A DNA stretch of 57,201 nt. Source: a virus. Below the pieces are notes generated by a model. It saw only the letters and a list, made by a program, of their open reading frames with translations. It was not told the DNA's origin and ran no database searches. This document shows, piece after piece, positions 1 through 57,201 of the stretch (position 1 is the stretch's first letter; every line of letters starts with the position of its first letter). The stretch covers positions 1 through 57,201 of the IMG/VR virus record IMGVR_UViG_3300042864_002256. The stretch is one strand, 5' to 3'. Both the position numbers and the translations under genes were made by a program.

Positions 1-19
1 TTACTTGTTACAAAATTAA
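1..19 (+). CDS. 3' end of a gene with the YLLQN tail
   Basis: The first bases read TAC TTG TTA CAA AAT TAA, giving the C-terminal residues YLLQN. This is the ending shared by the 110-residue paralogous family and by the next gene (GTEEILYLLQN), so a tail-bearing gene probably ends here. Only six codons are visible, so identity within the group cannot be told. Confidence 0.5.
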
Positions 20-29
20 GGAATGAGAT

Positions 30-551
30 ATGTATTTTAAACAATTTATTACTGTAGAACCATTTCAACATTTAAATAAAACTTTTTATAAAGTTTATAT
101 TAGTGATAAAAATATTAAAGATTTTTATGATGATTTAGATAATTATCCTGAAATAAAAGAATTTTTTATTAAAACAAATATTAGTTTATTTTTTAATGTT
201 GGTCAGCTTTTATATATTAATCCTCATCATAGTGAATATAATATTGTTGTAGTCAATACAATGATAATGATCGATAATATACAACTTTTAATTGATGTTC
301 GATGTGAAATTTCCGATTATTCTGAAATTCAAAAAACACCAATATATTTAGAAAATACATTATTACATGTAAAACAATTTAATCCAAATACATTTGAAAC
401 TAGACAATTTTATTCATATGATTGGATTTCTGTTAAAAATAAAACTATTTATTTTAGTACCGATAATAACATTTATATTGATGATAGTACACATTTTATA
501 ACTAAACCTTTAAATGGTACGGAAGAAATATTATACTTATTACAAAATTAA
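30..551 (+). CDS. Unknown protein with family-type C-terminal tail
   Basis: A 173-residue protein with no recognised domain and no signal peptide or membrane segment. AAGGAATGAG upstream of the ATG is a reasonable ribosome binding site. The last residues, NGTEEILYLLQN, resemble the ending of the repeated 110-residue family (NETERVLWFLQN), although the body lacks the HRLTGPA repeat. The next gene starts 7 bases after the stop, so the two are likely co-transcribed. Function unknown. Confidence 0.75.
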   Translation: MYFKQFITVEPFQHLNKTFYKVYISDKNIKDFYDDLDNYPEIKEFFIKTNISLFFNVGQLLYINPHHSEYNIVVVNTMIMIDNIQLLIDVRCEISDYSEIQKTPIYLENTLLHVKQFNPNTFETRQFYSYDWISVKNKTIYFSTDNNIYIDDSTHFITKPLNGTEEILYLLQN

Positions 552-558
552 ATACAGT

Positions 559-1806
559 ATGCAAAATAATTCAAAAACTTTCTGCATCCTTCCTTGGATA
601 CACGCAGCAACCCTTACTGATGGTACAACACAACTTTGTTGTTTAAGTGAACCTTCACCACATAATCTTAATACAACTTCCTTAGATGATTATTGGAATT
701 CTGATTATTTAAAAAATGTCAGATTGAAAAAATTAAAAGGCGAAAAAGTTCAAGAATGTAATAGATGTTATCGAGAAGAAGAATTTGGATACCGCAGTCA
801 TAGAGTTGTAGAAAACAAATTGTGGGAAGAACGTTTAAAAGAAAATTTTCAAGAAAGAATTGATTCGACAAATTCAGATGGTGGTATTCCTGATTGTCCA
901 ATAACAATAGATTTAAGACTTTCAAATACCTGTAATTTACAATGCATTATGTGTCAACCAAGAGAATCTTCAAGATGGTTAAAATTAGCTGAACATTTAG
1001 CTGAAACTTTAGATGATGAAGAATTAAAAGCAGAATGGAAATACAAAAGAAATATCCAAGTTGATTTATTCGATTGGTATAAAAAAGAAGAATTTTGGGA
1101 AACAATGCGATTTATGATTCCTGATATTCAAGAAATTATTTTAGGTGGTGGTGAACCATTATTAATCGATCACCATGTTTCTTTCTTGGAAGAATGTGTT
1201 AGAGAAGACGCAGCAAAAAATATTTATATTCGTTATCATACAAATGCAACTGTATTCAATAAAAAATTAACTAATATTTGGAAAGAATTTAAAACCGTTG
1301 AACTTTGTGTTAGTTTAGATGGTATTGAAGAATTAGCGGAATATGTAAGATTTCCTAGTAAATGGAATCAAATAGAAAATAATATAAAACAATTCGATCA
1401 ATTACCAGATAATGTTATTTTAAAATTTAACTACTCTGTTCATGCGTTAAATATTCATGGAATTATTGATTTTATTGATTGGGTTGAAAACCAAAACTTC
1501 AATAAAAGAAATCAAATTTCAAATAAATTTCAAATTTTTGCTCACCCAAGTTGCGTTAATCATCCAGAATATTTGCATGTTAGCAACTTACCAGAAACTT
1601 TAAAAAAAGAAATTACTGAAAAATTTCAAAATAAAATAAAAAATTATCCAGATAATTATTTTGAAAAATATGATTCTATTTTTAGTATAATGAATTCACA
1701 ACCAGCAAAGCATTTTGAAAAATTAAAAAAATACATTAATGCATTAGATCAACTGAGAAATACCAAAATTGAAAATGTATTCAAAGAATTAAAGGATTAT
1801 CTATGA
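559..1806 (+). CDS. Radical SAM protein with twitch/SPASM-like cysteines
   Basis: About 415 residues from the ATG at 559; an earlier in-frame ATG at 514 lies inside the previous gene and is less likely. The radical SAM cluster motif CNLQCIMC (CxxxCxxC) is near residue 130 and GGGEP, a SAM-binding motif, is about 70 residues later. The N-terminus carries FCILPWIHA and cysteine pairs (LCC, CNRC) like those of twitch-domain radical SAM proteins in T4-like phages, where extra cysteines may hold an auxiliary cluster. Its stop overlaps the start of a second radical SAM gene. The substrate is not evident; peptide or sugar modification are possibilities. Confidence 0.85.
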   Translation: MQNNSKTFCILPWIHAATLTDGTTQLCCLSEPSPHNLNTTSLDDYWNSDYLKNVRLKKLKGEKVQECNRCYREEEFGYRSHRVVENKLWEERLKENFQERIDSTNSDGGIPDCPITIDLRLSNTCNLQCIMCQPRESSRWLKLAEHLAETLDDEELKAEWKYKRNIQVDLFDWYKKEEFWETMRFMIPDIQEIILGGGEPLLIDHHVSFLEECVREDAAKNIYIRYHTNATVFNKKLTNIWKEFKTVELCVSLDGIEELAEYVRFPSKWNQIENNIKQFDQLPDNVILKFNYSVHALNIHGIIDFIDWVENQNFNKRNQISNKFQIFAHPSCVNHPEYLHVSNLPETLKKEITEKFQNKIKNYPDNYFEKYDSIFSIMNSQPAKHFEKLKKYINALDQLRNTKIENVFKELKDYL

Positions 1807-2807
1807 CTTTATTTGTAGATGTAAATGGCGATTATGAAGATATTCATGGAGATAAAATTCATAGTCAACAATTAAATAAATTAAAAAATTGGTATTGTAC
1901 TGCTGGATTACGTCATCTTTATATTGATTTTGATGGTAATGTTTGGCGCGGCACTTGTGAACAAGATGGTGCATTAGGAAACGTATTTCGACCTGGAATG
2001 ATCTTCGATGATCAAAAAGAAAAATGGGGAACTTGGGCTGTTTGTAAAAAAGAAATTTGTGCATGTGGCGCTGATTTTAATTGTCCAAAAGTTAAATCAA
2101 TAGCATTTTTACCTGAAATTCAAGTTACAAGTTATTGGGATGATTTATCTATAAATTTCCCAGAATTAAAAAATAATCATAAAACAAAAAACCCACAATT
2201 GATTATGGACAGTTTTGCAAAAGAAGCAAAAACAATTGCTTGGGATTTAGGCAGAAGATGTAATTACAATTGTAGTTATTGCCCAAGTTCAGTACATAAT
2301 AATTTTGAAACTCATAAATCATTAGATAGTTTATTATTGGCTGAAAAAAATATCAATGACCATTGGCGTTATGATGAACGAATAAAATGGACATTTACTG
2401 GTGGTGAACCAACAACAAATAAAGATTTAATACCATTTTTACAATTTTTATATAATAAAGGCGATGCTTTACACGTTCAAACAAATGGATCAAGAACCGT
2501 TGATTATTATAAAAAACTATTTGAAATTTCTTCAATAGGAATTTCTGTTCATATGGAATTTGCTGATTCAAATCATATTTTAAAATTAACCGAAGAATTA
2601 TCTAAAATAGAAAATAATGAAGTTTTAGAAATAAGAATTATGCTTAAACAAGGGATGTTAAAAGATGTAAAAAAACTTTATGATAATTTAAAAATCTATA
2701 AAAATCACAGAATAAATGTAAATGTTGATTTACTTCATAATATGGAAGATAAAACGATAACACCGTATGAGGAAAAGGAACTAGAATGGTTAAAAAATCT
2801 CAGTTAA
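1803..2807 (+). CDS. Second radical SAM protein
   Basis: 334 residues, starting with ATGA overlapping the upstream stop, so the two radical SAM genes are translationally coupled. The cluster motif is CNYNCSYC in RRCNYNCSYCPSS near residue 150, followed by FTGGEPT. Before it is a cysteine-rich N-terminal part (TAGLRHLYIDFDGNVWRGTC, then CKKEICACGADFNC) resembling a SPASM/twitch auxiliary cluster region placed before the SAM core, an unusual order. Two tandem radical SAM genes beside a glycosyltransferase-like gene suggest a joint modification pathway, but the product is unknown. Confidence 0.85.
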   Translation: MTLFVDVNGDYEDIHGDKIHSQQLNKLKNWYCTAGLRHLYIDFDGNVWRGTCEQDGALGNVFRPGMIFDDQKEKWGTWAVCKKEICACGADFNCPKVKSIAFLPEIQVTSYWDDLSINFPELKNNHKTKNPQLIMDSFAKEAKTIAWDLGRRCNYNCSYCPSSVHNNFETHKSLDSLLLAEKNINDHWRYDERIKWTFTGGEPTTNKDLIPFLQFLYNKGDALHVQTNGSRTVDYYKKLFEISSIGISVHMEFADSNHILKLTEELSKIENNEVLEIRIMLKQGMLKDVKKLYDNLKIYKNHRINVNVDLLHNMEDKTITPYEEKELEWLKNLS

Positions 2808-2917
2808 AAAAACAAACAGAAAATATTTTAAAACAACATCCAGAATTTTTAAATAATCCTATAATAAAAGAAATAGGAAAATACTTAAATGAAAATAAAT
2901 TTCTACCTAACAAATAA
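2786..2917 (+). CDS. Small lysine-rich protein bridging two genes
   Basis: A 43-residue frame beginning MVKKSQLKKQ and ending NENKFLPNK. Its ATG sits inside the end of the preceding radical SAM gene and its stop inside the start of the next gene. A strong ribosome binding site (GAGGAAAAGGAA) precedes the ATG by a normal distance. It fills the only gap between neighbours, a pattern typical of true phage micro-genes. Predicted to be helical and basic; function unknown. Confidence 0.6.
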   Translation: MVKKSQLKKQTENILKQHPEFLNNPIIKEIGKYLNENKFLPNK

Positions 2918-3434
2918 TTTTTTATCTACACAAAAATTATTCAATACAGATTTAATGGATTATTTTTCTAATTGGGAATTAAATGAAAATAATCAAGATG
3001 ATTTTAGAAAAATTTATAATTTTGAAAATAATTGTTTAAAATTAATCACAGAAATAAACAAAGAAAAATTCCCTAAAACGATTAATAAAGAAAAATATCA
3101 TCGTAAAATTACAAATTGGAAAACGTGGGCACTTGAAAATAGTGGTCAACAAAATCAACATTCACTTATTGTTCCTATCGATTTCGATCATGATTTATTA
3201 AAATTACATAATACAATAATTGTTAAATCAACACCAATAAAAGAATTTATTGAATTTGTTCTTTATAAGAATTTTAATTTTAATTTTAAACAACTTACAA
3301 TCGATTATCAAGATTTTATTGAATTTAATAATAAAAAACAAAACAATTATCCAATTCAAACAATTAATGCAGAAGATTATTCACAATTTATCAATAATTA
3401 TTCTGAAGTAGAAAGTTGGTTTGAAAATGTATGA
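2889..3434 (+). CDS. Unknown 181-residue protein
   Basis: No recognised domain. Rich in Asn, Lys and Phe, with a region near residues 80-100 (HRKITNWKTWALENSGQQ) that looks structured. No membrane segment. The final codons overlap the following glycosyltransferase-like gene (ATGTATGA), indicating coupled translation within the radical SAM/glycosyltransferase operon. Function unknown; context suggests an accessory role in the same modification pathway. Confidence 0.75.
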   Translation: MKINFYLTNNFLSTQKLFNTDLMDYFSNWELNENNQDDFRKIYNFENNCLKLITEINKEKFPKTINKEKYHRKITNWKTWALENSGQQNQHSLIVPIDFDHDLLKLHNTIIVKSTPIKEFIEFVLYKNFNFNFKQLTIDYQDFIEFNNKKQNNYPIQTINAEDYSQFINNYSEVESWFENV

Positions 3435-4152
3435 TGTTTTTTATCTTTCTTATAAAGATCATAATGAAACAAATTTAAATCAATTAAAACAATTTGTTCC
3501 AATTGTTAAAAAAATTGAAAACATAAAAGGTATTTGGCAAGCACATAACTACTGTGCCAATCAAGCAAGAACAAAATTTTTCTTTGTTGTTGATGCTGAT
3601 TGTTATGTAAGAGAAAATATATTTGATACAAAAGGTGATGAAAATTATGTTCAAGTTTTTCGTAGCTTTAATCCTGTAAATGGATTAACATATGGTTGGG
3701 GCGGAATTAAATTATTCCCAACTAATTTAGTTAAAGAAACAAAAATACCAGAAAAATATTTGGATATGACTACAAGTTGGAATACAAAACCATTGGATAT
3801 TATTGCCAGTGAAAATCGATTTAATGTTGATGCCTTTTCTACTTGGAGAAGTGCTTATCGTGAAACTACTAAAATAAAATACTGGATTAATTGTTTATTA
3901 AATGAAAGCTGGAAAGAATTACAGTTTTTTTCTTGGATAAAAACAAAAGAACAATTTGATAAATTTTTATTTCAACAACAAGAACGATTAAATGTTTGGA
4001 GTGGTTTTGTTTATTCATTTCAAGATTATTCTGAATATTGCTTACAAGGCGCACAACAAGCGCTTAAAGATTATAATTTAGAAAATATTCATATGATTAA
4101 TGATAGAGATTATTTGGAAAGAAAATTTAATGAGATATATTTATTACGTTGA
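3427..4152 (+). CDS. GT-A-like glycosyltransferase
   Basis: 241 residues from ATG 3427 (a TTG at 3421 is an alternative). It shares a signature with the 37469-38314 protein: GI..AH..CA.QA followed by FFVVDADCY, where DAD (near residue 56) looks like the metal-binding DxD of GT-A glycosyltransferases, and later a WRSAYRE block. The fold assignment is inferred from this motif; the acceptor is unknown. It overlaps the upstream gene by 8 bases, and its own end contains the start of a 110-residue family gene. Placement after two radical SAM genes supports a glycan or peptide modification role. Confidence 0.65.
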   Translation: MYDVFYLSYKDHNETNLNQLKQFVPIVKKIENIKGIWQAHNYCANQARTKFFFVVDADCYVRENIFDTKGDENYVQVFRSFNPVNGLTYGWGGIKLFPTNLVKETKIPEKYLDMTTSWNTKPLDIIASENRFNVDAFSTWRSAYRETTKIKYWINCLLNESWKELQFFSWIKTKEQFDKFLFQQQERLNVWSGFVYSFQDYSEYCLQGAQQALKDYNLENIHMINDRDYLERKFNEIYLLR

Positions 4153-4462
4153 TGGTGAGAAATTTATAACGGATAGTTATGACGCAATCCTTGTTTCTGA
4201 AATTTCCTCTCCTGATGAAAATACACCTGCTTATGAAGTTTTAGAAACAGGTCAAAAACTTTGGTGTGAAAAAGGATGGCGCTGGCATCGATTAACAGGA
4301 CCAGCAAGAATTTGTTTTAACGGAAGAGATGAATTTTGGTTAAATGATAAACTATATGAAAATATTCATGCTTGGTTAAAAGATCATCCAAATCCCGATC
4401 TTTATTTTGATGCAATTGGTTTGAATGAAACGGAAAGAGTTTTATGGTTTTTACAAAATTAG
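4130..4462 (+). CDS. 110-residue repeat family protein, tail type A
   Basis: A well-conserved family member: YIYYVDGEKF at residues 3-12, ISSPDENTPA at 25-34, WCEKG at 45-49, HRLTGPA at 53-59, WLNDK at 70-74, DHPNPDLYF at 85-93, and the type A tail NETERVLWFLQN. The HRLTGPA unit with a following Gly and W(L/F)N(G/D)K resembles the MORN-like 'NGKxHRxxGPA' repeats of phage and giant-virus proteins of unknown role. It starts 23 bases inside the glycosyltransferase gene. First gene of cassette copy 1. Confidence 0.85.
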   Translation: MRYIYYVDGEKFITDSYDAILVSEISSPDENTPAYEVLETGQKLWCEKGWRWHRLTGPARICFNGRDEFWLNDKLYENIHAWLKDHPNPDLYFDAIGLNETERVLWFLQN

Positions 4463-4577
4463 TTTTAAAGCGATTTAAAACACCTTGGCTTAATTACCTA
4501 CCCAAATACCTAAATCAAGTTAAAACCTTTGTAACCTATCTTAAAACGCGATTAAACACCTATTTGAAAGAAAGAAG
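4463..4577 (+). repeat. Spacer repeat 1, copy 1
   Basis: Intergenic sequence between two family genes, related to 13127-13204 and 20544-20660. It contains repeated short units such as GATTTAAAACACCT, GATTAAACACCT and GTTAAAACCT, and ends with TATTTGAAAGAAAG before the next ATG. No reading frame is evident. It marks a duplicated cassette; a structural or recombination role is possible. Confidence 0.65.
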
Positions 4578-4890
4578 ATGACTAAAATTTATTATATTGA
4601 TGGCGAAAAATATATAATAGATTCAATTGATATACAAATTATTCAATATGATATTTCATCGCCTAATGATGAAACCCCTGCTTTTGAAAATTTATTGAGT
4701 GGATATAAACTTTGGTGTTTAAAAGGATATATCCCGTCATCGTTTAAACGGGCCTGCTGTTATTTGGGAAAATAATACACAATTCTATTATTTAAATGGC
4801 ATACGATATAAAAATGTGAATGATTGGCTGAAAGATCACCCAAATCAAACAAATACCTTTCAGGTGGAAATGTTGTTAAAATACACATAA
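4578..4890 (+). pseudogene. Frameshifted 110-residue family gene, tail type B
   Basis: The frame begins MTKIYYIDGEKY and runs through WCLKGYIP, then shifts. HRLNGPAVIWENN and a complete type B ending (DHPNQTNTFQVEMLLKYT) follow in another frame to 4890. The junction near 4735-4740 has one base too many compared with relatives (KG + 3 residues + HRL). No slippery heptamer is apparent, so a disabling single-base insertion is likelier than programmed frameshifting. The first part still encodes a 65-residue product. Confidence 0.8.
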
Positions 4891-4999
4891 TTTGATATTT
4901 CCAATAAATTTTCTATTCATGGAGAGCCGTAGTTTGCCTAGTTATTTTAAATGAGTTCCTACAACTGCAACTTAACAAAAATTAAATTTAAAAAAGTGC

Positions 5000-5028
5000 T
5001 TGACAAGAACCGGAAAATTTTCTATTAT
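5000..5028 (+). promoter_or_regulatory. Sigma70-type promoter
   Basis: TTGACA at 5000-5005, a 17-base spacer ending GGAAAATTTTC, and TATTAT at 5023-5028: an essentially consensus host-type promoter for the gene at 5076. The GAAAATTTTC spacer element recurs in many promoters of this window. Confidence 0.85.
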
Positions 5029-5039
5029 CAATTCATCAA

Positions 5040-5051
5040 GACGGAAACGTC
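5040..5051 (+). promoter_or_regulatory. 5' leader hairpin with GAAA tetraloop
   Basis: GACG-GAAA-CGTC can form a perfect 4-bp stem with a GNRA tetraloop only a few bases after the expected transcription start and before AACAAGGAG. The same hairpin is at 8585-8596 on the other strand. Leader hairpins of this kind can stabilise mRNA; that role is inferred. Confidence 0.45.
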
Positions 5052-5075
5052 GCAACTGAACAAGGAGAATGAATT

Positions 5076-5429
5076 ATGGAACTTCGTTTTAATGCAACCG
5101 CTGTTGAACTGCTGAACCTTACTGCTGCTCGTGCACTTCGTTTCGATGCCCTTGAGCGCAAGCGCCAAAATGCAATTAACCTTAAAGTTCGCCCGCTGCA
5201 ATCGCAAGTTAAGACCGATTTTCAATCTGTTATTAAGCGCCGCGAAGTGAGCGAAAGCTTTACTGAAACAACAGTAAATGTTTCACGCGAAATTTTGAAC
5301 GCCCTTGGCGTTACATCGGTTCAAAAGGGTAAATTTGTTCTGAAGTTCTTCGGTGCAGGTTTTTATGAATTGCTGCCCGTTGCAGTGAGCGAAATTAAAG
5401 TTGGCGACGCGGTTGTAACCATTCGTTAA
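5076..5429 (+). CDS. Highly expressed early-type protein, unknown
   Basis: 117 residues (MELRFNATAVELLNLTAARA...), behind a consensus promoter, a leader hairpin, AAGGAGAATG and a strong terminator, so it is its own transcription unit. Base composition and codons (CTT, CTG, CGT, CGC, GCC) are clearly more GC-rich than the neighbours, suggesting adaptation for high expression or recent acquisition. The N-terminus is helical and Arg/Ala-rich; the C-terminal half has short beta-like stretches (GKFVLKFFGAGFYELLPV). No known domain recognised. Confidence 0.85.
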   Translation: MELRFNATAVELLNLTAARALRFDALERKRQNAINLKVRPLQSQVKTDFQSVIKRREVSESFTETTVNVSREILNALGVTSVQKGKFVLKFFGAGFYELLPVAVSEIKVGDAVVTIR

Positions 5430-5430
5430 G

Positions 5431-5463
5431 AAAAAAGGGGGAGAATTGATTCTCCCCCTTTTT
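5431..5463. terminator. Bidirectional terminator
   Basis: A-run, GGGGGAGAAT / ATTCTCCCCC stem, T-run. It sits between two convergent genes and its T-run merges with the stop codon of the minus-strand family gene. One of the near-identical GGGAGAAT..ATTCTCCC terminators. Confidence 0.9.
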
Positions 5464-5797
5464 AATTCTGTAAGTACCAAATAATTTTATCGGTTTCAGT
5501 AAAAACTCCAATATTATGAAAATAAAGATCAGGATTTGGGTGTTCTTTAAGCCATTCTTGAATATTTTCATATAGTTTATCATTTAACCAAAAGGTTTCT
5601 CTTCCATTAGGATAAATTCTTGCTGGACCAGTTAATCGATGCCAAAAATCGCCTTTTAAACACCAAACTTTTTCACCTGTTGTTAAATTTTCATAAGCTG
5701 GTGTTTTATCATCAGGAGAGGAAATTTCATAAATGGGAATTTCATTAACATTTTTTGTTATGTGTTTTTTACCATCAAAGTAATAAATATAACTCAT
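5462..5797 (-). CDS. 110-residue repeat family protein, tail type A
   Basis: 111 residues with all family blocks: YIYYFDGKKH, ISSPDDKTPAYENL, WCLKG, WHRLTGPARI, FWLNDKLYENI, HPNPDLYF and tail FTETDKIIWYLQN. Its ATG overlaps the stop of the upstream gene in ATGA, so translation depends on gene 5794-6135. The stop lies in the terminator. Function unknown. Confidence 0.85.
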   Translation of the reverse strand: MSYIYYFDGKKHITKNVNEIPIYEISSPDDKTPAYENLTTGEKVWCLKGDFWHRLTGPARIYPNGRETFWLNDKLYENIQEWLKEHPNPDLYFHNIGVFTETDKIIWYLQN

Positions 5798-6135
5798 TGA
5801 ATATCCAATTCAAATTGGACTTTTTTCATAAATTTATCAACTAAAATTTCGGCTGTGATTTTCCAGCCTGCATTTTCATAATCATTTTTTACAGTTTCTA
5901 AAACTGAAATTAACAACTCAGAAAATTTAGGATCAGTTTGAATAAATCCCAAATCACTAATAGTAAAAACTAATTTGTCATTATTTCCTGAAGAATAATG
6001 AATTGAAATTTTTCGATTAATTCGTTCTTTAAAAAGTTTTACCCAAATTTCTTTATTAAATTCAAATTGTTGTGAAATATTATTTTCACGAATATTTTTA
6101 TAATTTAATGCTTCTTGTGCAGTAATAACAATCAT
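5794..6135 (-). CDS. Unknown 113-residue protein
   Basis: First gene of a two-gene unit with the family gene 5462-5797 (ATGA overlap). A good promoter and AACAGGAGAG lie upstream. The sequence has a helical N-terminus (TAQEALNYKNIRENN), a central beta-rich stretch (RKISIHYSS) and a C-terminal helix. It shares no motif with neighbours. Function unknown; promoter type suggests early expression. Confidence 0.75.
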   Translation of the reverse strand: MIVITAQEALNYKNIRENNISQQFEFNKEIWVKLFKERINRKISIHYSSGNNDKLVFTISDLGFIQTDPKFSELLISVLETVKNDYENAGWKITAEILVDKFMKKVQFELDIQ

Positions 6136-6159
6136 CTTAACTCTCCTGTTTAAAATTAA

Positions 6160-6188
6160 AGTATAATAAGAAAAAAATTTATTGTCAA
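6160..6188 (-). promoter_or_regulatory. Sigma70-type promoter
   Basis: Reading the minus strand: TTGACA, 17 bases, TATACT. It directs the unit of the unknown 113-residue gene and the family gene. It lies in the 115-base divergent region before the tail tube gene. Confidence 0.8.
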
Positions 6189-6250
6189 TGAAAAAATTTT
6201 TTAAATTTTCTCTAAATATTCTTATAATGGTTTATTTAAGAGGTAATTAA

Positions 6251-6820
6251 ATGGCTACATTAATGAATTATGGTGTTGCTGCTGACCGTGGCGGTATTTT
6301 AATGCCAAAACCAAAGTGGCGATTTCGTGTTAGAGTTGTTAATTTTGGAGCAATTGCTGGTGGTTTAGAATTAACACAAAATGTTATGACTTGTACAAAA
6401 CCAAAAGAAAATCAAGCAGAGCAAGAAGTTCACAGCTATAATAGCATTGCATATTATGGTGGTAAAAATAAATTTGATTCTATTACAATGGTTTTGCGTG
6501 ATGATGTTACAAACGTTGTTCAACGAATTGTTGGTCATCAACGTCAAAAACAAAAAAATCATTTTACACAAACTACTCCTTTATCCGCACAAAATTATAA
6601 GTTTCAAACTTATATTGAATCATTGGATGGTGGCGATGGTGTTTTAGAACAATGGTTTCTTGAAGGTTGTTTTTTAACGAATAGTGATTATGGTGATTGG
6701 GATTATTCTGCTGATGATCCTTCAACCATTAGTTTGACCGTTCGTTATGACAATGCTACATTAAGTGGTGGATTGATGCCAGTATTACCACAATTAATTC
6801 CTGGTAATATGATTGGTTAA
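6251..6820 (+). CDS. T4 gp19-like tail tube protein
   Basis: 189 residues (T4 gp19 is about 163). The pattern is typical of T4-type tube subunits: KPKWRFRVRVVNFG near residue 20, GLELTQNVMTCTKP, then FDSITMVLRDDVTNVVQRIVGHQ and a C-terminal EGCFLTN...STISLTVRYDNA. It forms the inner tube of the contractile tail through which DNA passes. Start at ATG 6251 preceded by AAGAGG. No sigma70 box is upstream; the region holds CTCTAAATATTC, possibly a late-type element. A related protein follows 4 bases after the stop. Confidence 0.85.
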   Translation: MATLMNYGVAADRGGILMPKPKWRFRVRVVNFGAIAGGLELTQNVMTCTKPKENQAEQEVHSYNSIAYYGGKNKFDSITMVLRDDVTNVVQRIVGHQRQKQKNHFTQTTPLSAQNYKFQTYIESLDGGDGVLEQWFLEGCFLTNSDYGDWDYSADDPSTISLTVRYDNATLSGGLMPVLPQLIPGNMIG

Positions 6821-6824
6821 TTAA

Positions 6825-8315
6825 ATGGCGCGTTATGATGAATTTGGTAATCCAATAATTTCAAGTAGCGCGCCACAAGCGCATCAAGTTTTTGGTTATA
6901 ATACTCAAACTTTAACTGGTAATCAAGGAATACAACTTGGAAGTCCTCATTTAAAATTCTTATTTTATGTAAGATTTGTTCGTGGGGATTTTCAAGGTGA
7001 TTCTCGTTGGGCTAGAGGATTAACATTAGCTGTAAGAACAGTTGATCGTCCGACTGAAAGTATCGAAACAAAAGAATTAAATCAATATAATAAAAAAAGA
7101 CTTATAACAACTGGTGTAAAATATGGACCAGTTAATATGAGTTTTTATGATACATCTGATGGGGCGGCACAATCAATGTGGAGTGAATACTCTAATTGGT
7201 ATATTGGCGATATGCGCCAAAATCGTGCCGGATGGAATTATGATGTAACTATGCCACAATTTTCAAATAATGGCGGGGGATTTGGTTATCAACCAAGACC
7301 AGGAAATGATCCTACAAACAATTCAAGTCAAAATTTTTTTACAGTAATTGAAATTTTTCAATTATTTGGTGGAAAATATATTCGAACTGATTTAATAAAT
7401 CCAAAAATAACAACATGGCAACCAGACGATTTAGATGTTACCAATATGGGTGATCCTGCAACTATTCGTTGTACAGTTGATTATGAAGCGACTTATAAAA
7501 GTAATAATGGAATTCCAGTTCCATTAACTTCTGATTTAGCTGCATTGTTTAATTATCCAATTTTTGATGGCAGTAGCGAAGAATCAATTGATCCCTTTGG
7601 TGTTGTGCCAGGAGAAGGATTTGGATACGGGCCTTATCAACCTGGAATGGCACCTGGAAATCGTTTACCTTCAACCGAAGAAACAATATTTGGTACAAGA
7701 TTATCAAATCAAAGTTCGATTGGTTCAAATATTTTTAATAGAAGTAATGGTGGTGGTTCTTTAAGTAATTTTGGTGGATTTGATTTTGGTAGTGGTATTA
7801 TTGGTGGGGCAACTAAAATATTATCTAATTCTCAAGTACAAAATTCTATTTTAGGTGGGGTTTATTCTGCTGCTTTAAGTGGAACAACAAGAGGATTGCC
7901 TGGAAGTATTGCGGGCGCAATATTAGGACCACAAATTGGTGCGGCGGTATCAGGTGTTGGAAGAACTGGAAACGTTGCTAATGATTTAGCTGGTGCAGTT
8001 TTAGGTTCACAACGCGGATTAACTGGTGCAATATCAGGACAACTATTTGATGTTGCAACTGGTGCAACTGGTGTTAAATCGAATGGATCAACAAATAAAA
8101 ATGCAACATCAACAATTGCTAGTATGCTTGTTGGGGCTGCATTAACACAAAATAATTCTCCAACAAATAATATTAATAGAAATAATTCAGGAATCACTTT
8201 AAATTCAAACGGATATGGTTTAATGAATAATAATCGACCACAAACAAGCCAAATAGGAAATCGTTTAGGACAAAATATTACTTGGGATAATGGATTTAAT
8301 GATAATCCTAGATAG
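6825..8315 (+). CDS. Tube-fold baseplate/tail protein (gp54/gp48-like)
   Basis: 496 residues. The first 230 or so share the tube-protein pattern with the preceding gene (LKFLFYVRFV, VRTVDRPTESIETKELNQYN, YGPVNMSFYDTSDG, MWSEYSNWY, then IEIFQLFGGKYI and ATIRCTVDYEATY). In T4 the baseplate proteins gp48 and gp54 have this fold and nucleate the tube, so that role is inferred. The C-terminal half is a Gly/Asn/Ser-rich, low-complexity stretch with Gly-Ala helices (GSIAGAILGPQIGAAVSG). Co-transcribed with the tail tube gene; terminator follows. Confidence 0.7.
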   Translation: MARYDEFGNPIISSSAPQAHQVFGYNTQTLTGNQGIQLGSPHLKFLFYVRFVRGDFQGDSRWARGLTLAVRTVDRPTESIETKELNQYNKKRLITTGVKYGPVNMSFYDTSDGAAQSMWSEYSNWYIGDMRQNRAGWNYDVTMPQFSNNGGGFGYQPRPGNDPTNNSSQNFFTVIEIFQLFGGKYIRTDLINPKITTWQPDDLDVTNMGDPATIRCTVDYEATYKSNNGIPVPLTSDLAALFNYPIFDGSSEESIDPFGVVPGEGFGYGPYQPGMAPGNRLPSTEETIFGTRLSNQSSIGSNIFNRSNGGGSLSNFGGFDFGSGIIGGATKILSNSQVQNSILGGVYSAALSGTTRGLPGSIAGAILGPQIGAAVSGVGRTGNVANDLAGAVLGSQRGLTGAISGQLFDVATGATGVKSNGSTNKNATSTIASMLVGAALTQNNSPTNNINRNNSGITLNSNGYGLMNNNRPQTSQIGNRLGQNITWDNGFNDNPR

Positions 8316-8343
8316 AAAGGGGAGAATTAATTCTCCCCTTTTT
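8316..8343. terminator. Terminator after the tail tube operon
   Basis: AAAGGGGAGAATTAATTCTCCCCTTTTT, a perfect palindromic stem with flanking A and T runs, working in both directions between convergent genes. Confidence 0.9.
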
Positions 8344-8348
8344 CATGA

Positions 8349-8561
8349 TTACAATTTACGAACATCTACATAAAATGCGTTGATTTGCGGTGAAAAAATA
8401 ACATCAGTGACAATATAAATTTTACTAATATTGCTATATCGATCTAATACAATTTTTTCATTGATATATGGAATATGATTAGATTCATAACCAATATGTT
8501 TTGAGGTATCAAAACGATTGTTAATATCCTTAATGATTAAAACTTTAAATGTTTGATTCAT
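8349..8561 (-). CDS. Small unknown protein, early-type unit
   Basis: 70 residues starting MNQTFKVLIIKDINN, after GGAGAAAAATT. A longer in-frame start at 8636 would fall inside the promoter, so the ATG at 8561 is chosen. The sequence alternates beta-like segments (FKVLIIKD, KIVLDRYSNISKIYIVTDVIF, NAFYVDVRKL), suggesting a compact beta fold. It has its own promoter, leader hairpin and terminator. Function unknown. Confidence 0.75.
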   Translation of the reverse strand: MNQTFKVLIIKDINNRFDTSKHIGYESNHIPYINEKIVLDRYSNISKIYIVTDVIFSPQINAFYVDVRKL

Positions 8562-8584
8562 AATTTTTCTCCTTGTTCGGTTGC

Positions 8585-8596
8585 GACGTTTCCGTC
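8585..8596 (-). promoter_or_regulatory. 5' leader hairpin with GAAA tetraloop
   Basis: On the minus strand GACG-GAAA-CGTC, identical to the leader hairpin at 5040-5051 and in the same place between promoter and ribosome binding site. Confidence 0.45.
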
Positions 8597-8607
8597 TTGA
8601 TGAATTG

Positions 8608-8636
8608 ATAATAGAAAATTTTCTATTTATTGTCAA
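8608..8636 (-). promoter_or_regulatory. Sigma70-type promoter
   Basis: Minus strand: TTGACA, 17 bases containing AGAAAATTTTC, TATTAT. From the -10 through the leader it is nearly identical to the promoter at 5000-5028. Drives the 70-residue gene. Confidence 0.85.
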
Positions 8637-8639
8637 TGA

Positions 8640-8975
8640 TTAATTTTGTAAAAACCACAAAACTTTATCAGTTTCAGTAAAAATTCCAATGGCGTTAAAG
8701 TACAAATCGGGATTTGGATGATCTTTAATCCAATCATGAACGTTATCGTAATCTTTTCCATTTAAAAAATATTGTTCTATTCCATTTCTCAAAATATATG
8801 CAGGTCCAGTTAATCGATGTAAAATTCTTCCTTTTAAACACCACGCTTTAAATCCATCAGATAAATCTTCATAAGCAGGTGTTTCTTCATCGGGTGAAGA
8901 AATATTATCAAAAGGAATATTATCGTAACCATCGGTTGTAAATTTTTCACCATCGATATAATAAACATATGTCAT
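8640..8975 (-). CDS. 110-residue repeat family protein, tail type A
   Basis: 111 residues: YVYYIDGEKFTTD, ISSPDEETPAYEDL, WCLKG, LHRLTGPAYI, YFLNGKDYDNV, HPNPDLYF and tail FTETDKVLWFLQN. The start overlaps the stop of the alpha/beta hydrolase gene (ATGA), so it is the second gene of that unit. Function unknown. Confidence 0.85.
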   Translation of the reverse strand: MTYVYYIDGEKFTTDGYDNIPFDNISSPDEETPAYEDLSDGFKAWCLKGRILHRLTGPAYILRNGIEQYFLNGKDYDNVHDWIKDHPNPDLYFNAIGIFTETDKVLWFLQN

Positions 8976-9529
8976 AAAATGAATTCTTTAATTATTTTAA
9001 CGGTATCTGGATTTAATAAAACTTCAAAGTGATTACCTTCCATTATTTTTTCATTTTTACATTTTAAACTTTGTTGAGACGCTAAGGTAACAACACCATC
9101 AGTTTTTTCTTTAAATGAAAATAAAGGTCGTGAATGAACAGAACAAATATTTAAAATTTTATCTGTGTTTGTTATTTTTTGAATTTCGTTCATTGGTGTA
9201 GAATTTTTGCTTATGTCTTTAAACAATTGATGACCAGAAAACCATTTAAAAACATCGGCTGCATTACTACCGCCAAATGGAGAACACATTGTAATAATTT
9301 TTTTAACATTTAAATTATCATTTCCTGCTAAAACACCAATTACTCCACCTAAACTATGACAAATTAAAATGGTTTCTTCAGTTAAACTTTCTTTTAATTT
9401 TTTTACATTATCCATAACTGGATCATTAGTTGAATATGTAAAAAATTCATAACTTAAATTTAATTCTTTTGCAATATACGTAAAACTTAATGGTGTTGCA
9501 TTGGCACCATGTACATAAACTATTTTCAT
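8972..9529 (-). CDS. Alpha/beta hydrolase (lipase/esterase-like)
   Basis: 185 residues. VYVHGANATP near the N-terminus matches the oxyanion-hole HG motif. ICHSLGGVIG (near residue 57) is the GxSxG nucleophile elbow with Cys in place of the first Gly. TDGVV and GNHFEVL supply the likely Asp and His of the catalytic triad. It resembles PGAP1/lipase-type hydrolases and may cleave an ester; phage role unknown. No signal peptide, so it acts in the cytoplasm unless released at lysis. Followed by a coupled family gene. Confidence 0.75.
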   Translation of the reverse strand: MKIVYVHGANATPLSFTYIAKELNLSYEFFTYSTNDPVMDNVKKLKESLTEETILICHSLGGVIGVLAGNDNLNVKKIITMCSPFGGSNAADVFKWFSGHQLFKDISKNSTPMNEIQKITNTDKILNICSVHSRPLFSFKEKTDGVVTLASQQSLKCKNEKIMEGNHFEVLLNPDTVKIIKEFIL

Positions 9530-9569
9530 TAATATTCCTTTAAATAATTAAAAACAAAGGTATATTAAC

Positions 9570-10115
9570 ATGACTTATGAAAATAAACAAGAACTTTATG
9601 AATTTGAAATTGCAGGCGCAAGTGGTGCTGCACCAAATGATGGATTTATCGATAATTTAAAATATCAACAAAGAATTGCATTGGAAAATATTGCTTGGCC
9701 TGCTGGAACTTTAGGATTGAGAAAATCAAGAGCTAATTTTCGTTGGACAAGATTAGGTAATGATGTAAATGCATTAGGCGCTAAAATAACATTTGTTGAT
9801 CCAGTTGATGCAACTTCTGCTTTACCCGCTACAATTTTTAAATTACAAATAATTGTACCAACTTGGGTTAGAACCTTAGATGAAAATAATTTAGGTGATG
9901 AATTATTTGGTATTGATGCAGTAAAACGTGTAATGGCTAGAGTATTAATTGAAACAAATACACAAAAAATTGAATGGATAAATGGTGGAACTGGCGGCGT
10001 AGGTGGGTTAGGAGAAAAAGGTCCAACTAATTCTATTGAAACAATTGGTTATGTTTATTCAACATTAAATGCAGCAGAAAGTGCAATTAGTGAAACATTA
10101 TTAGGATACGTCTAA
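9570..10115 (+). CDS. Probable virion structural protein, unknown
   Basis: 181 residues with the Gly/Ala-rich, evenly composed look of phage structural proteins (FEIAGASGAAPNDG, NFRWTRLGNDVNALGAKITFVDP, a GGTGGVGGLGEKG loop). It does not match tube, sheath, gp14 or capsid proteins that I can recall. Preceded by AAAGGTATATTAAC. Its last base overlaps the start of the next gene. Assignment as structural is inference from composition and from nearby tail genes. Confidence 0.55.
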   Translation: MTYENKQELYEFEIAGASGAAPNDGFIDNLKYQQRIALENIAWPAGTLGLRKSRANFRWTRLGNDVNALGAKITFVDPVDATSALPATIFKLQIIVPTWVRTLDENNLGDELFGIDAVKRVMARVLIETNTQKIEWINGGTGGVGGLGEKGPTNSIETIGYVYSTLNAAESAISETLLGYV

Positions 10116-10810
10116 TGAATAAATTATTAAAAGAATACTTAGAATTTATTGAAGAAACGCCGATTGAAGATATATCTCATGTTGGTAATCCAACAACTGC
10201 AACTAATTTTACAAGAAAAGAAATAGAAAATTTACAAAATATTTCTTATCAAGAAAAAATAAGAAATGCATTTAAAAATACGCCTTTTATTTTCGATATA
10301 GTTTTTGTTTTTAATAAAGATTTTGATGCATCAAAAGAAAATTCACATACAAATGCAGATAATTATCGTCAAAAACAAAATCAATCAACTGGTAATTTTA
10401 AAATTAATAATAAATTAATTAAACCAACAGAAAATATTACATTTGTTCTTAGAGGTAATTTATCACCTTCACAAAAATTACCTGTAACTCCTTGGATTTT
10501 AGCTCATAAAATCGGCCATGCAATTGAAAATAAAAATAAAAATTTGAAACAAATGTTTTTCAATTTAAAATGGGAAATTAGAGATTCTAAAGAATTTAAT
10601 ATTTTTAATTTCAAAACTTGGGATAACCAATTAGAAAATATTTTAGCCAATGGAGAATATATTTCTGAATTAATTGCATATTACTTGATTAAAGGTAATT
10701 TAACTCCAAATACAAATAATAAGGACATACTAATTATTTGTAATGAAATCACCAAAGAATTAGAAAATATTTTTACTAATTTAAAAGGGAAAATTATAAA
10801 TGAAGTTTAA
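10115..10810 (+). CDS. HKxxH protein, degenerate metallopeptidase-like (paralog 1)
   Basis: 231 residues. TPWILAHKIGHAIE looks like the zinc-binding helix of HExxH metallopeptidases (LxHExGHAx), but the catalytic Glu is Lys. A downstream ANGEYISELIAYYL could hold the third ligand Glu. The N-terminus (MNKLLKEYLEFIEETPIEDISHVGNP) is shared with the next large gene (about 45% identical by eye). Loss of the Glu in both copies suggests a non-catalytic or altered role. Start overlaps the upstream stop. Confidence 0.6.
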   Translation: MNKLLKEYLEFIEETPIEDISHVGNPTTATNFTRKEIENLQNISYQEKIRNAFKNTPFIFDIVFVFNKDFDASKENSHTNADNYRQKQNQSTGNFKINNKLIKPTENITFVLRGNLSPSQKLPVTPWILAHKIGHAIENKNKNLKQMFFNLKWEIRDSKEFNIFNFKTWDNQLENILANGEYISELIAYYLIKGNLTPNTNNKDILIICNEITKELENIFTNLKGKIINEV

Positions 10811-10895
10811 AGATTTATACTTAAAATTAAAAAGATTTATTAAAAGAAAATTAAGAAATCGTCAATTAAGAAAACGTGATCCGTTTATATATTAA
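10800..10895 (+). CDS. Small basic protein
   Basis: 31 residues, MKFKDLYLKLKRFIKRKLRN and then RQLRKRDPFIY, with about a third Lys/Arg. Its ATG overlaps the end of the preceding gene and the stop is 10 bases before the next start, filling the gap between paralogs. No clear Shine-Dalgarno beyond AAAGGGAAA. A nucleic-acid-binding peptide is possible; the coding call is moderate. Confidence 0.45.
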   Translation: MKFKDLYLKLKRFIKRKLRNRQLRKRDPFIY

Positions 10896-10905
10896 AGGTT
10901 ACATT

Positions 10906-11655
10906 ATGAATAAATTATTAAAAGAATACTTAGATTTTATAAAAGAAACGCCAATTGAAGATATTTCTCATATTGGTAATCCAAATACAGCAACTAATTT
11001 TACTAAACCAGAAATTAAAATGTTGCAAACAGAAAAATATCAAAAACGATTAAAAGATGCATTTAAAAACACACCTTTTGTTTTTGACATAGTTTTTGAT
11101 TATCATAAAGATTTTGATGCTAGTTTTGATGATGATAATTATAGTACAGGAAGTTTTATACCTGACAATAAAATTATTGATGCTTATCATCAAGATCGTT
11201 ATAGCGACTCAATAAAAGGCAAACCGGGAGTTATAACGTTTGTAAGTCAAGGAAATTTATCACCTGAAAATAGAATACCAATGACTCCTTGGATATTAGC
11301 TCATAAAATTGCTCATGCGATTGATCAAAATGAAATTTATTTTAATTTTATTGATAAAAATAGTCTTAATTACAAAATTTTTAATTTTATTGATGATAAT
11401 AGTATAGATGAAGAAATTTATAAAAATTTATTTTCTTTTAAATCATGGAAAACAATAGGATTTGTAAAATTAATTACAAGTGGTGAATTATATACTGAAT
11501 TAGTAACACTTTATTTGATTACTGGTAAAATTCAACCAAATAAAACTGGAAATGAATCATTTGATAATATGATTGAACAATATTGTTTAAAATTTACAAC
11601 ATTATTAGAAAATTTGTTTAAATCATTAGAAGGTAAAATATTAACTGAAGTTTAA
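10906..11655 (+). CDS. HKxxH protein, degenerate metallopeptidase-like (paralog 2)
   Basis: 249 residues from ATG 10906 after AAAGGTTACATT. It repeats the first paralog: MNKLLKEYLDFIKETPIEDISHIGNP, ATNFTKPEI, TPFVFDIVF, GNLSPENRIPMTPWILAHKIAHAID, SGELYTELVTLYL. The putative zinc helix reads HKIAH, again with Lys for the catalytic Glu. Tandem duplication with divergence in the middle. Function unknown. Confidence 0.6.
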   Translation: MNKLLKEYLDFIKETPIEDISHIGNPNTATNFTKPEIKMLQTEKYQKRLKDAFKNTPFVFDIVFDYHKDFDASFDDDNYSTGSFIPDNKIIDAYHQDRYSDSIKGKPGVITFVSQGNLSPENRIPMTPWILAHKIAHAIDQNEIYFNFIDKNSLNYKIFNFIDDNSIDEEIYKNLFSFKSWKTIGFVKLITSGELYTELVTLYLITGKIQPNKTGNESFDNMIEQYCLKFTTLLENLFKSLEGKILTEV

Positions 11656-11665
11656 AGGATTTTAA

Positions 11666-13126
11666 ATGAGTGAAATAATTTGGGGGATTACAAATAGTAA
11701 TCATGACGCTAGTTTAGCAGTTTCTTATAATGGAGAAATTGTTTTTGCTGCACAAGCAGAACGATATTCAAGAATTAAAAATGATCATTATCTTAATGAA
11801 GATATTATTAAAGAAGCATTGGTTTATGGACAACCAAAAAATATAATACTTCATGAAACACCTTGGAAAAAACGATTGAGAATTTTGCGATCTGGTAATT
11901 GGAAACATTTATTAGAATATAATCCTTGGAAAAACTTAAACTTAGAAACAAAATATCAAACAGAAAATCATCATCATTCACACGCAGCAGCAGGTTTTTA
12001 TTCGTCTAATTTTAAAGATGCCTTAATTGTAGTATTTGATGCTATTGGTGAAAACCAATCACAATCGCTTTATAAAGGCTCAGAACAGGGTCTTGAGCTT
12101 TTAGAGATGATACCCTACCCAAACTCATTAGGATTGTTCTACAGCGCTTGTACGCAAGCTGTAGGGCTTAAACCAAATGAAGATGAATATATCTTTATGG
12201 GAATGGCTGCTTATGGTAATAAAAATTTATTAGAAAAAAGAATTCACCGAGATTTTATTGAACATTGGAGTCCCCAAAATCCAAAACTAAAATTAAAATT
12301 TAATCCCCATCGTGGAATAAAAATAAATCTAAGAAAAGAAGACTATTTTAATTTTGCTGCAACTGTTCAATCAATTTTAGAAAGCTTTATCGTTGATTAT
12401 ATAAAAGCAAAAATTAAAAAATATAATTGTAGAAATATTGTTTTTGCTGGTGGTGTTGCTTTAAATTGTGTGCTAAATTCAAAATTAGCTAATTTACCAG
12501 ATGTAAATAATTTTCATGTTTTTGGTAATCCAGGTGATTCAGGAAATGCAATAGGAGCAATTGCTGCTTTTAACAAACAAAAATTTAAATTAGATAATCT
12601 TTTTTTAGGACATAAAATCGATAAAGATTATCCAATGCAAGAATTATTAGATGAGTTACATAATAATAAAATTGTTGGTATTGCAAATGGAAAAGCAGAA
12701 TTTGGACCAAGGGCATTGGGTAATAGAAGTATCCTTGCTGATCCAAGAGGAAAAGAAATGCAAAATCAATTGAATCAATTGAAAAATCGTCAAAATTTTC
12801 GCCCATTTGCTCCTGTTATTTTAGAAGATTATTTTAATCATTGCTTTGATACAAATTTAAAGGAAAGCCCTTTTATGCAATATGTGGTTAAATGCAAGCA
12901 ACCCAATGATTATCCTGCAATTTGTCATATTGATAATACTTCAAGAGTGCAAACCGTAAACCCAGAAAATAATCCAAATCTTTATGAATTACTTAAAAAT
13001 TGGTTTAAACAAACAGGTTGCCCAATGTTGGTAAATACATCGCTAAATGTTAAAGGTGAACCTATTGTTAACAACGAAAAAGACGCAAAACGATTTGAAG
13101 AAATAAATAAAATAAAAGTGCTTTAA
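11666..13126 (+). CDS. NodU/CmcH-type carbamoyltransferase
   Basis: 486 residues. The N-terminal ATPase-like domain shows GITNSNHDASLAV, NHHHSHAAAGF (101-111), FDAIGENQS, MGMAAYG and FAGGVALNC. The C-terminal domain has EFGPRALGNRSILADPR, the RPFAPV block and NTSLNVKGEPIV. The family transfers a carbamoyl group from carbamoyl phosphate, via carbamoyl adenylate, to a hydroxyl, as in Nod factors and antibiotics. Relatives in phages have been linked to hypermodified DNA bases; which acceptor applies is unknown. It is shorter than usual (about 570-600). The 12050-12190 segment is visibly less AT-rich. Confidence 0.88.
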   Translation: MSEIIWGITNSNHDASLAVSYNGEIVFAAQAERYSRIKNDHYLNEDIIKEALVYGQPKNIILHETPWKKRLRILRSGNWKHLLEYNPWKNLNLETKYQTENHHHSHAAAGFYSSNFKDALIVVFDAIGENQSQSLYKGSEQGLELLEMIPYPNSLGLFYSACTQAVGLKPNEDEYIFMGMAAYGNKNLLEKRIHRDFIEHWSPQNPKLKLKFNPHRGIKINLRKEDYFNFAATVQSILESFIVDYIKAKIKKYNCRNIVFAGGVALNCVLNSKLANLPDVNNFHVFGNPGDSGNAIGAIAAFNKQKFKLDNLFLGHKIDKDYPMQELLDELHNNKIVGIANGKAEFGPRALGNRSILADPRGKEMQNQLNQLKNRQNFRPFAPVILEDYFNHCFDTNLKESPFMQYVVKCKQPNDYPAICHIDNTSRVQTVNPENNPNLYELLKNWFKQTGCPMLVNTSLNVKGEPIVNNEKDAKRFEEINKIKVL

Positions 13127-13204
13127 ATAATATCGTAAATTATCTTTAAACCTCTAAAACATGCCTCTAAACGCATTTAAACACCTATCTAATTGGATTA
13201 CTAA
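13127..13204 (+). repeat. Spacer repeat 1, copy 2
   Basis: 78 bases with CCTCTAAAACATGCCTCTAA and CATTTAAACACCTAT, shared with 20544-20660 and more distantly with 4463-4577. A shortened copy, again just before a type B family gene. Confidence 0.6.
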
Positions 13205-13513
13205 ATGACTTATATTTATTACATGAATAATAAAAAATATATAACGGAAAATTATGATAGTATTCCTTTTTTAAAAATATCTAGGCCAGATGAAAAAATG
13301 CCTGCTTATTTTGATACAAGAAAAAATATAAAACTTTGGTGCGAAAAAGGGCTTCAAATGAATTATCTAAAAGGACCAGCTTTAGTTTCAAACGATTATA
13401 ATTTTTTCTGGTTGAATAATAAAAATTACTTTAATAATGTAACCGAATGGCTTAAAAATCATCCAAATCAGGATAATGTTTTCCAAGTTGAAATGCTTTT
13501 AAAATACGCATAA
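13205..13513 (+). CDS. Divergent 110-residue family protein, tail type B
   Basis: 102 residues. The family frame is present (YIYYMNNKKYIT, ISRPDEKMPAY, LWCEKG, FFWLNNKNYF) but the usual HRLTGPA is NYLKGPA, so the key repeat is altered. It ends with the type B tail HPNQDNVFQVEMLLKYA. Intact and starting after spacer repeat 1; part of cassette copy 2. A member drifting from the consensus, possibly non-functional. Confidence 0.75.
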   Translation: MTYIYYMNNKKYITENYDSIPFLKISRPDEKMPAYFDTRKNIKLWCEKGLQMNYLKGPALVSNDYNFFWLNNKNYFNNVTEWLKNHPNQDNVFQVEMLLKYA

Positions 13514-13517
13514 TATA

Positions 13518-14510
13518 ATGATTAATATTTTTGATATACATAATAAAATTATTAATAAAGACACTCACGATCTTATTGTAAAATTAAAACATATAAGTTA
13601 TTTATTGCCAGAAATAAATGTTTTAGAAAAAGAAAATAAAGCTGATTTTATTTGGTTGGATATTGACACTCTAATTTATACAAAATTATATTCAAATAAA
13701 AAATATATTATCAATAATACTGATACCGCATCCAAACAAGATTATACTATGTTACCAAATAATTGTTATGTTCTTGATGTAAATCCTGAAAATATTTTCA
13801 CTAATATACATTATTTTAATTCTTGGGGAGAAAAAACAATTAAAGATAATTTAATTGTTGATAATTCTAAAGCTAATATACGTTTTTTAGCTAGTAACAG
13901 AAAACCGCGCCCTCATCGTAATTCTTTTGCTAAATTATGTTATTTATTTCAAAATAATTTATACCATAGTTTTTATGAAGACCCAAATAGAACAAACAAT
14001 GACGAAAGATATTTTGAAAACTCAAAATATTCTAATATTTTTAAAAATTATATAAAATTACCAGTAAAAACAAATGATACATATTATAATATGACACCAA
14101 TTGATTTAATAGAAAAAATGAAATTAACACAATTAACTTTAATATTTGAAACAAATTATAATGTTTATTATTCAACAGTAACAGAAAAAACTTTTAGAGA
14201 AATAGTATCAAAAAGACCTTTTATTTTGTTTGGCCCTTATAATGCTTTACAAAATCTAAAGAATATCGGATTTAAAACATTCGAAACAATTTGGGATGAA
14301 AGTTATGATAATCTAAAAAATCCTACCGAAAGATTTGATAAAACTATTGATCTATTATTAGAATTAAATTCTATGAATGGTAATGATTTTAATAACTTGA
14401 TATTAAAAACTAAAACTATCTGTGAGTATAATTATCATCATGCACAAAAATTACATAAAATTAATTTACAAAATTTAAAAGATAAATTATTATTATGGAA
14501 AAATACATAA
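13518..14510 (+). CDS. GT10-like glycosyltransferase
   Basis: 330 residues. The C-terminal third has YSTVTEKTFREIVSKRPFILFGP, which resembles the (V/I)TEKxxR donor-binding motif of alpha-1,3-fucosyltransferases (GT10) and similar GT-B enzymes, followed by NIGFKTFETIWDESYDN. A middle FLASNRKPRPHRN may be the nucleotide-site start. The sugar and acceptor are unknown. It is inserted between a family gene and spacer repeat 2, splitting the cassette. Start ATG 4 bases after the upstream stop. Confidence 0.6.
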   Translation: MINIFDIHNKIINKDTHDLIVKLKHISYLLPEINVLEKENKADFIWLDIDTLIYTKLYSNKKYIINNTDTASKQDYTMLPNNCYVLDVNPENIFTNIHYFNSWGEKTIKDNLIVDNSKANIRFLASNRKPRPHRNSFAKLCYLFQNNLYHSFYEDPNRTNNDERYFENSKYSNIFKNYIKLPVKTNDTYYNMTPIDLIEKMKLTQLTLIFETNYNVYYSTVTEKTFREIVSKRPFILFGPYNALQNLKNIGFKTFETIWDESYDNLKNPTERFDKTIDLLLELNSMNGNDFNNLILKTKTICEYNYHHAQKLHKINLQNLKDKLLLWKNT

Positions 14511-14700
14511 AATAAACATAAAGTTGCCTTAATTTCATATTTTAAATAAATTTTCTATTCATGGAGAACCGCAGAAATCCTCAGATTATTAAGACAATTC
14601 CTATAACTGCAACTTAACAAAAATTAAATTTAAAAAACTGCTTGACAAAGATCAGAAAATTTTCTATATTGGGATCATCAAGACAACAACAAGGAGAATG
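14511..14700 (+). repeat. Spacer repeat 2 (promoter-bearing), copy 2
   Basis: Copy of the block at 4891-5075: AAATAAATTTTCTATTCATGG, CTATAACTGCAACTTAACAA, AAATTAAATTTAAAAAA, promoter, then CATCAAGACAACAACAAGGAG. Here no gene follows. Confidence 0.75.
14642..14670 (+). promoter_or_regulatory. Sigma70-type promoter without a gene
   Basis: TTGACA, 17 bases with AGAAAATTTTC, TATATT. It is followed within 125 bases by a strong terminator, so the transcript would be about 110 bases long. Confidence 0.8.
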
Positions 14701-14760
14701 ACATGCCATATGATTAACAATTAAAGTTATGAAAATGTTCATGATTGGTTGAAAGATAAT
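14689..14760 (+). pseudogene. Family gene remnant (or small RNA)
   Basis: After AAGGAGAATGAC the frame ATGCCATATGATTAA stops at once, then TATGAAAATGTTCATGATTGG would read YENVHDWLKD, a block from the family (residues about 76-86). This looks like an internally deleted family gene still flanked by promoter and terminator. A similar remnant is at 21150-21214; preservation of both could mean a small RNA. Confidence 0.55.
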
Positions 14761-14792
14761 AAAAAAGGGGAGAAATATTTCTCCCCTTTTTT
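14761..14792. terminator. Bidirectional terminator
   Basis: AAAAAAGGGGAGAAATATTTCTCCCCTTTTTT; perfect stem with flanking A and T tracts, serving the short + transcript and the convergent minus gene. Confidence 0.9.
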
Positions 14793-15579
14793 AATTTAAC
14801 ATTTCAATTTTTTCAATTGGTACAAAACTACTATCACTGATTAATTTATAATTTTTATGTGTACCATTTAACGTTATTACTAAATATTTTTTCTTAATCC
14901 AAATTTTATAAATATCACGATCTGAAAAATCCATAGCATAACCTTCTGCTTCTGATAATTTAGTTGTAACATAAATTCCATTTGGTACTTTATCATTCAA
15001 ATATAAATTTCTATCTTTTTTTGGACGAGCGGTATAAACAATAATAATTTTATCTTGTTCTTTTAAAAAATTTGGATTTTGTATTGCTTTTACTAAGTTA
15101 AAATATTCAAAAGAATTATCATCAAAATCTTCTTCATCTTCTAAAATATCATCAATTTCGTATGCATTTGTTTCTTCATTGTAAAATAACATAAAATCCA
15201 TTTTACCTAATATTACTTTAAATGAATTTATTGAATTGTAATCGACTTGTTTATATGGATATTTTCTGTTGTCAATAAAATAAGAAGGAACAATTTCAAC
15301 ATTTTTTATGTTTAAAATTTTAGTTAAATTATTAATATAATTTTTTGCTTTATCTAAATTTATTAAGGTTTCTTTACGAATTTCTTTTAATAAAGAATTG
15401 TAATATTTTTTATTTTCAACAAAATCTTTTTCGGTGTAAATTGTATTATCGCGCATTGGTAATCCAATCATTTGAAATCTTCGATCAAGAGTTTCTTGCA
15501 TGTCTGATTTAATATAATTAATGTATTGATTAACAATATTATTTTCTTTTAATCGTTGTTCTAGTTCAAATAAGCGCAT
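14791..15579 (-). CDS. ADP-ribosyltransferase-like protein
   Basis: 262 residues. The first 110 are helical. The C-terminal part has VYTARPKKDRNLYLNDKVPNGIYVTTKLSEAEGYAMDF, a pattern like the 'GxY.T..L..A..YA' segment of ART/PARP-fold proteins, where a ligand-binding strand is followed by a helix. The divergent neighbour carries the same kind of motif more clearly. Catalytic H-Y-E or R-S-E residues cannot be assigned confidently. Only 18 bases separate the two start codons. Phage ARTs modify host proteins or RNA; here that is inference. Confidence 0.45.
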   Translation of the reverse strand: MRLFELEQRLKENNIVNQYINYIKSDMQETLDRRFQMIGLPMRDNTIYTEKDFVENKKYYNSLLKEIRKETLINLDKAKNYINNLTKILNIKNVEIVPSYFIDNRKYPYKQVDYNSINSFKVILGKMDFMLFYNEETNAYEIDDILEDEEDFDDNSFEYFNLVKAIQNPNFLKEQDKIIIVYTARPKKDRNLYLNDKVPNGIYVTTKLSEAEGYAMDFSDRDIYKIWIKKKYLVITLNGTHKNYKLISDSSFVPIEKIEMLN

Positions 15580-15597
15580 AAAATATTTAAATAATTT

Positions 15598-16341
15598 ATG
15601 ACTTTACTTAACGAAACCTTACCAAATGATATTGTTAAATCAAAAATTTATTATCATGGAACCAGCAATTTAGATAATGCATTGAACATTATTAAAAATG
15701 GTATAAACCCACCAGAAATTGTTACAAATAAAAATATGGCACCGATTAAAGGTAAAATTTACATAACTGAAAATTTAAAATATGCAATTATATATGCATT
15801 AAATGGCGATTTTATTGGCTCTAAACATCTTCAAGTTGATTATAATGAAAATAAAAAAATTTTTGATCGAATAATTTCAGATAATCCATCTAATAAAAAT
15901 TATGGACAATTTGGTTTTGTTTTTATAATAAAAGGATCAGAATTATTAGATGTTACACCAGACGAAGATTCAATAGGCTGTTTATTATCTTTTTACTTAA
16001 ATGATCGTGGTTATAATAGTGACTTAATAAATTATGATTTAGTTAAAAATGACTATAATTTAAAATCTGAAATATTAAATTTAGCCAATAAACATATTTC
16101 ACCAAATACTTTAAAAAAAGTTAAAGATGGCGATTATAATTATTGGGCCAAAACAGGAAAAATACTTGTAAAAAGATTATCTGATAATGCAAAATTAAAA
16201 ATAATTAATGCAGAAGCACATATTGCACATGAAGGAACAGTACAACCTTTTAAAATGTTAAAAATAGATAAAACAAAAGTTGGATTTATTAATAAAGATT
16301 TATCTAATTTAAAAGATTATTCTACTGTTATTAATCTTTAA
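15598..16341 (+). CDS. ADP-ribosyltransferase-like protein
   Basis: 247 residues. KIYYHGTSNLDNALNIIKNG near residue 17 matches the H-G-T/S strand of PARP-like ART folds, and GKIYITENLKYAIIYAL the following Y-containing strand and helix. HEGTVQPFKMLKI near the C-terminus could bear the third catalytic position. The protein is separate from the divergent ART-like gene upstream and is followed 7 bases later by a GNAT gene. Target unknown. Alternative: a non-catalytic ART fold or an RNA 2'-phosphotransferase-like protein. Confidence 0.6.
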   Translation: MTLLNETLPNDIVKSKIYYHGTSNLDNALNIIKNGINPPEIVTNKNMAPIKGKIYITENLKYAIIYALNGDFIGSKHLQVDYNENKKIFDRIISDNPSNKNYGQFGFVFIIKGSELLDVTPDEDSIGCLLSFYLNDRGYNSDLINYDLVKNDYNLKSEILNLANKHISPNTLKKVKDGDYNYWAKTGKILVKRLSDNAKLKIINAEAHIAHEGTVQPFKMLKIDKTKVGFINKDLSNLKDYSTVINL

Positions 16342-16348
16342 ATATTTT

Positions 16349-16789
16349 ATGCTAAAAATTATTACACACGAACAAATACAACCACTTTGGCAAGAATTAT
16401 GGCCTAATACTGAAAACCATTTACGTAAAGTAAGTTCTTTAACTTCATTATTCGATTATGATTTAGAACAAAAAAAAGCCGAACCTGTTTTTTGGGGATA
16501 TTATCATGAAAAACAGTTAGTTGCAGGCAATAGCGGATTTACTGCAACTAATAATGGTTTTTGTTTTCGTGGCCTTTATGTAAAAGAAAATTTTAGAAAT
16601 AAAGGTATAGCCAAAAAAATATTAAATGAAATGTTGATTTATGCAAAACAAAATCATAAATTTGCTTGGACTTTACCTAGAATTACATCATTGCCAATTT
16701 ATGAAAAAGTTGGATTTGTACGAGTTTCAGAATTTACAAATAAAAATATGGATTTTGGTCCTAATTGTTTAGCTGTTAAGGTATTTTAA
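16349..16789 (+). CDS. GNAT-family N-acetyltransferase
   Basis: 146 residues. RGLYVKENFRNKGIAKKILNEML is the acetyl-CoA pyrophosphate-binding motif A (Q/RxxGxG/A variant) and the C-terminal LPIYEKVGFVRVSE is motif B (F/Y-x-x-x-GF). The substrate is unknown. The stop shares bases with the ATG of the next gene (TAATG), placing it in an operon with two SGNH-like proteins. Confidence 0.8.
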   Translation: MLKIITHEQIQPLWQELWPNTENHLRKVSSLTSLFDYDLEQKKAEPVFWGYYHEKQLVAGNSGFTATNNGFCFRGLYVKENFRNKGIAKKILNEMLIYAKQNHKFAWTLPRITSLPIYEKVGFVRVSEFTNKNMDFGPNCLAVKVF

Positions 16790-17517
16790 TGATTTTAGTA
16801 ACAAATGGTTGTAGTTTTACAGCCGGTCAAAGTTTATTTTGGGCTGAAAATAATTATAAACAATATGCTTTTGGACATACAATTAAAAAACAATTAAATT
16901 GTAATTTTGTTAATTTAGCAAAAAGTTCTGGAAGTAATGATCGAATTTTAAGAACTACTATGGATTGGTTACTTGAAAATAAAAACAAAGATTGTTTTGT
17001 TTTTATAGTTATCCCAACTTTTGATCGATTTGAATTAACATGGCATCAAGACGAAGAAATTGATTATTTAATAGAAAATACAAATGATTTACCTATTGAA
17101 TATTATCAAAAGAATTTATACATTTACCGTATGATGAATAATTTTAAAAAAAGAATTAATAAATTTTACAATAAAGAAAAAGTTAAAAAAATTTATAATT
17201 ATGTAGAAAATTATTATGAATATTCTCATGATTGGGTGTTTCAAATGAATCGTCAAATGAAACAATTTCTTTTATTAGAAAGTTACTTTAAACAAAATAA
17301 TATAAAATATGGTTTTGCTTGGGCTGTGGATTTTGAACCAACAAATTATCCTATTTTTAAAGAATTTGATCAAAGTAATTGGTTTGAACCGTTTTCTTGT
17401 ATGATGAATAATTTAAAACAAAAAGGATTTGAAGAAGATAATACAGGACATTTTTATCCTGAAGCTTATGAAAATTATGGAAATCAAATTGCAAAATGGA
17501 TAAAAGAAAAATATTAA
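16789..17517 (+). CDS. SGNH/DUF6071-like protein, copy 1
   Basis: 242 residues. TNGCSFTAGQS at the start resembles the GDS block of SGNH hydrolases, with Cys before the Ser. AKSSGSNDRILRTT has the block with the conserved Asn, and GHFYPEAYENYGNQIAKWI ends like the catalytic DxxH block (His in GH or H-x-x-x). Three paralogs exist in this window. They may be esterases acting on glycans or a phage-specific variant; catalytic function is inferred. Overlaps the next gene by 22 bases. Confidence 0.65.
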   Translation: MILVTNGCSFTAGQSLFWAENNYKQYAFGHTIKKQLNCNFVNLAKSSGSNDRILRTTMDWLLENKNKDCFVFIVIPTFDRFELTWHQDEEIDYLIENTNDLPIEYYQKNLYIYRMMNNFKKRINKFYNKEKVKKIYNYVENYYEYSHDWVFQMNRQMKQFLLLESYFKQNNIKYGFAWAVDFEPTNYPIFKEFDQSNWFEPFSCMMNNLKQKGFEEDNTGHFYPEAYENYGNQIAKWIKEKY

Positions 17518-18206
17518 TTTCAAATGGTTGTAGTTTTACCGCAGGTGATGAAATTTCATCCCCTAAAGGACCAATTCATACAATAGACAATAATAAATTT
17601 AATTATGCTAATAAAATTGCTGAACATTTTAATTGGCATCATATCCAATTGGCTGAAGGTGGATCAAGTAATGATAGAATTTCAAGGACTACTTTAGAAT
17701 ATTTAGAAACACAAAAAGATTATTTTGAAAATAATATTGTAGTATTAATAGGTTGGACCAGTATTTTTCGTAGTGAACTTTATTATAATAATTTTTATAA
17801 GAAAATAACTGCTAATAAACATCATAGATATAAAAATACAGAATTGGAGGATTGGTACAATAACTGGCAAACTTTTAATTGTGAAGAAATACAGGCAATG
17901 CAAAATAAATTAGATAATATCATTTTAATGAAAAATTATTTAGAAAATAATAAAATACCTTTTGTTTTTCATAATACAATTGATGGGTTAAATCCAATAA
18001 AAACAAAATATTACAGCCAAGATAATTTATTAAATTTACGATTGCAAAATATAGAAAAATTAAAAAACTTCTTCTTGTCAAAACAATCTTTTCGTGATTT
18101 GATGAAAATCTACAATTGGAAAAACTCAGGGCAACATCCTGATAAAAACGCACATGAAAATTACGCAAAATTAATGATCGATTTTATTAATACCTTGGAC
18201 TTTTGA
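17496..18206 (+). CDS. SGNH/DUF6071-like protein, copy 2
   Basis: 236 residues, ISNGCSFTAGDEIS at residues 8-21, AEGGSSNDRISRTTLEYL, a LIGWTSIFRSELYYNN segment and SGQHPDKNAHENYAKLMIDFI at the end. The start lies in the end of copy 1 and reads out of frame with it, so the pair looks like a tandem duplication. Ends with TGA; a terminator follows. Confidence 0.65.
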   Translation: MDKRKILISNGCSFTAGDEISSPKGPIHTIDNNKFNYANKIAEHFNWHHIQLAEGGSSNDRISRTTLEYLETQKDYFENNIVVLIGWTSIFRSELYYNNFYKKITANKHHRYKNTELEDWYNNWQTFNCEEIQAMQNKLDNIILMKNYLENNKIPFVFHNTIDGLNPIKTKYYSQDNLLNLRLQNIEKLKNFFLSKQSFRDLMKIYNWKNSGQHPDKNAHENYAKLMIDFINTLDF

Positions 18207-18251
18207 TTTCTTCGGGATGGGTCAAAAGCATAGAATTTATCCGAGAGTTGA

Positions 18252-18277
18252 AGGCAGTTTTCTATGGCTGCCTTTTT
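18252..18277 (+). terminator. Terminator after the GNAT/SGNH operon
   Basis: AGGCAG / CTGCCT stem with a 10-base loop and a T5 run, directly before the promoter of the next gene. Different in sequence from the GGGAGAAT family. Confidence 0.75.
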
Positions 18278-18280
18278 CTG

Positions 18281-18308
18281 TTGACAATCGGAAAATTTTT
18301 GATATATT
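18281..18308 (+). promoter_or_regulatory. Sigma70-type promoter
   Basis: TTGACA, 16-base spacer with GAAAATTTTT, TATATT; drives the 103-residue gene at 18335. Confidence 0.75.
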
Positions 18309-18334
18309 AAATTCTTCATAACAGGAGAATAATT

Positions 18335-18646
18335 ATGATTGAATATAAAGAATTATCAAAATATGATATTGAAAATCTTAATGAAATTTTTGAAGATTTT
18401 GATCAATCATTGGTTAAAAATGTTATCTATTTTGATGGCTGGTGCGGATATGATGATAGCGCAGGTGTTTTTATCTTCCAAGGAATTGATGATAGTATTC
18501 AAATGGCATCTTATTCGACTAGCTGCATGTCAAGCGATAATACCAATTATTTTGCTCTGGATGAAATTACCGTTGAACAAGCAATAGACATTATTACTGA
18601 AATGAATGAAAGTATCAAAAATAATGATCGTTCAATGGATTATTAA
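18335..18646 (+). CDS. Unknown acidic 103-residue protein
   Basis: Acidic (many Asp/Glu), MIEYKELSKYDIENLNEIF, then VIYFDGWCGYDDSAGVFIFQG and an ATSC-like SYSTSCMSSDN stretch. AACAGGAG precedes the ATG. Single-gene unit with its own promoter. A small acidic early protein could mimic DNA or bind host proteins, but no motif proves that. Confidence 0.7.
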   Translation: MIEYKELSKYDIENLNEIFEDFDQSLVKNVIYFDGWCGYDDSAGVFIFQGIDDSIQMASYSTSCMSSDNTNYFALDEITVEQAIDIITEMNESIKNNDRSMDY

Positions 18647-18656
18647 AAATATTCTG

Positions 18657-18685
18657 TTGACAAATAAAAAATTTTTTGATATTAT
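18657..18685 (+). promoter_or_regulatory. Sigma70-type promoter
   Basis: TTGACA, 17 bases, TATTAT ahead of the RNA ligase gene; followed by CAACAAGGAGAG. Confidence 0.85.
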
Positions 18686-18713
18686 CAATTTATAAATCAA
18701 CAAGGAGAGAATT

Positions 18714-19835
18714 ATGGCAACTTTTGAAGTTTTGGCAAAGCGTATTTTAGAAATTGTATCAATTGAAAATGCAGATGCAATTGAACTTGCACGTATTGAT
18801 GGATTTTATTCTGTTGTACGTAAAAACCAATTTTCTGTTGGGCAAATTGTTCTTTATCTTCCTGAACAAGCAGTTGTACCTGAAAATATCCTACAAGCAA
18901 TCAATCTTTGGGATTATGAAAAAGGCAAGGGCAAACTTACTGCTGCTTCTGGTGCTGTAATTAAAGCAATTAAATTGCGTGGTCAATTGTCACAAGGAAT
19001 TGTTGTTGACGAAGAAGTGCTTCAAACAATTTTAAATGATAAAACGTTTAATCTTGTTGAAAATCAAGATTATCAAGAAACTTTTAATATCACTAAACAT
19101 GTTGTTCCTATTCCTGAACACATGGCAGGTGAAGTTTTTAATCTTGGTCTTAAAATCGACTTTGATCTTGAAAATATTCAAAAATATCCTGATGTTTTGT
19201 TATGCAACGAAGACATAGTAGTTGCAGAGAAGTTGCATGGGTCGTGCTTTTCTATCTTTGATTTAGGTAAAAACGTTCATTCTGAAACCTTTGTTGATGG
19301 GAGGATTGCTCTTGCTTCAAAGGGATTGGGTTCACAAGGATTATTTTTCAAGAATAATGAAAACAATCAAAAGAATACCTATGTTCGTATGTTTAATAAA
19401 ATCCAAGAAGGAATGCTTTTAGCTCTTGATAATTGGCGCAATAAAGAAAACCTTTCTGACAATGCTGTTATTGAAGTTTATGGTGAAGTTTTTGGTTGTA
19501 CCCAAGATTTAACGTATGGACTTAAAGAAAACGAGTATCGTCTTTTTGCTGTTAAATCAAATGGGCGTTGGTTGACTGATCAAGAAATTGATGAATTTGT
19601 TCTTGGTTCCCAAGGGAAAATTCTTCGGGTTCCTGTATTGTTTCGTGGTAAAATGAAAGATGCTGATATTCTTAGTTTGCGTACAGGTAATACCGTTTTT
19701 CCTGTAAAACAAATTCGTGAAGGTTGCGTTATCTATACCCAAAATATGCGCTATGATGCAAAACTTGGTGTTATCATGCTAAAGGCAATCAATCCAGATT
19801 ACCTTACAAGGAAAAATGGAACAGAGTTTAATTAA
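18714..19835 (+). CDS. RNA ligase, Rnl5/DraRnl-like
   Basis: 373 residues. An N-terminal OB-like domain (about 1-120) precedes the nucleotidyltransferase core: motif I AEKLHGS with the lysine to be adenylated at about 173, motif III around NAVIEVYGEVFG, motif IV REGCVIYT and motif V GVIMLKAIN. The arrangement and KLHG motif match Deinococcus RnlA/DRB0094-type (Rnl5) ligases, which seal RNA 3'-OH/5'-P ends. Own promoter and terminator; codon use is slightly richer in GC than flanks. With the Rnl1-like gene at 46356 it suggests two RNA repair activities. Confidence 0.8.
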   Translation: MATFEVLAKRILEIVSIENADAIELARIDGFYSVVRKNQFSVGQIVLYLPEQAVVPENILQAINLWDYEKGKGKLTAASGAVIKAIKLRGQLSQGIVVDEEVLQTILNDKTFNLVENQDYQETFNITKHVVPIPEHMAGEVFNLGLKIDFDLENIQKYPDVLLCNEDIVVAEKLHGSCFSIFDLGKNVHSETFVDGRIALASKGLGSQGLFFKNNENNQKNTYVRMFNKIQEGMLLALDNWRNKENLSDNAVIEVYGEVFGCTQDLTYGLKENEYRLFAVKSNGRWLTDQEIDEFVLGSQGKILRVPVLFRGKMKDADILSLRTGNTVFPVKQIREGCVIYTQNMRYDAKLGVIMLKAINPDYLTRKNGTEFN

Positions 19836-19862
19836 AAGAGGGAAATTTCCCTCTTTTCTTTT
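19834..19862 (+). terminator. Terminator after RNA ligase
   Basis: AAAAGAGGGAAATTTCCCTCTTTTCTTTT; palindromic stem with T-rich tail. Confidence 0.85.
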
Positions 19863-19874
19863 AAGGATTATAAA

Positions 19875-20214
19875 ATGAAAATTAAATTTTTTGAAAAATG
19901 GCAACAAGGCCGTCAAGGAACCTTTGATGGTAATAATTATTTTAAAAAATTATTACTTGAAATTGACAATAAATTTTTAGGATTTGATGTTTATATTTTA
20001 AAATATCCAAATAAATTTTATTTAAAACCACATAAAGATGTTGTAAAAAATAAAAAGCATTATAGATTAAATATTGAATTTTTTGGTAAAGGAAAATTCA
20101 TTTGTGAAAAAACTATTTTTTCTTTTTGGAGAATTTATCTTTTTCGCCCTGATATTAACGTTCATTGTAGAAAAAGGACCAAGATATGTTTTATCTTTTG
20201 GTTTAGCATTATGA
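19875..20214 (+). pseudogene. Frameshifted 2OG-Fe(II) oxygenase-like gene
   Basis: The frame from ATG 19875 shows FYLKPHKDVVKN (HxD, near residue 53) and LFRPDINVH (distal His near 98), as in small phage 2OG-Fe(II) dioxygenases. After NVH the frame becomes CRKRTKICFIF, while the +1 frame reads VEKGPRYVLSFGLAL and stops at 20212-20214, overlapping the next ATG in ATGA as many pairs here do. So one extra base lies near 20165-20175. As it stands the first frame continues into the family gene and would give a 222-residue fusion. Likely a mutation; no slippery site seen. Confidence 0.55.
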
Positions 20215-20543
20215 GTTATATTTATTTTATTGATGGTGAAAAATTCACAACCGATGATTTTCAAATTATTCCTTTAATAAAAGTCTCTTCACCTGATGAA
20301 AATACACCAGCAATCTACGACAGTTTACGGAATAATAAAACTTGGGTCATAAAAGGATTTAAACGCCATCGCTTAACTGGTCCTGCAATTACTTGGGGCA
20401 ACAATACAAGATTATTTTTCTTAAATGATAAAGTTTATGAAAATATTCATTCTTGGTTAAAAGATCATCCAAATCCAGATTTATACTTTGACGCAATTGG
20501 TTTAAATGAAACAGAACGGGTTTTGTGGTTTTTACAAAATTAG
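20211..20543 (+). CDS. 110-residue repeat family protein, tail type A
   Basis: 110 residues: YIYFIDGEKFTTDD, VSSPDENTPA, HRLTGPAITWGN, FFLNDKVYENI, DHPNPDLYFDAIGLNETERVLWFLQN-type end. In frame with, and normally separated from, the broken oxygenase gene upstream, so it could be made alone or as a C-terminal fusion. First family gene of cassette copy 3. Confidence 0.8.
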   Translation: MSYIYFIDGEKFTTDDFQIIPLIKVSSPDENTPAIYDSLRNNKTWVIKGFKRHRLTGPAITWGNNTRLFFLNDKVYENIHSWLKDHPNPDLYFDAIGLNETERVLWFLQN

Positions 20544-20660
20544 TTTTAAAGCGATTTAAAACACATTAAACAATTTAATTACTCTAAGTGCCCAAATCAA
20601 GTTAAAACCTCTAAAACATGCCTCTAAATCCATTTAAACACCTATTTGAAAGAAAGATAA
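20544..20660 (+). repeat. Spacer repeat 1, copy 3
   Basis: Starts AGTTTTAAAGCGATTTAAAA like copy 1 and ends ACACCTATTTGAAAGAAAG; the middle has CCTCTAAAACATGCCTCTAA as in copy 2. It thus links the other two copies. Confidence 0.65.
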
Positions 20661-20978
20661 ATGAAATATATTTATTATATTGATGGAGGAAAATTTACAA
20701 CTGATAACAATGATACTACTCCTTGGTAAGATATTTCTTCACCTGATGAAAATACACCTTCTATTGAAGATTTAAAGTCAGAATATCAGAATATAATCTT
20801 TGGTGTGAAAAAGGCGATATTGCTCATCGATTAACAAGACCAGCTAGAATTTCTCCTAGTGGAAGAGAATATTTTTACTTAAATGATAAAATATTATGAA
20901 AACAGCCCCGATTGGCTAAATGAACACCCAAATCAAGATAATACCTTTCATGTTGAAATGTTGTTAAAATACACATAA
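20661..20978 (+). pseudogene. Broken 110-residue family gene, tail type B
   Basis: Begins MKYIYYIDGGKFTTDN and stops at codon 23 (TAA after TPW). The remaining blocks follow in shifting frames: DISSPDENTPSIEDL, HRLTRPARISPSG, YFYLNDKI and HPNQDNTFHVEMLLKYT. Several small insertions and one nonsense codon show long-standing decay. Position matches the type B pseudogene of cassette copy 1. Confidence 0.85.
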
Positions 20979-21150
20979 AACATTTTAATTTCCTCTTCTT
21001 TAATAAATTTTCTATTCACGAAGAGCCGCAGAAAACAAGGAAATATTGAGAGTGTTCCTACAACTGCAACTTAACAAAAATTAAATTTAAAAAACTACTT
21101 GCCAAAGACCGAAAAATTTTCTATATTGGGTTCTCAAAACGGAAACAAGG
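20979..21150 (+). repeat. Spacer repeat 2 (promoter-bearing), copy 3
   Basis: Third copy of the 4891-5075 block: TAATAAATTTTCTATTCACG, CTACAACTGCAACTTAACAA, AAATTAAATTTAAAAAA and a promoter. Again no gene follows directly. Confidence 0.75.
21099..21127 (+). promoter_or_regulatory. Sigma70-type promoter without a gene
   Basis: TTGCCA, 17 bases with GAAAAATTTTC, TATATT. One mismatch in the -35 box relative to the other copies. Confidence 0.65.
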
Positions 21151-21214
21151 AGACCGCAACTACCATACTATTAACAATTAATGTTATAAAAATGTTCATG
21201 ATTGGATGAAAGTT
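21150..21214 (+). pseudogene. Family gene remnant (or small RNA)
   Basis: Contains ATTAACAATTAATGTTATAA and AATGTTCATGATTGGATGAA, aligning to the remnant at 14689-14760 and to the YENVHDWLKD block of the family. There is no ATG after the ribosome-binding-like AAGGAGACC. Lies between promoter and terminator. Confidence 0.5.
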
Positions 21215-21242
21215 CAAAGGGGAGAATTAATTCTCCCTTTTT
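21215..21242. terminator. Bidirectional terminator
   Basis: AAAGGGGAGAATTAATTCTCCCTTTTT; one of the recurrent near-identical terminators, between the short + unit and the minus-strand terminase-like gene. Confidence 0.85.
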
Positions 21243-22059
21243 ATTCAATAAATTCATTTTCCATTTCTTGTTTAAATTTATCACCTAAAATTATTTTGTA
21301 TTGATTAATCCAATCTTCATCTCTATTCATAACTTTATAACTTAATTTTAATTTCTTAATTAAAATATCATTATTATTAAACATATTATAAAAAACACCT
21401 TCTTTTTTATTTGGGATACTTGATAAAATTAATTTCATATTTGATAATTCAGGTGAAATTATTCGCATAAATTCTTCAAATATATTGTGTGAAACAAAAG
21501 CTGCATTATCAATCCAAATTAAATTTACGGAAAGCCCTTTTATATTTTGTGGTGTTGCGACAGTAGATATAATAGAAGAGTTATTTTTAAATATAATTTT
21601 ATTTTTGCTATATTCTTTTACATGTTTAAACATTTCATTTACGTCTATTGTACTTTCAATACTATCTTTAATAATATCTATAATATTAATTGCGTCTGCA
21701 AATTTATGTGATCCAATAAAAACTTTAAAATTATCTTTATTCAAACATTGTTGTAATATATAAGAAGCAATAGTTGTGGTTACACCAATTTGACGTGCAT
21801 GATTAATAACTGTAATTTTATTATTATCAATAGCACTAATTATATCAATTTGATGTTCGTATAAATTAAAAGGATAAGATTTTGTTTGTTTTATTAATTT
21901 GAAATTTTTTTCTATAAAATCTATAGTATTTGTTTTTTCTGTTTTTTGTTTTATATTATAAACATAATTTACAAAACTATCAGCGGTTTTAAATAAATCA
22001 TTGGTTTCAATGGTAGCAGCTAATTTTAAACATTCTAAACGTATTTGTTCGTAATTCAT
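21241..22059 (-). CDS. Truncated, degenerate terminase large subunit-like ATPase
   Basis: 272 residues resembling the ATPase half of T4 gp17-type terminases: YPFNLYEHQIDIISAI, then HARQIGVTTT (88-97) where active enzymes have xRQxGKTT, LIWIDNAAFV (180-189) at the Walker B/acidic position, and KLILSSIPN for motif III. The Walker A Lys is Val and the Walker B pair is D-N, so ATP hydrolysis looks impaired. The nuclease domain is absent (full proteins have about 550-600 residues). It may be a regulatory paralog or a decaying duplicate; the frame is intact. Confidence 0.6.
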   Translation of the reverse strand: MNYEQIRLECLKLAATIETNDLFKTADSFVNYVYNIKQKTEKTNTIDFIEKNFKLIKQTKSYPFNLYEHQIDIISAIDNNKITVINHARQIGVTTTIASYILQQCLNKDNFKVFIGSHKFADAINIIDIIKDSIESTIDVNEMFKHVKEYSKNKIIFKNNSSIISTVATPQNIKGLSVNLIWIDNAAFVSHNIFEEFMRIISPELSNMKLILSSIPNKKEGVFYNMFNNNDILIKKLKLSYKVMNRDEDWINQYKIILGDKFKQEMENEFIE

Positions 22060-22204
22060 TTTTTATTTCTCCATAAAATTATCAAAACAATTTCTGTTTG
22101 ATAAAAAATCCATCAATTTCTGTGGATTTATATATTTATATTTTCCTTAAATTTATTGAACCAATAATTCCAATAAAGTAAGATTAATTATCAAGGAGTT
22201 TATT

Positions 22205-23131
22205 ATGGAATTATGGACAGAAAAATATCGCCCTAAATCAATCAAAGATTATGTTTGGCGTGATCAACAAATGAAAAATTCAGTTGAACAATGGTTACAA
22301 CAAAAAAATATTCCAAATATTTTATTAGTTGGGAGACCAGGAACCGGAAAATCAACATTAGCTAAAATTTTAATTAATGAATTAAATGTTCATGAAAGCG
22401 ATGTTCTTTGGCTTAATGCTTCAAGAGAACGGAACGCAGATGCGGTTCAAGAAAAAATTATTGGTTTTTGTGAAACATATTCGTTGGGTGATTCTAATTT
22501 TAAAATTGTTGTATTAGATGAATTTGATAATATGAGTCAATTAGCTTATAATATTTTGCGAGGCGAAATTGATCGTTTTTCCGATTCAGTAAGATTTATT
22601 TGTACTGCAAATTATATTAATAAAATTTCTCCACCAATTTTAAGCCGTTTACAAGTTTTAGAATTTAGTACATTAGATCAAGAACAATTTTTAAATAAAA
22701 TTGTTACAGTTTTAACCGATGAAAAAATAAAATTTACCGATGACAATTTATTAAAACTTTACACTCGTGTTTATCCAGATGCAAGAAAAGCATTGCAAGA
22801 ATTGCAACAATACTCAATTAATGGCGAATTAGTTGAACCAGTTGATAGTAGTCAAAACACAGATGATTATTTGAAAAAAACTGCCGAATTGTTTAAAATG
22901 GGCAAAGCCGTTGAAGCAAGAAAATATTTGGTTGCAAATGCTAAAACAGATAATTATGAAGAAATTTTTCGTTGGATGTATGAAAATTTAAACATTTGGG
23001 GAGATAATGATAGTGATCAAAATACAGCTTTGATTTATATACGTGATGGTTATGTAAAACATCATCAAGTGGCAGATGTTGAAATTAATTTAGCTGCAAC
23101 TTTTGCACAATTAACTGGTATTAGAAAATGA
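22205..23131 (+). CDS. Sliding clamp loader ATPase, T4 gp44-like
   Basis: 308 residues. LWTEKYRPKSIKDYV at the start is the RFC/gp44 box. GRPGTGKST (43-51) is Walker A, VVLDEFD (102-108) Walker B, followed by FICTANY (sensor 1) and SPPILSRLQV (SRC-like arginine finger). The protein opens the sliding clamp for the phage polymerase. ATCAAGGAGTTT is the ribosome binding site. The small subunit gp62 was not recognised nearby. The stop overlaps the next family gene start. Confidence 0.9.
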   Translation: MELWTEKYRPKSIKDYVWRDQQMKNSVEQWLQQKNIPNILLVGRPGTGKSTLAKILINELNVHESDVLWLNASRERNADAVQEKIIGFCETYSLGDSNFKIVVLDEFDNMSQLAYNILRGEIDRFSDSVRFICTANYINKISPPILSRLQVLEFSTLDQEQFLNKIVTVLTDEKIKFTDDNLLKLYTRVYPDARKALQELQQYSINGELVEPVDSSQNTDDYLKKTAELFKMGKAVEARKYLVANAKTDNYEEIFRWMYENLNIWGDNDSDQNTALIYIRDGYVKHHQVADVEINLAATFAQLTGIRK

Positions 23132-23460
23132 TTGTTTATTACATTGATGGTGAAAAATTTACAACGGAAGATTATACTATAGTTTCTAAGCTTGATATTT
23201 CTTCACCCAATGAAGAAATTCCTGCTTTTGAAAATTTAGAATCAGGATATAAATTTTGGTGTTTAACAAATTTATGTTGGCATCGGTTAAAAGGTCCAGC
23301 AAAATTCTATTCTAATGGATTTAAAGAATTTTATTTAAATGGTAAATGTTATGAAAATATTCGTGAATGGATTAAAGATCATCCTAATCCAGATTTGTAT
23401 TTTCAATCAATTGGCGTTATAACTGAAACTGATAAAGTTCTTTGGTATTTGAAAAATTAA
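23128..23460 (+). CDS. 110-residue repeat family protein, tail type A
   Basis: 110 residues: VYYIDGEKFTTED, ISSPNEEIPAFENL, FWCLTN (instead of CxKG), WHRLKGPAKFYSNG, FYLNGKCYENI, HPNPDLYFQSIG and tail ITETDKVLWYLKN. Coupled by ATGA to the clamp loader gene, so it would be made with replication proteins. Function unknown. Confidence 0.85.
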   Translation: MIVYYIDGEKFTTEDYTIVSKLDISSPNEEIPAFENLESGYKFWCLTNLCWHRLKGPAKFYSNGFKEFYLNGKCYENIREWIKDHPNPDLYFQSIGVITETDKVLWYLKN

Positions 23461-23478
23461 AAAATTAAGGAAAGAAAA

Positions 23479-23886
23479 ATGAAATATTTAAGAAATAGAC
23501 CTTTTATGAAAATTCAAACTTCTTGGAACCCAACTAAAGGTTCTAATACACATATTAAAGATTGGGATAAATTACCTAAAAATGAAAATGATACAAAAAA
23601 TCGTTGGGAATTAAAAGAAAGATATTCAGTAGTTGAACGTATTGATAAAAAAGACCTTACTGAATGTTCAACAATTATTGATATTTTAGAAATGAGAATT
23701 GTAACAACTCGTTATCAAATAGAAAAAGAAAATGTGTTAGATTTTTATTGTAGCAAATATACAAAATATATGTGTGATATTTTAGTCGAATGGAATAAAT
23801 TACATCCAGGCGATTATGCAACTGTATTAGAAGAAATTATGAAAAGAGCAAGCAGATATGAGCAAAACCAAACTAATTCTGTGTGA
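23479..23886 (+). CDS. Unknown 135-residue protein in the replication operon
   Basis: No domain recognised. Basic N-terminus (MKYLRNRPFMKIQTSWNPTKG), then a mostly helical body (STIIDILEMRIVTTRYQIEKENVLDFYC, WNKLHPGDYATVLEEIMKRAS). AATTAAGGAAAG precedes the ATG. Located between the clamp loader/family gene and the HAD gene, which it overlaps by 29 bases. It could be the missing small clamp loader subunit but shows no similarity I can recognise to gp62. Confidence 0.65.
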   Translation: MKYLRNRPFMKIQTSWNPTKGSNTHIKDWDKLPKNENDTKNRWELKERYSVVERIDKKDLTECSTIIDILEMRIVTTRYQIEKENVLDFYCSKYTKYMCDILVEWNKLHPGDYATVLEEIMKRASRYEQNQTNSV

Positions 23887-24439
23887 TATTGACGAAATCG
23901 TTCTCAATTGGATTGATAAATTTCAAAATTATCTTGAAGAATTAAATTATAAAAAAATTGCTGATTTAAAACATGCATATTGGGTTAATCTCGCTTATGA
24001 AATTGATATAGATTCAAAAATCTTAGTTGATCGATTTAATAATAGTGAAATGTTTGCTGATTTAGAATTAGTTCCAGGCGCATTAGAAGGAATTAATTCT
24101 TTGAAATCAATGGATTATCATTTGGTCGCTATTAGTGCTGTGCCAAATACATCTAAAATTTTTTCTAGTAGATTAAAAAATTTTGAAAAACATTTTGGCG
24201 AATCACCTTTTGATGGTTATTGTTTTGTTGGCGATAAAGAAAAGCACCCATTATTAAAAAGATTTAAACCTTGTGCATTTATTGAAGATAACCCACAACA
24301 TATAAGTTGTGCCATTGATTTAGGTATTAAAACAACTGGTTTATGGATGCCTTATAATCGAGATTGTGAGAATTTTTATGGAAAGGATAATTGGGAAGAA
24401 ATAGTAAAACAGATTGGGGAATGGGAACAAGAAAACTAA
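23858..24439 (+). CDS. HAD-family phosphatase (5' deoxyribonucleotidase-like)
   Basis: 193 residues. LILCDIDEIVLNW carries the HAD nucleophile pair D10 and D12. The helical cap region follows, then LVAISAVPNTSK (motif II with Ser) and FIEDNPQHI (motif IV, paired acidic E-D). This layout resembles NT5C-type deoxynucleotidases found in T4-like phages, which trim nucleotide pools. Cap and substrate details are inferred. Overlaps the previous gene. Confidence 0.7.
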   Translation: MSKTKLILCDIDEIVLNWIDKFQNYLEELNYKKIADLKHAYWVNLAYEIDIDSKILVDRFNNSEMFADLELVPGALEGINSLKSMDYHLVAISAVPNTSKIFSSRLKNFEKHFGESPFDGYCFVGDKEKHPLLKRFKPCAFIEDNPQHISCAIDLGIKTTGLWMPYNRDCENFYGKDNWEEIVKQIGEWEQEN

Positions 24440-24491
24440 ATACTATTGATAATGAAAACTATCCCACATGGCAACCTTTTAGGAGATATTA

Positions 24492-25247
24492 ATGTCAAGA
24501 GCCAAAAGAGCAATTCGTGAAAACCCACGAAAAGATCGTAACAATACACGCAATAATACAAGAAATAATGTAGTTGATTTTAACCCACAACAAAGTTCAA
24601 CTCGAATGAAAAAAATTCAAATAGTACCAAGAACTGAAACACAAGAAGATTTACTTTGTGAACTTTATGACGATAATAAACATATTGTTTTTGTTACTGG
24701 ACCGGCGGGTTGTGGAAAAACGCTGTTAGCTATGAGTTATGCATTAAAACAATTACAAGATAATAAAATCGAAAGAATTTTTTTAACAAGACCAGCAGTT
24801 AGTGTTGAAGAAGAACACGGCTTTCTTCCTGGTGATTTAAACCAAAAAATGGAACCTTGGATGATTCCACTTATGGATGTTGCCAGAAATTATTACGATG
24901 TTGCTACGGTTCAACATATGTTAGAAAATAAAACTATTGAATATGTCCCTCTAGCATACGCTCGCGGCCGAAACTTAGTAAATGCAGTTATCATTGGTGA
25001 TGAAGCCCAAAATATGACTGTCGATCAAATGAAGATGCTTTGTACACGTATTGGTGAAGGCTCTAAATTGATTATCACAGGCGATTTAGAACAACATGAT
25101 CGTAATCGTGCATCAAATGGTTTAAAAGACTTTATTGAACGTTTAAAACGATATAAATCAGATATGATTTCATTTGTTGAATTTAGTAATAAAGACATTC
25201 AACGTCATCCCGTTATTGATGAAGTTTTAAAAATTTACGCAAAATAA
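24492..25247 (+). CDS. PhoH-like P-loop ATPase
   Basis: 251 residues. A basic, disordered N-terminus (MSRAKRAIRENPRKD) precedes VTGPAGCGKTLLA (69-80), RPAVSVEEEHGFLPGD, YARGRNLVNAVIIGDEAQNMT (Walker B) and ITGDLEQHDR (sensor). These are the PhoH blocks. PhoH is common in marine and soil T4-like phages; its phage function is uncertain, possibly RNA metabolism. Followed by a strong terminator. Confidence 0.92.
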   Translation: MSRAKRAIRENPRKDRNNTRNNTRNNVVDFNPQQSSTRMKKIQIVPRTETQEDLLCELYDDNKHIVFVTGPAGCGKTLLAMSYALKQLQDNKIERIFLTRPAVSVEEEHGFLPGDLNQKMEPWMIPLMDVARNYYDVATVQHMLENKTIEYVPLAYARGRNLVNAVIIGDEAQNMTVDQMKMLCTRIGEGSKLIITGDLEQHDRNRASNGLKDFIERLKRYKSDMISFVEFSNKDIQRHPVIDEVLKIYAK

Positions 25248-25277
25248 AAAAGGGGAGAATTAATTCTCCCCTTTTTT
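25246..25277. terminator. Bidirectional terminator
   Basis: AAAAAAGGGGAGAATTAATTCTCCCCTTTTTT. It ends the clamp loader/PhoH operon and may also serve the convergent minus unit ending at 25309. Confidence 0.9.
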
Positions 25278-25308
25278 ACATTAACTATTAATAGAAATCT
25301 GAATTCAT

Positions 25309-25704
25309 TTACTTAAATCCTTCAGGCAATTCATTAATTTCTAACCAATCTTCAATTTTACCATTGTTATCAATATCTAAGATAATGTAATCACCAAAAT
25401 TACTTTCTTTTGGGCTTAAAAATCGAGGAACATAATCATTTTTTAGTGAATATAATTTGTTAAAATTTTTATCAAGAAAATAATAATTTCCAGCATCACA
25501 AACTTTATAATGAACATTAGCTGTTTTATTTTTAGGCCAATTTTTAATGATACCAGTTTTATTATCAATTAAAATATTCCACATATCATATTCTCGAAAT
25601 GGAATTAATGTTCCATCAACATCTTCTATATCATTTACAACGGCACTTTCCCAATATCGAACACGTGCATTAACTTTAATGTATTTTACGTTATCAAAAC
25701 TCAT
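25309..25704 (-). CDS. Unknown 131-residue protein
   Basis: Starts MSFDNVKYIKVNARVRYWES at ATG 25704 after AAGGAG. Beta-rich, with aromatic and Asp-rich stretches (VVNDIEDVDGTLIPF, YIILDIDNNGKIEDWLEI), the last resembling an EF-hand-like DxDNNGxI loop that could bind a metal. No signal peptide. It shares the leader AATAAGGAGATT..ATGAGTTTT with the upstream gene. Function unknown. Confidence 0.7.
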   Translation of the reverse strand: MSFDNVKYIKVNARVRYWESAVVNDIEDVDGTLIPFREYDMWNILIDNKTGIIKNWPKNKTANVHYKVCDAGNYYFLDKNFNKLYSLKNDYVPRFLSPKESNFGDYIILDIDNNGKIEDWLEINELPEGFK

Positions 25705-25728
25705 AATCAATCTCCTTATTAAAATTTT

Positions 25729-25983
25729 TTAAATAATTTTTTGTGATTTACTAATCAAATTATTAATTCTATGGTTATGTTTATTTTCATAAACACCTTT
25801 CTGTTCTAACATATCTAATGTTTTTTTAAGATTTTGTAAATCTTTAATCATATTTTCTGCAATACGACCGTGAATTTCTTTCATTTGTTTTTCGTAAATT
25901 TTATTTTGATTATATTCATGTAACATCCAAATAATTAGTGCAGATATCGCCATACAAATAATGCTTGTAATAATAAAACTCAT
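25729..25983 (-). CDS. Small membrane protein with coiled coil
   Basis: 84 residues: one N-terminal transmembrane segment (IITSIICMAISALIIWML) and a polar, coiled-coil-like remainder (IYEKQMKEIHGRIAENMIKDL...). The layout resembles small phage spanin or superinfection-exclusion type membrane proteins, but no specific family is recognised. Preceded by AAGGAG and a terminator from the upstream gene. Confidence 0.65.
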   Translation of the reverse strand: MSFIITSIICMAISALIIWMLHEYNQNKIYEKQMKEIHGRIAENMIKDLQNLKKTLDMLEQKGVYENKHNHRINNLISKSQKII

Positions 25984-26015
25984 AATAAATCTCCTTATTA
26001 AAAAATTTAATTAAA

Positions 26016-26044
26016 GAAAAGAGGGAAATTTTTTCCCTCTTTTT
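26016..26044 (-). terminator. Terminator
   Basis: Minus strand AAAAGAGGGAAAAAATTTCCCTCTTTTC; stem GAGGGAAA/TTTCCCTC followed by T-rich sequence, after the 26046 gene. Confidence 0.8.
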
Positions 26045-26045
26045 A

Positions 26046-26564
26046 TTAAGTAAACATCATACACATTGAAACACCGAATAAAATAGCGGCTCCACCACAT
26101 AAAACAAATGCCATTCCGCCTTCTCCGCGAGTTAAATCAATATTAACCGTTTGATAAACACAATTTGTTTTAAGCTTAATTAAACCAAACATTAAACTTT
26201 TTTGATCATAACTGACTAATACCAGTTTTTGTTTTTTAAAAACACGACGAAACATTAAACACGATGTAATAAATAACCCAAAACCGAAAATCTTAATAAA
26301 TGTAAACTTGAATACAAGATAAACAAGCAACATGATTCCCAATGGACTAAAAATCAAATCATTTGCAGCCATTCCCATTTTAGTTGCAATGTTGATAATA
26401 CTGTTAGAGAAACTTTCCATTACTTTTTGAACCACTAAACCATAATATTCAGCTTGTTCAACATAAGTTTGTTCGGTTTTTTGTTCTGTTTTTTCAGCGG
26501 CAAAAACTGCTGGCGTAAACATCATCGTTAAAGCAACCATAACCATCATAATAAAATTTTTCAT
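26046..26564 (-). CDS. Exported or membrane protein with signal peptide
   Basis: 172 residues from ATG 26564 (AAAGGAAAAAATT upstream), chosen over an earlier in-frame ATG because it begins a signal peptide: MKNFIMMVMVALTMMFTPAVFAAE. Two or three further hydrophobic segments lie at about residues 68-105 (LGIMLLVYLVFKF, FGFGLFITSCLMF) and at the C-terminus (FVLCGGAAILFGVSMCMMF). Likely an inner membrane protein. Role unknown; membrane exclusion is one possibility. Confidence 0.65.
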   Translation of the reverse strand: MKNFIMMVMVALTMMFTPAVFAAEKTEQKTEQTYVEQAEYYGLVVQKVMESFSNSIINIATKMGMAANDLIFSPLGIMLLVYLVFKFTFIKIFGFGLFITSCLMFRRVFKKQKLVLVSYDQKSLMFGLIKLKTNCVYQTVNIDLTRGEGGMAFVLCGGAAILFGVSMCMMFT

Positions 26565-26577
26565 AATTTTTTCCTTT

Positions 26578-27048
26578 CTAATTGAATTTAATAAATTTTG
26601 TGATTTTTCCCATATATTGTTTATTTGTAAAAGCATATTTAAATTTATAATTGCTTTCATACCAATAATCTTCAATGATTTCGGTGATAATAACTTCATT
26701 ATTATTTTCATCTAACCATGTTTGTGATTTTTCCGAATCTGGATCAAAATAACCATGTTTAATTTTTGGTCGAGAAATACGTTCATTAAGGTCAGCTAAT
26801 AGATTTATTTCGCCACAATCATAAACTGGTAATTTATTAATACCGCAAAATCCGGTAACTTTGCCAACCAATTGATAATCATTAATGTAATGATTAAATT
26901 CAGATAATGCTAACAGATTTTCATCAATTTTGTCACTAATAGATAATCCATTAATAATAACAATTTCTCCGGTTGAAGTTTTCCATTTTTGTGAACCTAA
27001 AATTGTATTGTTTGTCTTGGAATAAAAACCATATAATTCTTGTTGCAT
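26578..27048 (-). CDS. Unknown 156-residue protein
   Basis: Starts MQQELYGFYSKTNNTILGSQKW with AAAGGAAAT upstream. Contains GKVTGFCGINKLPVYDCGEI and two Trp/Tyr-rich stretches. No domain recognised, no signal peptide. Lies between the DUF932 terminator and the membrane protein gene. Confidence 0.7.
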   Translation of the reverse strand: MQQELYGFYSKTNNTILGSQKWKTSTGEIVIINGLSISDKIDENLLALSEFNHYINDYQLVGKVTGFCGINKLPVYDCGEINLLADLNERISRPKIKHGYFDPDSEKSQTWLDENNNEVIITEIIEDYWYESNYKFKYAFTNKQYMGKITKFIKFN

Positions 27049-27066
27049 TTATATTTCCTTTCAAAT

Positions 27067-27090
27067 TAAAAGGGAGAATTAATTCTCCCC
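27067..27090 (-). terminator. Terminator after the DUF932 gene
   Basis: Minus strand GGGGAGAATTAATTCTCCC followed by TTTTAATTT; member of the near-identical terminator set. Confidence 0.85.
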
Positions 27091-27096
27091 ATATTG

Positions 27097-27963
27097 TTAA
27101 ACTGCAAAACTTTCAGCAAGTTCCCAAAGATCACGATTGATTTTTACTTCTGCATCAATTGCGCGCACTTGACGAGTTGTAACCACACGACGATTACCAT
27201 TAACTCGATTTACACGAGTGCTTTCCGCAGTAAGACCGCCACGAATACAATGCTCCTGAATAACGTTAAAAACGGACCACAAATCAGTTTTTGTATCTTG
27301 AACACGGCGAGCTTCAAGTAATTGAGTTGCAGAAATTGGTGAAAGAACGTTGTTATTTTCATCAACACCAAACCGAAGGCGGCGAGCAGCTTCAGCAAAT
27401 TCAACACGACGATCAAGATCAAGATCGATTGCACCCCAACGAGCAGGAGCGTCAAGACTAAGGTGTGCAACCTTGCGGGCTTCAAGAGTTGCATTGACCA
27501 CACGATCAATTACATCCATACCGCTATGTCGAACCTTAACAGCAGAAAGCGTTCCAGTTTGGGCGACCAATGAATTCAAACAAGCAATGCGAAAAAGCCC
27601 GGCCATAAGTTCATATTGTGACGTGCCATCATTTGCATTACGAAGATAAATTTCAGTAACCGTATCACCAACGCGATAAGTAGCATCATCACCAATCCGG
27701 CGAAAACGAAGAAGATGCTTGGTAAAATTACGCTTATCAGCCGAACGAACACGATTTTGCTTTGCGCCAACAACTTGAAAACCTTCTTCACGAAGGGCAT
27801 TTACTGCGTCAATTGTGGGGATAGGTTGAAAACGATCACTACGGCTTTCATGGGCAGTATTAGCAAAAATGCTAGGAACAAGAGCGCGAAGCTGATCATC
27901 GTTCAAAGCTTCGGCAGAATCAAAACGAGCAGTACGAGTGTAAATGGTTTCAATTGCAGACAT
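27097..27963 (-). CDS. DUF932-family protein
   Basis: 288 residues. The core (SRSDRFQPIPTIDAVNALRE, GFQVVGAKQNRVR, KHLLRFRR, EIYLRNANDGTSQYELMAGLFR and ACLNSLVAQTG) is the DUF932 pattern found in many phages and plasmids; the function is unknown, though sometimes linked to plasmid or phage DNA metabolism. It is notably GC-richer than its neighbours, with CGT/CGC/GCC-type codons, as in the 5076 gene. It has its own promoter, leader hairpin (GGCAATCAAGCC), AAAGGAG and terminator, implying strong early expression. Confidence 0.85.
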   Translation of the reverse strand: MSAIETIYTRTARFDSAEALNDDQLRALVPSIFANTAHESRSDRFQPIPTIDAVNALREEGFQVVGAKQNRVRSADKRNFTKHLLRFRRIGDDATYRVGDTVTEIYLRNANDGTSQYELMAGLFRIACLNSLVAQTGTLSAVKVRHSGMDVIDRVVNATLEARKVAHLSLDAPARWGAIDLDLDRRVEFAEAARRLRFGVDENNNVLSPISATQLLEARRVQDTKTDLWSVFNVIQEHCIRGGLTAESTRVNRVNGNRRVVTTRQVRAIDAEVKINRDLWELAESFAV

Positions 27964-28008
27964 TTAATTTCTCCTTTGTTTTTGGCTTGATTGCCTGTTA
28001 ATAAAGAG

Positions 28009-28037
28009 ACTTTAAATGAGTTTTAATTTGTTGTCAA
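28009..28037 (-). promoter_or_regulatory. Sigma70-type promoter
   Basis: Minus strand: TTGACA, 17 bases, TAAAGT. Drives the DUF932 gene. It lies partly within the end of the preceding unit. Confidence 0.7.
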
Positions 28038-28252
28038 CAAGAAAATTTTTCTAATTTTAAAGTTTTCATTAAATTAATAATAAATTGTAAATTTTTCAAA
28101 TATGGTATTAAAATTTGGATTTGGGTCATATCTGTAATACTTTTTTCTTTTAACGCATATAATTCTTCAAATTGTTTTATTCTCGTGGTTAATTCTTCTT
28201 GTAATTCAATTAAAGAACAATTATCAAAAGTTTTAAGATATTCTGCGATCAT
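28034..28252 (-). CDS. Small helical protein, paralog 1
   Basis: 72 residues, ending INLMKTLKLEKFSC. It shares its C-terminus and a similar N-terminal EYLKTFDNCSLIELQEEL pattern with the next upstream gene (ITINLMKTLKLDKLSF), so they are tandem duplicates. Predicted all-helical. ATGGAGAAATAAATT leads to the ATG. Function unknown. Confidence 0.65.
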   Translation of the reverse strand: MIAEYLKTFDNCSLIELQEELTTRIKQFEELYALKEKSITDMTQIQILIPYLKNLQFIINLMKTLKLEKFSC

Positions 28253-28274
28253 AATTTATTTCTCCATTATTTGA

Positions 28275-28496
28275 TTAAAAAGATAGTTTATCTAATTTTA
28301 AAGTTTTCATTAAATTAATTGTTATTTTAATAGTTACTGCAAAATTTTTATGGTCTTCGAGATTAGCAGCCCATAAACCAATCTGATTTTCTGGTTTATC
28401 AAAATCTTCAATTCTTAAAATAATTGTTTCTAAAAGATTTTCTAATTGTTCTAATGTAGCATCATTATAAGTTTCAAGGTCTTCTCTAAATGTCAT
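28275..28496 (-). CDS. Small helical protein, paralog 2
   Basis: 73 residues from ATG 28496 (MTFREDLETYNDATLEQLENL) after AGAAAGAAAA; an upstream in-frame ATG at 28526 is less well placed. It ends in NLMKTLKLDKLSF like paralog 1. Helical, acidic first half. Follows a type B family gene by about 26 bases. Function unknown. Confidence 0.65.
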   Translation of the reverse strand: MTFREDLETYNDATLEQLENLLETIILRIEDFDKPENQIGLWAANLEDHKNFAVTIKITINLMKTLKLDKLSF

Positions 28497-28522
28497 GTTT
28501 TTTCTTTCTATATTGTAATTTA

Positions 28523-28906
28523 TCAAGTGTATTTTAAAAGCATTTCAACTTGAAATGCTTTATCTTGATTTGGATGCGCTTTCAACCAAGAATGAATGTT
28601 TTGATAATATTTTCCATTTAAATAAAATAAATTTATCCCACATGGTTGAATTTCGGCAGGTCCATTTTCTCTATGTAATACTCCATGTTGAAAATATTGT
28701 TGAATACCTGTGCAACCAATAAAGGCAGGTAAATCATTATCTCGATGAACTTTGCCATTTTTATACCATGTTTTACTACCAATTGAATGTTCTTCAGCAG
28801 GCGTATTATTATCTGGCGAATGTAATTTATTACGGATTTTTTTGTATAAACAATCGTTAAAATAATCATTAGTGTATGTTCGATCTTTTGTTCTGTAAAT
28901 AATCAT
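28523..28906 (-). CDS. Family protein with two HR..GPA repeats, tail type B
   Basis: 127 residues. Unlike the others it has two repeat units: NGKVHRDNDLPAFIGCTGIQ and HGVLHRENGPAEIQPCGIN, followed by FYLNGKYYQNIHSWL and the type B tail HPNQDKAFQVEMLLKYT. The N-terminus is also different (MIIYRTKDRTYTNDYFN) and reads NKLHSPDNNTPAEE instead of ISSPDE. The doubled unit connects this family to longer phage proteins made of NGKxHRxxGPA repeats. Start chosen at ATG 28906 after AAAGGAAAAAATAAG. Confidence 0.8.
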   Translation of the reverse strand: MIIYRTKDRTYTNDYFNDCLYKKIRNKLHSPDNNTPAEEHSIGSKTWYKNGKVHRDNDLPAFIGCTGIQQYFQHGVLHRENGPAEIQPCGINLFYLNGKYYQNIHSWLKAHPNQDKAFQVEMLLKYT

Positions 28907-28920
28907 CTTATTTTTTCCTT

Positions 28921-29229
28921 TCATGTATATTTTAAAAGCATTTCTATTTGAAAAGCATTTGTTTGATTTGGGTGTTCTTGTAATCAAGCATGAATATTTT
29001 CAAAATAACATTTATCATTTAAACAAAACCATTTAGCGCCATCACTAAATATTTCCGATGGTCCAATTAAACGATGCCAGATATCTCCTTTTAAGCACCA
29101 AGATTTAAAGCCATTTGATAAATTTTCATAAGCAGGAATTTCTTCATCTGGTGAAGAAATATCCAGCCAAGGAATGTCATCTTCATTATCAGTTGTGAAT
29201 TTTTTACCATCAACGTAATAAATAAACAT
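28921..29229 (-). pseudogene. 110-residue family gene with nonsense codon, tail type B
   Basis: Reads MFIYYVDGKKFTTDN..., ISSPDEEIPAYENL, WCLKGDIWHRLIGPSEI, FCLNDKCYFENIHA and then TGA at 28984-28986, exactly where relatives have TGG (ENIHAWL). After it the frame continues LQEHPNQTNAFQIEMLLKYT to 28921. A single TGG to TGA change explains this. Other genes end in TGA, so a changed genetic code is not supported. An 81-residue product could still be made. Confidence 0.8.
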
Positions 29230-29238
29230 TTTTAATCC

Positions 29239-29589
29239 TTAATTTTTTAAATACCAAATAACTTTATCGGTTTCGGTAAAAATTCCAATGGTGTTAAAAT
29301 ATAAATCTGGATTTGGATGATTGTTAATCCATTCTTTTATAGTTTTATAATATTTTCCATCTAACCAAAACTCTTCGTTTGAATATCTTTCCCATAAAAG
29401 AGCGGGACCAGTTAAGCGATGTTTTTTGCCATTTTTATAATAAAATTTTATACCATTTAGCGGATGTATTATAGCAGGTGTATTTTCATCTGGCGAGTGT
29501 AACCTATTCCAAAGTACATACTCATTCCAAAATTGATTTTTAACTATTCTTCGTTTAAAACCTGTTGTAGTCCAATATTCTATTATCAT
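29239..29589 (-). CDS. 110-residue repeat family protein, tail type A, variant N-terminus
   Basis: 116 residues. N-terminus MIIEYWTTTGFKRRIVKNQFWNEYVLW differs from YIYYIDGEKF and resembles the 28523 protein, as does NRLHSPDENTPA. It then has FYYKNGKKHRLTGPALLW, FWLDGKYYKTI, HPNPDLYF and tail FTETDKVIWYLKN. NGKKHRLTGPA shows the link to the NGKxHRxxGPA repeat. It begins a run of three family genes. Confidence 0.85.
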   Translation of the reverse strand: MIIEYWTTTGFKRRIVKNQFWNEYVLWNRLHSPDENTPAIIHPLNGIKFYYKNGKKHRLTGPALLWERYSNEEFWLDGKYYKTIKEWINNHPNPDLYFNTIGIFTETDKVIWYLKN

Positions 29590-29597
29590 GATAAATT

Positions 29598-29623
29598 AAA
29601 GAAAGGCGTTAACGCCTTTCTTT
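29598..29623 (-). terminator. Terminator after the TAXI gene
   Basis: AAAGAAAGGCGTTAACGCCTTTCTTT: palindromic stem with T-rich tail. It separates the secreted-protein unit from the family genes. Confidence 0.85.
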
Positions 29624-30509
29624 AAGGTTGTACTTTCTTTAAAATTGAGGCTTGTGCTGCATTTTTAGAACGAATAAACGCATTATAAACTTGATCATTA
29701 TCTGAAAATTCGCTTGATGAAACAATAATAGCACCAACTTTAACTGTACTTACTTTTCCACGAGAACCAAATGTACCTAATCCTTTTTGAAGATTGGAAT
29801 ATGTATCATATTGAATATCGTCACGTTGATAAATTGGTTGGTTATTATCTTTTGCATTATCAAAATCATTATCATCAGCATCAACTAAAACAAGATTATT
29901 ACCATGAATTGTATCAATATCATTTACAACATAAGAACTTTTAAGTGCAGAGGTAAAAACCATACATTGTGCTTCTGTTCCATCAGCAACTTTTTCAACT
30001 GCTTTTAATCCACCAAAAGGAACAGTTGGGATTGGACCATAAAGCTTTTCATCACTTTGTTTAAAACTTTCCCAAGTAACAGAACTTCCGCTTCCTTGTG
30101 GACCAATTGCAACGGTAATTGCTGGGGTTAATTGAGTAATACGATTGATTTTTGATTTACGATTGCAAATAAAATGCACGTATTCATCATAAAGCTTTCC
30201 AAGACGTTCTACTTTTTGAGCATTACGATTTGATTTATTATAAACGCGCAAAGCATCGTTTTGAACAATTGCAACATCACATTTACCATCTCGTAATGCA
30301 TCTAAATTTTCAATACTTCCTCGTGTATTAAAAACTTCAACTTTGCCCTTACCGGCTGAATTATATTGCTTGGCAATCTCTAATGCAGAAAATTCATAAT
30401 TACCGCCACTTGGGCCGGAACAAAAACGAATGTTAGGATTAGATTGCGCTTGTGCAAATGTTGGGAAGGTTAATACTGCTAATGCAGCTAAAATACGTAA
30501 ATTTTTCAT
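29622..30509 (-). CDS. TAXI-type periplasmic solute-binding protein
   Basis: 295 residues. A clear signal peptide (MKNLRILAALAVLTFPTFAQAQ, likely cleaved after AQA) precedes RFCSGPSGGNYEFSALEIA, the TAXI-family N-terminus, then NTRGSIENLDALRDGKCDVAIVQNDAL, GPQGSGSSVTWES and GAIIVSSSEF. Such proteins bind glutamate-like or other solutes for TRAP transporters. In a phage it may alter host uptake or act as a decoy receptor in the periplasm; neither is shown. No transporter membrane genes are adjacent. AAGGAATAATAA precedes the ATG. Confidence 0.75.
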   Translation of the reverse strand: MKNLRILAALAVLTFPTFAQAQSNPNIRFCSGPSGGNYEFSALEIAKQYNSAGKGKVEVFNTRGSIENLDALRDGKCDVAIVQNDALRVYNKSNRNAQKVERLGKLYDEYVHFICNRKSKINRITQLTPAITVAIGPQGSGSSVTWESFKQSDEKLYGPIPTVPFGGLKAVEKVADGTEAQCMVFTSALKSSYVVNDIDTIHGNNLVLVDADDNDFDNAKDNNQPIYQRDDIQYDTYSNLQKGLGTFGSRGKVSTVKVGAIIVSSSEFSDNDQVYNAFIRSKNAAQASILKKVQP

Positions 30510-30512
30510 TTA

Positions 30513-30683
30513 TTATTCCTTTTTTAAAATTGTTATTGGTTGTTCAGGATTATTTTTTATATATTTTTTGCAATAGTCATCACAAATATATGAATTAATA
30601 TGATTAGATATTACCTATGTTTTTGGTTTCATAAAACTTGGTGTTATCAAAAACACGATTAATATTGTTAAAAATAAATTCAT
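30513..30683 (-). pseudogene. Small membrane/secreted gene with internal amber codon
   Basis: A 57-codon frame after AAAAGGAAAATAA. MNLFLTILIVFLITPSFMKPKT is a hydrophobic leader, followed by TAG at codon 23, then VISNHINSYICDDYCKKYIKNN and PEQPITILKKE to a TAA just before the TAXI start. The length of open frame after the TAG, its CDDYC pair and its fit to the gene spacing suggest one gene broken by a nonsense codon. Amber readthrough is possible but unsupported. Confidence 0.5.
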
Positions 30684-30694
30684 TTATTTTCCTT

Positions 30695-30949
30695 TTAATT
30701 AATTGAAACACATTCAAGTTTGTTATCTTTAGACATAATATGTCCGCGTGTATTATAATTAGTTTTACAATATCTTGGCAAATATGAAGATGAACTGCCA
30801 GATTTTAGATAATGAAAACCAGTATCTTTATCGATATAAAAATCTCTTTCATAAATTGGTTCAGGATTTTTTGAATCACCAGCAATTGCAGGTTGTAAAT
30901 GTGCAACACTTAAAATTGCAGCAATCACACCAATATAAATTTTTTTCAT
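30695..30949 (-). CDS. Small exported protein
   Basis: 84 residues with a signal peptide MKKIYIGVIAAILSVAHLQPAIAG, likely cleaved after AIA. The mature part is Ser/Tyr-rich with two cysteines (RYCKTNYN and ECVSI) that may form a disulfide in the periplasm. Good GGAAAAATAA leader and an upstream promoter. No family recognised; part of a run of exported products (26046, 29622, 30513). Confidence 0.7.
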   Translation of the reverse strand: MKKIYIGVIAAILSVAHLQPAIAGDSKNPEPIYERDFYIDKDTGFHYLKSGSSSSYLPRYCKTNYNTRGHIMSKDNKLECVSIN

Positions 30950-30979
30950 TTATTTTTCCTTTTTAAAATTGTTAGATTT

Positions 30980-31007
30980 ACATTAACATAAAAGAAAAAT
31001 TTGTCAA
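30980..31007 (-). promoter_or_regulatory. Sigma70-type promoter
   Basis: Minus strand: TTGACA, 16 bases, TAATGT. Drives the exported-protein genes 30949 to 29622. Confidence 0.6.
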
Positions 31008-31294
31008 GGTTGATTAATTTTAATTTCTAATAAATGTGGATAATTATTTTTAATAATATCGAAATTATAATTTGAATTTAAAATTAGCTTTAAATGTGGT
31101 CCAAACTCAACAATTCCTAATTCAACTAAATTAAGAATCATTGTTTTAATTTTATCTTTTTCAATAAAATGTTCTAATTCAGTAATTAATTCTGAATTAC
31201 CAATTATACTGTATTTTTTAATTGTAACAATAATAGCATCAATTAATGTACCATCACATTCTAATTCAATAATTTTTTCATATCTAAATTTCAT
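31004..31294 (-). CDS. Unknown 96-residue protein
   Basis: Starts MKFRYEKIIELECDG after GGAAAATAA. Short beta/helix alternation, LIDAIIVTIKKYSIIGNSELITELEHF and VELGIVEFGPHLKLILN. No known motif, no signal peptide. Its 3' end overlaps the promoter of the exported-protein unit. Function unknown. Confidence 0.65.
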   Translation of the reverse strand: MKFRYEKIIELECDGTLIDAIIVTIKKYSIIGNSELITELEHFIEKDKIKTMILNLVELGIVEFGPHLKLILNSNYNFDIIKNNYPHLLEIKINQP

Positions 31295-31318
31295 TTATTT
31301 TCCTTTTTTAAATTAAAA

Positions 31319-31344
31319 ATGTAGGTTGATCTAATCAACCTACA
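31319..31344 (-). terminator. Terminator after the glycosidase gene
   Basis: Minus strand ATGTAGGTTGAT-TAG-ATCAACCTACAT with TTTTTAATTT after it. The stem overlaps the stop codon region of the glycosidase gene. Confidence 0.7.
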
Positions 31345-33149
31345 TAATATGCTACGCCTTCATAATTAAATCCACCTAAAAGTTTTACAGCATCGCGTTC
31401 ACCAACACTATCGGTATAAAAATGTGTACCAGTATTTGAATTGTAAAAGCGAAACAATTCATGTGAATTTTCAATCTTAGTATCGCTTGCTTTATATGCA
31501 ATCCCTTCAAACTGATATTCAGGTAAATTATTTTTTACTGAATCGCGTTCATTTTCGCTAATAGTGTAAAAATGTGTACCTGTTTTTGTATTATAAAAAC
31601 GATAAACACTATCTTCACCATTTGCTAATGCTTTAAAACCAACACCTTCATATTGGAATTGATTAAGATCATTAATAACCGCATTTCGTTCTTCTGGACT
31701 ATTAGAATAAAAATGCGTACCAGTTTGAGTATTATAAAAACGATAAACATTCATTGGATCAGCATTAGATGAAAATACTGAAATGTCAATTGTAGCATTA
31801 TCAAATTTAATGGTTTCAACATTTGTTAAACGATCAGTACCATCAACTGATTTTACAATAAACGTATTTCCTTCAATGCGAAGATCAACCGTATTATCAT
31901 ATTTGGAATTGATAACAACTGTATCTTTTCCTTCTTTAAGATCGATTGTATCGCTTCCACGACCACCAGAAACGCTATCAGCACTTGAAGAGCCGGTAAT
32001 CGTGTCGTTATTGAAAGAGCCGCTGTACGTGCCTGCAATGGTCTTTGTAAGGCCATCCAATTCGCCATCTGTGTAAGCAGTGCGAACAATGTTTTCTGCT
32101 TGTTTATCGATAACAGTAAAATCGTTATTGTTCCCGTTATTTTCAGCAGTTGAGCGGCTTAATCCATCCCAAAGGGCAGTTCCCATAAACTTATCGCCCA
32201 ATTCACTACTCATAACTGAAAACACAGCTTTAAACCAATCAGCTTGTTCTTTTTGGTCAGAAGGAAGTGAGTTATCTTGATGGTTTGCGGAATTGCTCAT
32301 AATGCCCGCGCCATCAAAGCTAGGCACACCTACTTCGGTAAACATAATTTTCTTACCAGTTGTTTCAGCAAGATTCTTTAGGTAATCAACCCAATTAAAT
32401 TTTTGGGGATTATTCCCATAAAGTGCTTTTACAAAATCTTCATAAGTTGCATTTTTGCTCATTGTCAATTGGGGATAAAAATCAATACCAATATAATCGA
32501 GTTTATCAAACCATTTGATTTGTTGAGTTTCGCTATTAATTCCCGTTCCGTTAAAACTAACAAAAGCCGCGTATGTTAATTTTCCAGAATAAACTTGACG
32601 GATTTGAGAAATGAGATTTTCCCAATATCCTTTAGTATCTGCCGTTGTAAAATGTTGCATTTCATTACCAATTGAAATTGCTTCAACGCCATGTGCTTGA
32701 GCATTTTTAGCAAGATCAACCATATACGCGGTGTATTGCTGAAAGAAAGCAGCTTTATCCCCAACATTTGAATTTGTTGGAAGATTGAAGTTTGCCCATT
32801 CATAAAATGACCCATTGAACGTGACGTTTGTAACTTGCGGGCGTAGCGTAACAGAAAGCCCTTGCTGATGAAGATAATCGACATTCTTCATCATATTTTC
32901 AATGGTCATACCAGTCATGTTACCAAAACCATTGGTCGCTGTAGTATCAAAATTGTTGGCCTTGGTATCCCAAAAGGTAATATTTCCGAAATAAACTTCG
33001 GTTGCGCCCATCGATTTATATTGATCAATAATATATTGATAATTTTGCGTATTTGGATTTGTTAGAGGATTATTAAAATTAACATCTTGTTTGTTGCCCA
33101 TGACATTCATGTATGTAAATGCTTTATTTTCAAAACGAGTAGCTTGCAT
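31335..33149 (-). CDS. Secreted-type glycosidase (GH113-like) with RTX and DUF5648 repeats
   Basis: 604 residues. A TIM-barrel glycosidase covers about 1-350, with ISIGNEMQ (Glu163, likely acid/base) and IMFTEVGVP (Glu272, likely nucleophile), similar to GH113 beta-mannanase-like enzymes. A short RTX-type calcium-binding stretch follows (GSSSADSVSGGRGSDTIDL). Three DUF5648 repeats of the form YRFYNxxTGxHFYTxSxxERdxV end the protein (about 467-604). There is no N-terminal signal peptide; RTX proteins use type I secretion, or the protein may be virion-bound. Mixed base composition with a GC-richer middle suggests host origin. Confidence 0.75.
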   Translation of the reverse strand: MQATRFENKAFTYMNVMGNKQDVNFNNPLTNPNTQNYQYIIDQYKSMGATEVYFGNITFWDTKANNFDTTATNGFGNMTGMTIENMMKNVDYLHQQGLSVTLRPQVTNVTFNGSFYEWANFNLPTNSNVGDKAAFFQQYTAYMVDLAKNAQAHGVEAISIGNEMQHFTTADTKGYWENLISQIRQVYSGKLTYAAFVSFNGTGINSETQQIKWFDKLDYIGIDFYPQLTMSKNATYEDFVKALYGNNPQKFNWVDYLKNLAETTGKKIMFTEVGVPSFDGAGIMSNSANHQDNSLPSDQKEQADWFKAVFSVMSSELGDKFMGTALWDGLSRSTAENNGNNNDFTVIDKQAENIVRTAYTDGELDGLTKTIAGTYSGSFNNDTITGSSSADSVSGGRGSDTIDLKEGKDTVVINSKYDNTVDLRIEGNTFIVKSVDGTDRLTNVETIKFDNATIDISVFSSNADPMNVYRFYNTQTGTHFYSNSPEERNAVINDLNQFQYEGVGFKALANGEDSVYRFYNTKTGTHFYTISENERDSVKNNLPEYQFEGIAYKASDTKIENSHELFRFYNSNTGTHFYTDSVGERDAVKLLGGFNYEGVAYYVG

Positions 33150-33179
33150 ATTGTTTCTCCTTAATTAAATTGTCTGTTT

Positions 33180-33207
33180 GTTATATCACAATAAATATAA
33201 GTGTCAA
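33180..33207 (-). promoter_or_regulatory. Sigma70-type promoter
   Basis: Minus strand: TTGACA, 16 bases, TATAAC, ahead of the glycosidase gene. Confidence 0.7.
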
Positions 33208-33223
33208 TAGTAAAGGAATAAAA

Positions 33224-33982
33224 ATGTATTTTTATGTTAATGGATGTAGTTTAACTATGGGAGCGTGTGATGGTTATAATCACAGCAAAGAAACACAAAA
33301 TAATATTTCGTGGGCTAAACAATTAGAAAAAGAATTTGATTCTGTTATAATAAATGATGCTTTAAATTCGGGCAGTAACGAAAGAATAGTAAGAACTACA
33401 ATTGAACATGTTAAAAACAATTATAATAAAAAAGATGAGCTTTTTATTTGGATTTGTTGGAGCGGTAGTGATAGATTTGAATTTTTTATTAATAACGATT
33501 TAGAAAAAAATATTTTAAAGCAATATCCTTGGGCTGGAAAAGAATTTTTATATGACGGTTTAATTTTAAATGTTACACAATATTGGCTTAATAGATTTTC
33601 ATCTAAAATTCATAAAGACGATTATCTGGAACATGCAAATAGATTAATAGCACAACTACCAAAAACAAATGAATTTATTAAATTTAAGTTTGAAAATAGT
33701 AATTATAATTTAAATCAAGAATTGTTTTCTAATCAAATAATTTTATTACAGTCATTTTTAGAAAAACATAATATAAAATATGGTATGAGTTTTGCTTTTG
33801 AGAATCTAAATAAAGATTGCTTAGTAAATAAAAATACATTTTTCGATTTTAATGGGAATATGATGAAATTAATTGATCAAAATGGTTTTAAAAAAGACCC
33901 AACACGCCATTTTTATCCAGATGGATATGAATTTTATGGACAACAAATTGCAAAATTTATAAAGGAAAATTATAGTTTATGA
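33224..33982 (+). CDS. SGNH/DUF6071-like protein, copy 3
   Basis: 252 residues from ATG 33224 (AAAGGAATAAAA). FYVNGCSLTMGAC, LNSGSNERIVRTTIEHV, LFIWICWSGSDRFEFFINND and RHFYPDGYEFYGQQIAKFIKENY match the blocks of the 16789 and 17496 genes. The initial Cys-Ser and final His are kept in all three. Overlaps the following sulfotransferase-like gene by 4 bases (ATGA). Confidence 0.65.
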   Translation: MYFYVNGCSLTMGACDGYNHSKETQNNISWAKQLEKEFDSVIINDALNSGSNERIVRTTIEHVKNNYNKKDELFIWICWSGSDRFEFFINNDLEKNILKQYPWAGKEFLYDGLILNVTQYWLNRFSSKIHKDDYLEHANRLIAQLPKTNEFIKFKFENSNYNLNQELFSNQIILLQSFLEKHNIKYGMSFAFENLNKDCLVNKNTFFDFNGNMMKLIDQNGFKKDPTRHFYPDGYEFYGQQIAKFIKENYSL

Positions 33983-34674
33983 ACGTTCAATTATTAACTA
34001 ATTTTCGTTGTGGCAGTAATCGATTGATTAAATTAATCGAACAAAATTTTGATTCTTCTTGTCTTTATGAACCATTTGCCAATCAAGAATTTACAACAAA
34101 TGAAGAAAAAACAACTACTTGGATTAATTTTAAAAATAAAGTTATTCTTTATCAATTTAACAAAGAATGTTTTGCAGAATTTAATCCCAATGATTACTTA
34201 GAACACAAAATTAATATTATAAAAGAAACATTAGAAAATAACTCTTATGTTTGGAAATCTCAACCTAATGAATGGAAAACTTTTTTAATACAACAAAAAA
34301 TTATCAATTTATTACCAACAGAAAACACAAAAATTATATCAAGAAGAAATGTATTAGAACAAATTGCCAGTTATCAATTAGCAAGAAATATTGGTAATTG
34401 GATTAAACCTGTTGATTTTAATGGTAAATTTAAAATTGAAAAACACATAGCCGAAGATATATTACAGAATAAACAAAAATTAGAAAGTTTATCTGATGAT
34501 ATTTTATATTATGAAGATATGCCTGATAATCCAAATGAAGCAATTGAATGGATGGGATTTAAAAGAAATAAAGACATAAAAGAATTTCAAACAAAAATAA
34601 ATGAGAACATTTTAAATAATGTTCTCAATATAAAAGAAGCTGAAACTTGGATCGAAGAATTTAACGCAAAATAA
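33979..34674 (+). CDS. Sulfotransferase-like protein
   Basis: 231 residues. LLTNFRCGSNRLIKLIEQNF resembles the 5'-phosphosulfate loop (xxRSGST) of PAPS sulfotransferases, and IISRRNVLEQIASYQLARNIGNW the 3'-phosphate site (RxxxxxxxS). The protein is short for the class and lacks a clear catalytic His. With the SGNH-like gene coupled in front it may modify a sugar. Its 3' end overlaps the convergent gene by 14 bases. Confidence 0.6.
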   Translation: MNVQLLTNFRCGSNRLIKLIEQNFDSSCLYEPFANQEFTTNEEKTTTWINFKNKVILYQFNKECFAEFNPNDYLEHKINIIKETLENNSYVWKSQPNEWKTFLIQQKIINLLPTENTKIISRRNVLEQIASYQLARNIGNWIKPVDFNGKFKIEKHIAEDILQNKQKLESLSDDILYYEDMPDNPNEAIEWMGFKRNKDIKEFQTKINENILNNVLNIKEAETWIEEFNAK

Positions 34675-34942
34675 CTTTAACATAGAAATTGGAAAAAGGC
34701 GTATTTTCATCTACTGATTTAAATTCACAAGTGTAATTTAATTCTTGTAATTTATCTTTAATAAATCCAGCTTCTTGAAGAGCAAATTGTCCTAAAGAAA
34801 TCCATTTTTCATTGTTTCTTAATCCATGAAGAATTTTCTCTTCAAATAATCGTTCATTATCTGTAAAACTTTTTAAATATTTTTTATTTGTATCAATTGT
34901 TTCTTGTTGAATAATTTCTTTTAATTCATCTAATGTTTTCAT
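34661..34942 (-). CDS. Unknown 93-residue protein
   Basis: Starts MKTLDELKEIIQQETIDTNKK after AAAGGATAAAAACT. Charged, helical N-terminus and a beta-like end (CEFKSVDENTPFSNFYVKVILR). Convergent overlap of 14 bases with the sulfotransferase-like gene and 5 bases downstream of the acetyltransferase-like gene. Function unknown. Confidence 0.65.
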   Translation of the reverse strand: MKTLDELKEIIQQETIDTNKKYLKSFTDNERLFEEKILHGLRNNEKWISLGQFALQEAGFIKDKLQELNYTCEFKSVDENTPFSNFYVKVILR

Positions 34943-34947
34943 AGTTT

Positions 34948-35523
34948 TTATCCTTTCGTAATATTTTTTAATACTAATCTAATATGTTCTTTTGATGCAT
35001 CATACGACCAAATTTCTTTGCCAAAATCTTCATCATAATTACCATGATGTAAAACAACATTTTCTTTTACAATTTCCATTTTGTTTAGATCAACAATATC
35101 GACCGTTACATCTATCTCTTGTGATAATCTAGCCCATAATTTTCTTGCACCAAAATATTGCTCTCTATCGCCAATAATAACAAAATTATATTTGTTAATC
35201 AACCATTTATACATATATTGAGAAAGTTTATATCCTTGATGACTTTCTCTAACTGAAACTCCGCGCACTTGCATCATTTTATCATAGCCCAATCTGCGGC
35301 CTCTAATATTTTCAATATCTAGTGTAATTTTAAAATAAATATTAAAGCGTTTTTCAGTTGTAATAGATGTTTCAAATTGCATAATTGCCATTTCACCTAC
35401 TAACCAAATGGTATCTCTTTTATGCTTTGCTATTAATAAATCACTATCTTTAATTGTAATAACATCAACAACATCGTAATCTTTATCAAAAACAAATTCG
35501 CTTAGACTTTCATGTAATTCCAT
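34948..35523 (-). CDS. GNAT-like acetyltransferase
   Basis: 191 residues from ATG 35523 with GAGGTGATTGG upstream. MQVRGVSVRESHQGYKLSQYMYKWLI is a GNAT motif A (RGxSVRxxxQGxKL), and VIIGDREQYFGARKLWARLS a motif B. Just upstream an open frame MKKIEEQPIARRGDWKNGIT (35566-35504) has a better ribosome site and ends shortly inside this gene, so coupling or a small frameshift may set the real N-terminus. Substrate unknown. Confidence 0.6.
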   Translation of the reverse strand: MELHESLSEFVFDKDYDVVDVITIKDSDLLIAKHKRDTIWLVGEMAIMQFETSITTEKRFNIYFKITLDIENIRGRRLGYDKMMQVRGVSVRESHQGYKLSQYMYKWLINKYNFVIIGDREQYFGARKLWARLSQEIDVTVDIVDLNKMEIVKENVVLHHGNYDEDFGKEIWSYDASKEHIRLVLKNITKG

Positions 35524-35655
35524 TTTTCCAATCACCTCGCCGAGCAATAGGTTGTTCTTCAATTTTTTTCATAATTTTATCCTTCATAGCTGTATAAAAT
35601 CTAATATAGCATATTATTTAAATTTAATATAGAAAAAAAATAAGAATAAAATAAT

Positions 35656-35991
35656 TTAATTTTGTAAGTACCAAAGAATACGATCTGTTTCATTCATCTC
35701 AATTGCATCGAAGTACAGATCAGGATTTGGATGTTCTTTAAGCCAATCATTTACATTATTACTATAATGTTTTCTAAACAACCAATATTGTATTCTATTA
35801 TCTGGAAAAATTACTGCGGGACCAGTTAAACGATAACGAATAAATCCTTTTAAGCACCAACATTTAAAACCTGTTTTTAAATCTTCTAACGCTGGTATTT
35901 CTTCATTTAAAGAACTAATTTTTTTCCACTCAAAATCTTTATAATTATTTCCTATAAATTTTTTACCATCGATATAATAAATTAATGTCAT
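35656..35991 (-). CDS. 110-residue repeat family protein, tail type A
   Basis: 111 residues: IYYIDGKKFIG, ISSLNEEIPALEDL, CWCLKG, YRLTGPAVIF (HRL is YRL), YWLFRKHYSNNV, HPNPDLYFDAIEMNETDRILWYLQN-type end. Several conserved positions are changed (SPDE to SLNE, NGK to FRK), so it is more divergent than average. No promoter recognised directly upstream. Confidence 0.8.
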   Translation of the reverse strand: MTLIYYIDGKKFIGNNYKDFEWKKISSLNEEIPALEDLKTGFKCWCLKGFIRYRLTGPAVIFPDNRIQYWLFRKHYSNNVNDWLKEHPNPDLYFDAIEMNETDRILWYLQN

Positions 35992-36057
35992 TTTATTAGT
36001 TCTTTAAATTAAAATTTTATTTTTACTCGTTGTCACAAAAGATATTAGATTTAGATT

Positions 36058-36474
36058 TTAAACATAATCTAATTTTGATTGTAATGATGTTTCAGCAGAT
36101 GACATTACATGTTTAAAATAATCTTTTTTATAATCTGCAACGGCAATTTGACAAATTTTAATAATTTTTTTATTGAAATCTTGAATTTTGATGTTATCAA
36201 TAAAAATTTCAATATCATAAAAATAATCAAGCGTAATATATGGCTTACATGAAAATTTCTCATCTAACATTTTAATTTTAACATCAAATACAATATCTCC
36301 CAACGGATGAAAAATATTAACCGAAGTTTGAAGATCAATAGGATTGTTTAACATATAATTAAAAAATTCAGACGGTTTTTTCTCAAATAAATCAACAGAA
36401 AAAATATTATATTTATTAACAATCTGATTCGCAAAACAACGAATAAGTTCCAAATTTTTAACGATCTCTGACAT
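36058..36474 (-). CDS. Unknown 138-residue protein, early-type unit
   Basis: Starts MSEIVKNLELIRCFANQIVNKY at ATG 36474 after GAAGGAG; an earlier in-frame ATG at 36507 would overlap the -10 region. Mixed alpha/beta, ending YFKHVMSSAETSLQSKLDYV. It has its own sigma70-type promoter. No domain recognised. Confidence 0.7.
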   Translation of the reverse strand: MSEIVKNLELIRCFANQIVNKYNIFSVDLFEKKPSEFFNYMLNNPIDLQTSVNIFHPLGDIVFDVKIKMLDEKFSCKPYITLDYFYDIEIFIDNIKIQDFNKKIIKICQIAVADYKKDYFKHVMSSAETSLQSKLDYV

Positions 36475-36507
36475 TTTTAACTCCTTCTGTATAATAAGAT
36501 TAAACAT

Positions 36508-36536
36508 AATATATTAGAAAATTTTCTGTTTGTCAA
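36508..36536 (-). promoter_or_regulatory. Sigma70-type promoter
   Basis: Minus strand: TTGACA, 17 bases ending AGAAAATTTTC plus TA, TATATT. Drives the 138-residue gene. Confidence 0.8.
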
Positions 36537-36561
36537 CATTAAATATCAAAAATTGAATTTT

Positions 36562-37038
36562 TTAATTGTGGTTTAAAAAATATTCGATTAATGTTTCAAA
36601 TGAAGAAGCATGATATGTGTAAAAACCCACTGGCGTATTTGGATAATAATAAAGGGTAAAATATTGTTTTGATTCTAAAGCTTTAAGATACTCATCAATA
36701 CTTATAAAATCTTCAGAATTAATATCTCTAATATCCCAACTTTCATAATTATTATTTTTAAACTCAATTGAAAGGTGATTATGTTTATCTTTCATAAACT
36801 CATGTAATTTTAAAATTAATTTCAAATCTAAATCAATTAATGAACTAATATTTTTAATATTGTCACTAATAACGGCACAATCTTCTAAATCAAATTCTAC
36901 AATTTGATTATTTTTTAATATTTCTTTTTCATTAAAAATAGTAAAAGGTTTACTATATGTTTTAATTCTTTCAATATAATCAATAATTTCTTCATAAATT
37001 GACCAATGATCATTAAAGTTAATATTAAAATAATTCAT
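36562..37038 (-). CDS. Unknown 158-residue protein, early-type unit
   Basis: MNYFNINFNDHWSIYEEIIDYIERI, an acidic middle, and a C-terminal YFTLYYYPNTPVGFYTYHASSFETL that looks like a small beta sheet. AAAGGATAATAATT leads to the ATG. Transcribed from its own promoter with a short GGC..GCC leader hairpin. Function unknown. Confidence 0.7.
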   Translation of the reverse strand: MNYFNINFNDHWSIYEEIIDYIERIKTYSKPFTIFNEKEILKNNQIVEFDLEDCAVISDNIKNISSLIDLDLKLILKLHEFMKDKHNHLSIEFKNNNYESWDIRDINSEDFISIDEYLKALESKQYFTLYYYPNTPVGFYTYHASSFETLIEYFLNHN

Positions 37039-37083
37039 AATTATTATCCTTTATTTTGGCGATATTGCCGTTTCAATAAAATC

Positions 37084-37112
37084 AATATAAGAAAATTTTA
37101 TAATTTTGTCAA
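37084..37112 (-). promoter_or_regulatory. Sigma70-type promoter
   Basis: Minus strand: TTGACA, 17 bases with AAAATTTTC, TATATT. Confidence 0.8.
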
Positions 37113-37136
37113 GAAATAAATTTTACAAAATATTTT

Positions 37137-37472
37137 TTAATTTTGTAAAAACCACAGGACTTTATCAGTTTCTGTAAAAACTCCAATGGCATCAAAATAA
37201 AGATCGGGATTTGGATGTTCATTAATCCATTCTTTAACAGTGTAATAGCGTTTATCATATAACCAAAATTGTTCTTTTTTGTCACCCGTAATTACTGCTG
37301 GTCCAGTTAACCGATGATGAATACCACCTATATTATACCATCTCTTATGATCATTTTCTAAGTTTTCAAAAGCAGGCGTTTTTTCATTTGGTGACGATAA
37401 TTCTTCCCAAGGAATGTCGTTAATATTATCAGTTGTAAATTTTTCACCATCAATATAATAAATATATTTCAC
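37137..37472 (-). CDS. 110-residue repeat family protein, tail type A
   Basis: 111 residues: YIYYIDGEKFTTDN, LSSPNEKTPAFENL, KRWYNIGG, HHRLTGPAVI, FWLYDKRYYTV, HPNPDLYFDAIGVFTETDKV and LWFLQN. WYNIG replaces WCxKG, as in members closer to the YxNGxxHR repeat. Start overlaps the glycosyltransferase stop (ATGA), as for the 4130 copy after the other glycosyltransferase. Confidence 0.85.
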   Translation of the reverse strand: MKYIYYIDGEKFTTDNINDIPWEELSSPNEKTPAFENLENDHKRWYNIGGIHHRLTGPAVITGDKKEQFWLYDKRYYTVKEWINEHPNPDLYFDAIGVFTETDKVLWFLQN

Positions 37473-38314
37473 TTCATTAATCCATTATAAGTTGGTTTAA
37501 ATTGGCAATTTCTAATAAATAAAGAAGTTTTTGAATCTAATATTGGTAATTTACAGTTTAATAATTTTTCAGAATTTTCAACTGGAATATTTTTACCGGC
37601 CCAATATTCAAAAATAACCAATAAACGATCATAATCATTAATCAATAATATATCTTTATTATTAATATAAAAATCGGTTAAAGCAGCATGAGCACCCAAT
37701 AAAGAAAATTTTCCATATTGTAAATGATTTCCCATTGTTAACCATAATTTTATTCTTATTCCATTATCACCTAAATCATTTAAATTTAATTTAGATTGTA
37801 AATTACCATCTGGTGTTAATGTTAATTTTGCAACTTCACGATACGCACTTCTAAAAGCATGATAATCTGAACTGGCAGATTTTGTAATAGCTAAAATATC
37901 AGAACAAATCCAATAAGAATTATTATAAAAAAAATCAGTTGTTGTTTCATGTGAAACTTTATTTAAAAATTGTTTTCGCCACAGTTTAACACTTCCATTT
38001 CCATAAATTAATCCAGTTATATCATTAATTGTCCTAAAACTATGAATACAAAATAATTGTTTTGGGTTGTCTAAAATAACATGCGCGTGTTGTAATTGAT
38101 CTAAAGGATAATTATCACCATCAACGGTCCAAAACCAATCATCCGCTTGATCTGCACATTTTTTATGTGCATTATGAATACCTTTTATACCATGCACTCG
38201 ATTAATATTAGGTACTAAAGATTTAATTGCTTTAAAATTATCATCAGCATTGGGTTCATCATAAGATATGAAAAACGCAGGATAATTTTGAATATGAATT
38301 GTACTTCCTAACAT
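37469..38314 (-). CDS. GT-A-like glycosyltransferase
   Basis: 281 residues. INRVHGIKGIHNAHKKCADQ and WFWTVDGDNY (DGD near 65-67, likely metal-binding DxD), then HSFRTINDITGLIYGNGSVKLW and YHAFRSAYREVAKL. The same blocks in the same order occur in the 3427 gene, so they are paralogs at opposite ends of the window. Both are followed by an overlapping family gene, suggesting that glycosyltransferase and family gene moved or were duplicated as a pair. Acceptor unknown. Confidence 0.65.
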   Translation of the reverse strand: MLGSTIHIQNYPAFFISYDEPNADDNFKAIKSLVPNINRVHGIKGIHNAHKKCADQADDWFWTVDGDNYPLDQLQHAHVILDNPKQLFCIHSFRTINDITGLIYGNGSVKLWRKQFLNKVSHETTTDFFYNNSYWICSDILAITKSASSDYHAFRSAYREVAKLTLTPDGNLQSKLNLNDLGDNGIRIKLWLTMGNHLQYGKFSLLGAHAALTDFYINNKDILLINDYDRLLVIFEYWAGKNIPVENSEKLLNCKLPILDSKTSLFIRNCQFKPTYNGLMK

Positions 38315-38323
38315 TTATTTTCC

Positions 38324-38650
38324 TTAATTTTGTAAGTACCAAAGAACTTTATCGGTTTCATTTAAACCAATTGCATCAAAGTATAAATCTGGATTTGGAT
38401 GATCTGTAATCCATTCTCTTATAGTTGGATAATAAATATTATCAATCCAATATTCTTCTTTCCCATCAGAAAATATTCTAGCAGGGCCAGTTAAACGATG
38501 CCAAATAAGTCCTTTTTTACACCAAACTTTAAGGTCAAAGGTTGTTTCAATTGCGGGTGTTTGTTCATCAGGAGAAGAAACGATTTCAAATGGAATTTTT
38601 CCATAATCATTTTTTATATGTTTTATACCATCAATATAATATATTCTCAT
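38324..38650 (-). CDS. 110-residue repeat family protein, tail type A
   Basis: 108 residues: IYYIDGIKHIKND, VSSPDEQTPAIETT, VWCKKG, WHRLTGPARIFSDG, YWIDNIYY, HPNPDLYFDAIGLNETDKV and LWYLQN. Driven by a nearby promoter. Followed 9 bases later by the glycosyltransferase gene. Function unknown. Confidence 0.85.
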   Translation of the reverse strand: MRIYYIDGIKHIKNDYGKIPFEIVSSPDEQTPAIETTFDLKVWCKKGLIWHRLTGPARIFSDGKEEYWIDNIYYPTIREWITDHPNPDLYFDAIGLNETDKVLWYLQN

Positions 38651-38682
38651 TATAATAACTCCTAAACTGATATAATTATTAT

Positions 38683-38710
38683 AACATATAAGATTTTTTC
38701 AAATTGTCAA
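38683..38710 (-). promoter_or_regulatory. Possible sigma70-type promoter
   Basis: Minus strand: TTGACA, 16 bases, TATGTT, with TATAAT slightly downstream. Located between two family genes. Confidence 0.55.
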
Positions 38711-38713
38711 TGT

Positions 38714-39046
38714 TTAATTTTGTAAGTACCAAAGAACTTTATCGGTTTCAGTAAAAACGCCAATATTGTGAAAATATAAATCTGGTTCGGGATGATCTTT
38801 TAACCAATCTTTTATGGTTTCATAACGTTTTCCATTTAAGAAAAAAATATTTAAAGAATAAAAAATGTCAGCCGGGCCAGTTAAGCGATGCAAAATTAAT
38901 CCTTTATTACACCATAATTTTTGTCCAGTTATTAAATCTTCAAAAGCAGGTGTATTTTCATCAAATGAAGAAATTTTAAATTGTGTTTTTTCATTCATTG
39001 AATTAGTTTTGAATTTTTCACCATCAATATAATAAATGTATCTCAT
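38714..39046 (-). CDS. 110-residue repeat family protein, tail type A
   Basis: 110 residues: YIYYIDGEKFKTNS, ISSFDENTPAFEDL, LWCNKG, LHRLTGPADI, FFLNGKRYETI, HPEPDLYFHNIGVFTETDKV and LWYLQN. Second of three consecutive copies (38324, 38714, 39056), a tandem array. 9 bases separate it from the next copy upstream. Confidence 0.85.
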   Translation of the reverse strand: MRYIYYIDGEKFKTNSMNEKTQFKISSFDENTPAFEDLITGQKLWCNKGLILHRLTGPADIFYSLNIFFLNGKRYETIKDWLKDHPEPDLYFHNIGVFTETDKVLWYLQN

Positions 39047-39055
39047 GTAATATAC

Positions 39056-39388
39056 TCAATTCTGCAAATACCAAAGAATTTTATCGGTTTCGGTAAAAAC
39101 TCCAATGGCATTAAAATATAAATCTGGATTTGGGTGATCTTTTAACCAAGACTTTGCGTTTTGGTAGAATTTTCCATTTAAGTAAAATTCTTTTGAATGA
39201 TAATTTTTATTAGCAGGTCCTGTTAAACGATGCCTTATTCTTCCTTTTAACATCCAAATTTTATGACCAGTTGATAAATCTTCAAAAGCGGGTGTACTTT
39301 CATTTAAAGACGATATGTCTTTGAAAGAAATACTATTTTTATTCTCAGTTGTAAATTTTTCACCATCAATATAATAAATATATCTCAT
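39056..39388 (-). CDS. 110-residue repeat family protein, tail type A
   Basis: 110 residues: YIYYIDGEKFTTEN, ISSLNESTPAFEDL, IWMLKG (Cys replaced by Met), RHRLTGPANK, FYLNGKFYQNA, HPNPDLYFNAIGVFTETDKI and LWYLQN. Its ATG directly abuts the stop of the capsid-like gene (TAAATG), so it is translated with that gene. Confidence 0.85.
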   Translation of the reverse strand: MRYIYYIDGEKFTTENKNSISFKDISSLNESTPAFEDLSTGHKIWMLKGRIRHRLTGPANKNYHSKEFYLNGKFYQNAKSWLKDHPNPDLYFNAIGVFTETDKILWYLQN

Positions 39389-40141
39389 TTAAAATTCTAT
39401 AACTCCAATATAGTCTTTTGTTGAAGATAATGATGAACTTGAATTATCTTCGACAAAAGAACTGCTATTAATCAATTTTTCTGATTTATTAAGCGATTTA
39501 GTAACATAAACAAAAGGATTATCTTCTGATTTTTCACCAGAATACCAAACATAAATTGGGAAATTATCATCATTAGTATTATACAAATAAACTTTTGCGA
39601 GATTTAAATCACCAATATAATTAATATTTCTTTGTTCATCTATACTATTTTTGATAACAATTTCATTTTTAATTTTATCAAATATTGATTGACTAATTAA
39701 AACTTTATTACCAGGGCCGATTCTCGTACAACGTGCAATATTATTCATTGTATTATTAATAGCATAAATTAAATTATTATGATGAAAATCTTTAAATTTT
39801 AAACTATTATTCTGTTTTTTCAAACAATTATTTACAAATTCATCATCAATTTGATTTATCAAATCATTTAATGTTTCTTCGAGATTATTCAAAGATAATT
39901 CTTTTTCTATTAATTGATAATTGATTTTAGTTAAAATTACATTTATCTGTCGGCCAATTGTTGGTAATTCAACACCAAAACTTGTTCTTAAAAAATCAAC
40001 TTTTCCTGCATCATTATCAGTATAAACAACTGGATACATAGAATTAAGTAATTTATTGTAAAAATTTTCTAATATAATTTTTTCATTATTATCAAAATTT
40101 TTAGAATTTAATAATAAATTTTTAATTATTTCTTCTGTCAT
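39389..40141 (-). CDS. Possible HK97-fold capsid-like protein (gp23-like C-terminus)
   Basis: 250 residues. The C-terminal 110 (NNIARCTRIGPGNKVLISQS, NINYIGDLNLAKVYLY, FPIYVWYSGEKSEDNPFVYV) resemble the end of T4-type major capsid proteins, where TRxGxGN.V..S, a GxLNGxxKVY strand and a YKGxSxYDxGLFY strand occur in this order. The N-terminus (MTEEIIKNLLLNSKNF) is unrelated and the protein is half the usual size. It could be a minor capsid or decoration protein. The similarity is by eye only. Confidence 0.4.
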   Translation of the reverse strand: MTEEIIKNLLLNSKNFDNNEKIILENFYNKLLNSMYPVVYTDNDAGKVDFLRTSFGVELPTIGRQINVILTKINYQLIEKELSLNNLEETLNDLINQIDDEFVNNCLKKQNNSLKFKDFHHNNLIYAINNTMNNIARCTRIGPGNKVLISQSIFDKIKNEIVIKNSIDEQRNINYIGDLNLAKVYLYNTNDDNFPIYVWYSGEKSEDNPFVYVTKSLNKSEKLINSSSFVEDNSSSSLSSTKDYIGVIEF

Positions 40142-40153
40142 GTTTGCCTCAAT

Positions 40154-40438
40154 TTAATATTTTAAATAAAATAAAACTTCATTTGTTTCATCAAAAAACT
40201 CTAGCATAAAATATCCTACATGTCTATCTAATTCTGTACTTTCAAATGTTAAAATACCATATGTTCTTAAATCATCTAATACATTATTAAATTTATCAGC
40301 ATAATCTGATTGTACGCCAGAAGGATGAATCATTTTAATATTTTCAAAATCAAACCATCCTTTATTAAAATTTGTATTATGTTTCTTATTATATACTACA
40401 AAATTATTACTAATGTAAATAGGTATCTTTTTCATCAA
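40154..40438 (-). CDS. Small protein with family-type tail
   Basis: 94 residues, start MMKKIPIYISNNFVV. The body (FNKGWFDFENIKMIHPSG, DDLRTYGILTFESTEL) lacks HRLTGPA, but the end HVGYFMLEFFDETNEVLFYLKY matches the T(D/E)xVLWxL tail of the family. Follows the ThyX gene. Function unknown. Confidence 0.7.
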   Translation of the reverse strand: MMKKIPIYISNNFVVYNKKHNTNFNKGWFDFENIKMIHPSGVQSDYADKFNNVLDDLRTYGILTFESTELDRHVGYFMLEFFDETNEVLFYLKY

Positions 40439-40451
40439 TCAACTTTCTAAA

Positions 40452-40484
40452 AAATTAAGGAAGAAATTAATCTTCCTTAATAAA
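40452..40484 (-). terminator. Terminator after ThyX
   Basis: Minus strand TTAAGGAAGA-TTAA-TTTCTTCCTTAA followed by TTTTTT; the stem includes the end of the thyX reading frame. Confidence 0.75.
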
Positions 40485-41879
40485 TTTTTCTTTCCATTCA
40501 ACGTATTCTCGTTCACTCATTCCTAAAGTTTGTGCAAATTCCTTATTAGATAAATTTCCTTGTAATTTATCTAATGCAAAATTAAAACTCATATTAAATT
40601 CATTACTGGTTTTAATTACTGTATTAAGTAATTCTTGATCCATACGACTTAATTTACTTGCATTTTTAATATAATCTTCCCAAGCTTCAATTGTAATCGG
40701 CCAAAGAGGGCGAATTAATTCTAAAATTGCTCTTGCATATTCTTGAATTTCCCATTGGGCATGTGAATCTTCACGCAAACGAATAAAATGAAGTAAATTA
40801 TGTAAATCCATTTTCCAATAAAGTTCGGTATAATGATTTACAGTTAAAACACCGCGCGCTAATTCTCTAGCTAAACCAGGATAATTTTCATCTAAATCAG
40901 AAAAATCATGATTATTTCCAAGTAAATTATTATAAACTTGTAAACTTGTTTCTGCGTTTTTCTTAAAAATATTTTTAATTCTTTGTGCAATTCCAGGTAA
41001 AAATTCACCAGAACGACCTTGTTTATTAGTTAAACTTTGTGGTTTAATTTGTGGTAAATCAGGAACATATACTTCATCTGTTAATTCTGAATAACGACCA
41101 GAAACTTCATTAAGACAATTATGAACAACAAGTCCATTAGCAACGAAATTATGATATGGTCCTTTAACCGTTAAATCAAAAACTTCTTCAATACCAACAT
41201 ATTTTATTGATTTTACTTTAATAAAATCAGAATTATTTTCATTTTCAACAGCAAACAATACTGTATCATCATACTTAACAACAACAGGAACATGTTCTGA
41301 GTTAACTTCAACTTCAAGATTTAAAGCATTTTTTAATTGTTGCCAACCATTATTTGTTAAACATTCATGATCTGCGGTTAATTTTATTGTAAAATCATTT
41401 TCCAAAGTTAATTCAAAAACTTCTTTATTACCATTACTCCAAATATTAACAATTTCAGTTGATAAAATTTCGTTAGTTTCTTCATTTAACATTTTAACAA
41501 CTGTATTTTGATTTACATTATTTTTCCAGTTATCATAAAATTGTTTTATAAAAATTCTTGAATTATCGGCCATATAAAGTTGGTTATCACCAGTTAAACA
41601 AGCTGTGCGATGACGAACTAATTGACGCATAACAAAAATTGGCAGTTTAATGTGGAAAATAGCTTCGTTCATTTCCAATGGAGAAGTATGAGAATGACGA
41701 ACAAGGTAACGAATTAAGCCACGACTATCTCTTGATGATTTGGTGCCTTTAGAATAGCTCACACGGGCAGCACGAACGATAGATTCGTCTGTGCCCATGT
41801 GATCAACTAAACCAACAAATCCATTATCCAAAACACTGTGATAATTCTTGTCATTTTTAATTTCCTCAATATTAGCCAT
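40467..41879 (-). CDS. thyX: Flavin-dependent thymidylate synthase ThyX interrupted by a mini-intein
   Basis: 470-residue precursor from ATG 41879 (ATGGCTAA overlap with the upstream stop). Extein parts: DESIVRAARVSY, RYLVRHSHTSPLE, then RQLVRHRTA (to residue 93), and after the intein CLNEVSGRYSELTDEVYVPD and the C-terminal NLLHFIRLR block. ThyX makes dTMP from dUMP with FAD, folate and NADPH. The intein (94-254) splits the RHRxxS signature at the active site, so splicing is needed for activity. Without it the protein is about 309 residues. Belongs to the replication/nucleotide genes. Confidence 0.93.
   Translation of the reverse strand: MANIEEIKNDKNYHSVLDNGFVGLVDHMGTDESIVRAARVSYSKGTKSSRDSRGLIRYLVRHSHTSPLEMNEAIFHIKLPIFVMRQLVRHRTACLTGDNQLYMADNSRIFIKQFYDNWKNNVNQNTVVKMLNEETNEILSTEIVNIWSNGNKEVFELTLENDFTIKLTADHECLTNNGWQQLKNALNLEVEVNSEHVPVVVKYDDTVLFAVENENNSDFIKVKSIKYVGIEEVFDLTVKGPYHNFVANGLVVHNCLNEVSGRYSELTDEVYVPDLPQIKPQSLTNKQGRSGEFLPGIAQRIKNIFKKNAETSLQVYNNLLGNNHDFSDLDENYPGLARELARGVLTVNHYTELYWKMDLHNLLHFIRLREDSHAQWEIQEYARAILELIRPLWPITIEAWEDYIKNASKLSRMDQELLNTVIKTSNEFNMSFNFALDKLQGNLSNKEFAQTLGMSEREYVEWKEKFIKED
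41118..41600 (-). mobile_element. Mini-intein in ThyX
   Basis: 161 residues. It begins with Cys (CLTGDNQLYM, block A), has TADHECLT (block B TxxH), and ends KGPYHNFVANGLVVHN followed by Cys (blocks F and G: HN|C). The missing endonuclease domain makes it a mini-intein. Insertion falls in the conserved RHRTA|(S/C) motif, a known hot spot for inteins in ThyX. Confidence 0.93.
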
Positions 41880-42897
41880 TATTTTCCCCGCTAATTTGTT
41901 CCATACGAGTTGGAACAACTGTTTCTTTTGCTATTGCATCAAACGCATCTTTTGTGATATTACCAGAAAACAAATCAGCCAAAGCATTAACCATTTTTGG
42001 ATTGGGTTCACCTTCACTAATTGCTGCTTTTGGTAAACCAGTTGGGTGATTATTTTTATTCATCAATTCCATAATTTGATGGGCAGTTAATGGTTGTTCT
42101 TTTGTTGGTGTATTAATTGCGCCTAAATCTTTTTGCGATAATCCAGTAACAGGATTTGGTTGATAATATTCTTGTTCATTAACTTGATCAATTTTTCGTG
42201 TATTATTTGATGCTAAATCAATTTCAACATCTTTCGATACAACTGAATTTTCTAAACTTTCACGAATATGTGATTTTGCTGGGTCTAACGCAGGAACAAT
42301 TGCATAAGCTTGTTGACGTTTTAAAAATGCCTGATGATCTAAATCTTCTGCTTGATTTAATAAAAATCTTGCTTGATTCATTTTAGTTTCTTCGTTTGCA
42401 TTTTTAATATTCATTTCATAAATATTATCTGTTTTCAATGCGTCTTTGTTTGCATTGATATTTTTTAATATTTCATTTGGATCAATTTTTGTAATTAATT
42501 TTCTTTTAAGTAATGTTTCAGCTAAATCTTTATCTAATCTCCCCATTTCAACTAAAAGTTCAGCTAAATTATGTGGCATTCCTGGTCTTGGAAGCATTTC
42601 AATCATTTCAACATTCATTTTTTGAATAACATTTTTAATATGAAGTTCAGCAATCAAAGAATGCGGAGCGCCATTAAATCGAATAGTTCCTAAATAATCA
42701 CCTAAATTTTCTGTATTTTGTCCTTGATCTGAATATAAGGCTTCTTTAATTGCGCCAGCATATCGATCATTCAATGCATCTAAATTAACAGCTAAACATT
42801 TATATGGTTCATTTGGTACTTGAAGGAAAAGAATTGCTAATCTATTATCTGAATTAATAACTCTACCTATATGTCTTGTAATTTTTAAATCACTCAT
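41872..42897 (-). CDS. Conserved-looking unknown 341-residue protein
   Basis: N-terminal domain (about 1-90): RHIGRVINSDNRLAILFLQVP, YKCLAVNLDALNDRYAGAIKEAL, LGDYLGTIRFNGAPHSL. Middle and C-terminal parts are helical and polar (LLNQAEDLDHQAFLKRQQAYAIV; LTAHQIMELMNKNNHPTG). The N-terminal look is that of a T4-like phage structural or scaffold-type protein, but I cannot name it. Overlaps thyX at its end and the 42894 gene at its start. Confidence 0.6.
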   Translation of the reverse strand: MSDLKITRHIGRVINSDNRLAILFLQVPNEPYKCLAVNLDALNDRYAGAIKEALYSDQGQNTENLGDYLGTIRFNGAPHSLIAELHIKNVIQKMNVEMIEMLPRPGMPHNLAELLVEMGRLDKDLAETLLKRKLITKIDPNEILKNINANKDALKTDNIYEMNIKNANEETKMNQARFLLNQAEDLDHQAFLKRQQAYAIVPALDPAKSHIRESLENSVVSKDVEIDLASNNTRKIDQVNEQEYYQPNPVTGLSQKDLGAINTPTKEQPLTAHQIMELMNKNNHPTGLPKAAISEGEPNPKMVNALADLFSGNITKDAFDAIAKETVVPTRMEQISGENNG

Positions 42898-43118
42898 TTT
42901 ACTACCTCTAATTTTTGCAGAAATGTTAATTCATCTGCGTGTGCATAAAATTTATTATTTTTTGTTGTAATAAATTTTTCTAAGTAATTACCAGCAATTT
43001 GATAAAATTCATCTTCGATGTTTAAAATTTTTACTGGTATTTTTACTTCATTTCCTTGGTCATCAACTGTAACAAAAATACAACGATCACCGATATTCCA
43101 TTTAAAATCTAAAATCAT
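42894..43118 (-). CDS. Small beta-rich protein
   Basis: 74 residues, MILDFKWNIGDRCIFVTVDDQGNEVKIPVKILNIEDEFYQI. The W-x-x-GDRC...G.EVKIPVKI pattern resembles an SH3-like/KOW barrel. Start overlaps the upstream stop and end overlaps the next start. Function unknown. Confidence 0.65.
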   Translation of the reverse strand: MILDFKWNIGDRCIFVTVDDQGNEVKIPVKILNIEDEFYQIAGNYLEKFITTKNNKFYAHADELTFLQKLEVVK

Positions 43119-43390
43119 TTTTTAGCTTTTTTAACAGTCTCTTTTTTAACTTCTACGGGTTCTTGAACCGTTTCTTGTACTGCTTCTTGATTTTCTTGAT
43201 TAGCAGCATCGGCAGCTTCTTGTGTTTTTGTTGCAGCTTCACCAAATGCTTGAAGACGATCACGAACAATTTTTACATTTTCAAAATCTTCCCAAGATTT
43301 AATAATTCCTTGTGCAACTGCATAATCAATAATTTGAACTGCTGATAAAATATCTTTTATATTAAGTGTTGGATTAGTGTTTTCTGTCAT
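43115..43390 (-). CDS. Small helical protein with charged tail
   Basis: 91 residues: an N-terminal folded part (LNIKDILSAVQIIDYAVAQGIIKSWEDFENVKIVRDRLQAFG) and a disordered Ala/Gln/Glu tail ending VKKETVKKAKK. Phages of this type often carry such small, co-transcribed proteins beside structural genes. AGGAAAATAA precedes the ATG. Function unknown. Confidence 0.65.
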   Translation of the reverse strand: MTENTNPTLNIKDILSAVQIIDYAVAQGIIKSWEDFENVKIVRDRLQAFGEAATKTQEAADAANQENQEAVQETVQEPVEVKKETVKKAKK

Positions 43391-43455
43391 TTATTTTCCT
43401 CTAATTTATCTAAAATTTTATCTTTTAAGTAAAAGAATATATTTATTCTTTAATT

Positions 43456-43788
43456 TTATTGTGGCGGATTAACTTTAATACAATATGTATGATTAGCAAA
43501 TTCAATCGTTTCTTTAAGAAAGTCTGGTACTTTTACTACTTCTGTGTCATAACCAATAGAATTAAGTTTTGTTATTAACGATTCTAATTGTGTTTTAGAT
43601 AAATCTAATGGAATGTAACAAACATCATTTAATGAAAAACGCCAATTGTTTGCCAATTTGATATTAAAATCATCTTTAAAATTAATCCAAATAGATTCTG
43701 AATCATGTATTTTACTAATATGTTTTAACATATCATCTTTATTTTTAATATTTAAATCAAAATTAAACGTAATATGAGTGTTTTTCAT
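43456..43788 (-). CDS. Unknown 110-residue protein
   Basis: MKNTHITFNFDLNIKNKDDMLKHISKIHDSESIWINF..., then WRFSLNDVCYIPLDLSK and a C-terminal FANHTYCIKVNPPQ. The leader TTTTATCTTTT..AGGAAAATAA resembles that before the next minus genes, implying a duplicated intergenic segment (43393-43420 and 43798-43820 share TTCCTCTAATTTATCTAAAA). Function unknown. Confidence 0.65.
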   Translation of the reverse strand: MKNTHITFNFDLNIKNKDDMLKHISKIHDSESIWINFKDDFNIKLANNWRFSLNDVCYIPLDLSKTQLESLITKLNSIGYDTEVVKVPDFLKETIEFANHTYCIKVNPPQ

Positions 43789-43828
43789 TTATTTTCCTCT
43801 AATTTATCTAAAATTTTATCTTTTTGGA

Positions 43829-43858
43829 AAACCAAAGATTAGGTTAAAATCTTTGGTA
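43829..43858 (-). terminator. Possible weak terminator
   Basis: Minus strand ACCAAAGATT-TTAACC-TAATCTTTGGT followed by TTTCC. The stem overlaps the HNH stop codon; the T-tract is short. Confidence 0.4.
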
Positions 43859-44399
43859 CTTCAATTATATTAACTAAATTCTCAGGCCAATGCAAATAAT
43901 AATTCCATTTTATATCAGGAATATAAATAGGACTTTTTCTTAAAATTTCAATCATTTGTCCGTATGAAGGTTTAGTTGGGCGACGAATAGGGCGTATATC
44001 TAATCGATGACCTTTTAATGAATTACAACGCTCACAAGCGCTTACAATGTTATCCCAGCGATACTGTCCACCCATTTTCTTTGGATGAACGTGATCCATT
44101 GTTAATTCTTGTGAACGAAATTTTTCGCCACAATATTGACAACGAAATTCATCTCGTACTTTAATATTTTCACGAGATATTTTTACTTGACGACTTGTAT
44201 TTACATAATGCCTACTCATTATTACTGATGGCACAGGCATCTCAATACTAGGACTACGTGCCACAACATTATCATAAGTTTCTAAAATATCAAATGATTC
44301 AGAAAATGTACTTTGTATGGCTTCTTGCCAAGTATAAGCAGAAATAGGAATTAATGTCATTGGTGCCGCGTCTGCATTTAAAACCAACGTTGTTTTCAT
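43839..44399 (-). CDS. HNH endonuclease
   Basis: 186 residues. N-terminus TTLVLNADAAPMTLIPISAYTW is the fold found in HNH proteins of the McrA-like group. The active region is FRCQYCGEKFRSQELTMDHVHPKKMGG...WDNIVSACERCNSLKG: two CxxC zinc pairs, His in DHV/HPKK and Asn in DNIV. Such enzymes are homing or packaging nucleases in phages. Not associated with an intron here. RBS AAGGTTATAG. Confidence 0.85.
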   Translation of the reverse strand: MKTTLVLNADAAPMTLIPISAYTWQEAIQSTFSESFDILETYDNVVARSPSIEMPVPSVIMSRHYVNTSRQVKISRENIKVRDEFRCQYCGEKFRSQELTMDHVHPKKMGGQYRWDNIVSACERCNSLKGHRLDIRPIRRPTKPSYGQMIEILRKSPIYIPDIKWNYYLHWPENLVNIIEVPKILT

Positions 44400-44436
44400 A
44401 ATTTTAACTATAACCTTTCTTTTAAATTTTATCCAA

Positions 44437-45342
44437 TTAAAAAATAAAAAAATTTACAAATTCATATTTATTTTCGTTAAATTTTAGTCTCATAACTGAT
44501 AATTGACCACCTTTTGAACTTCCTGTATCTAAAAATACAGTTTGTCCATTATTATCATTGGTTTTTATAATTGGATAATCGTTTAAGTATGTATGGCCTA
44601 CAACAGCGATAATATCTTTTTTTACATAATTTGTCCATAAATTATTACGATTTTTATCATGACTATCACCATGTACATAATAATTTAAATCAACATCTTG
44701 GCTATTCCAATGATTTTCTGGAATTGCAGCATGAGCAAAAACTAAATTATCAATATTAAAATAATAATAACTTTTACTCCAAAATCTTTTTAAACGTGAA
44801 TTAAATGCGGAAAAATCTTCTTCACTTAATGCTTGAATTTCATTGAAAGTTTTTAAATTTCCTTGTGATAAATTTACAATTGGGGCACCATCTTCAATTA
44901 AACTATAACGAAAATGTTTTCGTTCATGATTTGATTTTAAACAAATAGCTCGCCCTTGTTCACATAAATCATAAACAATTTCAAAACATTTTAAATTTTC
45001 TTGACCATGATCTAAAATATCTCCTAAGAAAATTATCAAAGCATCAATCTTATTTGCCATTTCAACAAATGAATTTAATGCTGATAAATTACCATGAAGA
45101 TCACCAACAACCAATATATCATTTTTTTCATAAACAATTTTATCAGTTAAACGAAATTTTTGTTTTATAAAATTGATTTTTTCTTCCCAATATTCATTAT
45201 TTGGGTATTGTAATTCAACTTCTTTTCCGCATTCTAATAAACGATTAAATTCATTTAAGAAAATGCTCCAAACATGATCTTTTTCTGTTTTATAACCAAA
45301 ATATTCTTTTTGTATATTCCACCAATTAAGTATTTTTTTCAT
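44437..45342 (-). CDS. Metallophosphoesterase (calcineurin-like)
   Basis: 301 residues. Motifs: LVVGDLHGN, FLGDILDHGQ, LKSNHERK (GNHE variant), FAHAAI and VVGHTYLN give the two-metal site. Similar to lambda-type Ser/Thr or diadenosine tetraphosphate phosphatases (PrpE-like). A 70-residue N-terminal extension precedes the first motif. Target unknown. 17-base overlap with the upstream gene. Confidence 0.85.
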   Translation of the reverse strand: MKKILNWWNIQKEYFGYKTEKDHVWSIFLNEFNRLLECGKEVELQYPNNEYWEEKINFIKQKFRLTDKIVYEKNDILVVGDLHGNLSALNSFVEMANKIDALIIFLGDILDHGQENLKCFEIVYDLCEQGRAICLKSNHERKHFRYSLIEDGAPIVNLSQGNLKTFNEIQALSEEDFSAFNSRLKRFWSKSYYYFNIDNLVFAHAAIPENHWNSQDVDLNYYVHGDSHDKNRNNLWTNYVKKDIIAVVGHTYLNDYPIIKTNDNNGQTVFLDTGSSKGGQLSVMRLKFNENKYEFVNFFIF

Positions 45343-45727
45343 TTCTTATCTCATCAAAAACAATTTTTGTAAATTCAACCATTTCTTCGCTTGCATTGAA
45401 ATGTTTTAATCGTTGTTTAATATTTAATTTTCTTTCTTCAGTAAAATCCGAAACATGCATCTTTTTAAGATAAATTCGCCAATATTGGAATAAAACATTT
45501 GGTTCATAATAAATGTTGAAAAAATTATCTGATCCCCAAAAAATTTCAGCACACAATGCGCCTGATCGTTCTTTTTCATGAAGAACATAATTTAAATCAA
45601 TTAATTTTTCTTTTAATGGATGATATGTATCATCATGTTTAGATAAAAACATGTTTTCTAAATGACACTCTAATTTATATTGAGCAAAAGCATTACGTTC
45701 TTCTAAAGTTGTTTCTTTTTTAGTCAT
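45326..45727 (-). CDS. Unknown 133-residue protein
   Basis: Starts MTKKETTLEERNAFAQYKLECH at ATG 45727. Contains KERSGALCAEIFWGSDNFFNIYYEPN, then WRIYLKKMHVSDF and a helical C-terminus. The start overlaps the stop of the preceding gene. No known domain. Confidence 0.65.
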   Translation of the reverse strand: MTKKETTLEERNAFAQYKLECHLENMFLSKHDDTYHPLKEKLIDLNYVLHEKERSGALCAEIFWGSDNFFNIYYEPNVLFQYWRIYLKKMHVSDFTEERKLNIKQRLKHFNASEEMVEFTKIVFDEIRNEKNT

Positions 45728-46041
45728 GATTTTAATCTCCATAAACAATAATCAGTATTTGATATTTCACTATAAACTACATAAAATATTAAATCATCTA
45801 TAACAATTTCTAAAATTTCTGGTTTAAAATTATTATTTTTTAGATGAATGACTAATTCATCTAAAAACCATACATTACCAATTAAAGTATCATTAAGTAA
45901 ATGTTGTTTATATTCATCAAAATTAAATAATAAAATATTATTTGGAAGAATTTGCATGTCTAAAAAATAAATATCAGGTTTATTTAATTCTATTATTTTT
46001 GGATTATTAAAAATTTTCTCAATTGTTTCACTGTCCATCAT
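45724..46041 (-). CDS. Small protein with family-type tail
   Basis: 105 residues. MDSETIEKIFNNPKI at the start (an extra Met upstream). No repeat unit, but the end ISNTDYCLWRLKS fits the shared tail. Overlaps genes at both ends (ATGA-type), so it is firmly embedded in the operon. Function unknown. Confidence 0.7.
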   Translation of the reverse strand: MMDSETIEKIFNNPKIIELNKPDIYFLDMQILPNNILLFNFDEYKQHLLNDTLIGNVWFLDELVIHLKNNNFKPEILEIVIDDLIFYVVYSEISNTDYCLWRLKS

Positions 46042-46363
46042 GTAAACTCCATAAAATTTCTTGTGTATTATCCAATTGACAATAAATTATAACATAATTA
46101 TTAACATGATTAAAATGAAAATGTTTATATTCAATTCCGAATAAATTTATTTTATTATAATCTTTAATAAAAATTAAATTATAAGGAAAAGAACCAAATT
46201 CTCGGATAAAATTAAAATATTCATCTAATTTATATAAATTTAAACATATATCTTTAGTATCAATATTTTTTAAATCTAAAAAACGAAGATTTTCTAATTG
46301 TAAAATTTTTCTAAAATCTTCGTTTTCTAATAACCACTCAATTGTTTTTTCAATATCACTCAT
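46028..46363 (-). CDS. Small protein with family-type tail
   Basis: 111 residues from ATG 46363 (MSDIEKTIEWLLENEDFRKIL) after AAGGAATACAACT; an in-frame upstream ATG lies deep inside the ligase gene. The C-terminus IYCQLDNTQEILWSLHDGQ carries the shared tail with four extra residues. Beta-rich middle with IKDYNKINLFGIEYKHF. Second tail-bearing gene in a row. Confidence 0.7.
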   Translation of the reverse strand: MSDIEKTIEWLLENEDFRKILQLENLRFLDLKNIDTKDICLNLYKLDEYFNFIREFGSFPYNLIFIKDYNKINLFGIEYKHFHFNHVNNYVIIYCQLDNTQEILWSLHDGQ

Positions 46364-47549
46364 CAATAGTTGTATTCCTTGACCAAACAATTTTAAAAAT
46401 TTCCCGAACTTGCTCAATATTATTTTTATTGTTTAATTTCTTTTTAATCGTCTTAACAACAAAATCTTGGAAATTAAACAATTGATTTTCAAAATAACCA
46501 AAATAAGCAGCTTGAGTTAAACGATTTTCTTTTGAAACTTGTTCAGCAAAATAACGACGAGAATTGTCAATTTTTTTGCAATTTTCGTAAAGTTCTTTTA
46601 CTGAAATCTCAAGATTTTTTGAATAATCATCGACATTTTTCCAAAATTTCTTTTGAAAATCAATTAGAATTTTTTGATCATTTTCGTCAAGTAAAGCAAT
46701 TGAATCATCTACTTGATCAGCAACGATTAATTCTAAAACTCGCTTTTCTGAACTTAAAGCATCGATTGCGCGATGTCGAACAAGATACCAATCTAGCTTG
46801 ATTTTTACTTTTTGATCGTTATCCAGAAACCAAATAACGTAACCTTCAAAATTATCTTTTGCTTGGGTTACTAATTCATGAATATTTTTTCCATTGTACA
46901 CATTTACAATAGGAATATTATATTCTTTTGCCCACATTTCTTGAATATTACGCGCAATATAATCGCCAGTAATATTATCACGAATAGCAGTCATAATTAG
47001 ATTATCTTCTGGATAATCTACTACAACTTTATTTTCACGACTGACAAATTCAAAAAGAACAGTGCGATTTAATTTAATTTGATCCAATACAAAACTCGCA
47101 TAGTTCGGTTTATCTTGAACAAAATTATCAACAATTTTAGCAATATCGGTATCGCCCATTTTAGTTGACCAAATAATTTTGTTATCAACCAACATAGGCG
47201 CAATCATACTACCATCTAACTTATCCATGATAAGATGATTACGAGAAAAATCTAACCGATGCGTTTCAGGCATTTGATCCATATTAAAAAACTTTTCAAA
47301 TTTACGTGCAATCAAATTACCATTAAGATCAAAGGTTAAACCGCGACATTCACGCAAAATTGCACGACGACGATTTTCTAAAACATCTTTTGTATTAATC
47401 CTTGGGAACAAATCGGGAGTTTGAAACGCATAATTGAAAACAATATATCCTTCTTTTACAACACGCAAAAACGCAGTAACACCCAATTGATTATTAAAAT
47501 CATTGGTTACTTGAGTTACTTCATCAAGGGTAAGATTATCGGGAAACAT
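46356..47549 (-). CDS. rnlA: RNA ligase, T4 Rnl1-like
   Basis: 397 residues. HLIMDKLDGSMIAPML holds nucleotidyltransferase motif I with Lys110. ILRECRGLTFDLNGN upstream is the Rnl1 RECRG block. Motif III is in TVLFEFVSREN, motif IV FEGYVIWF and motif V VKIKLDWYL. T4 Rnl1 (374 residues) repairs tRNA anticodon loops cut by host anticodon nucleases. No polynucleotide kinase/phosphatase gene was seen here. Separate from the Rnl5-type ligase at 18714. Confidence 0.92.
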   Translation of the reverse strand: MFPDNLTLDEVTQVTNDFNNQLGVTAFLRVVKEGYIVFNYAFQTPDLFPRINTKDVLENRRRAILRECRGLTFDLNGNLIARKFEKFFNMDQMPETHRLDFSRNHLIMDKLDGSMIAPMLVDNKIIWSTKMGDTDIAKIVDNFVQDKPNYASFVLDQIKLNRTVLFEFVSRENKVVVDYPEDNLIMTAIRDNITGDYIARNIQEMWAKEYNIPIVNVYNGKNIHELVTQAKDNFEGYVIWFLDNDQKVKIKLDWYLVRHRAIDALSSEKRVLELIVADQVDDSIALLDENDQKILIDFQKKFWKNVDDYSKNLEISVKELYENCKKIDNSRRYFAEQVSKENRLTQAAYFGYFENQLFNFQDFVVKTIKKKLNNKNNIEQVREIFKIVWSRNTTIDE

Positions 47550-47606
47550 TGTTTAAACTCCTTTGTTAATAATAAGAGTTTAACATAGTTTATATAAAAC
47601 GCAAGA

Positions 47607-47636
47607 AAAAAGAGAGGAATTTAATTCCCCTCTTTA
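47607..47636 (-). terminator. Terminator
   Basis: Minus strand AAAGAGGGGAATTAAATTCCTCTCTTTTTTC, ends the 65-residue gene. Near-perfect stem with a good T tract. Confidence 0.8.
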
Positions 47637-47637
47637 G

Positions 47638-47835
47638 TTATTCAATTAAATTTTCTATGTATGAGATTTGCTCATTAGAAAGATCGGAGAATAATAAGCT
47701 ATCATTTTCCGATAATTTGCCATTATTATCTAAAATTAATTGAAGCAAACGCAGTTTTTTATGAAATGGATAACCATCTAAATAATCGTTAATTTTCTGA
47801 AAAATATTTTTAAATGTTGAGTCATCCATAAACAT
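47638..47835 (-). CDS. Small unknown protein, early-type unit
   Basis: 65 residues, MFMDDSTFKNIFQKINDYLDGYPFHKKLRLL..., helical. Its own promoter (47864-47892), AAGGAGAAT and terminator make it a single-gene early unit. Function unknown. It could be a small host-takeover protein by expression pattern only. Confidence 0.7.
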   Translation of the reverse strand: MFMDDSTFKNIFQKINDYLDGYPFHKKLRLLQLILDNNGKLSENDSLLFSDLSNEQISYIENLIE

Positions 47836-47863
47836 TCTCCTTGTTTACATTATTTGATAAACT

Positions 47864-47892
47864 AATATAGAAAATTTTCTGATTTTTGTCAA
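47864..47892 (-). promoter_or_regulatory. Sigma70-type promoter
   Basis: Minus strand: TTGACA, 17 bases ending AGAAAATTTTC, TATATT; consensus form of the recurring promoter. Confidence 0.85.
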
Positions 47893-47895
47893 TGA

Positions 47896-48231
47896 TTAAT
47901 TTTGCAAAAACCACAAAACTCGTTCGGTTTCACTTAAACCAATTGCATCGAAATAAATATCTGGATTTGGATGATTTTTTAACCAAGCATTGATATCTTT
48001 TCCATAATATTTTCCATCTAACCAAAAATTATAATCACCATTTATATAAACAACGGCGGGACCAATTAATCTATACAAACGCCAACCTTTTTTACACCAA
48101 ACTTTTGTTCCAATTTCTAAACTTTCATAAGCTGGCGTATTTTCATCAGGTGAAGAAACATCATACTTAGGAACTTCATCGTAATCATCGGTTGTAAATT
48201 TTTCACCATCAACATAATAAATATAAGCCAA
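47896..48231 (-). CDS. 110-residue repeat family protein, tail type A, TTG start
   Basis: 111 residues: YIYYVDGEKFTTDD, VSSPDENTPAYESL, VWCKKG, YRLIGPAVVYINGD, FWLDGKYYG, HPNPDIYFDAIGLSETERV and LWFLQN. The only available start is TTG directly after the IF-3 stop (TAATTG, where other pairs have TAATG), so expression is likely weakened or wholly coupled to IF-3. HRL is YRL. Confidence 0.75.
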   Translation of the reverse strand: MAYIYYVDGEKFTTDDYDEVPKYDVSSPDENTPAYESLEIGTKVWCKKGWRLYRLIGPAVVYINGDYNFWLDGKYYGKDINAWLKNHPNPDIYFDAIGLSETERVLWFLQN

Positions 48232-48750
48232 TTATTGTTTGATGCCTTTTAATACAACAATAATTTGTTTTCCTGAATCTTGTAATTGTTGTTCAACTGT
48301 ATAAAGATTATTGGGAATCAAATCGATAAATTCTTGCATTGTATCGAAGCCAACTGCTTTATTACTTTGTTCACGCCCTTTAAAACGCATGACAATTTTA
48401 ACTAAATCTCCAACTGATAGAAATTCTTTTGTGCGATTGGCTTTGACATTTAAATCACCAGTATCAGTTACAGGACGCAATTGAATTTCTTTTAATTGAA
48501 TTTCTTTTGCGCGTTGTGCTGATCGTTGTGCTTTAAAAGTTTTTTCTTTTTCATAAAAATACTTTCCAGCATCAAGCATTTTTGTTACTGGAATTTCGTT
48601 TGGTCCAATTGAAATTTGAACTAAATCTAAATTTTTTTCATAAGCCATTTGGATTGCAGCATTACGATTAAATTCACCAAGTTTAGTTCCATTTTCGTCA
48701 ATTAAAAGCACACGATAGGAACGAATATCTTCATTAATAATTTTACTCAA
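48232..48750 (-). CDS. infC: Translation initiation factor IF-3 homolog
   Basis: 172 residues. MSKIINEDIRSYRVLLIDENGTKLGEF matches the IF-3 N-domain, with MAYEKNLDLVQIS and PVTKMLDAGKYFYEKEK. The C-domain has KEIQLRPVTDTGDLNVKANRTKEFLSVGDLVKIVMRFKGREQ, typical of IF-3. Bacterial IF-3 has about 180 residues and controls start codon choice and subunit joining. Phage copies are rare. Transcribed with clpX in front; a family gene follows immediately. Whether it replaces or competes with host IF-3 is unknown. Confidence 0.9.
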   Translation of the reverse strand: MSKIINEDIRSYRVLLIDENGTKLGEFNRNAAIQMAYEKNLDLVQISIGPNEIPVTKMLDAGKYFYEKEKTFKAQRSAQRAKEIQLKEIQLRPVTDTGDLNVKANRTKEFLSVGDLVKIVMRFKGREQSNKAVGFDTMQEFIDLIPNNLYTVEQQLQDSGKQIIVVLKGIKQ

Positions 48751-48751
48751 G

Positions 48752-49996
48752 TTATCTCCGTTTTAAAATAGGTTTAAAGTTTGTAATTGTTTCTTCGTTG
48801 ACTATAACAGTTTTAAAGCCTTTGTCAACAATGTTTTGTAAATCATATAAAATAGGTTCTAAAATTTTTTCCATAATTCTACGTAAACTTCTAGCCCCTG
48901 TGTTTGTTTTAATTGCTTCTTTTGCAATTAAAGTTAATGCATTATCAGTAAATTTTAATTTTAAATCGTGAATTTCAAAGATAGCTTTATATTGATCAAC
49001 TAAACAATTTTTTGGTTTAGTTAAAATATTTTTTAATTCACTTTCATTTAATGCTTTTAATTCAGCAATAACCGGAATTCTTCCGACTAATTCTGGTATT
49101 AATCCAAAAGTATATAAATCTTCAATTTGAATTTTATCGGTTGTTATTTCTTCTTTAGTTTGGTTAAAACCAATATTACCTTTATTAATTCTACGTTCAA
49201 TAATTTTCTTTAACCCAACAAATGCACCACCAAATACAAATAATATATTATCAGTATGTACAACCGCTTGTGGTCCTTGAGGCATTTTTCCTTTACCCAT
49301 GTGAACGTTTACAGCAGTTCCTTCAATTAATTTCAATAATGATTGTTGAACACCTTCACCACCAATATCTTTTGAAACAATATTATCAGATGATTTTTTT
49401 GCTTTTTTATCAATTTCATCAATATAAACAATACCTAAAGATGCTAATCCAGCATCACCACCTGCTTCTTGATAAAGTTTATTAATGATACTTTCTACAT
49501 CTTCACCTACATAACCAGCTTCGGTAAATGAAGTAGCATCAACATGAACAAAAGGCAAATCCAACATACGAGATAATGTTTTTAACAAATAAGTTTTTCC
49601 TGAACCACTTGGGCCTAATAATAATACATTTGATTTCTCAATTTCTGTTTCTTGGCCCATCATTAAAGATCGAATTCTATTGTGATGATTGAATAAAGCA
49701 ACTGATAAGGTTTTTTTAGCTTCTTCTTGTCCACAAACATATTCATCTAAAAATTCTTTAATTTCATTTGGATAAGGAAAATCATCTTCTTCTAATTCAT
49801 CGATTTCATCGGTTTGTTCACTAATTTCTTGCTTATTTTCGTGTTTGGTTTCTTTTGATGCTTGAATTGCTTGATTGGCCGTTGTTACACATGTTTCGCA
49901 TATATATACTGGACTTTCAGATGATTCGTTACAAACAAATATTTCTTTATTATCATTTTGTATTTTACCACATAAAAAACATTGAATTGTTGACAT
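48752..49996 (-). CDS. clpX: ClpX-like AAA+ unfoldase
   Basis: 414 residues, close to bacterial ClpX (about 420). Zinc domain CFLCGK...CETC (C6, C9, C33, C36), Walker A GPSGSGKT (128-135), pore loop GYVG (161-164), Walker B YIDEID (191-196), GGEGVQQSLLKLIEGT, sensor 1/RKH-region FVFGGAFVG and IERRINKGNIGF. The IGF at 275-277 is the loop that docks ClpP, so it could use host ClpP. RPxP-like IPELVGRIPV and TGARSLRRIME complete the AAA+ core. Next to IF-3; a phage ClpX suggests redirected proteolysis or unfolding. Confidence 0.93.
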   Translation of the reverse strand: MSTIQCFLCGKIQNDNKEIFVCNESSESPVYICETCVTTANQAIQASKETKHENKQEISEQTDEIDELEEDDFPYPNEIKEFLDEYVCGQEEAKKTLSVALFNHHNRIRSLMMGQETEIEKSNVLLLGPSGSGKTYLLKTLSRMLDLPFVHVDATSFTEAGYVGEDVESIINKLYQEAGGDAGLASLGIVYIDEIDKKAKKSSDNIVSKDIGGEGVQQSLLKLIEGTAVNVHMGKGKMPQGPQAVVHTDNILFVFGGAFVGLKKIIERRINKGNIGFNQTKEEITTDKIQIEDLYTFGLIPELVGRIPVIAELKALNESELKNILTKPKNCLVDQYKAIFEIHDLKLKFTDNALTLIAKEAIKTNTGARSLRRIMEKILEPILYDLQNIVDKGFKTVIVNEETITNFKPILKRR

Positions 49997-51309
49997 TAAA
50001 TTTTTCCTTTACTAATTCTATCACCACCGGGAGTTAATTGTATTTCTTTGGCAATGTTAACTATTTCTTCTACAACAGTTGGATTATTTTCTAATATCTG
50101 AATGATTTGTTCCTTTCTTAATGACGCATCCATTGATTGCAATTCTTGCAATAATGTTACTGAATTCATTCTATTAACTTGATCTTCTAATTTTTCTATC
50201 TGTTCATCTTTATCTAAAATAATTTTATCTAAATCGTTAATATTATTTTTTAATGTATTGATTTCATTAGAATAATTTTCTATTTTTTCATTTAAACTTT
50301 CTTTATCATTAAATTCTTGAGAAAAAACATCGACATTTTTATCATATTCTTTTATTTTATCTTGCAATTCACTAATTTCAATTGAACGATGATTTAATAA
50401 ATCAGAATATTTTATTTTTTCTTCTTTTATTTCATTTAAATTATCAGTTAATGTTTTAATTTCATTATTTTTATCTTCTAATGATAATTTTAAACTGTCG
50501 ATTGTTTGTTCAAATTGATTAATTTCTTGTTTTGAAACTTTTTTCTTTTTATCTTCAAAATATTCTTCTAATTTAATACTGCCTGCTATCACCATTGCTA
50601 TTGCAAATGGATCAAAAGCAACAATTAATAATACAATTATTATTATAACTGCATATTCAGGTTCAACACCAAATAATTTAGAAACATATTTTACTGGTCC
50701 TAATTTAGCCTCAACATCAGCATTTTTTTGTTTAAATGGTAAAATTTCATCATTTATTTTATTAATTTTTTCATTATTCGCTTGAATTGATTTTTCTAAT
50801 TGTTCACGTTCGATTTTTTGTTTTGTTCTTGCCGCTTCACCTTGAGTTGCTTTATCATTTTTCAAAAAAGTTTCAATTGATTTATCAAGTAAAGCAATTT
50901 TATCATTTAATCTTTTATTGTCTTCTACTATATTATTTTTTTGTGTTTCTAATTGTGAAATTTGTAATTCAATACCAGCTTTTGGTGCTTCTTGCTCTAA
51001 ATGCCCTCTTGACAAATAACCATAAACACCTAAAGCATTGATAATCATCAATAATCCAATACATAAACCAATAAAACTTTTCAACGGCCATTTGAATTTA
51101 GGGTTTTTCCAATTGGCATGTAAAACCGCAGCCATTAATAATTTACCTGCTTCTAATACAACACCCATGATTGCTACTGGAATTGCAGCAGCGGCAAATA
51201 AAGCCATTAATCCATAAACACTAAAATAAGCTGCAACTCCACTGATAATTACGCTCATTAATATTATAAGTAATCCTATAAATAATTTCATTTGATTTGT
51301 TACCTTCAA
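49996..51309 (-). CDS. Membrane protein with long coiled coil
   Basis: 437 residues. Three to four N-terminal transmembrane helices (LFIGLLIILMSVIISGVAAYF; GLMALFAAAAIPVAIMGVVL; SFIGLCIGLLMIINALGVYG), a coiled coil (about 110-200), a further helix (YAVIIIIVLLIVAFDPFAIAM) and a long coiled coil to about 390. A similar layout occurs in other T4-like phages as an uncharacterised protein. It may organise membrane or tail-host contact. Shares one base with the clpX start. Confidence 0.75.
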   Translation of the reverse strand: MKVTNQMKLFIGLLIILMSVIISGVAAYFSVYGLMALFAAAAIPVAIMGVVLEAGKLLMAAVLHANWKNPKFKWPLKSFIGLCIGLLMIINALGVYGYLSRGHLEQEAPKAGIELQISQLETQKNNIVEDNKRLNDKIALLDKSIETFLKNDKATQGEAARTKQKIEREQLEKSIQANNEKINKINDEILPFKQKNADVEAKLGPVKYVSKLFGVEPEYAVIIIIVLLIVAFDPFAIAMVIAGSIKLEEYFEDKKKKVSKQEINQFEQTIDSLKLSLEDKNNEIKTLTDNLNEIKEEKIKYSDLLNHRSIEISELQDKIKEYDKNVDVFSQEFNDKESLNEKIENYSNEINTLKNNINDLDKIILDKDEQIEKLEDQVNRMNSVTLLQELQSMDASLRKEQIIQILENNPTVVEEIVNIAKEIQLTPGGDRISKGKI

Positions 51310-51343
51310 TTTTTCTTAATAATAACTAAAAGTTATGTTAAAA

Positions 51344-51595
51344 TCAATTTTTTAATTTCCATAAAACTTCATCAGTTGGATTTAACCAATAAATTACTGA
51401 ATTGCCTTTTTTAGAAAACCATAAAGAAATTGATTGATTAAGAAAACTTAAATCATAATCGATTTTTCTATATTGATTTATTAAATGTTTTTGATGCGTT
51501 ATATTGAATAATGCATAAGGATAAAAATAAAAATCAGTTGGAGAAATTGATTTTAGTTCAATTTGAGTTGGATGAAAAATTACTTCGTAAAACAT
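51344..51595 (-). CDS. Small protein with family-type tail
   Basis: 83 residues, MFYEVIFHPTQIELKSISPTDFYFYPYALF..., ending SVIYWLNPTDEVLWKLKN, which has the shared tail (TDEVLWKL). No repeat unit. Located just after two family genes. Function unknown. Confidence 0.7.
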   Translation of the reverse strand: MFYEVIFHPTQIELKSISPTDFYFYPYALFNITHQKHLINQYRKIDYDLSFLNQSISLWFSKKGNSVIYWLNPTDEVLWKLKN

Positions 51596-51605
51596 ATTGT
51601 ATTTA

Positions 51606-51914
51606 TTAAGAATATTTTAATAACATTTCAACTTGAAAGGTATTATCTTGATTTGGATGATCTTTCAACCAATCATGTATATTTTCATAATATTTTCCAT
51701 TTAAATAAAATTGACAAGTTCCATCAACCATAATTCTAGCAGGTCCAGTTAATCGATGTAAAATTTGTCCTTTTTCACACCAAGCCTTACTTCCAGTATT
51801 AATATCTTCATAAGCGGGCGTATTTTCATTTGGTGATGAAATAACATCCCAAGGGATTAGTTTTCTAATATCAGTTAGAAACTTTTCACCATCAATATAA
51901 TAAATATATTTCAT
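51606..51914 (-). CDS. 110-residue repeat family protein, tail type B
   Basis: 102 residues from ATG 51914 (MKYIYYIDGEKFLTD). ISSPNENTPAYEDI, AWCEKG, LHRLTGPARIMVDG, FYLNGKYYENI, then the type B tail DHPNQDNTFQVEMLLKYS. The only fully consensus, intact type B copy, so it shows what the broken ones encoded. Four bases after the type A gene, forming an A-B pair as in the duplicated cassette. Confidence 0.85.
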   Translation of the reverse strand: MKYIYYIDGEKFLTDIRKLIPWDVISSPNENTPAYEDINTGSKAWCEKGQILHRLTGPARIMVDGTCQFYLNGKYYENIHDWLKDHPNQDNTFQVEMLLKYS

Positions 51915-51918
51915 TTTT

Positions 51919-52296
51919 TTATTTCTGTAAAAACCATAAAACTCTATCGGTTTCATTCATCCCAATTGCATCGAAGTATAAATCTGGATTTGGATGATCT
52001 TTTAACCAATCTTGAACATTGTCATATGTTTTACCATTTACATAAAATGTTTTAGTTCCATCTGATAAAATGGAAACAGGGCCTGTTAAGCGATGAAGAA
52101 TATGTCCTTCTAAACACCAATGTTTATGACCAGTTTTTAAATCCTCAAAAGCAGGCGTGTTTTCATTAGGTGAAGAATGTTTAAACCAAGGAATTGTAGT
52201 GATTTTATTAGTTGTAAATTTTTCACCATCTACGTAATAAATATATCTTTTTTGTTTAATAAAAAATGATTTTATTTTTTGTATAAATTTATTCAT
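51919..52296 (-). CDS. 110-residue repeat family protein, tail type A, N-terminal extension
   Basis: 125 residues. A basic amphipathic extension MNKFIQKIKSFFIKQKR precedes YIYYVDGEKFTTN. Then HSSPNENTPAFEDL, HWCLEG, LHRLTGPVSILSDG, FYVNGKTYDNV, HPNPDLYFDAIGMNETDRV and LWFLQK. The extension could bind membrane or nucleic acid. Own promoter upstream. Confidence 0.85.
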   Translation of the reverse strand: MNKFIQKIKSFFIKQKRYIYYVDGEKFTTNKITTIPWFKHSSPNENTPAFEDLKTGHKHWCLEGHILHRLTGPVSILSDGTKTFYVNGKTYDNVQDWLKDHPNPDLYFDAIGMNETDRVLWFLQK

Positions 52297-52302
52297 ATTA
52301 TC

Positions 52303-52331
52303 ATCTTACTTAAAATTTGTCTTTATGTCAA
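52303..52331 (-). promoter_or_regulatory. Sigma70-type promoter
   Basis: Minus strand: TTGACA, 17 bases, TAAGAT, before the family pair 52296-51606. Confidence 0.65.
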
Positions 52332-52351
52332 CCGTTTACCTAAATAGTTTT

Positions 52352-52603
52352 TTATTTTTTACCGAATTTACTCTTTGGATTACTAATCTCTTGTTTAATA
52401 CGAAAAATAGCTTTTTCTAATTCATTATTACTATCGCGCAATAATTTTTGTTTGCAATAATTTTCAATTGCATTACGAAACGTATAACCAGAACCATAAT
52501 ACGAACCATAATATCCATTCTTGAAACAAATATTTTGTGCTTCTTGCAATGTCATTGCATGTTTCATTGTAAAATTCTTTCTAACATTAATGTAATTATT
52601 CAA
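52352..52603 (-). CDS. Unknown 83-residue protein
   Basis: MNNYINVRKNFTMKHAMTLQEAQNICFKNGYYGSYYGSGYTFRNAIENYC, basic with Gly/Tyr-rich loop and helical C-terminus (NELEKAIFRIKQEI). Start overlaps the preceding gene by 8 bases. A second in-frame ATG (MKHAM) 12 codons in is possible. Function unknown. Confidence 0.65.
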   Translation of the reverse strand: MNNYINVRKNFTMKHAMTLQEAQNICFKNGYYGSYYGSGYTFRNAIENYCKQKLLRDSNNELEKAIFRIKQEISNPKSKFGKK

Positions 52604-53018
52604 GAATAATTAAATCTTTATGTTTACATTCATAGATATTATTATCTTTGTCTCTGATACCATAACCTGAATTATCAAAATAACAAATTACTCCATAAAT
52701 TTCTTCATATCCATGTCGATGACGTTTAGTTTTAACTTTTGTCCCAACTGGATACCTAAAAGGCTTTATTTCTGGTACAGATTTAGGAGCATAAACTGAT
52801 TTTGCTACTACCGCAGAAATACGACAAACTTTATCAGGAAAAACTTTTGATTCTGTATAATCAGTATAAGCTAACTTATGACTAACTAATACATAAAAAT
52901 TTTCAATATCTTCTTGTGTATCCAAACGAAGATATTTAGAATTTTGTAGATTATCTAAAAGAATTTCTTGTTGCGTTGTTAATGGCAACAATACTTCTTT
53001 CTTATTTTTCTTAGACAT
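52596..53018 (-). CDS. Unknown 140-residue protein
   Basis: Lys-rich N-terminus (MSKKNKKEVLLPLTTQQEIL), a helical middle, and a C-terminal FRYPVGTKVKTKRHRHGYEEIYGVICYFDNSGYGIRDKDNNIYE that resembles a small SH3-like/PVGTKVK barrel. Promoter and AAGGAG upstream. Function unknown; possibly nucleic acid binding. Confidence 0.65.
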   Translation of the reverse strand: MSKKNKKEVLLPLTTQQEILLDNLQNSKYLRLDTQEDIENFYVLVSHKLAYTDYTESKVFPDKVCRISAVVAKSVYAPKSVPEIKPFRYPVGTKVKTKRHRHGYEEIYGVICYFDNSGYGIRDKDNNIYECKHKDLIILE

Positions 53019-53044
53019 ATTAAATCTCCTTATATAACAAGCTT

Positions 53045-53073
53045 AATATAGAAAATTTTTTATAATTTGTCAA
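53045..53073 (-). promoter_or_regulatory. Sigma70-type promoter
   Basis: Minus strand: TTGACA, 17 bases with AAAAAATTTTC, TATATT. It overlaps the region just before the divergent radical SAM gene. Confidence 0.8.
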
Positions 53074-53090
53074 GACATTTAAATAATAAC

Positions 53091-54041
53091 ATGTGGAATA
53101 ATATTAAATCACTTCATGTTGAAACAAGTAGTTTTTGCAATGCTAGTTGTGTTCAATGTGGAAGAAATCAAAATGGCGGACCAATAAATGATAAATTAAT
53201 TCCAAGTAATTTATCATTTGATATTTTTAAAAAAACTATTAGTCAAATGCAGTTAGAAACAATTACTTTTTGTGGTAATTATGGCGATCCAATTGCTAAC
53301 CCTCATTTAATTGAACAAATAAAAATAACAAGAGAATTATTTCCCAATTGTTGGATTGGTATTCATACCAATGGGTCGATTAGAAATGAAAATTGGTGGG
53401 AAGATTTGGCACAATCAATTGGAAATCGTGGCGCTGTTATTTTTGGAATTGATGGATTAAAAGATACCTTGCCAATTTACAGAAGAAATTGCGACTTTGA
53501 TAAAGTAATAGAAAACGCAAAAACTGTTATAAAAAACAATTGCGAAGCAAGATGGGCGTTTATTGTTTTTAAACATAATCAACATCAAATTGAATCAGCA
53601 AGAAATTTATCCATTGACTTAGGATTTAAAAAATTCGTTGTTAAAAATACTCATAGATTTTCAGAAGATAAATTTCCTATTTTTGATAATGAAAAAAATA
53701 CAATTGGCTATTTAGAATTACCAACAATTGAATTACCAAATAATTTTAAAGAACGAGAATTTAGTTGCCAAAGTTTAGAAAAACAAGAATTATATCTTGA
53801 CAGTTGGAATAGAATTTTTCCTTGTTGTTGGATGGGATTAAGTTTAGACAAAAGATTTTCTTTTTCCAATGAAGAATTACAAGAATTAAATGTAGAAAAT
53901 AATTCTATTGAACAAATTGTAAATGGAAATGTTTTTAAAAAAATTCAAGAACAATTTTCAATTAGCAAAATTTGCCAAAAATATTGTGGTAAAAGAGTTT
54001 TTGAACGTCAATTTATAGGTGATAATAATGCAACCAAATAG
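53091..54041 (+). CDS. Third radical SAM protein
   Basis: 316 residues from ATG 53091; an upstream TTG at 53067 is a possible but weaker start. LHVETSSFCNASCVQCGRNQ has the CxxxCxxC cluster motif, FCGNYGDPIANP replaces GGEP, and HTNGS follows. C-terminal cysteines (REFSCQS, IFPCCWMG, ICQKYCGK) suggest a SPASM/twitch auxiliary cluster. It overlaps the neck protein gene, hinting at late expression. Substrate unknown. Confidence 0.85.
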   Translation: MWNNIKSLHVETSSFCNASCVQCGRNQNGGPINDKLIPSNLSFDIFKKTISQMQLETITFCGNYGDPIANPHLIEQIKITRELFPNCWIGIHTNGSIRNENWWEDLAQSIGNRGAVIFGIDGLKDTLPIYRRNCDFDKVIENAKTVIKNNCEARWAFIVFKHNQHQIESARNLSIDLGFKKFVVKNTHRFSEDKFPIFDNEKNTIGYLELPTIELPNNFKEREFSCQSLEKQELYLDSWNRIFPCCWMGLSLDKRFSFSNEELQELNVENNSIEQIVNGNVFKKIQEQFSISKICQKYCGKRVFERQFIGDNNATK

Positions 54042-54786
54042 AAATAACTTTAAAAAAGAAATTCAACTTATGTTGGGTTTGGGTATGATTGATTTAGAAG
54101 CTGATCCTGAACATTTAGAATTAGCAACGGTTGTAACAATTGACAAATATCGTCAAAGAAGTAATAATTCAATGCAAGATGTTTATATTAATTTAGAAAT
54201 ACAACGAGAACAATATGATTATCAATTGGATAATTCTATCCAATTAATTCGTCAAGTTTATCGTCGTGGTGCTGGTAGTGCAGGTGGTGCAAGTGCAACT
54301 GATCCATTTAGTTTAGCTTGGACCAATAACATTTATATGACAAGCAATCCTGGCGCAATGGGAACTGGCGGAACTGGTACATTGGCAACTTATGATTATG
54401 CAATGCAGTATCAAGAATTAGTTGGTAGATTATTTGGGAAAGAAGTTGTTTATCGCTGGGACCATAATACTCATATATTGAGTTTAGACAGAAAATTTTT
54501 AGCAAATGAAAATATTTTAATATGGGCATTTGGTCAAAAACCAGATGAAATTTTATTTCAAGATGTTTATGCTCGTTCTTGGTTGAGAGATTATGCGGTT
54601 GCTACATTAAAAGTTATAATTGGGGAAGCTAGAAGTAAATTTCAATCTTTAGCTGGTCCACAAGGCGGAATAACATTAAATGGTGATAGTTTAAAAAGTG
54701 AAGGATTTGCCGCACAAGAGCGTTTAGAAGCGCAATTACATGCTATTGTTGATCAAAATGAAGGATATGGATTTGTAATTGGATAG
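54028..54786 (+). CDS. T4 gp13-like neck protein
   Basis: 252 residues from ATG 54028. The C-terminus SWLRDYAVATLKVIIGEARSK...GGITLNGDSLKSEGFAAQERLEAQL...YGFVIG follows the gp13 pattern (RWVKDYATALAK...LPGGVTxxGxxL...E...FGILVG). The N-terminal LMLGLGMIDLEADPEHLELA and INLEIQREQYDYQLDNSIQLIRQVYRR also fit. gp13 closes the head-tail neck. Start overlaps the radical SAM gene by 14 bases; a terminator follows. Confidence 0.75.
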   Translation: MQPNRNNFKKEIQLMLGLGMIDLEADPEHLELATVVTIDKYRQRSNNSMQDVYINLEIQREQYDYQLDNSIQLIRQVYRRGAGSAGGASATDPFSLAWTNNIYMTSNPGAMGTGGTGTLATYDYAMQYQELVGRLFGKEVVYRWDHNTHILSLDRKFLANENILIWAFGQKPDEILFQDVYARSWLRDYAVATLKVIIGEARSKFQSLAGPQGGITLNGDSLKSEGFAAQERLEAQLHAIVDQNEGYGFVIG

Positions 54787-54817
54787 AAAAAGGGGAGAAT
54801 TAATTCTCCCCCTTTTA
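54786..54817. terminator. Bidirectional terminator
   Basis: GAAAAAGGGGAGAATTAATTCTCCCCCTTTTAT; stem and T-tract of the recurrent set between convergent genes. Confidence 0.85.
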
Positions 54818-54821
54818 TTTA

Positions 54822-55005
54822 TTAGAATGATGATATTTCATTATGCAATTCATTAACGTTAAAATTTTCAACTAAACGAACTAAACGTAGCAAATTGGGA
54901 TTATCATCGGTTTCCATTTGTTTCCATTTGTTTCCAAATAAGATCGACAATTACGCTTTTACAAGCCACTGCGCCATCAATAAAATCATTATTTTGCGTG
55001 CTCAT
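54822..55005 (-). pseudogene. Small early gene broken by a 10-base tandem duplication
   Basis: MSTQNNDFIDGAVACKSVIVDLIWKQMET begins at 55005 after GGAGAAAAAATT. A tandem duplication (TTTCCATTTG twice plus TTTCC, 54911-54935 on the plus strand) then shifts the frame, giving NGNR and a stop at 54904. Removing one 10-base unit restores METDDNPNLLRLVRLVENFN and VNELHNEISSF ending at 54822, next to the terminator. Own promoter. Confidence 0.75.
54911..54935. repeat. 10-base tandem repeat, 2.5 units
   Basis: TTTCCATTTG, TTTCCATTTG, TTTCC. A recent slippage or duplication event that disrupts the overlapping minus-strand gene. Confidence 0.9.
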
Positions 55006-55053
55006 AATTTTTTCTCCTTTGTTCAATTGAGACTTTCTCGTCTTGATAAATCT

Positions 55054-55082
55054 AATATAGAAATTTTTTTGATTTCTGTCAA
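55054..55082 (-). promoter_or_regulatory. Sigma70-type promoter
   Basis: Minus strand: TTGACA, 17 bases with AAAAAATTTC, TATATT, followed by a leader AGAC..GTCT hairpin. Confidence 0.8.
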
Positions 55083-55085
55083 GTA

Positions 55086-55412
55086 TTAATTTTGCAAAAA
55101 CCACAAAACTCTTTCAGTTTCATTTAAACCAATTGCATCAAAATAAAGATCGGGATTTGGGTGATCTTTCAACCAATTATGAACCTTTTCATAATGTTTA
55201 TCATTTAACCAAAATTCTTTTTTTCCAGCCGACCACATTCTTGCGGGTCCAGTCAATCGATGTCTTTTACCGTTTTGATACCAACACTTATACCCATATT
55301 CTAAATCTTCATAAGCAGGTGTATTTTCATCAGGTGAATAAATTTCTAACCAAGGAATTACACTATTATATTCAGTTATAAATTTCTTCCCATCAATATA
55401 ATAAACATACAT
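55086..55412 (-). CDS. 110-residue repeat family protein, tail type A
   Basis: 108 residues: YVYYIDGKKFITEY, IYSPDENTPAYEDL, CWYQNGKRHRLTGPARMW, FWLNDKHYEKV, HPNPDLYFDAIGLNETERV and LWFLQN. YQNGKRHRLTGPA is a full NGKxHRxxGPA-type repeat. Start shares a base with the YqeY stop (TAATG). Its end abuts the promoter of the next unit. Confidence 0.85.
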   Translation of the reverse strand: MYVYYIDGKKFITEYNSVIPWLEIYSPDENTPAYEDLEYGYKCWYQNGKRHRLTGPARMWSAGKKEFWLNDKHYEKVHNWLKDHPNPDLYFDAIGLNETERVLWFLQN

Positions 55413-55840
55413 TATAATGACTTAATAATTTCATTTGCCGTTTTAGGTTCAAAACTACCAAGATAATCTTTATTCAACATTTTCATAATAACCCCAATTG
55501 ATTTAGGTGATTTTTCTAAATTTTCTTTTTCAATAAAATTAACAATAATTTCACGTAATTGTTCAACAGTTAATTGTTTTGGTAAAAATGTTTGAAATAA
55601 TGAAATTTCTTCTTCAATTGATGCTTTCTTATCAACGGAAACTAATTTTAAATTTTCTTCTTGAATTTGGATGGCTTTGCGAATTACGCGAACTGCTTCT
55701 TCATCAGTGCTTTCTCTTGGTGGAATTGCGTTTTTTCCAATCATATTAATGTCATTTAGTAAAGTCATTAATGTTGCGCCTAAACGATTTTTTTCTTTGC
55801 GTAAAACTAAAGCTTGATTTTTAATTTGTTCAATAATCAT
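55412..55840 (-). CDS. GatB/YqeY-like protein
   Basis: 142 residues matching YqeY: LRKEKNRLGATLMTLLNDI, a Lys/Glu-rich middle, EISLFQTFLPKQLTVEQLREII, and SIGVIMKMLNKDYLGSFEPKTANEIIKSL at the end. YqeY resembles the tail domain of GatB, the tRNA-dependent amidotransferase subunit; its own function is unclear. In a phage with IF-3 and RNA ligases this may be part of a translation-related set. Confidence 0.8.
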   Translation of the reverse strand: MIIEQIKNQALVLRKEKNRLGATLMTLLNDINMIGKNAIPPRESTDEEAVRVIRKAIQIQEENLKLVSVDKKASIEEEISLFQTFLPKQLTVEQLREIIVNFIEKENLEKSPKSIGVIMKMLNKDYLGSFEPKTANEIIKSL

Positions 55841-55849
55841 TGTTTTCTC

Positions 55850-56176
55850 CTAATTTTGTAATTTATAAATGCAATAATCGGTATTAGTTAATTCAATAAA
55901 TGGTATAAAATAATATTCTTTAATTAAAGAAATTTTTTGAATTTTATTTATATCAAACATTGGAAAATATTTATCCAATATATTTTTAAATTCGTCTTCT
56001 ATTAAAGACCAAGCACAATTAAAATAAACATTATCATAAGAATATTTTAATATATCAGATAAATATTCTTCATTATTAGAAAGAACACCTTTACCTTTAA
56101 CAATATATAAAAAATAATAATTTTCATTTTTTAGATATTTTTGTAAATTATTTTCTAATATAAAACGATTTTCCAT
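55850..56176 (-). CDS. Small protein with family-type tail
   Basis: 108 residues, MENRFILENNLQKYLKNENYYFLYI..., ending YYFIPFIELTNTDYCIYKLQN, the shared tail. No HRLTGPA. Start overlaps the RNase H stop. Function unknown. Confidence 0.7.
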   Translation of the reverse strand: MENRFILENNLQKYLKNENYYFLYIVKGKGVLSNNEEYLSDILKYSYDNVYFNCAWSLIEDEFKNILDKYFPMFDINKIQKISLIKEYYFIPFIELTNTDYCIYKLQN

Positions 56177-56597
56177 TTTTCACTTTTAAACTTTCTTCTT
56201 GAACTAAACGATCAATAAAATTATTACCATAATTATCAGCATGACCTTTAACCCAACAAACGTCAACAGAAATATTTTTAATTTTTAATTCCGTTAATTT
56301 ACGGTCAGCGATCATCCATAAATCTAAATGCTTAATTGGTCCACCTTTTTTCTTCCAAGTATTATTTTTCCACTTATGTATGTATTCATTAAAACCTTTT
56401 ACAACATAACTGCTATCAGAATAAATCGTACTGTTTTCAGTAATTTGATTTATACATTCAACTACAGCCATTAATTCCATACGTCCATTTGTTGTATAAA
56501 TTTCATTACCAACTGTTGAATTGGTTAAATCAGTAAAACCCCATGCGCCAACGCCAGGATTGTTTAAACAACTACCATCTGCATAATAAACTTTCAT
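56148..56597 (-). CDS. rnhA: Ribonuclease HI
   Basis: 149 residues. VYYADGSCLNNPGVGAWGF (catalytic Asp in DGS), TTNGRMELMAVVECI (catalytic Glu), IYSDSSYVVKGF (Asp), then WKKKGGPIKHLDLW and CWVKGHADNYGNNFIDRL (final His and Asp). Bacterial-type RNase HI degrades RNA in RNA-DNA hybrids, for primer removal. It replaces the T4 gp33.2-type Rnh. Coupled by ATGA to a micro-gene upstream. Confidence 0.93.
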   Translation of the reverse strand: MKVYYADGSCLNNPGVGAWGFTDLTNSTVGNEIYTTNGRMELMAVVECINQITENSTIYSDSSYVVKGFNEYIHKWKNNTWKKKGGPIKHLDLWMIADRKLTELKIKNISVDVCWVKGHADNYGNNFIDRLVQEESLKVKNGKSFYIRK

Positions 56598-56686
56598 TTT
56601 TTATTCTTTCTGTAATAAATGTAAGAGTTATCAATTAACATTTTAAAATCAAAATTCTTTTTGTACAACTCAAGTAAATTATTCAT
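56594..56686 (-). CDS. 30-residue micro-gene
   Basis: MNNLLELYKKNFDFKMLIDN then SYIYYRKNKK. The ATG overlaps the upstream stop (TAATG) and the stop overlaps the RNase H start (ATGA), exactly bridging two operon genes. This tight fit argues for a translated peptide. Basic C-terminus; function unknown. Confidence 0.6.
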   Translation of the reverse strand: MNNLLELYKKNFDFKMLIDNSYIYYRKNKK

Positions 56687-57060
56687 TATTTCATCAAATC
56701 CCAAATGGCTAATTCAGTATCAGTTAAAAATGTATAAAAAACTTTAGGATAACATTTATCAATTTCTTTTCTAAATGTTTTATAATAAATTTTTTTATTA
56801 TGCATTTTTAAAAATTGTTGTATAGTTTTACTATTACTAATACTGTCAAATATATCAAATTTTGAACAAGGTTTGCCAAAATTATAAAATTTATTTTCAT
56901 CAAAAGTATCAACTAGTTCATGATAACGATAAAATGTTAATGGTTCATTGGTAAATGTATCTTCTAATTGATCAATCAAATCAATAATAACTAAATCAGG
57001 ATTTGATAAATGTTTTTTAAACTTATTATCACTATTAAAAAATTTTTCTAAATTATTCAT
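56686..57060 (-). CDS. Small protein with family-type tail
   Basis: 124 residues, MNNLEKFFNSDNKFKKHLSNPDLVIIDLIDQL..., ending YPKVFYTFLTDTELAIWDLMK, the shared tail with MK at the end. The body has no repeat unit. Directly follows the partial gene 57062 with the same kind of ending. Function unknown. Confidence 0.7.
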   Translation of the reverse strand: MNNLEKFFNSDNKFKKHLSNPDLVIIDLIDQLEDTFTNEPLTFYRYHELVDTFDENKFYNFGKPCSKFDIFDSISNSKTIQQFLKMHNKKIYYKTFRKEIDKCYPKVFYTFLTDTELAIWDLMK

Positions 57061-57061
57061 T

Positions 57062-57201
57062 TCATTAAACTCAATAAAATTTCATCGGTATTTGTTAAAA
57101 AACAATAAAATATAAACGGACGGGGCAAATTTTTATATTTAAAAACATAATGTTTAATTTTTAATGCTTTTAAATGTTCCGCAACTAAACCAAAAATATG
57201 A
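57062..57201 (-). CDS. 3' part of a gene with the family-type tail (cut by window end)
   Basis: The last 46 codons read ...HIFGLVAEHLKALKIKHYVF, KYKNLPRPFIFYCFLTNTDE and ILLSLMK, then TGA. The end again has the T(D/E)xxLxxL pattern. One base separates its stop from the ATG of the next gene. The start lies beyond the window. Confidence 0.65.

Follow-up and report, generated by a model that had tools for sequence, protein, structure and literature searches.

The stretch of DNA analyzed here, a 57.2-kb IMG/VR virus record of 27% G+C (the window), carries five open reading frames (ORFs) at positions 559-4152, some 2 kb ahead of the tail tube gene: two radical SAM proteins (A and B), a 43-residue micro-ORF, a 181-residue orphan protein and a glycosyltransferase-like protein (GT). 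The genes overlap end to end, as the first-pass annotation had described, by 4 nt (A/B), 22 nt (B/micro-ORF), 29 nt (micro-ORF/orphan) and 8 nt (orphan/GT). That annotation closed the cluster at 4152; all ORFs within this extent are indeed coupled, but GT is itself overlapped by 23 nt by the following gene, and the coupled set runs on to 4462. A third radical SAM gene, proposed to be coupled to the neck gene at 54028, does overlap that gene, by 14 nt. The clamp loader, tail tube, RNA ligase/tail-fibre attachment and neck genes identify the phage as T4-like. The features referred to below are:

559-1806, + strand: radical SAM protein A, a member of the N_Twi_rSAM family with its twitch domain ahead of the SAM core (match to NF033640)
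1803-2807, + strand: radical SAM protein B, with a permuted N-terminal auxiliary cysteine domain (Pfam Radical_SAM match and AlphaFold2 model)
1827-2099, + strand: auxiliary cysteine domain of B (Cys 32, 52, 81, 86 and 88), homologous to a C-terminal domain elsewhere in the B family
2786-2917, + strand: micro-ORF of 43 aa, Lys-rich, no Cys
2889-3434, + strand: orphan protein of 181 aa, relatives in the same contig only
3427-4152, + strand: predicted GT-A-fold glycosyltransferase-like enzyme, DxD at residues 56-58 (HHalign, model and fold matches)
4130-4462, + strand: next coupled gene; its family numbers about 22 ORFs across the window (motif YYxDGEKF...HRLTGPAR)
11666-13126, + strand: NodU/Nol-like carbamoyltransferase (phrog_1601, 338 bits)
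13518-14510, + strand: c24-family protein (E = 8e-30); the family recurs beside A/B in phages and Bdellovibrionota (L132, L133, L135)
37469-38314, - strand: second GT-family member (hmmsearch E = 3e-59)
53067-54041 (likely start 53091), + strand: third radical SAM/SPASM-type protein
54028-54786: neck gene, head-tail adaptor Ad2

A 35.7-kb contig from metagenome 3300042330 (L136), 99.98% identical to the first 8.8-10 kb of the window, reaches further upstream and has a second A gene and an additional GT-family gene ahead of the point at which the window starts.

Proteins encoded by the cluster

A matches NF033640 over the full length of the profile (1-398 of 398) with 368.3 bits against a cut-off of 170, and contains Pfam Radical_SAM (residues 121-279) and SPASM (residues 9-71) domains, both above cut-off. 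The CxxxCxxC cysteines (125, 129 and 132) and the extra cysteines at 9, 27, 67 and 70 are 100% conserved among 125-152 aligned relatives. The name of the NF033640 family states no function, and none was found in the portions of the literature that were available; a PDB sequence search with A alone as query returned no match.

B is a member of the radical SAM superfamily by its score against PF04055 (49.5 bits; cut-off 29.5), its CxxxCxxC motif (C153, C157 and C160), its GGE motif (G200, G201 and E202) and its fold, the AlphaFold2 model (pLDDT 86, pTM 0.87) being a radical SAM barrel that matches QueE with Z 13.2. It passes none of the curated radical SAM subfamily cut-offs, scoring 45.7 against 180 for Viperin (NF038283), and 45.1 against 260 (TIGR03963) and 24.4 against 206 (TIGR03365) for QueE. 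Foldseek matches, at 11-18% identity, include sugar/nucleoside enzymes (BlsE, DesII and SpeY) as well as peptide maturases (SkfB and SuiB), so that the fold of B leaves the substrate class undecided. Both radical SAM proteins bear extra cysteine sets, as first annotated, presumably as ligands of an auxiliary iron-sulphur cluster. The placing of the cysteine-rich part before the SAM core was singled out as unusual in the second protein; this order is true of B, but A has it too, and in NF033640 it is the norm. A homology between the twitch domain of A and the auxiliary domain of B was considered and is not claimed, the HHalign probabilities being only 9% and 0.8%.

Residues 1-132 of the GT model (pLDDT 87.5) adopt a GT-A/nucleotidyltransferase fold with the DxD motif formed by D56 and D58. 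The fold matches glycosyltransferases, including B4GALNT1 (Z 10.9), WrtF and SunS, with Z of about 11, and matches the nucleotidyltransferases MobA and IspD equally (Z of about 11); glycosyltransferase activity is thus a prediction. GT scores under the Pfam cut-off for glycosyltransferase family 2 (PF00535; 13.9 bits vs. 23.3), and its profile found no match in a PDB sequence search. HHalign links it to a recurrent phage family with 99.9% probability, and in its relatives D56 and D58 are near-invariant and A39/H40 and Y89/G90 invariant.

The micro-ORF is preceded by a good Shine-Dalgarno-like sequence, GAGGAAAAGGA. At a stop rate of 8.3% per codon a frame of 43 codons stays open by chance with P = 0.024, which lends the micro-ORF moderate support by length; the 181-codon frame of the orphan (P = 1.5e-7) is far beyond chance. 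None of the first 122 loci contained a relative of the micro-ORF, which also lacks cysteines; it is a poor candidate for a RiPP precursor, and such a peptide may be encoded elsewhere. The orphan found no match in NCBIfam, Pfam, PHROGs or phage records, nor in the loci gathered here, whether by HMMER or by HHalign to 59 families of neighbouring genes, and a scan of viral contigs returned its own contig only. By eye it had been suspected to be a homologue of c4, a family that follows B in related clusters, but c4 was absent from its best matches.

The auxiliary domain of B

The unusual order of B amounts to a domain permutation, not to a new sort of cysteine domain. An HMM trained solely on the C-terminal tails of other B proteins detects the domain at the N-terminus of the window protein (hmmsearch, 63.9 bits, E = 1.7e-19), and profile-profile alignment of the N- and C-terminal domains gives 99.6% (HHalign, E = 2.3e-24). 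Core and domain HMMs of the family both match the window protein, with the domain placed before the core, and Cys 32, 52, 81, 86 and 88 are invariant across 8 proteins of this N-type. Pfam SPASM (PF13186) has no match in window B, in L057 or in the stand-alone domain of L111, and the term SPASM-like therefore rests on the cysteine pattern and on the position of the domain in the C-type proteins.

In a census of 201 B cores from the first set of viral-contig loci, among the matches listed, the domain follows the core in 162 (C-type), precedes it in 14 (N-type; the window and a few near-copies included) and is encoded in 11 by a separate downstream gene that overlaps the end of the core gene; the remaining 14 cores were cut short or unassigned. 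A second scan brought the N-type to 39 non-redundant rows. An unrooted tree of 136 rows requires one change for the N-type (support 99/89; found in all 200 bootstrap trees), and in a quick unrooted tree of 89 rows that included bacterial proteins a single branch parts N from C (SH-aLRT 99). An A-B fusion protein (L115), which its A core had artefactually placed in the first large tree, was omitted from the second. Since N- and C-types fall on opposite sides of one branch, one swap is enough, and a single such event is supported. Its direction, on which the unrooted trees are silent, was probably from C to N, judging by other SPASM proteins. Tandem B-B pairs, among them C-type beside N-type with overlapping ends (L008, L161, L168 and L232), could represent the arrangement from which the permutation arose via duplication. 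A full-text literature search of partial coverage found no report of a permuted B-type auxiliary domain, and the permutation is likely to be new. The three arrangements amount to a natural experiment on how the domain cooperates with the SAM barrel, and on whether it can work as a subunit of its own.

Relatives in phages and bacteria

Relatives were gathered with a DNA pattern for the SAM motif of B, which yielded at least 119 stretches from viral contigs. Among the matches listed, 91 of the 115 loci with B also have A, which lies directly upstream of B 70 times and is fused to it in one ORF (L115:230-2332), while B lies directly upstream of another B 40 times; because the loci were selected on the B motif, the association of A with B is independent of the search. 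With equal flanks, the GT family occurs in 17/36 N-type and 20/38 C-type phage loci (p = 0.82), with no sign of a link of GT specific to N-type B. A tblastn search with window GT found nothing among 50,697 phage records. The closest relatives among the matches listed (L014, L032 and L062) keep the order GT-GT-A-A-B with overlapping genes, and there B leads straight to c4 without a micro-ORF. Longer stretches of the same contigs (L148, L146 and L145, respectively) show the full module: two GT8-like genes, GT, GT, A, A, N-type B, c4 and an Asp hydroxylase gene. Looser forms of this module are found in L149 and L160. Pairwise dN/dS values for B, A and the two GTs among the three contigs range from 0.03 to 0.13, with dS near saturation in several pairs; the A, B and GT families are under purifying selection in these relatives.

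Several other genes recur near the clusters. GT8-like proteins and a probable methyltransferase are so named from inspection of the sequence, not by family match. The others encode an aspartyl/asparaginyl-hydroxylase-like protein, an SDR-like protein whose Pfam score is under the cut-off, a nitroreductase, and radical SAM proteins that match a B12 domain weakly.

N-type B is also found in Bdellovibrionota metagenome-assembled genomes, on contigs of up to 937 kb, and on one alphaproteobacterial contig. In a sample of 192 Bdellovibrionota genomes, in a survey weighted towards N-type relatives, 10 had a match, 7 of these reaching into the N-terminal domain. One locus has A-A-N-type B after two GT2 genes (L128), and in another A and B, the latter in both types, neighbour a group 1 glycosyltransferase gene and a polysaccharide-type ABC-2 exporter with its ATPase (L234). 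C-type or mixed loci place the A/B genes near those for UDPG dehydrogenase, GT2 and PMT (L133) or for a DegT sugar aminotransferase and a methyltransferase (L130). At five further loci (L124, L126, L127, L235 and L236) N-type B sits among unrelated genes with no clear glycan setting. Taken together, the bacterial neighbourhoods lean towards a glycan pathway, short of proof, and the Bdellovibrionota copies provide a cellular context where one might look for the product.

Possible roles of the cassette and known systems

Several points about the cluster are established: the catalytic motifs are intact, the folds are assigned, the genes are conserved and co-occur, their relatives are under purifying selection, and the auxiliary domain of B is permuted. 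A sporadic distribution without co-occurrence, the outcome that the first-pass annotation had set against its proposal of a biosynthetic pathway for a modified sugar, base or peptide, was looked for and not found: A and B occur together in most loci and GT in about half. A shared pathway is therefore well supported, although the substrate class is not decisively narrowed.

We favour, at a probability of roughly 45%, the tailoring of a surface or virion glycan. A and B would act as 5'-deoxyadenosyl-radical enzymes, each with its extra cysteine domain ahead of the SAM core, one after the other on the same substrate, probably a sugar, nucleotide-borne or already within a glycan. Candidate chemistries are dehydrogenation, epimerisation, deamination or C-C chemistry. 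The GT-A enzyme may then add the product to, or extend it on, a host surface polysaccharide or a virion glycan, perhaps blocking superinfection or altering adsorption. Stepwise sugar tailoring and transfer fits the presence in the same genome of two radical enzymes, GT, further GT-family genes, the c24-family gene and the carbamoyltransferase gene at 11666-13126, whose product scores 134.7 bits against NodU, under the curated cut-off, and may be linked to the A/B pathway. The modelled fold of B, near the sugar/nucleoside tailoring enzymes BlsE, DesII and SpeY, also favours glycan tailoring, as does the pairing of glycosyltransferases with radical SAM cassettes in pelagimyophage host-recognition clusters (PMC7029224). 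Against it stand the roughly half of loci that lack the GT family in their flanks, the several bacterial N-type B genes among unrelated genes, and the fold matches of B to SkfB and SuiB and of the GT model to MobA and IspD.

SPASM/twitch radical SAM enzymes are often peptide or protein modifiers, and A and B might instead modify a peptide or a virion protein, as RiPP-like maturases or tail-protein modifiers, with GT glycosylating the same protein. The SkfB and SuiB matches, the tail tube gene about 2 kb beyond the cluster, the recurrent aspartyl-hydroxylase-like genes and the coupling of the micro-ORF to B are consistent with this. However, the micro-ORF has neither cysteines nor relatives, the closest clusters do without it, no precursor was found and the bacterial contexts tilt to glycan genes; we regard a peptide or protein substrate as less likely than a glycan. 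A loose linkage of A and B as auxiliary genes travelling as a mobile cassette, with GT and the orphan as neighbours outside any shared pathway, is rather doubtful. The incomplete association with GT, the variable gene order and accompanying families, and the orphan and micro genes private to the window phage would suit such a history, but the end-to-end overlaps, the A-B fusion, the strong purifying selection and the GT-GT-A-A-B order kept in three diverged contigs argue otherwise.

A hypermodified DNA base as the product is highly improbable. The idea draws on the NodU-like carbamoyltransferase and the thymidylate synthase gene of the window, and has a precedent in a phage-type carbamoyltransferase known to make 5-carbamoyloxymethylcytosine (PMC8670742). 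In that pathway, however, the carbamoyltransferase is paired with a dCMP hydroxymethylase of the PF00303 type, the type tied to modified contigs, and glycosyltransferases beside carbamoyltransferases were found in unmodified contigs (PMC8670742). The window synthase is an intein-bearing ThyX, the only type among the genes scanned in what is a genome fragment, and this weakens the base-modification route, as does the score of B far under the QueE cut-offs.

Returning to glycan tailoring, a bolder extension can be put forward only tentatively: that the auxiliary Fe-S domain of B can move between settings (at the C-terminus, at the N-terminus after a single ancestral permutation, or as a subunit of its own) and serves an undescribed radical-SAM glycan-tailoring pathway of environmental phages and Bdellovibrionota. 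Marine T4-like phages carry radical SAM genes as some of their most conspicuous unexplained cargo, and here this cargo is narrowed to a small, conserved and testable unit.

Among known systems, Viperin, QueE and MoaA are among the best matches of the B core by both sequence and fold, but B lies far under every curated cut-off and has an added cysteine domain. With the SPASM/twitch enzymes (BlsE, DesII, SpeY, SkfB and SuiB) it shares a SAM barrel and an extra cysteine domain expected to bind an auxiliary cluster; unlike theirs, the extra domain of window B precedes the core and goes undetected by Pfam SPASM. A resembles NF033640 throughout, with twitch cysteines preceding the SAM core, and the family extends to distant members (about 24% identity) in viruses like Vibrio phage KVP40, but in the window A forms a coupled set with GT and a permuted B. 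The cassettes of marine T4-like phages are also close: the available portions of two papers, which list the genes, report a genome with as many as 12 radical SAM genes (PMC5332604) and pelagimyophage host-recognition clusters that combine glycosyltransferases with radical SAM cassettes (PMC7029224). Gene kinds, glycosyltransferase combination and phage type are the same, whereas those portions yielded no mention of the A-B pairing, of a permuted or split auxiliary domain or of copies in Bdellovibrionota (PMC5332604, PMC7029224). The cluster is thus real and conserved, and its kind is known in part: phages with radical SAM cassettes close to glycosyltransferases have been reported before, and the permutation of B is likely a new structural variant.

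A family of short paralogues

A single family of about 22 ORFs, carried on both strands, is spread across positions 4130-55421 of the window; its members are roughly 110 aa long and share the pattern YYxDGEKF...EISSPDE...HRLTGPAR. Such a burst of paralogues of about 110 aa within a 57-kb phage fragment is unusual. One member, together with a gene of the c24 family, which recurs beside the radical SAM A and B genes in phages and Bdellovibrionota, follows a NodU/Nol-like carbamoyltransferase (11666-13126).

Other repeats and an intein

The adjacent genes at 10115-10810 and 10876-11655 are also paralogues of each other, with 85% DNA identity across 124 nt. At 5076-5429 lies a gene for 117 aa with a G+C content of 44.6%, against 27% for the genome, and no relatives of it were found in the fetched loci, the same contig excepted; the approximately 79 bp immediately ahead of it (5000-5078) recur as an inverted copy (91%) at 8559-8636. 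On the minus strand, 40467-41918 encodes a ThyX thymidylate synthase into which an intein is inserted, and the models for N-terminal and for C-terminal splicing both exceed the cut-off.

Extended radical SAM relatives

Among the fetched loci, L043 (604-3045), L066, L076 and L068 encode fusion proteins: at the N terminus an additional domain, some 450 aa long, precedes an N-type B protein, that is, one with its auxiliary cysteine domain before the SAM core. The N_Twi-type radical SAM proteins of L007 (159-2648) and L010 (3581-6088) reach about 830 aa each; the L007 protein matches PP-loop ATPases weakly (16.1 bits, under the cut-off), and its C-terminal half contains an SGGADS motif.
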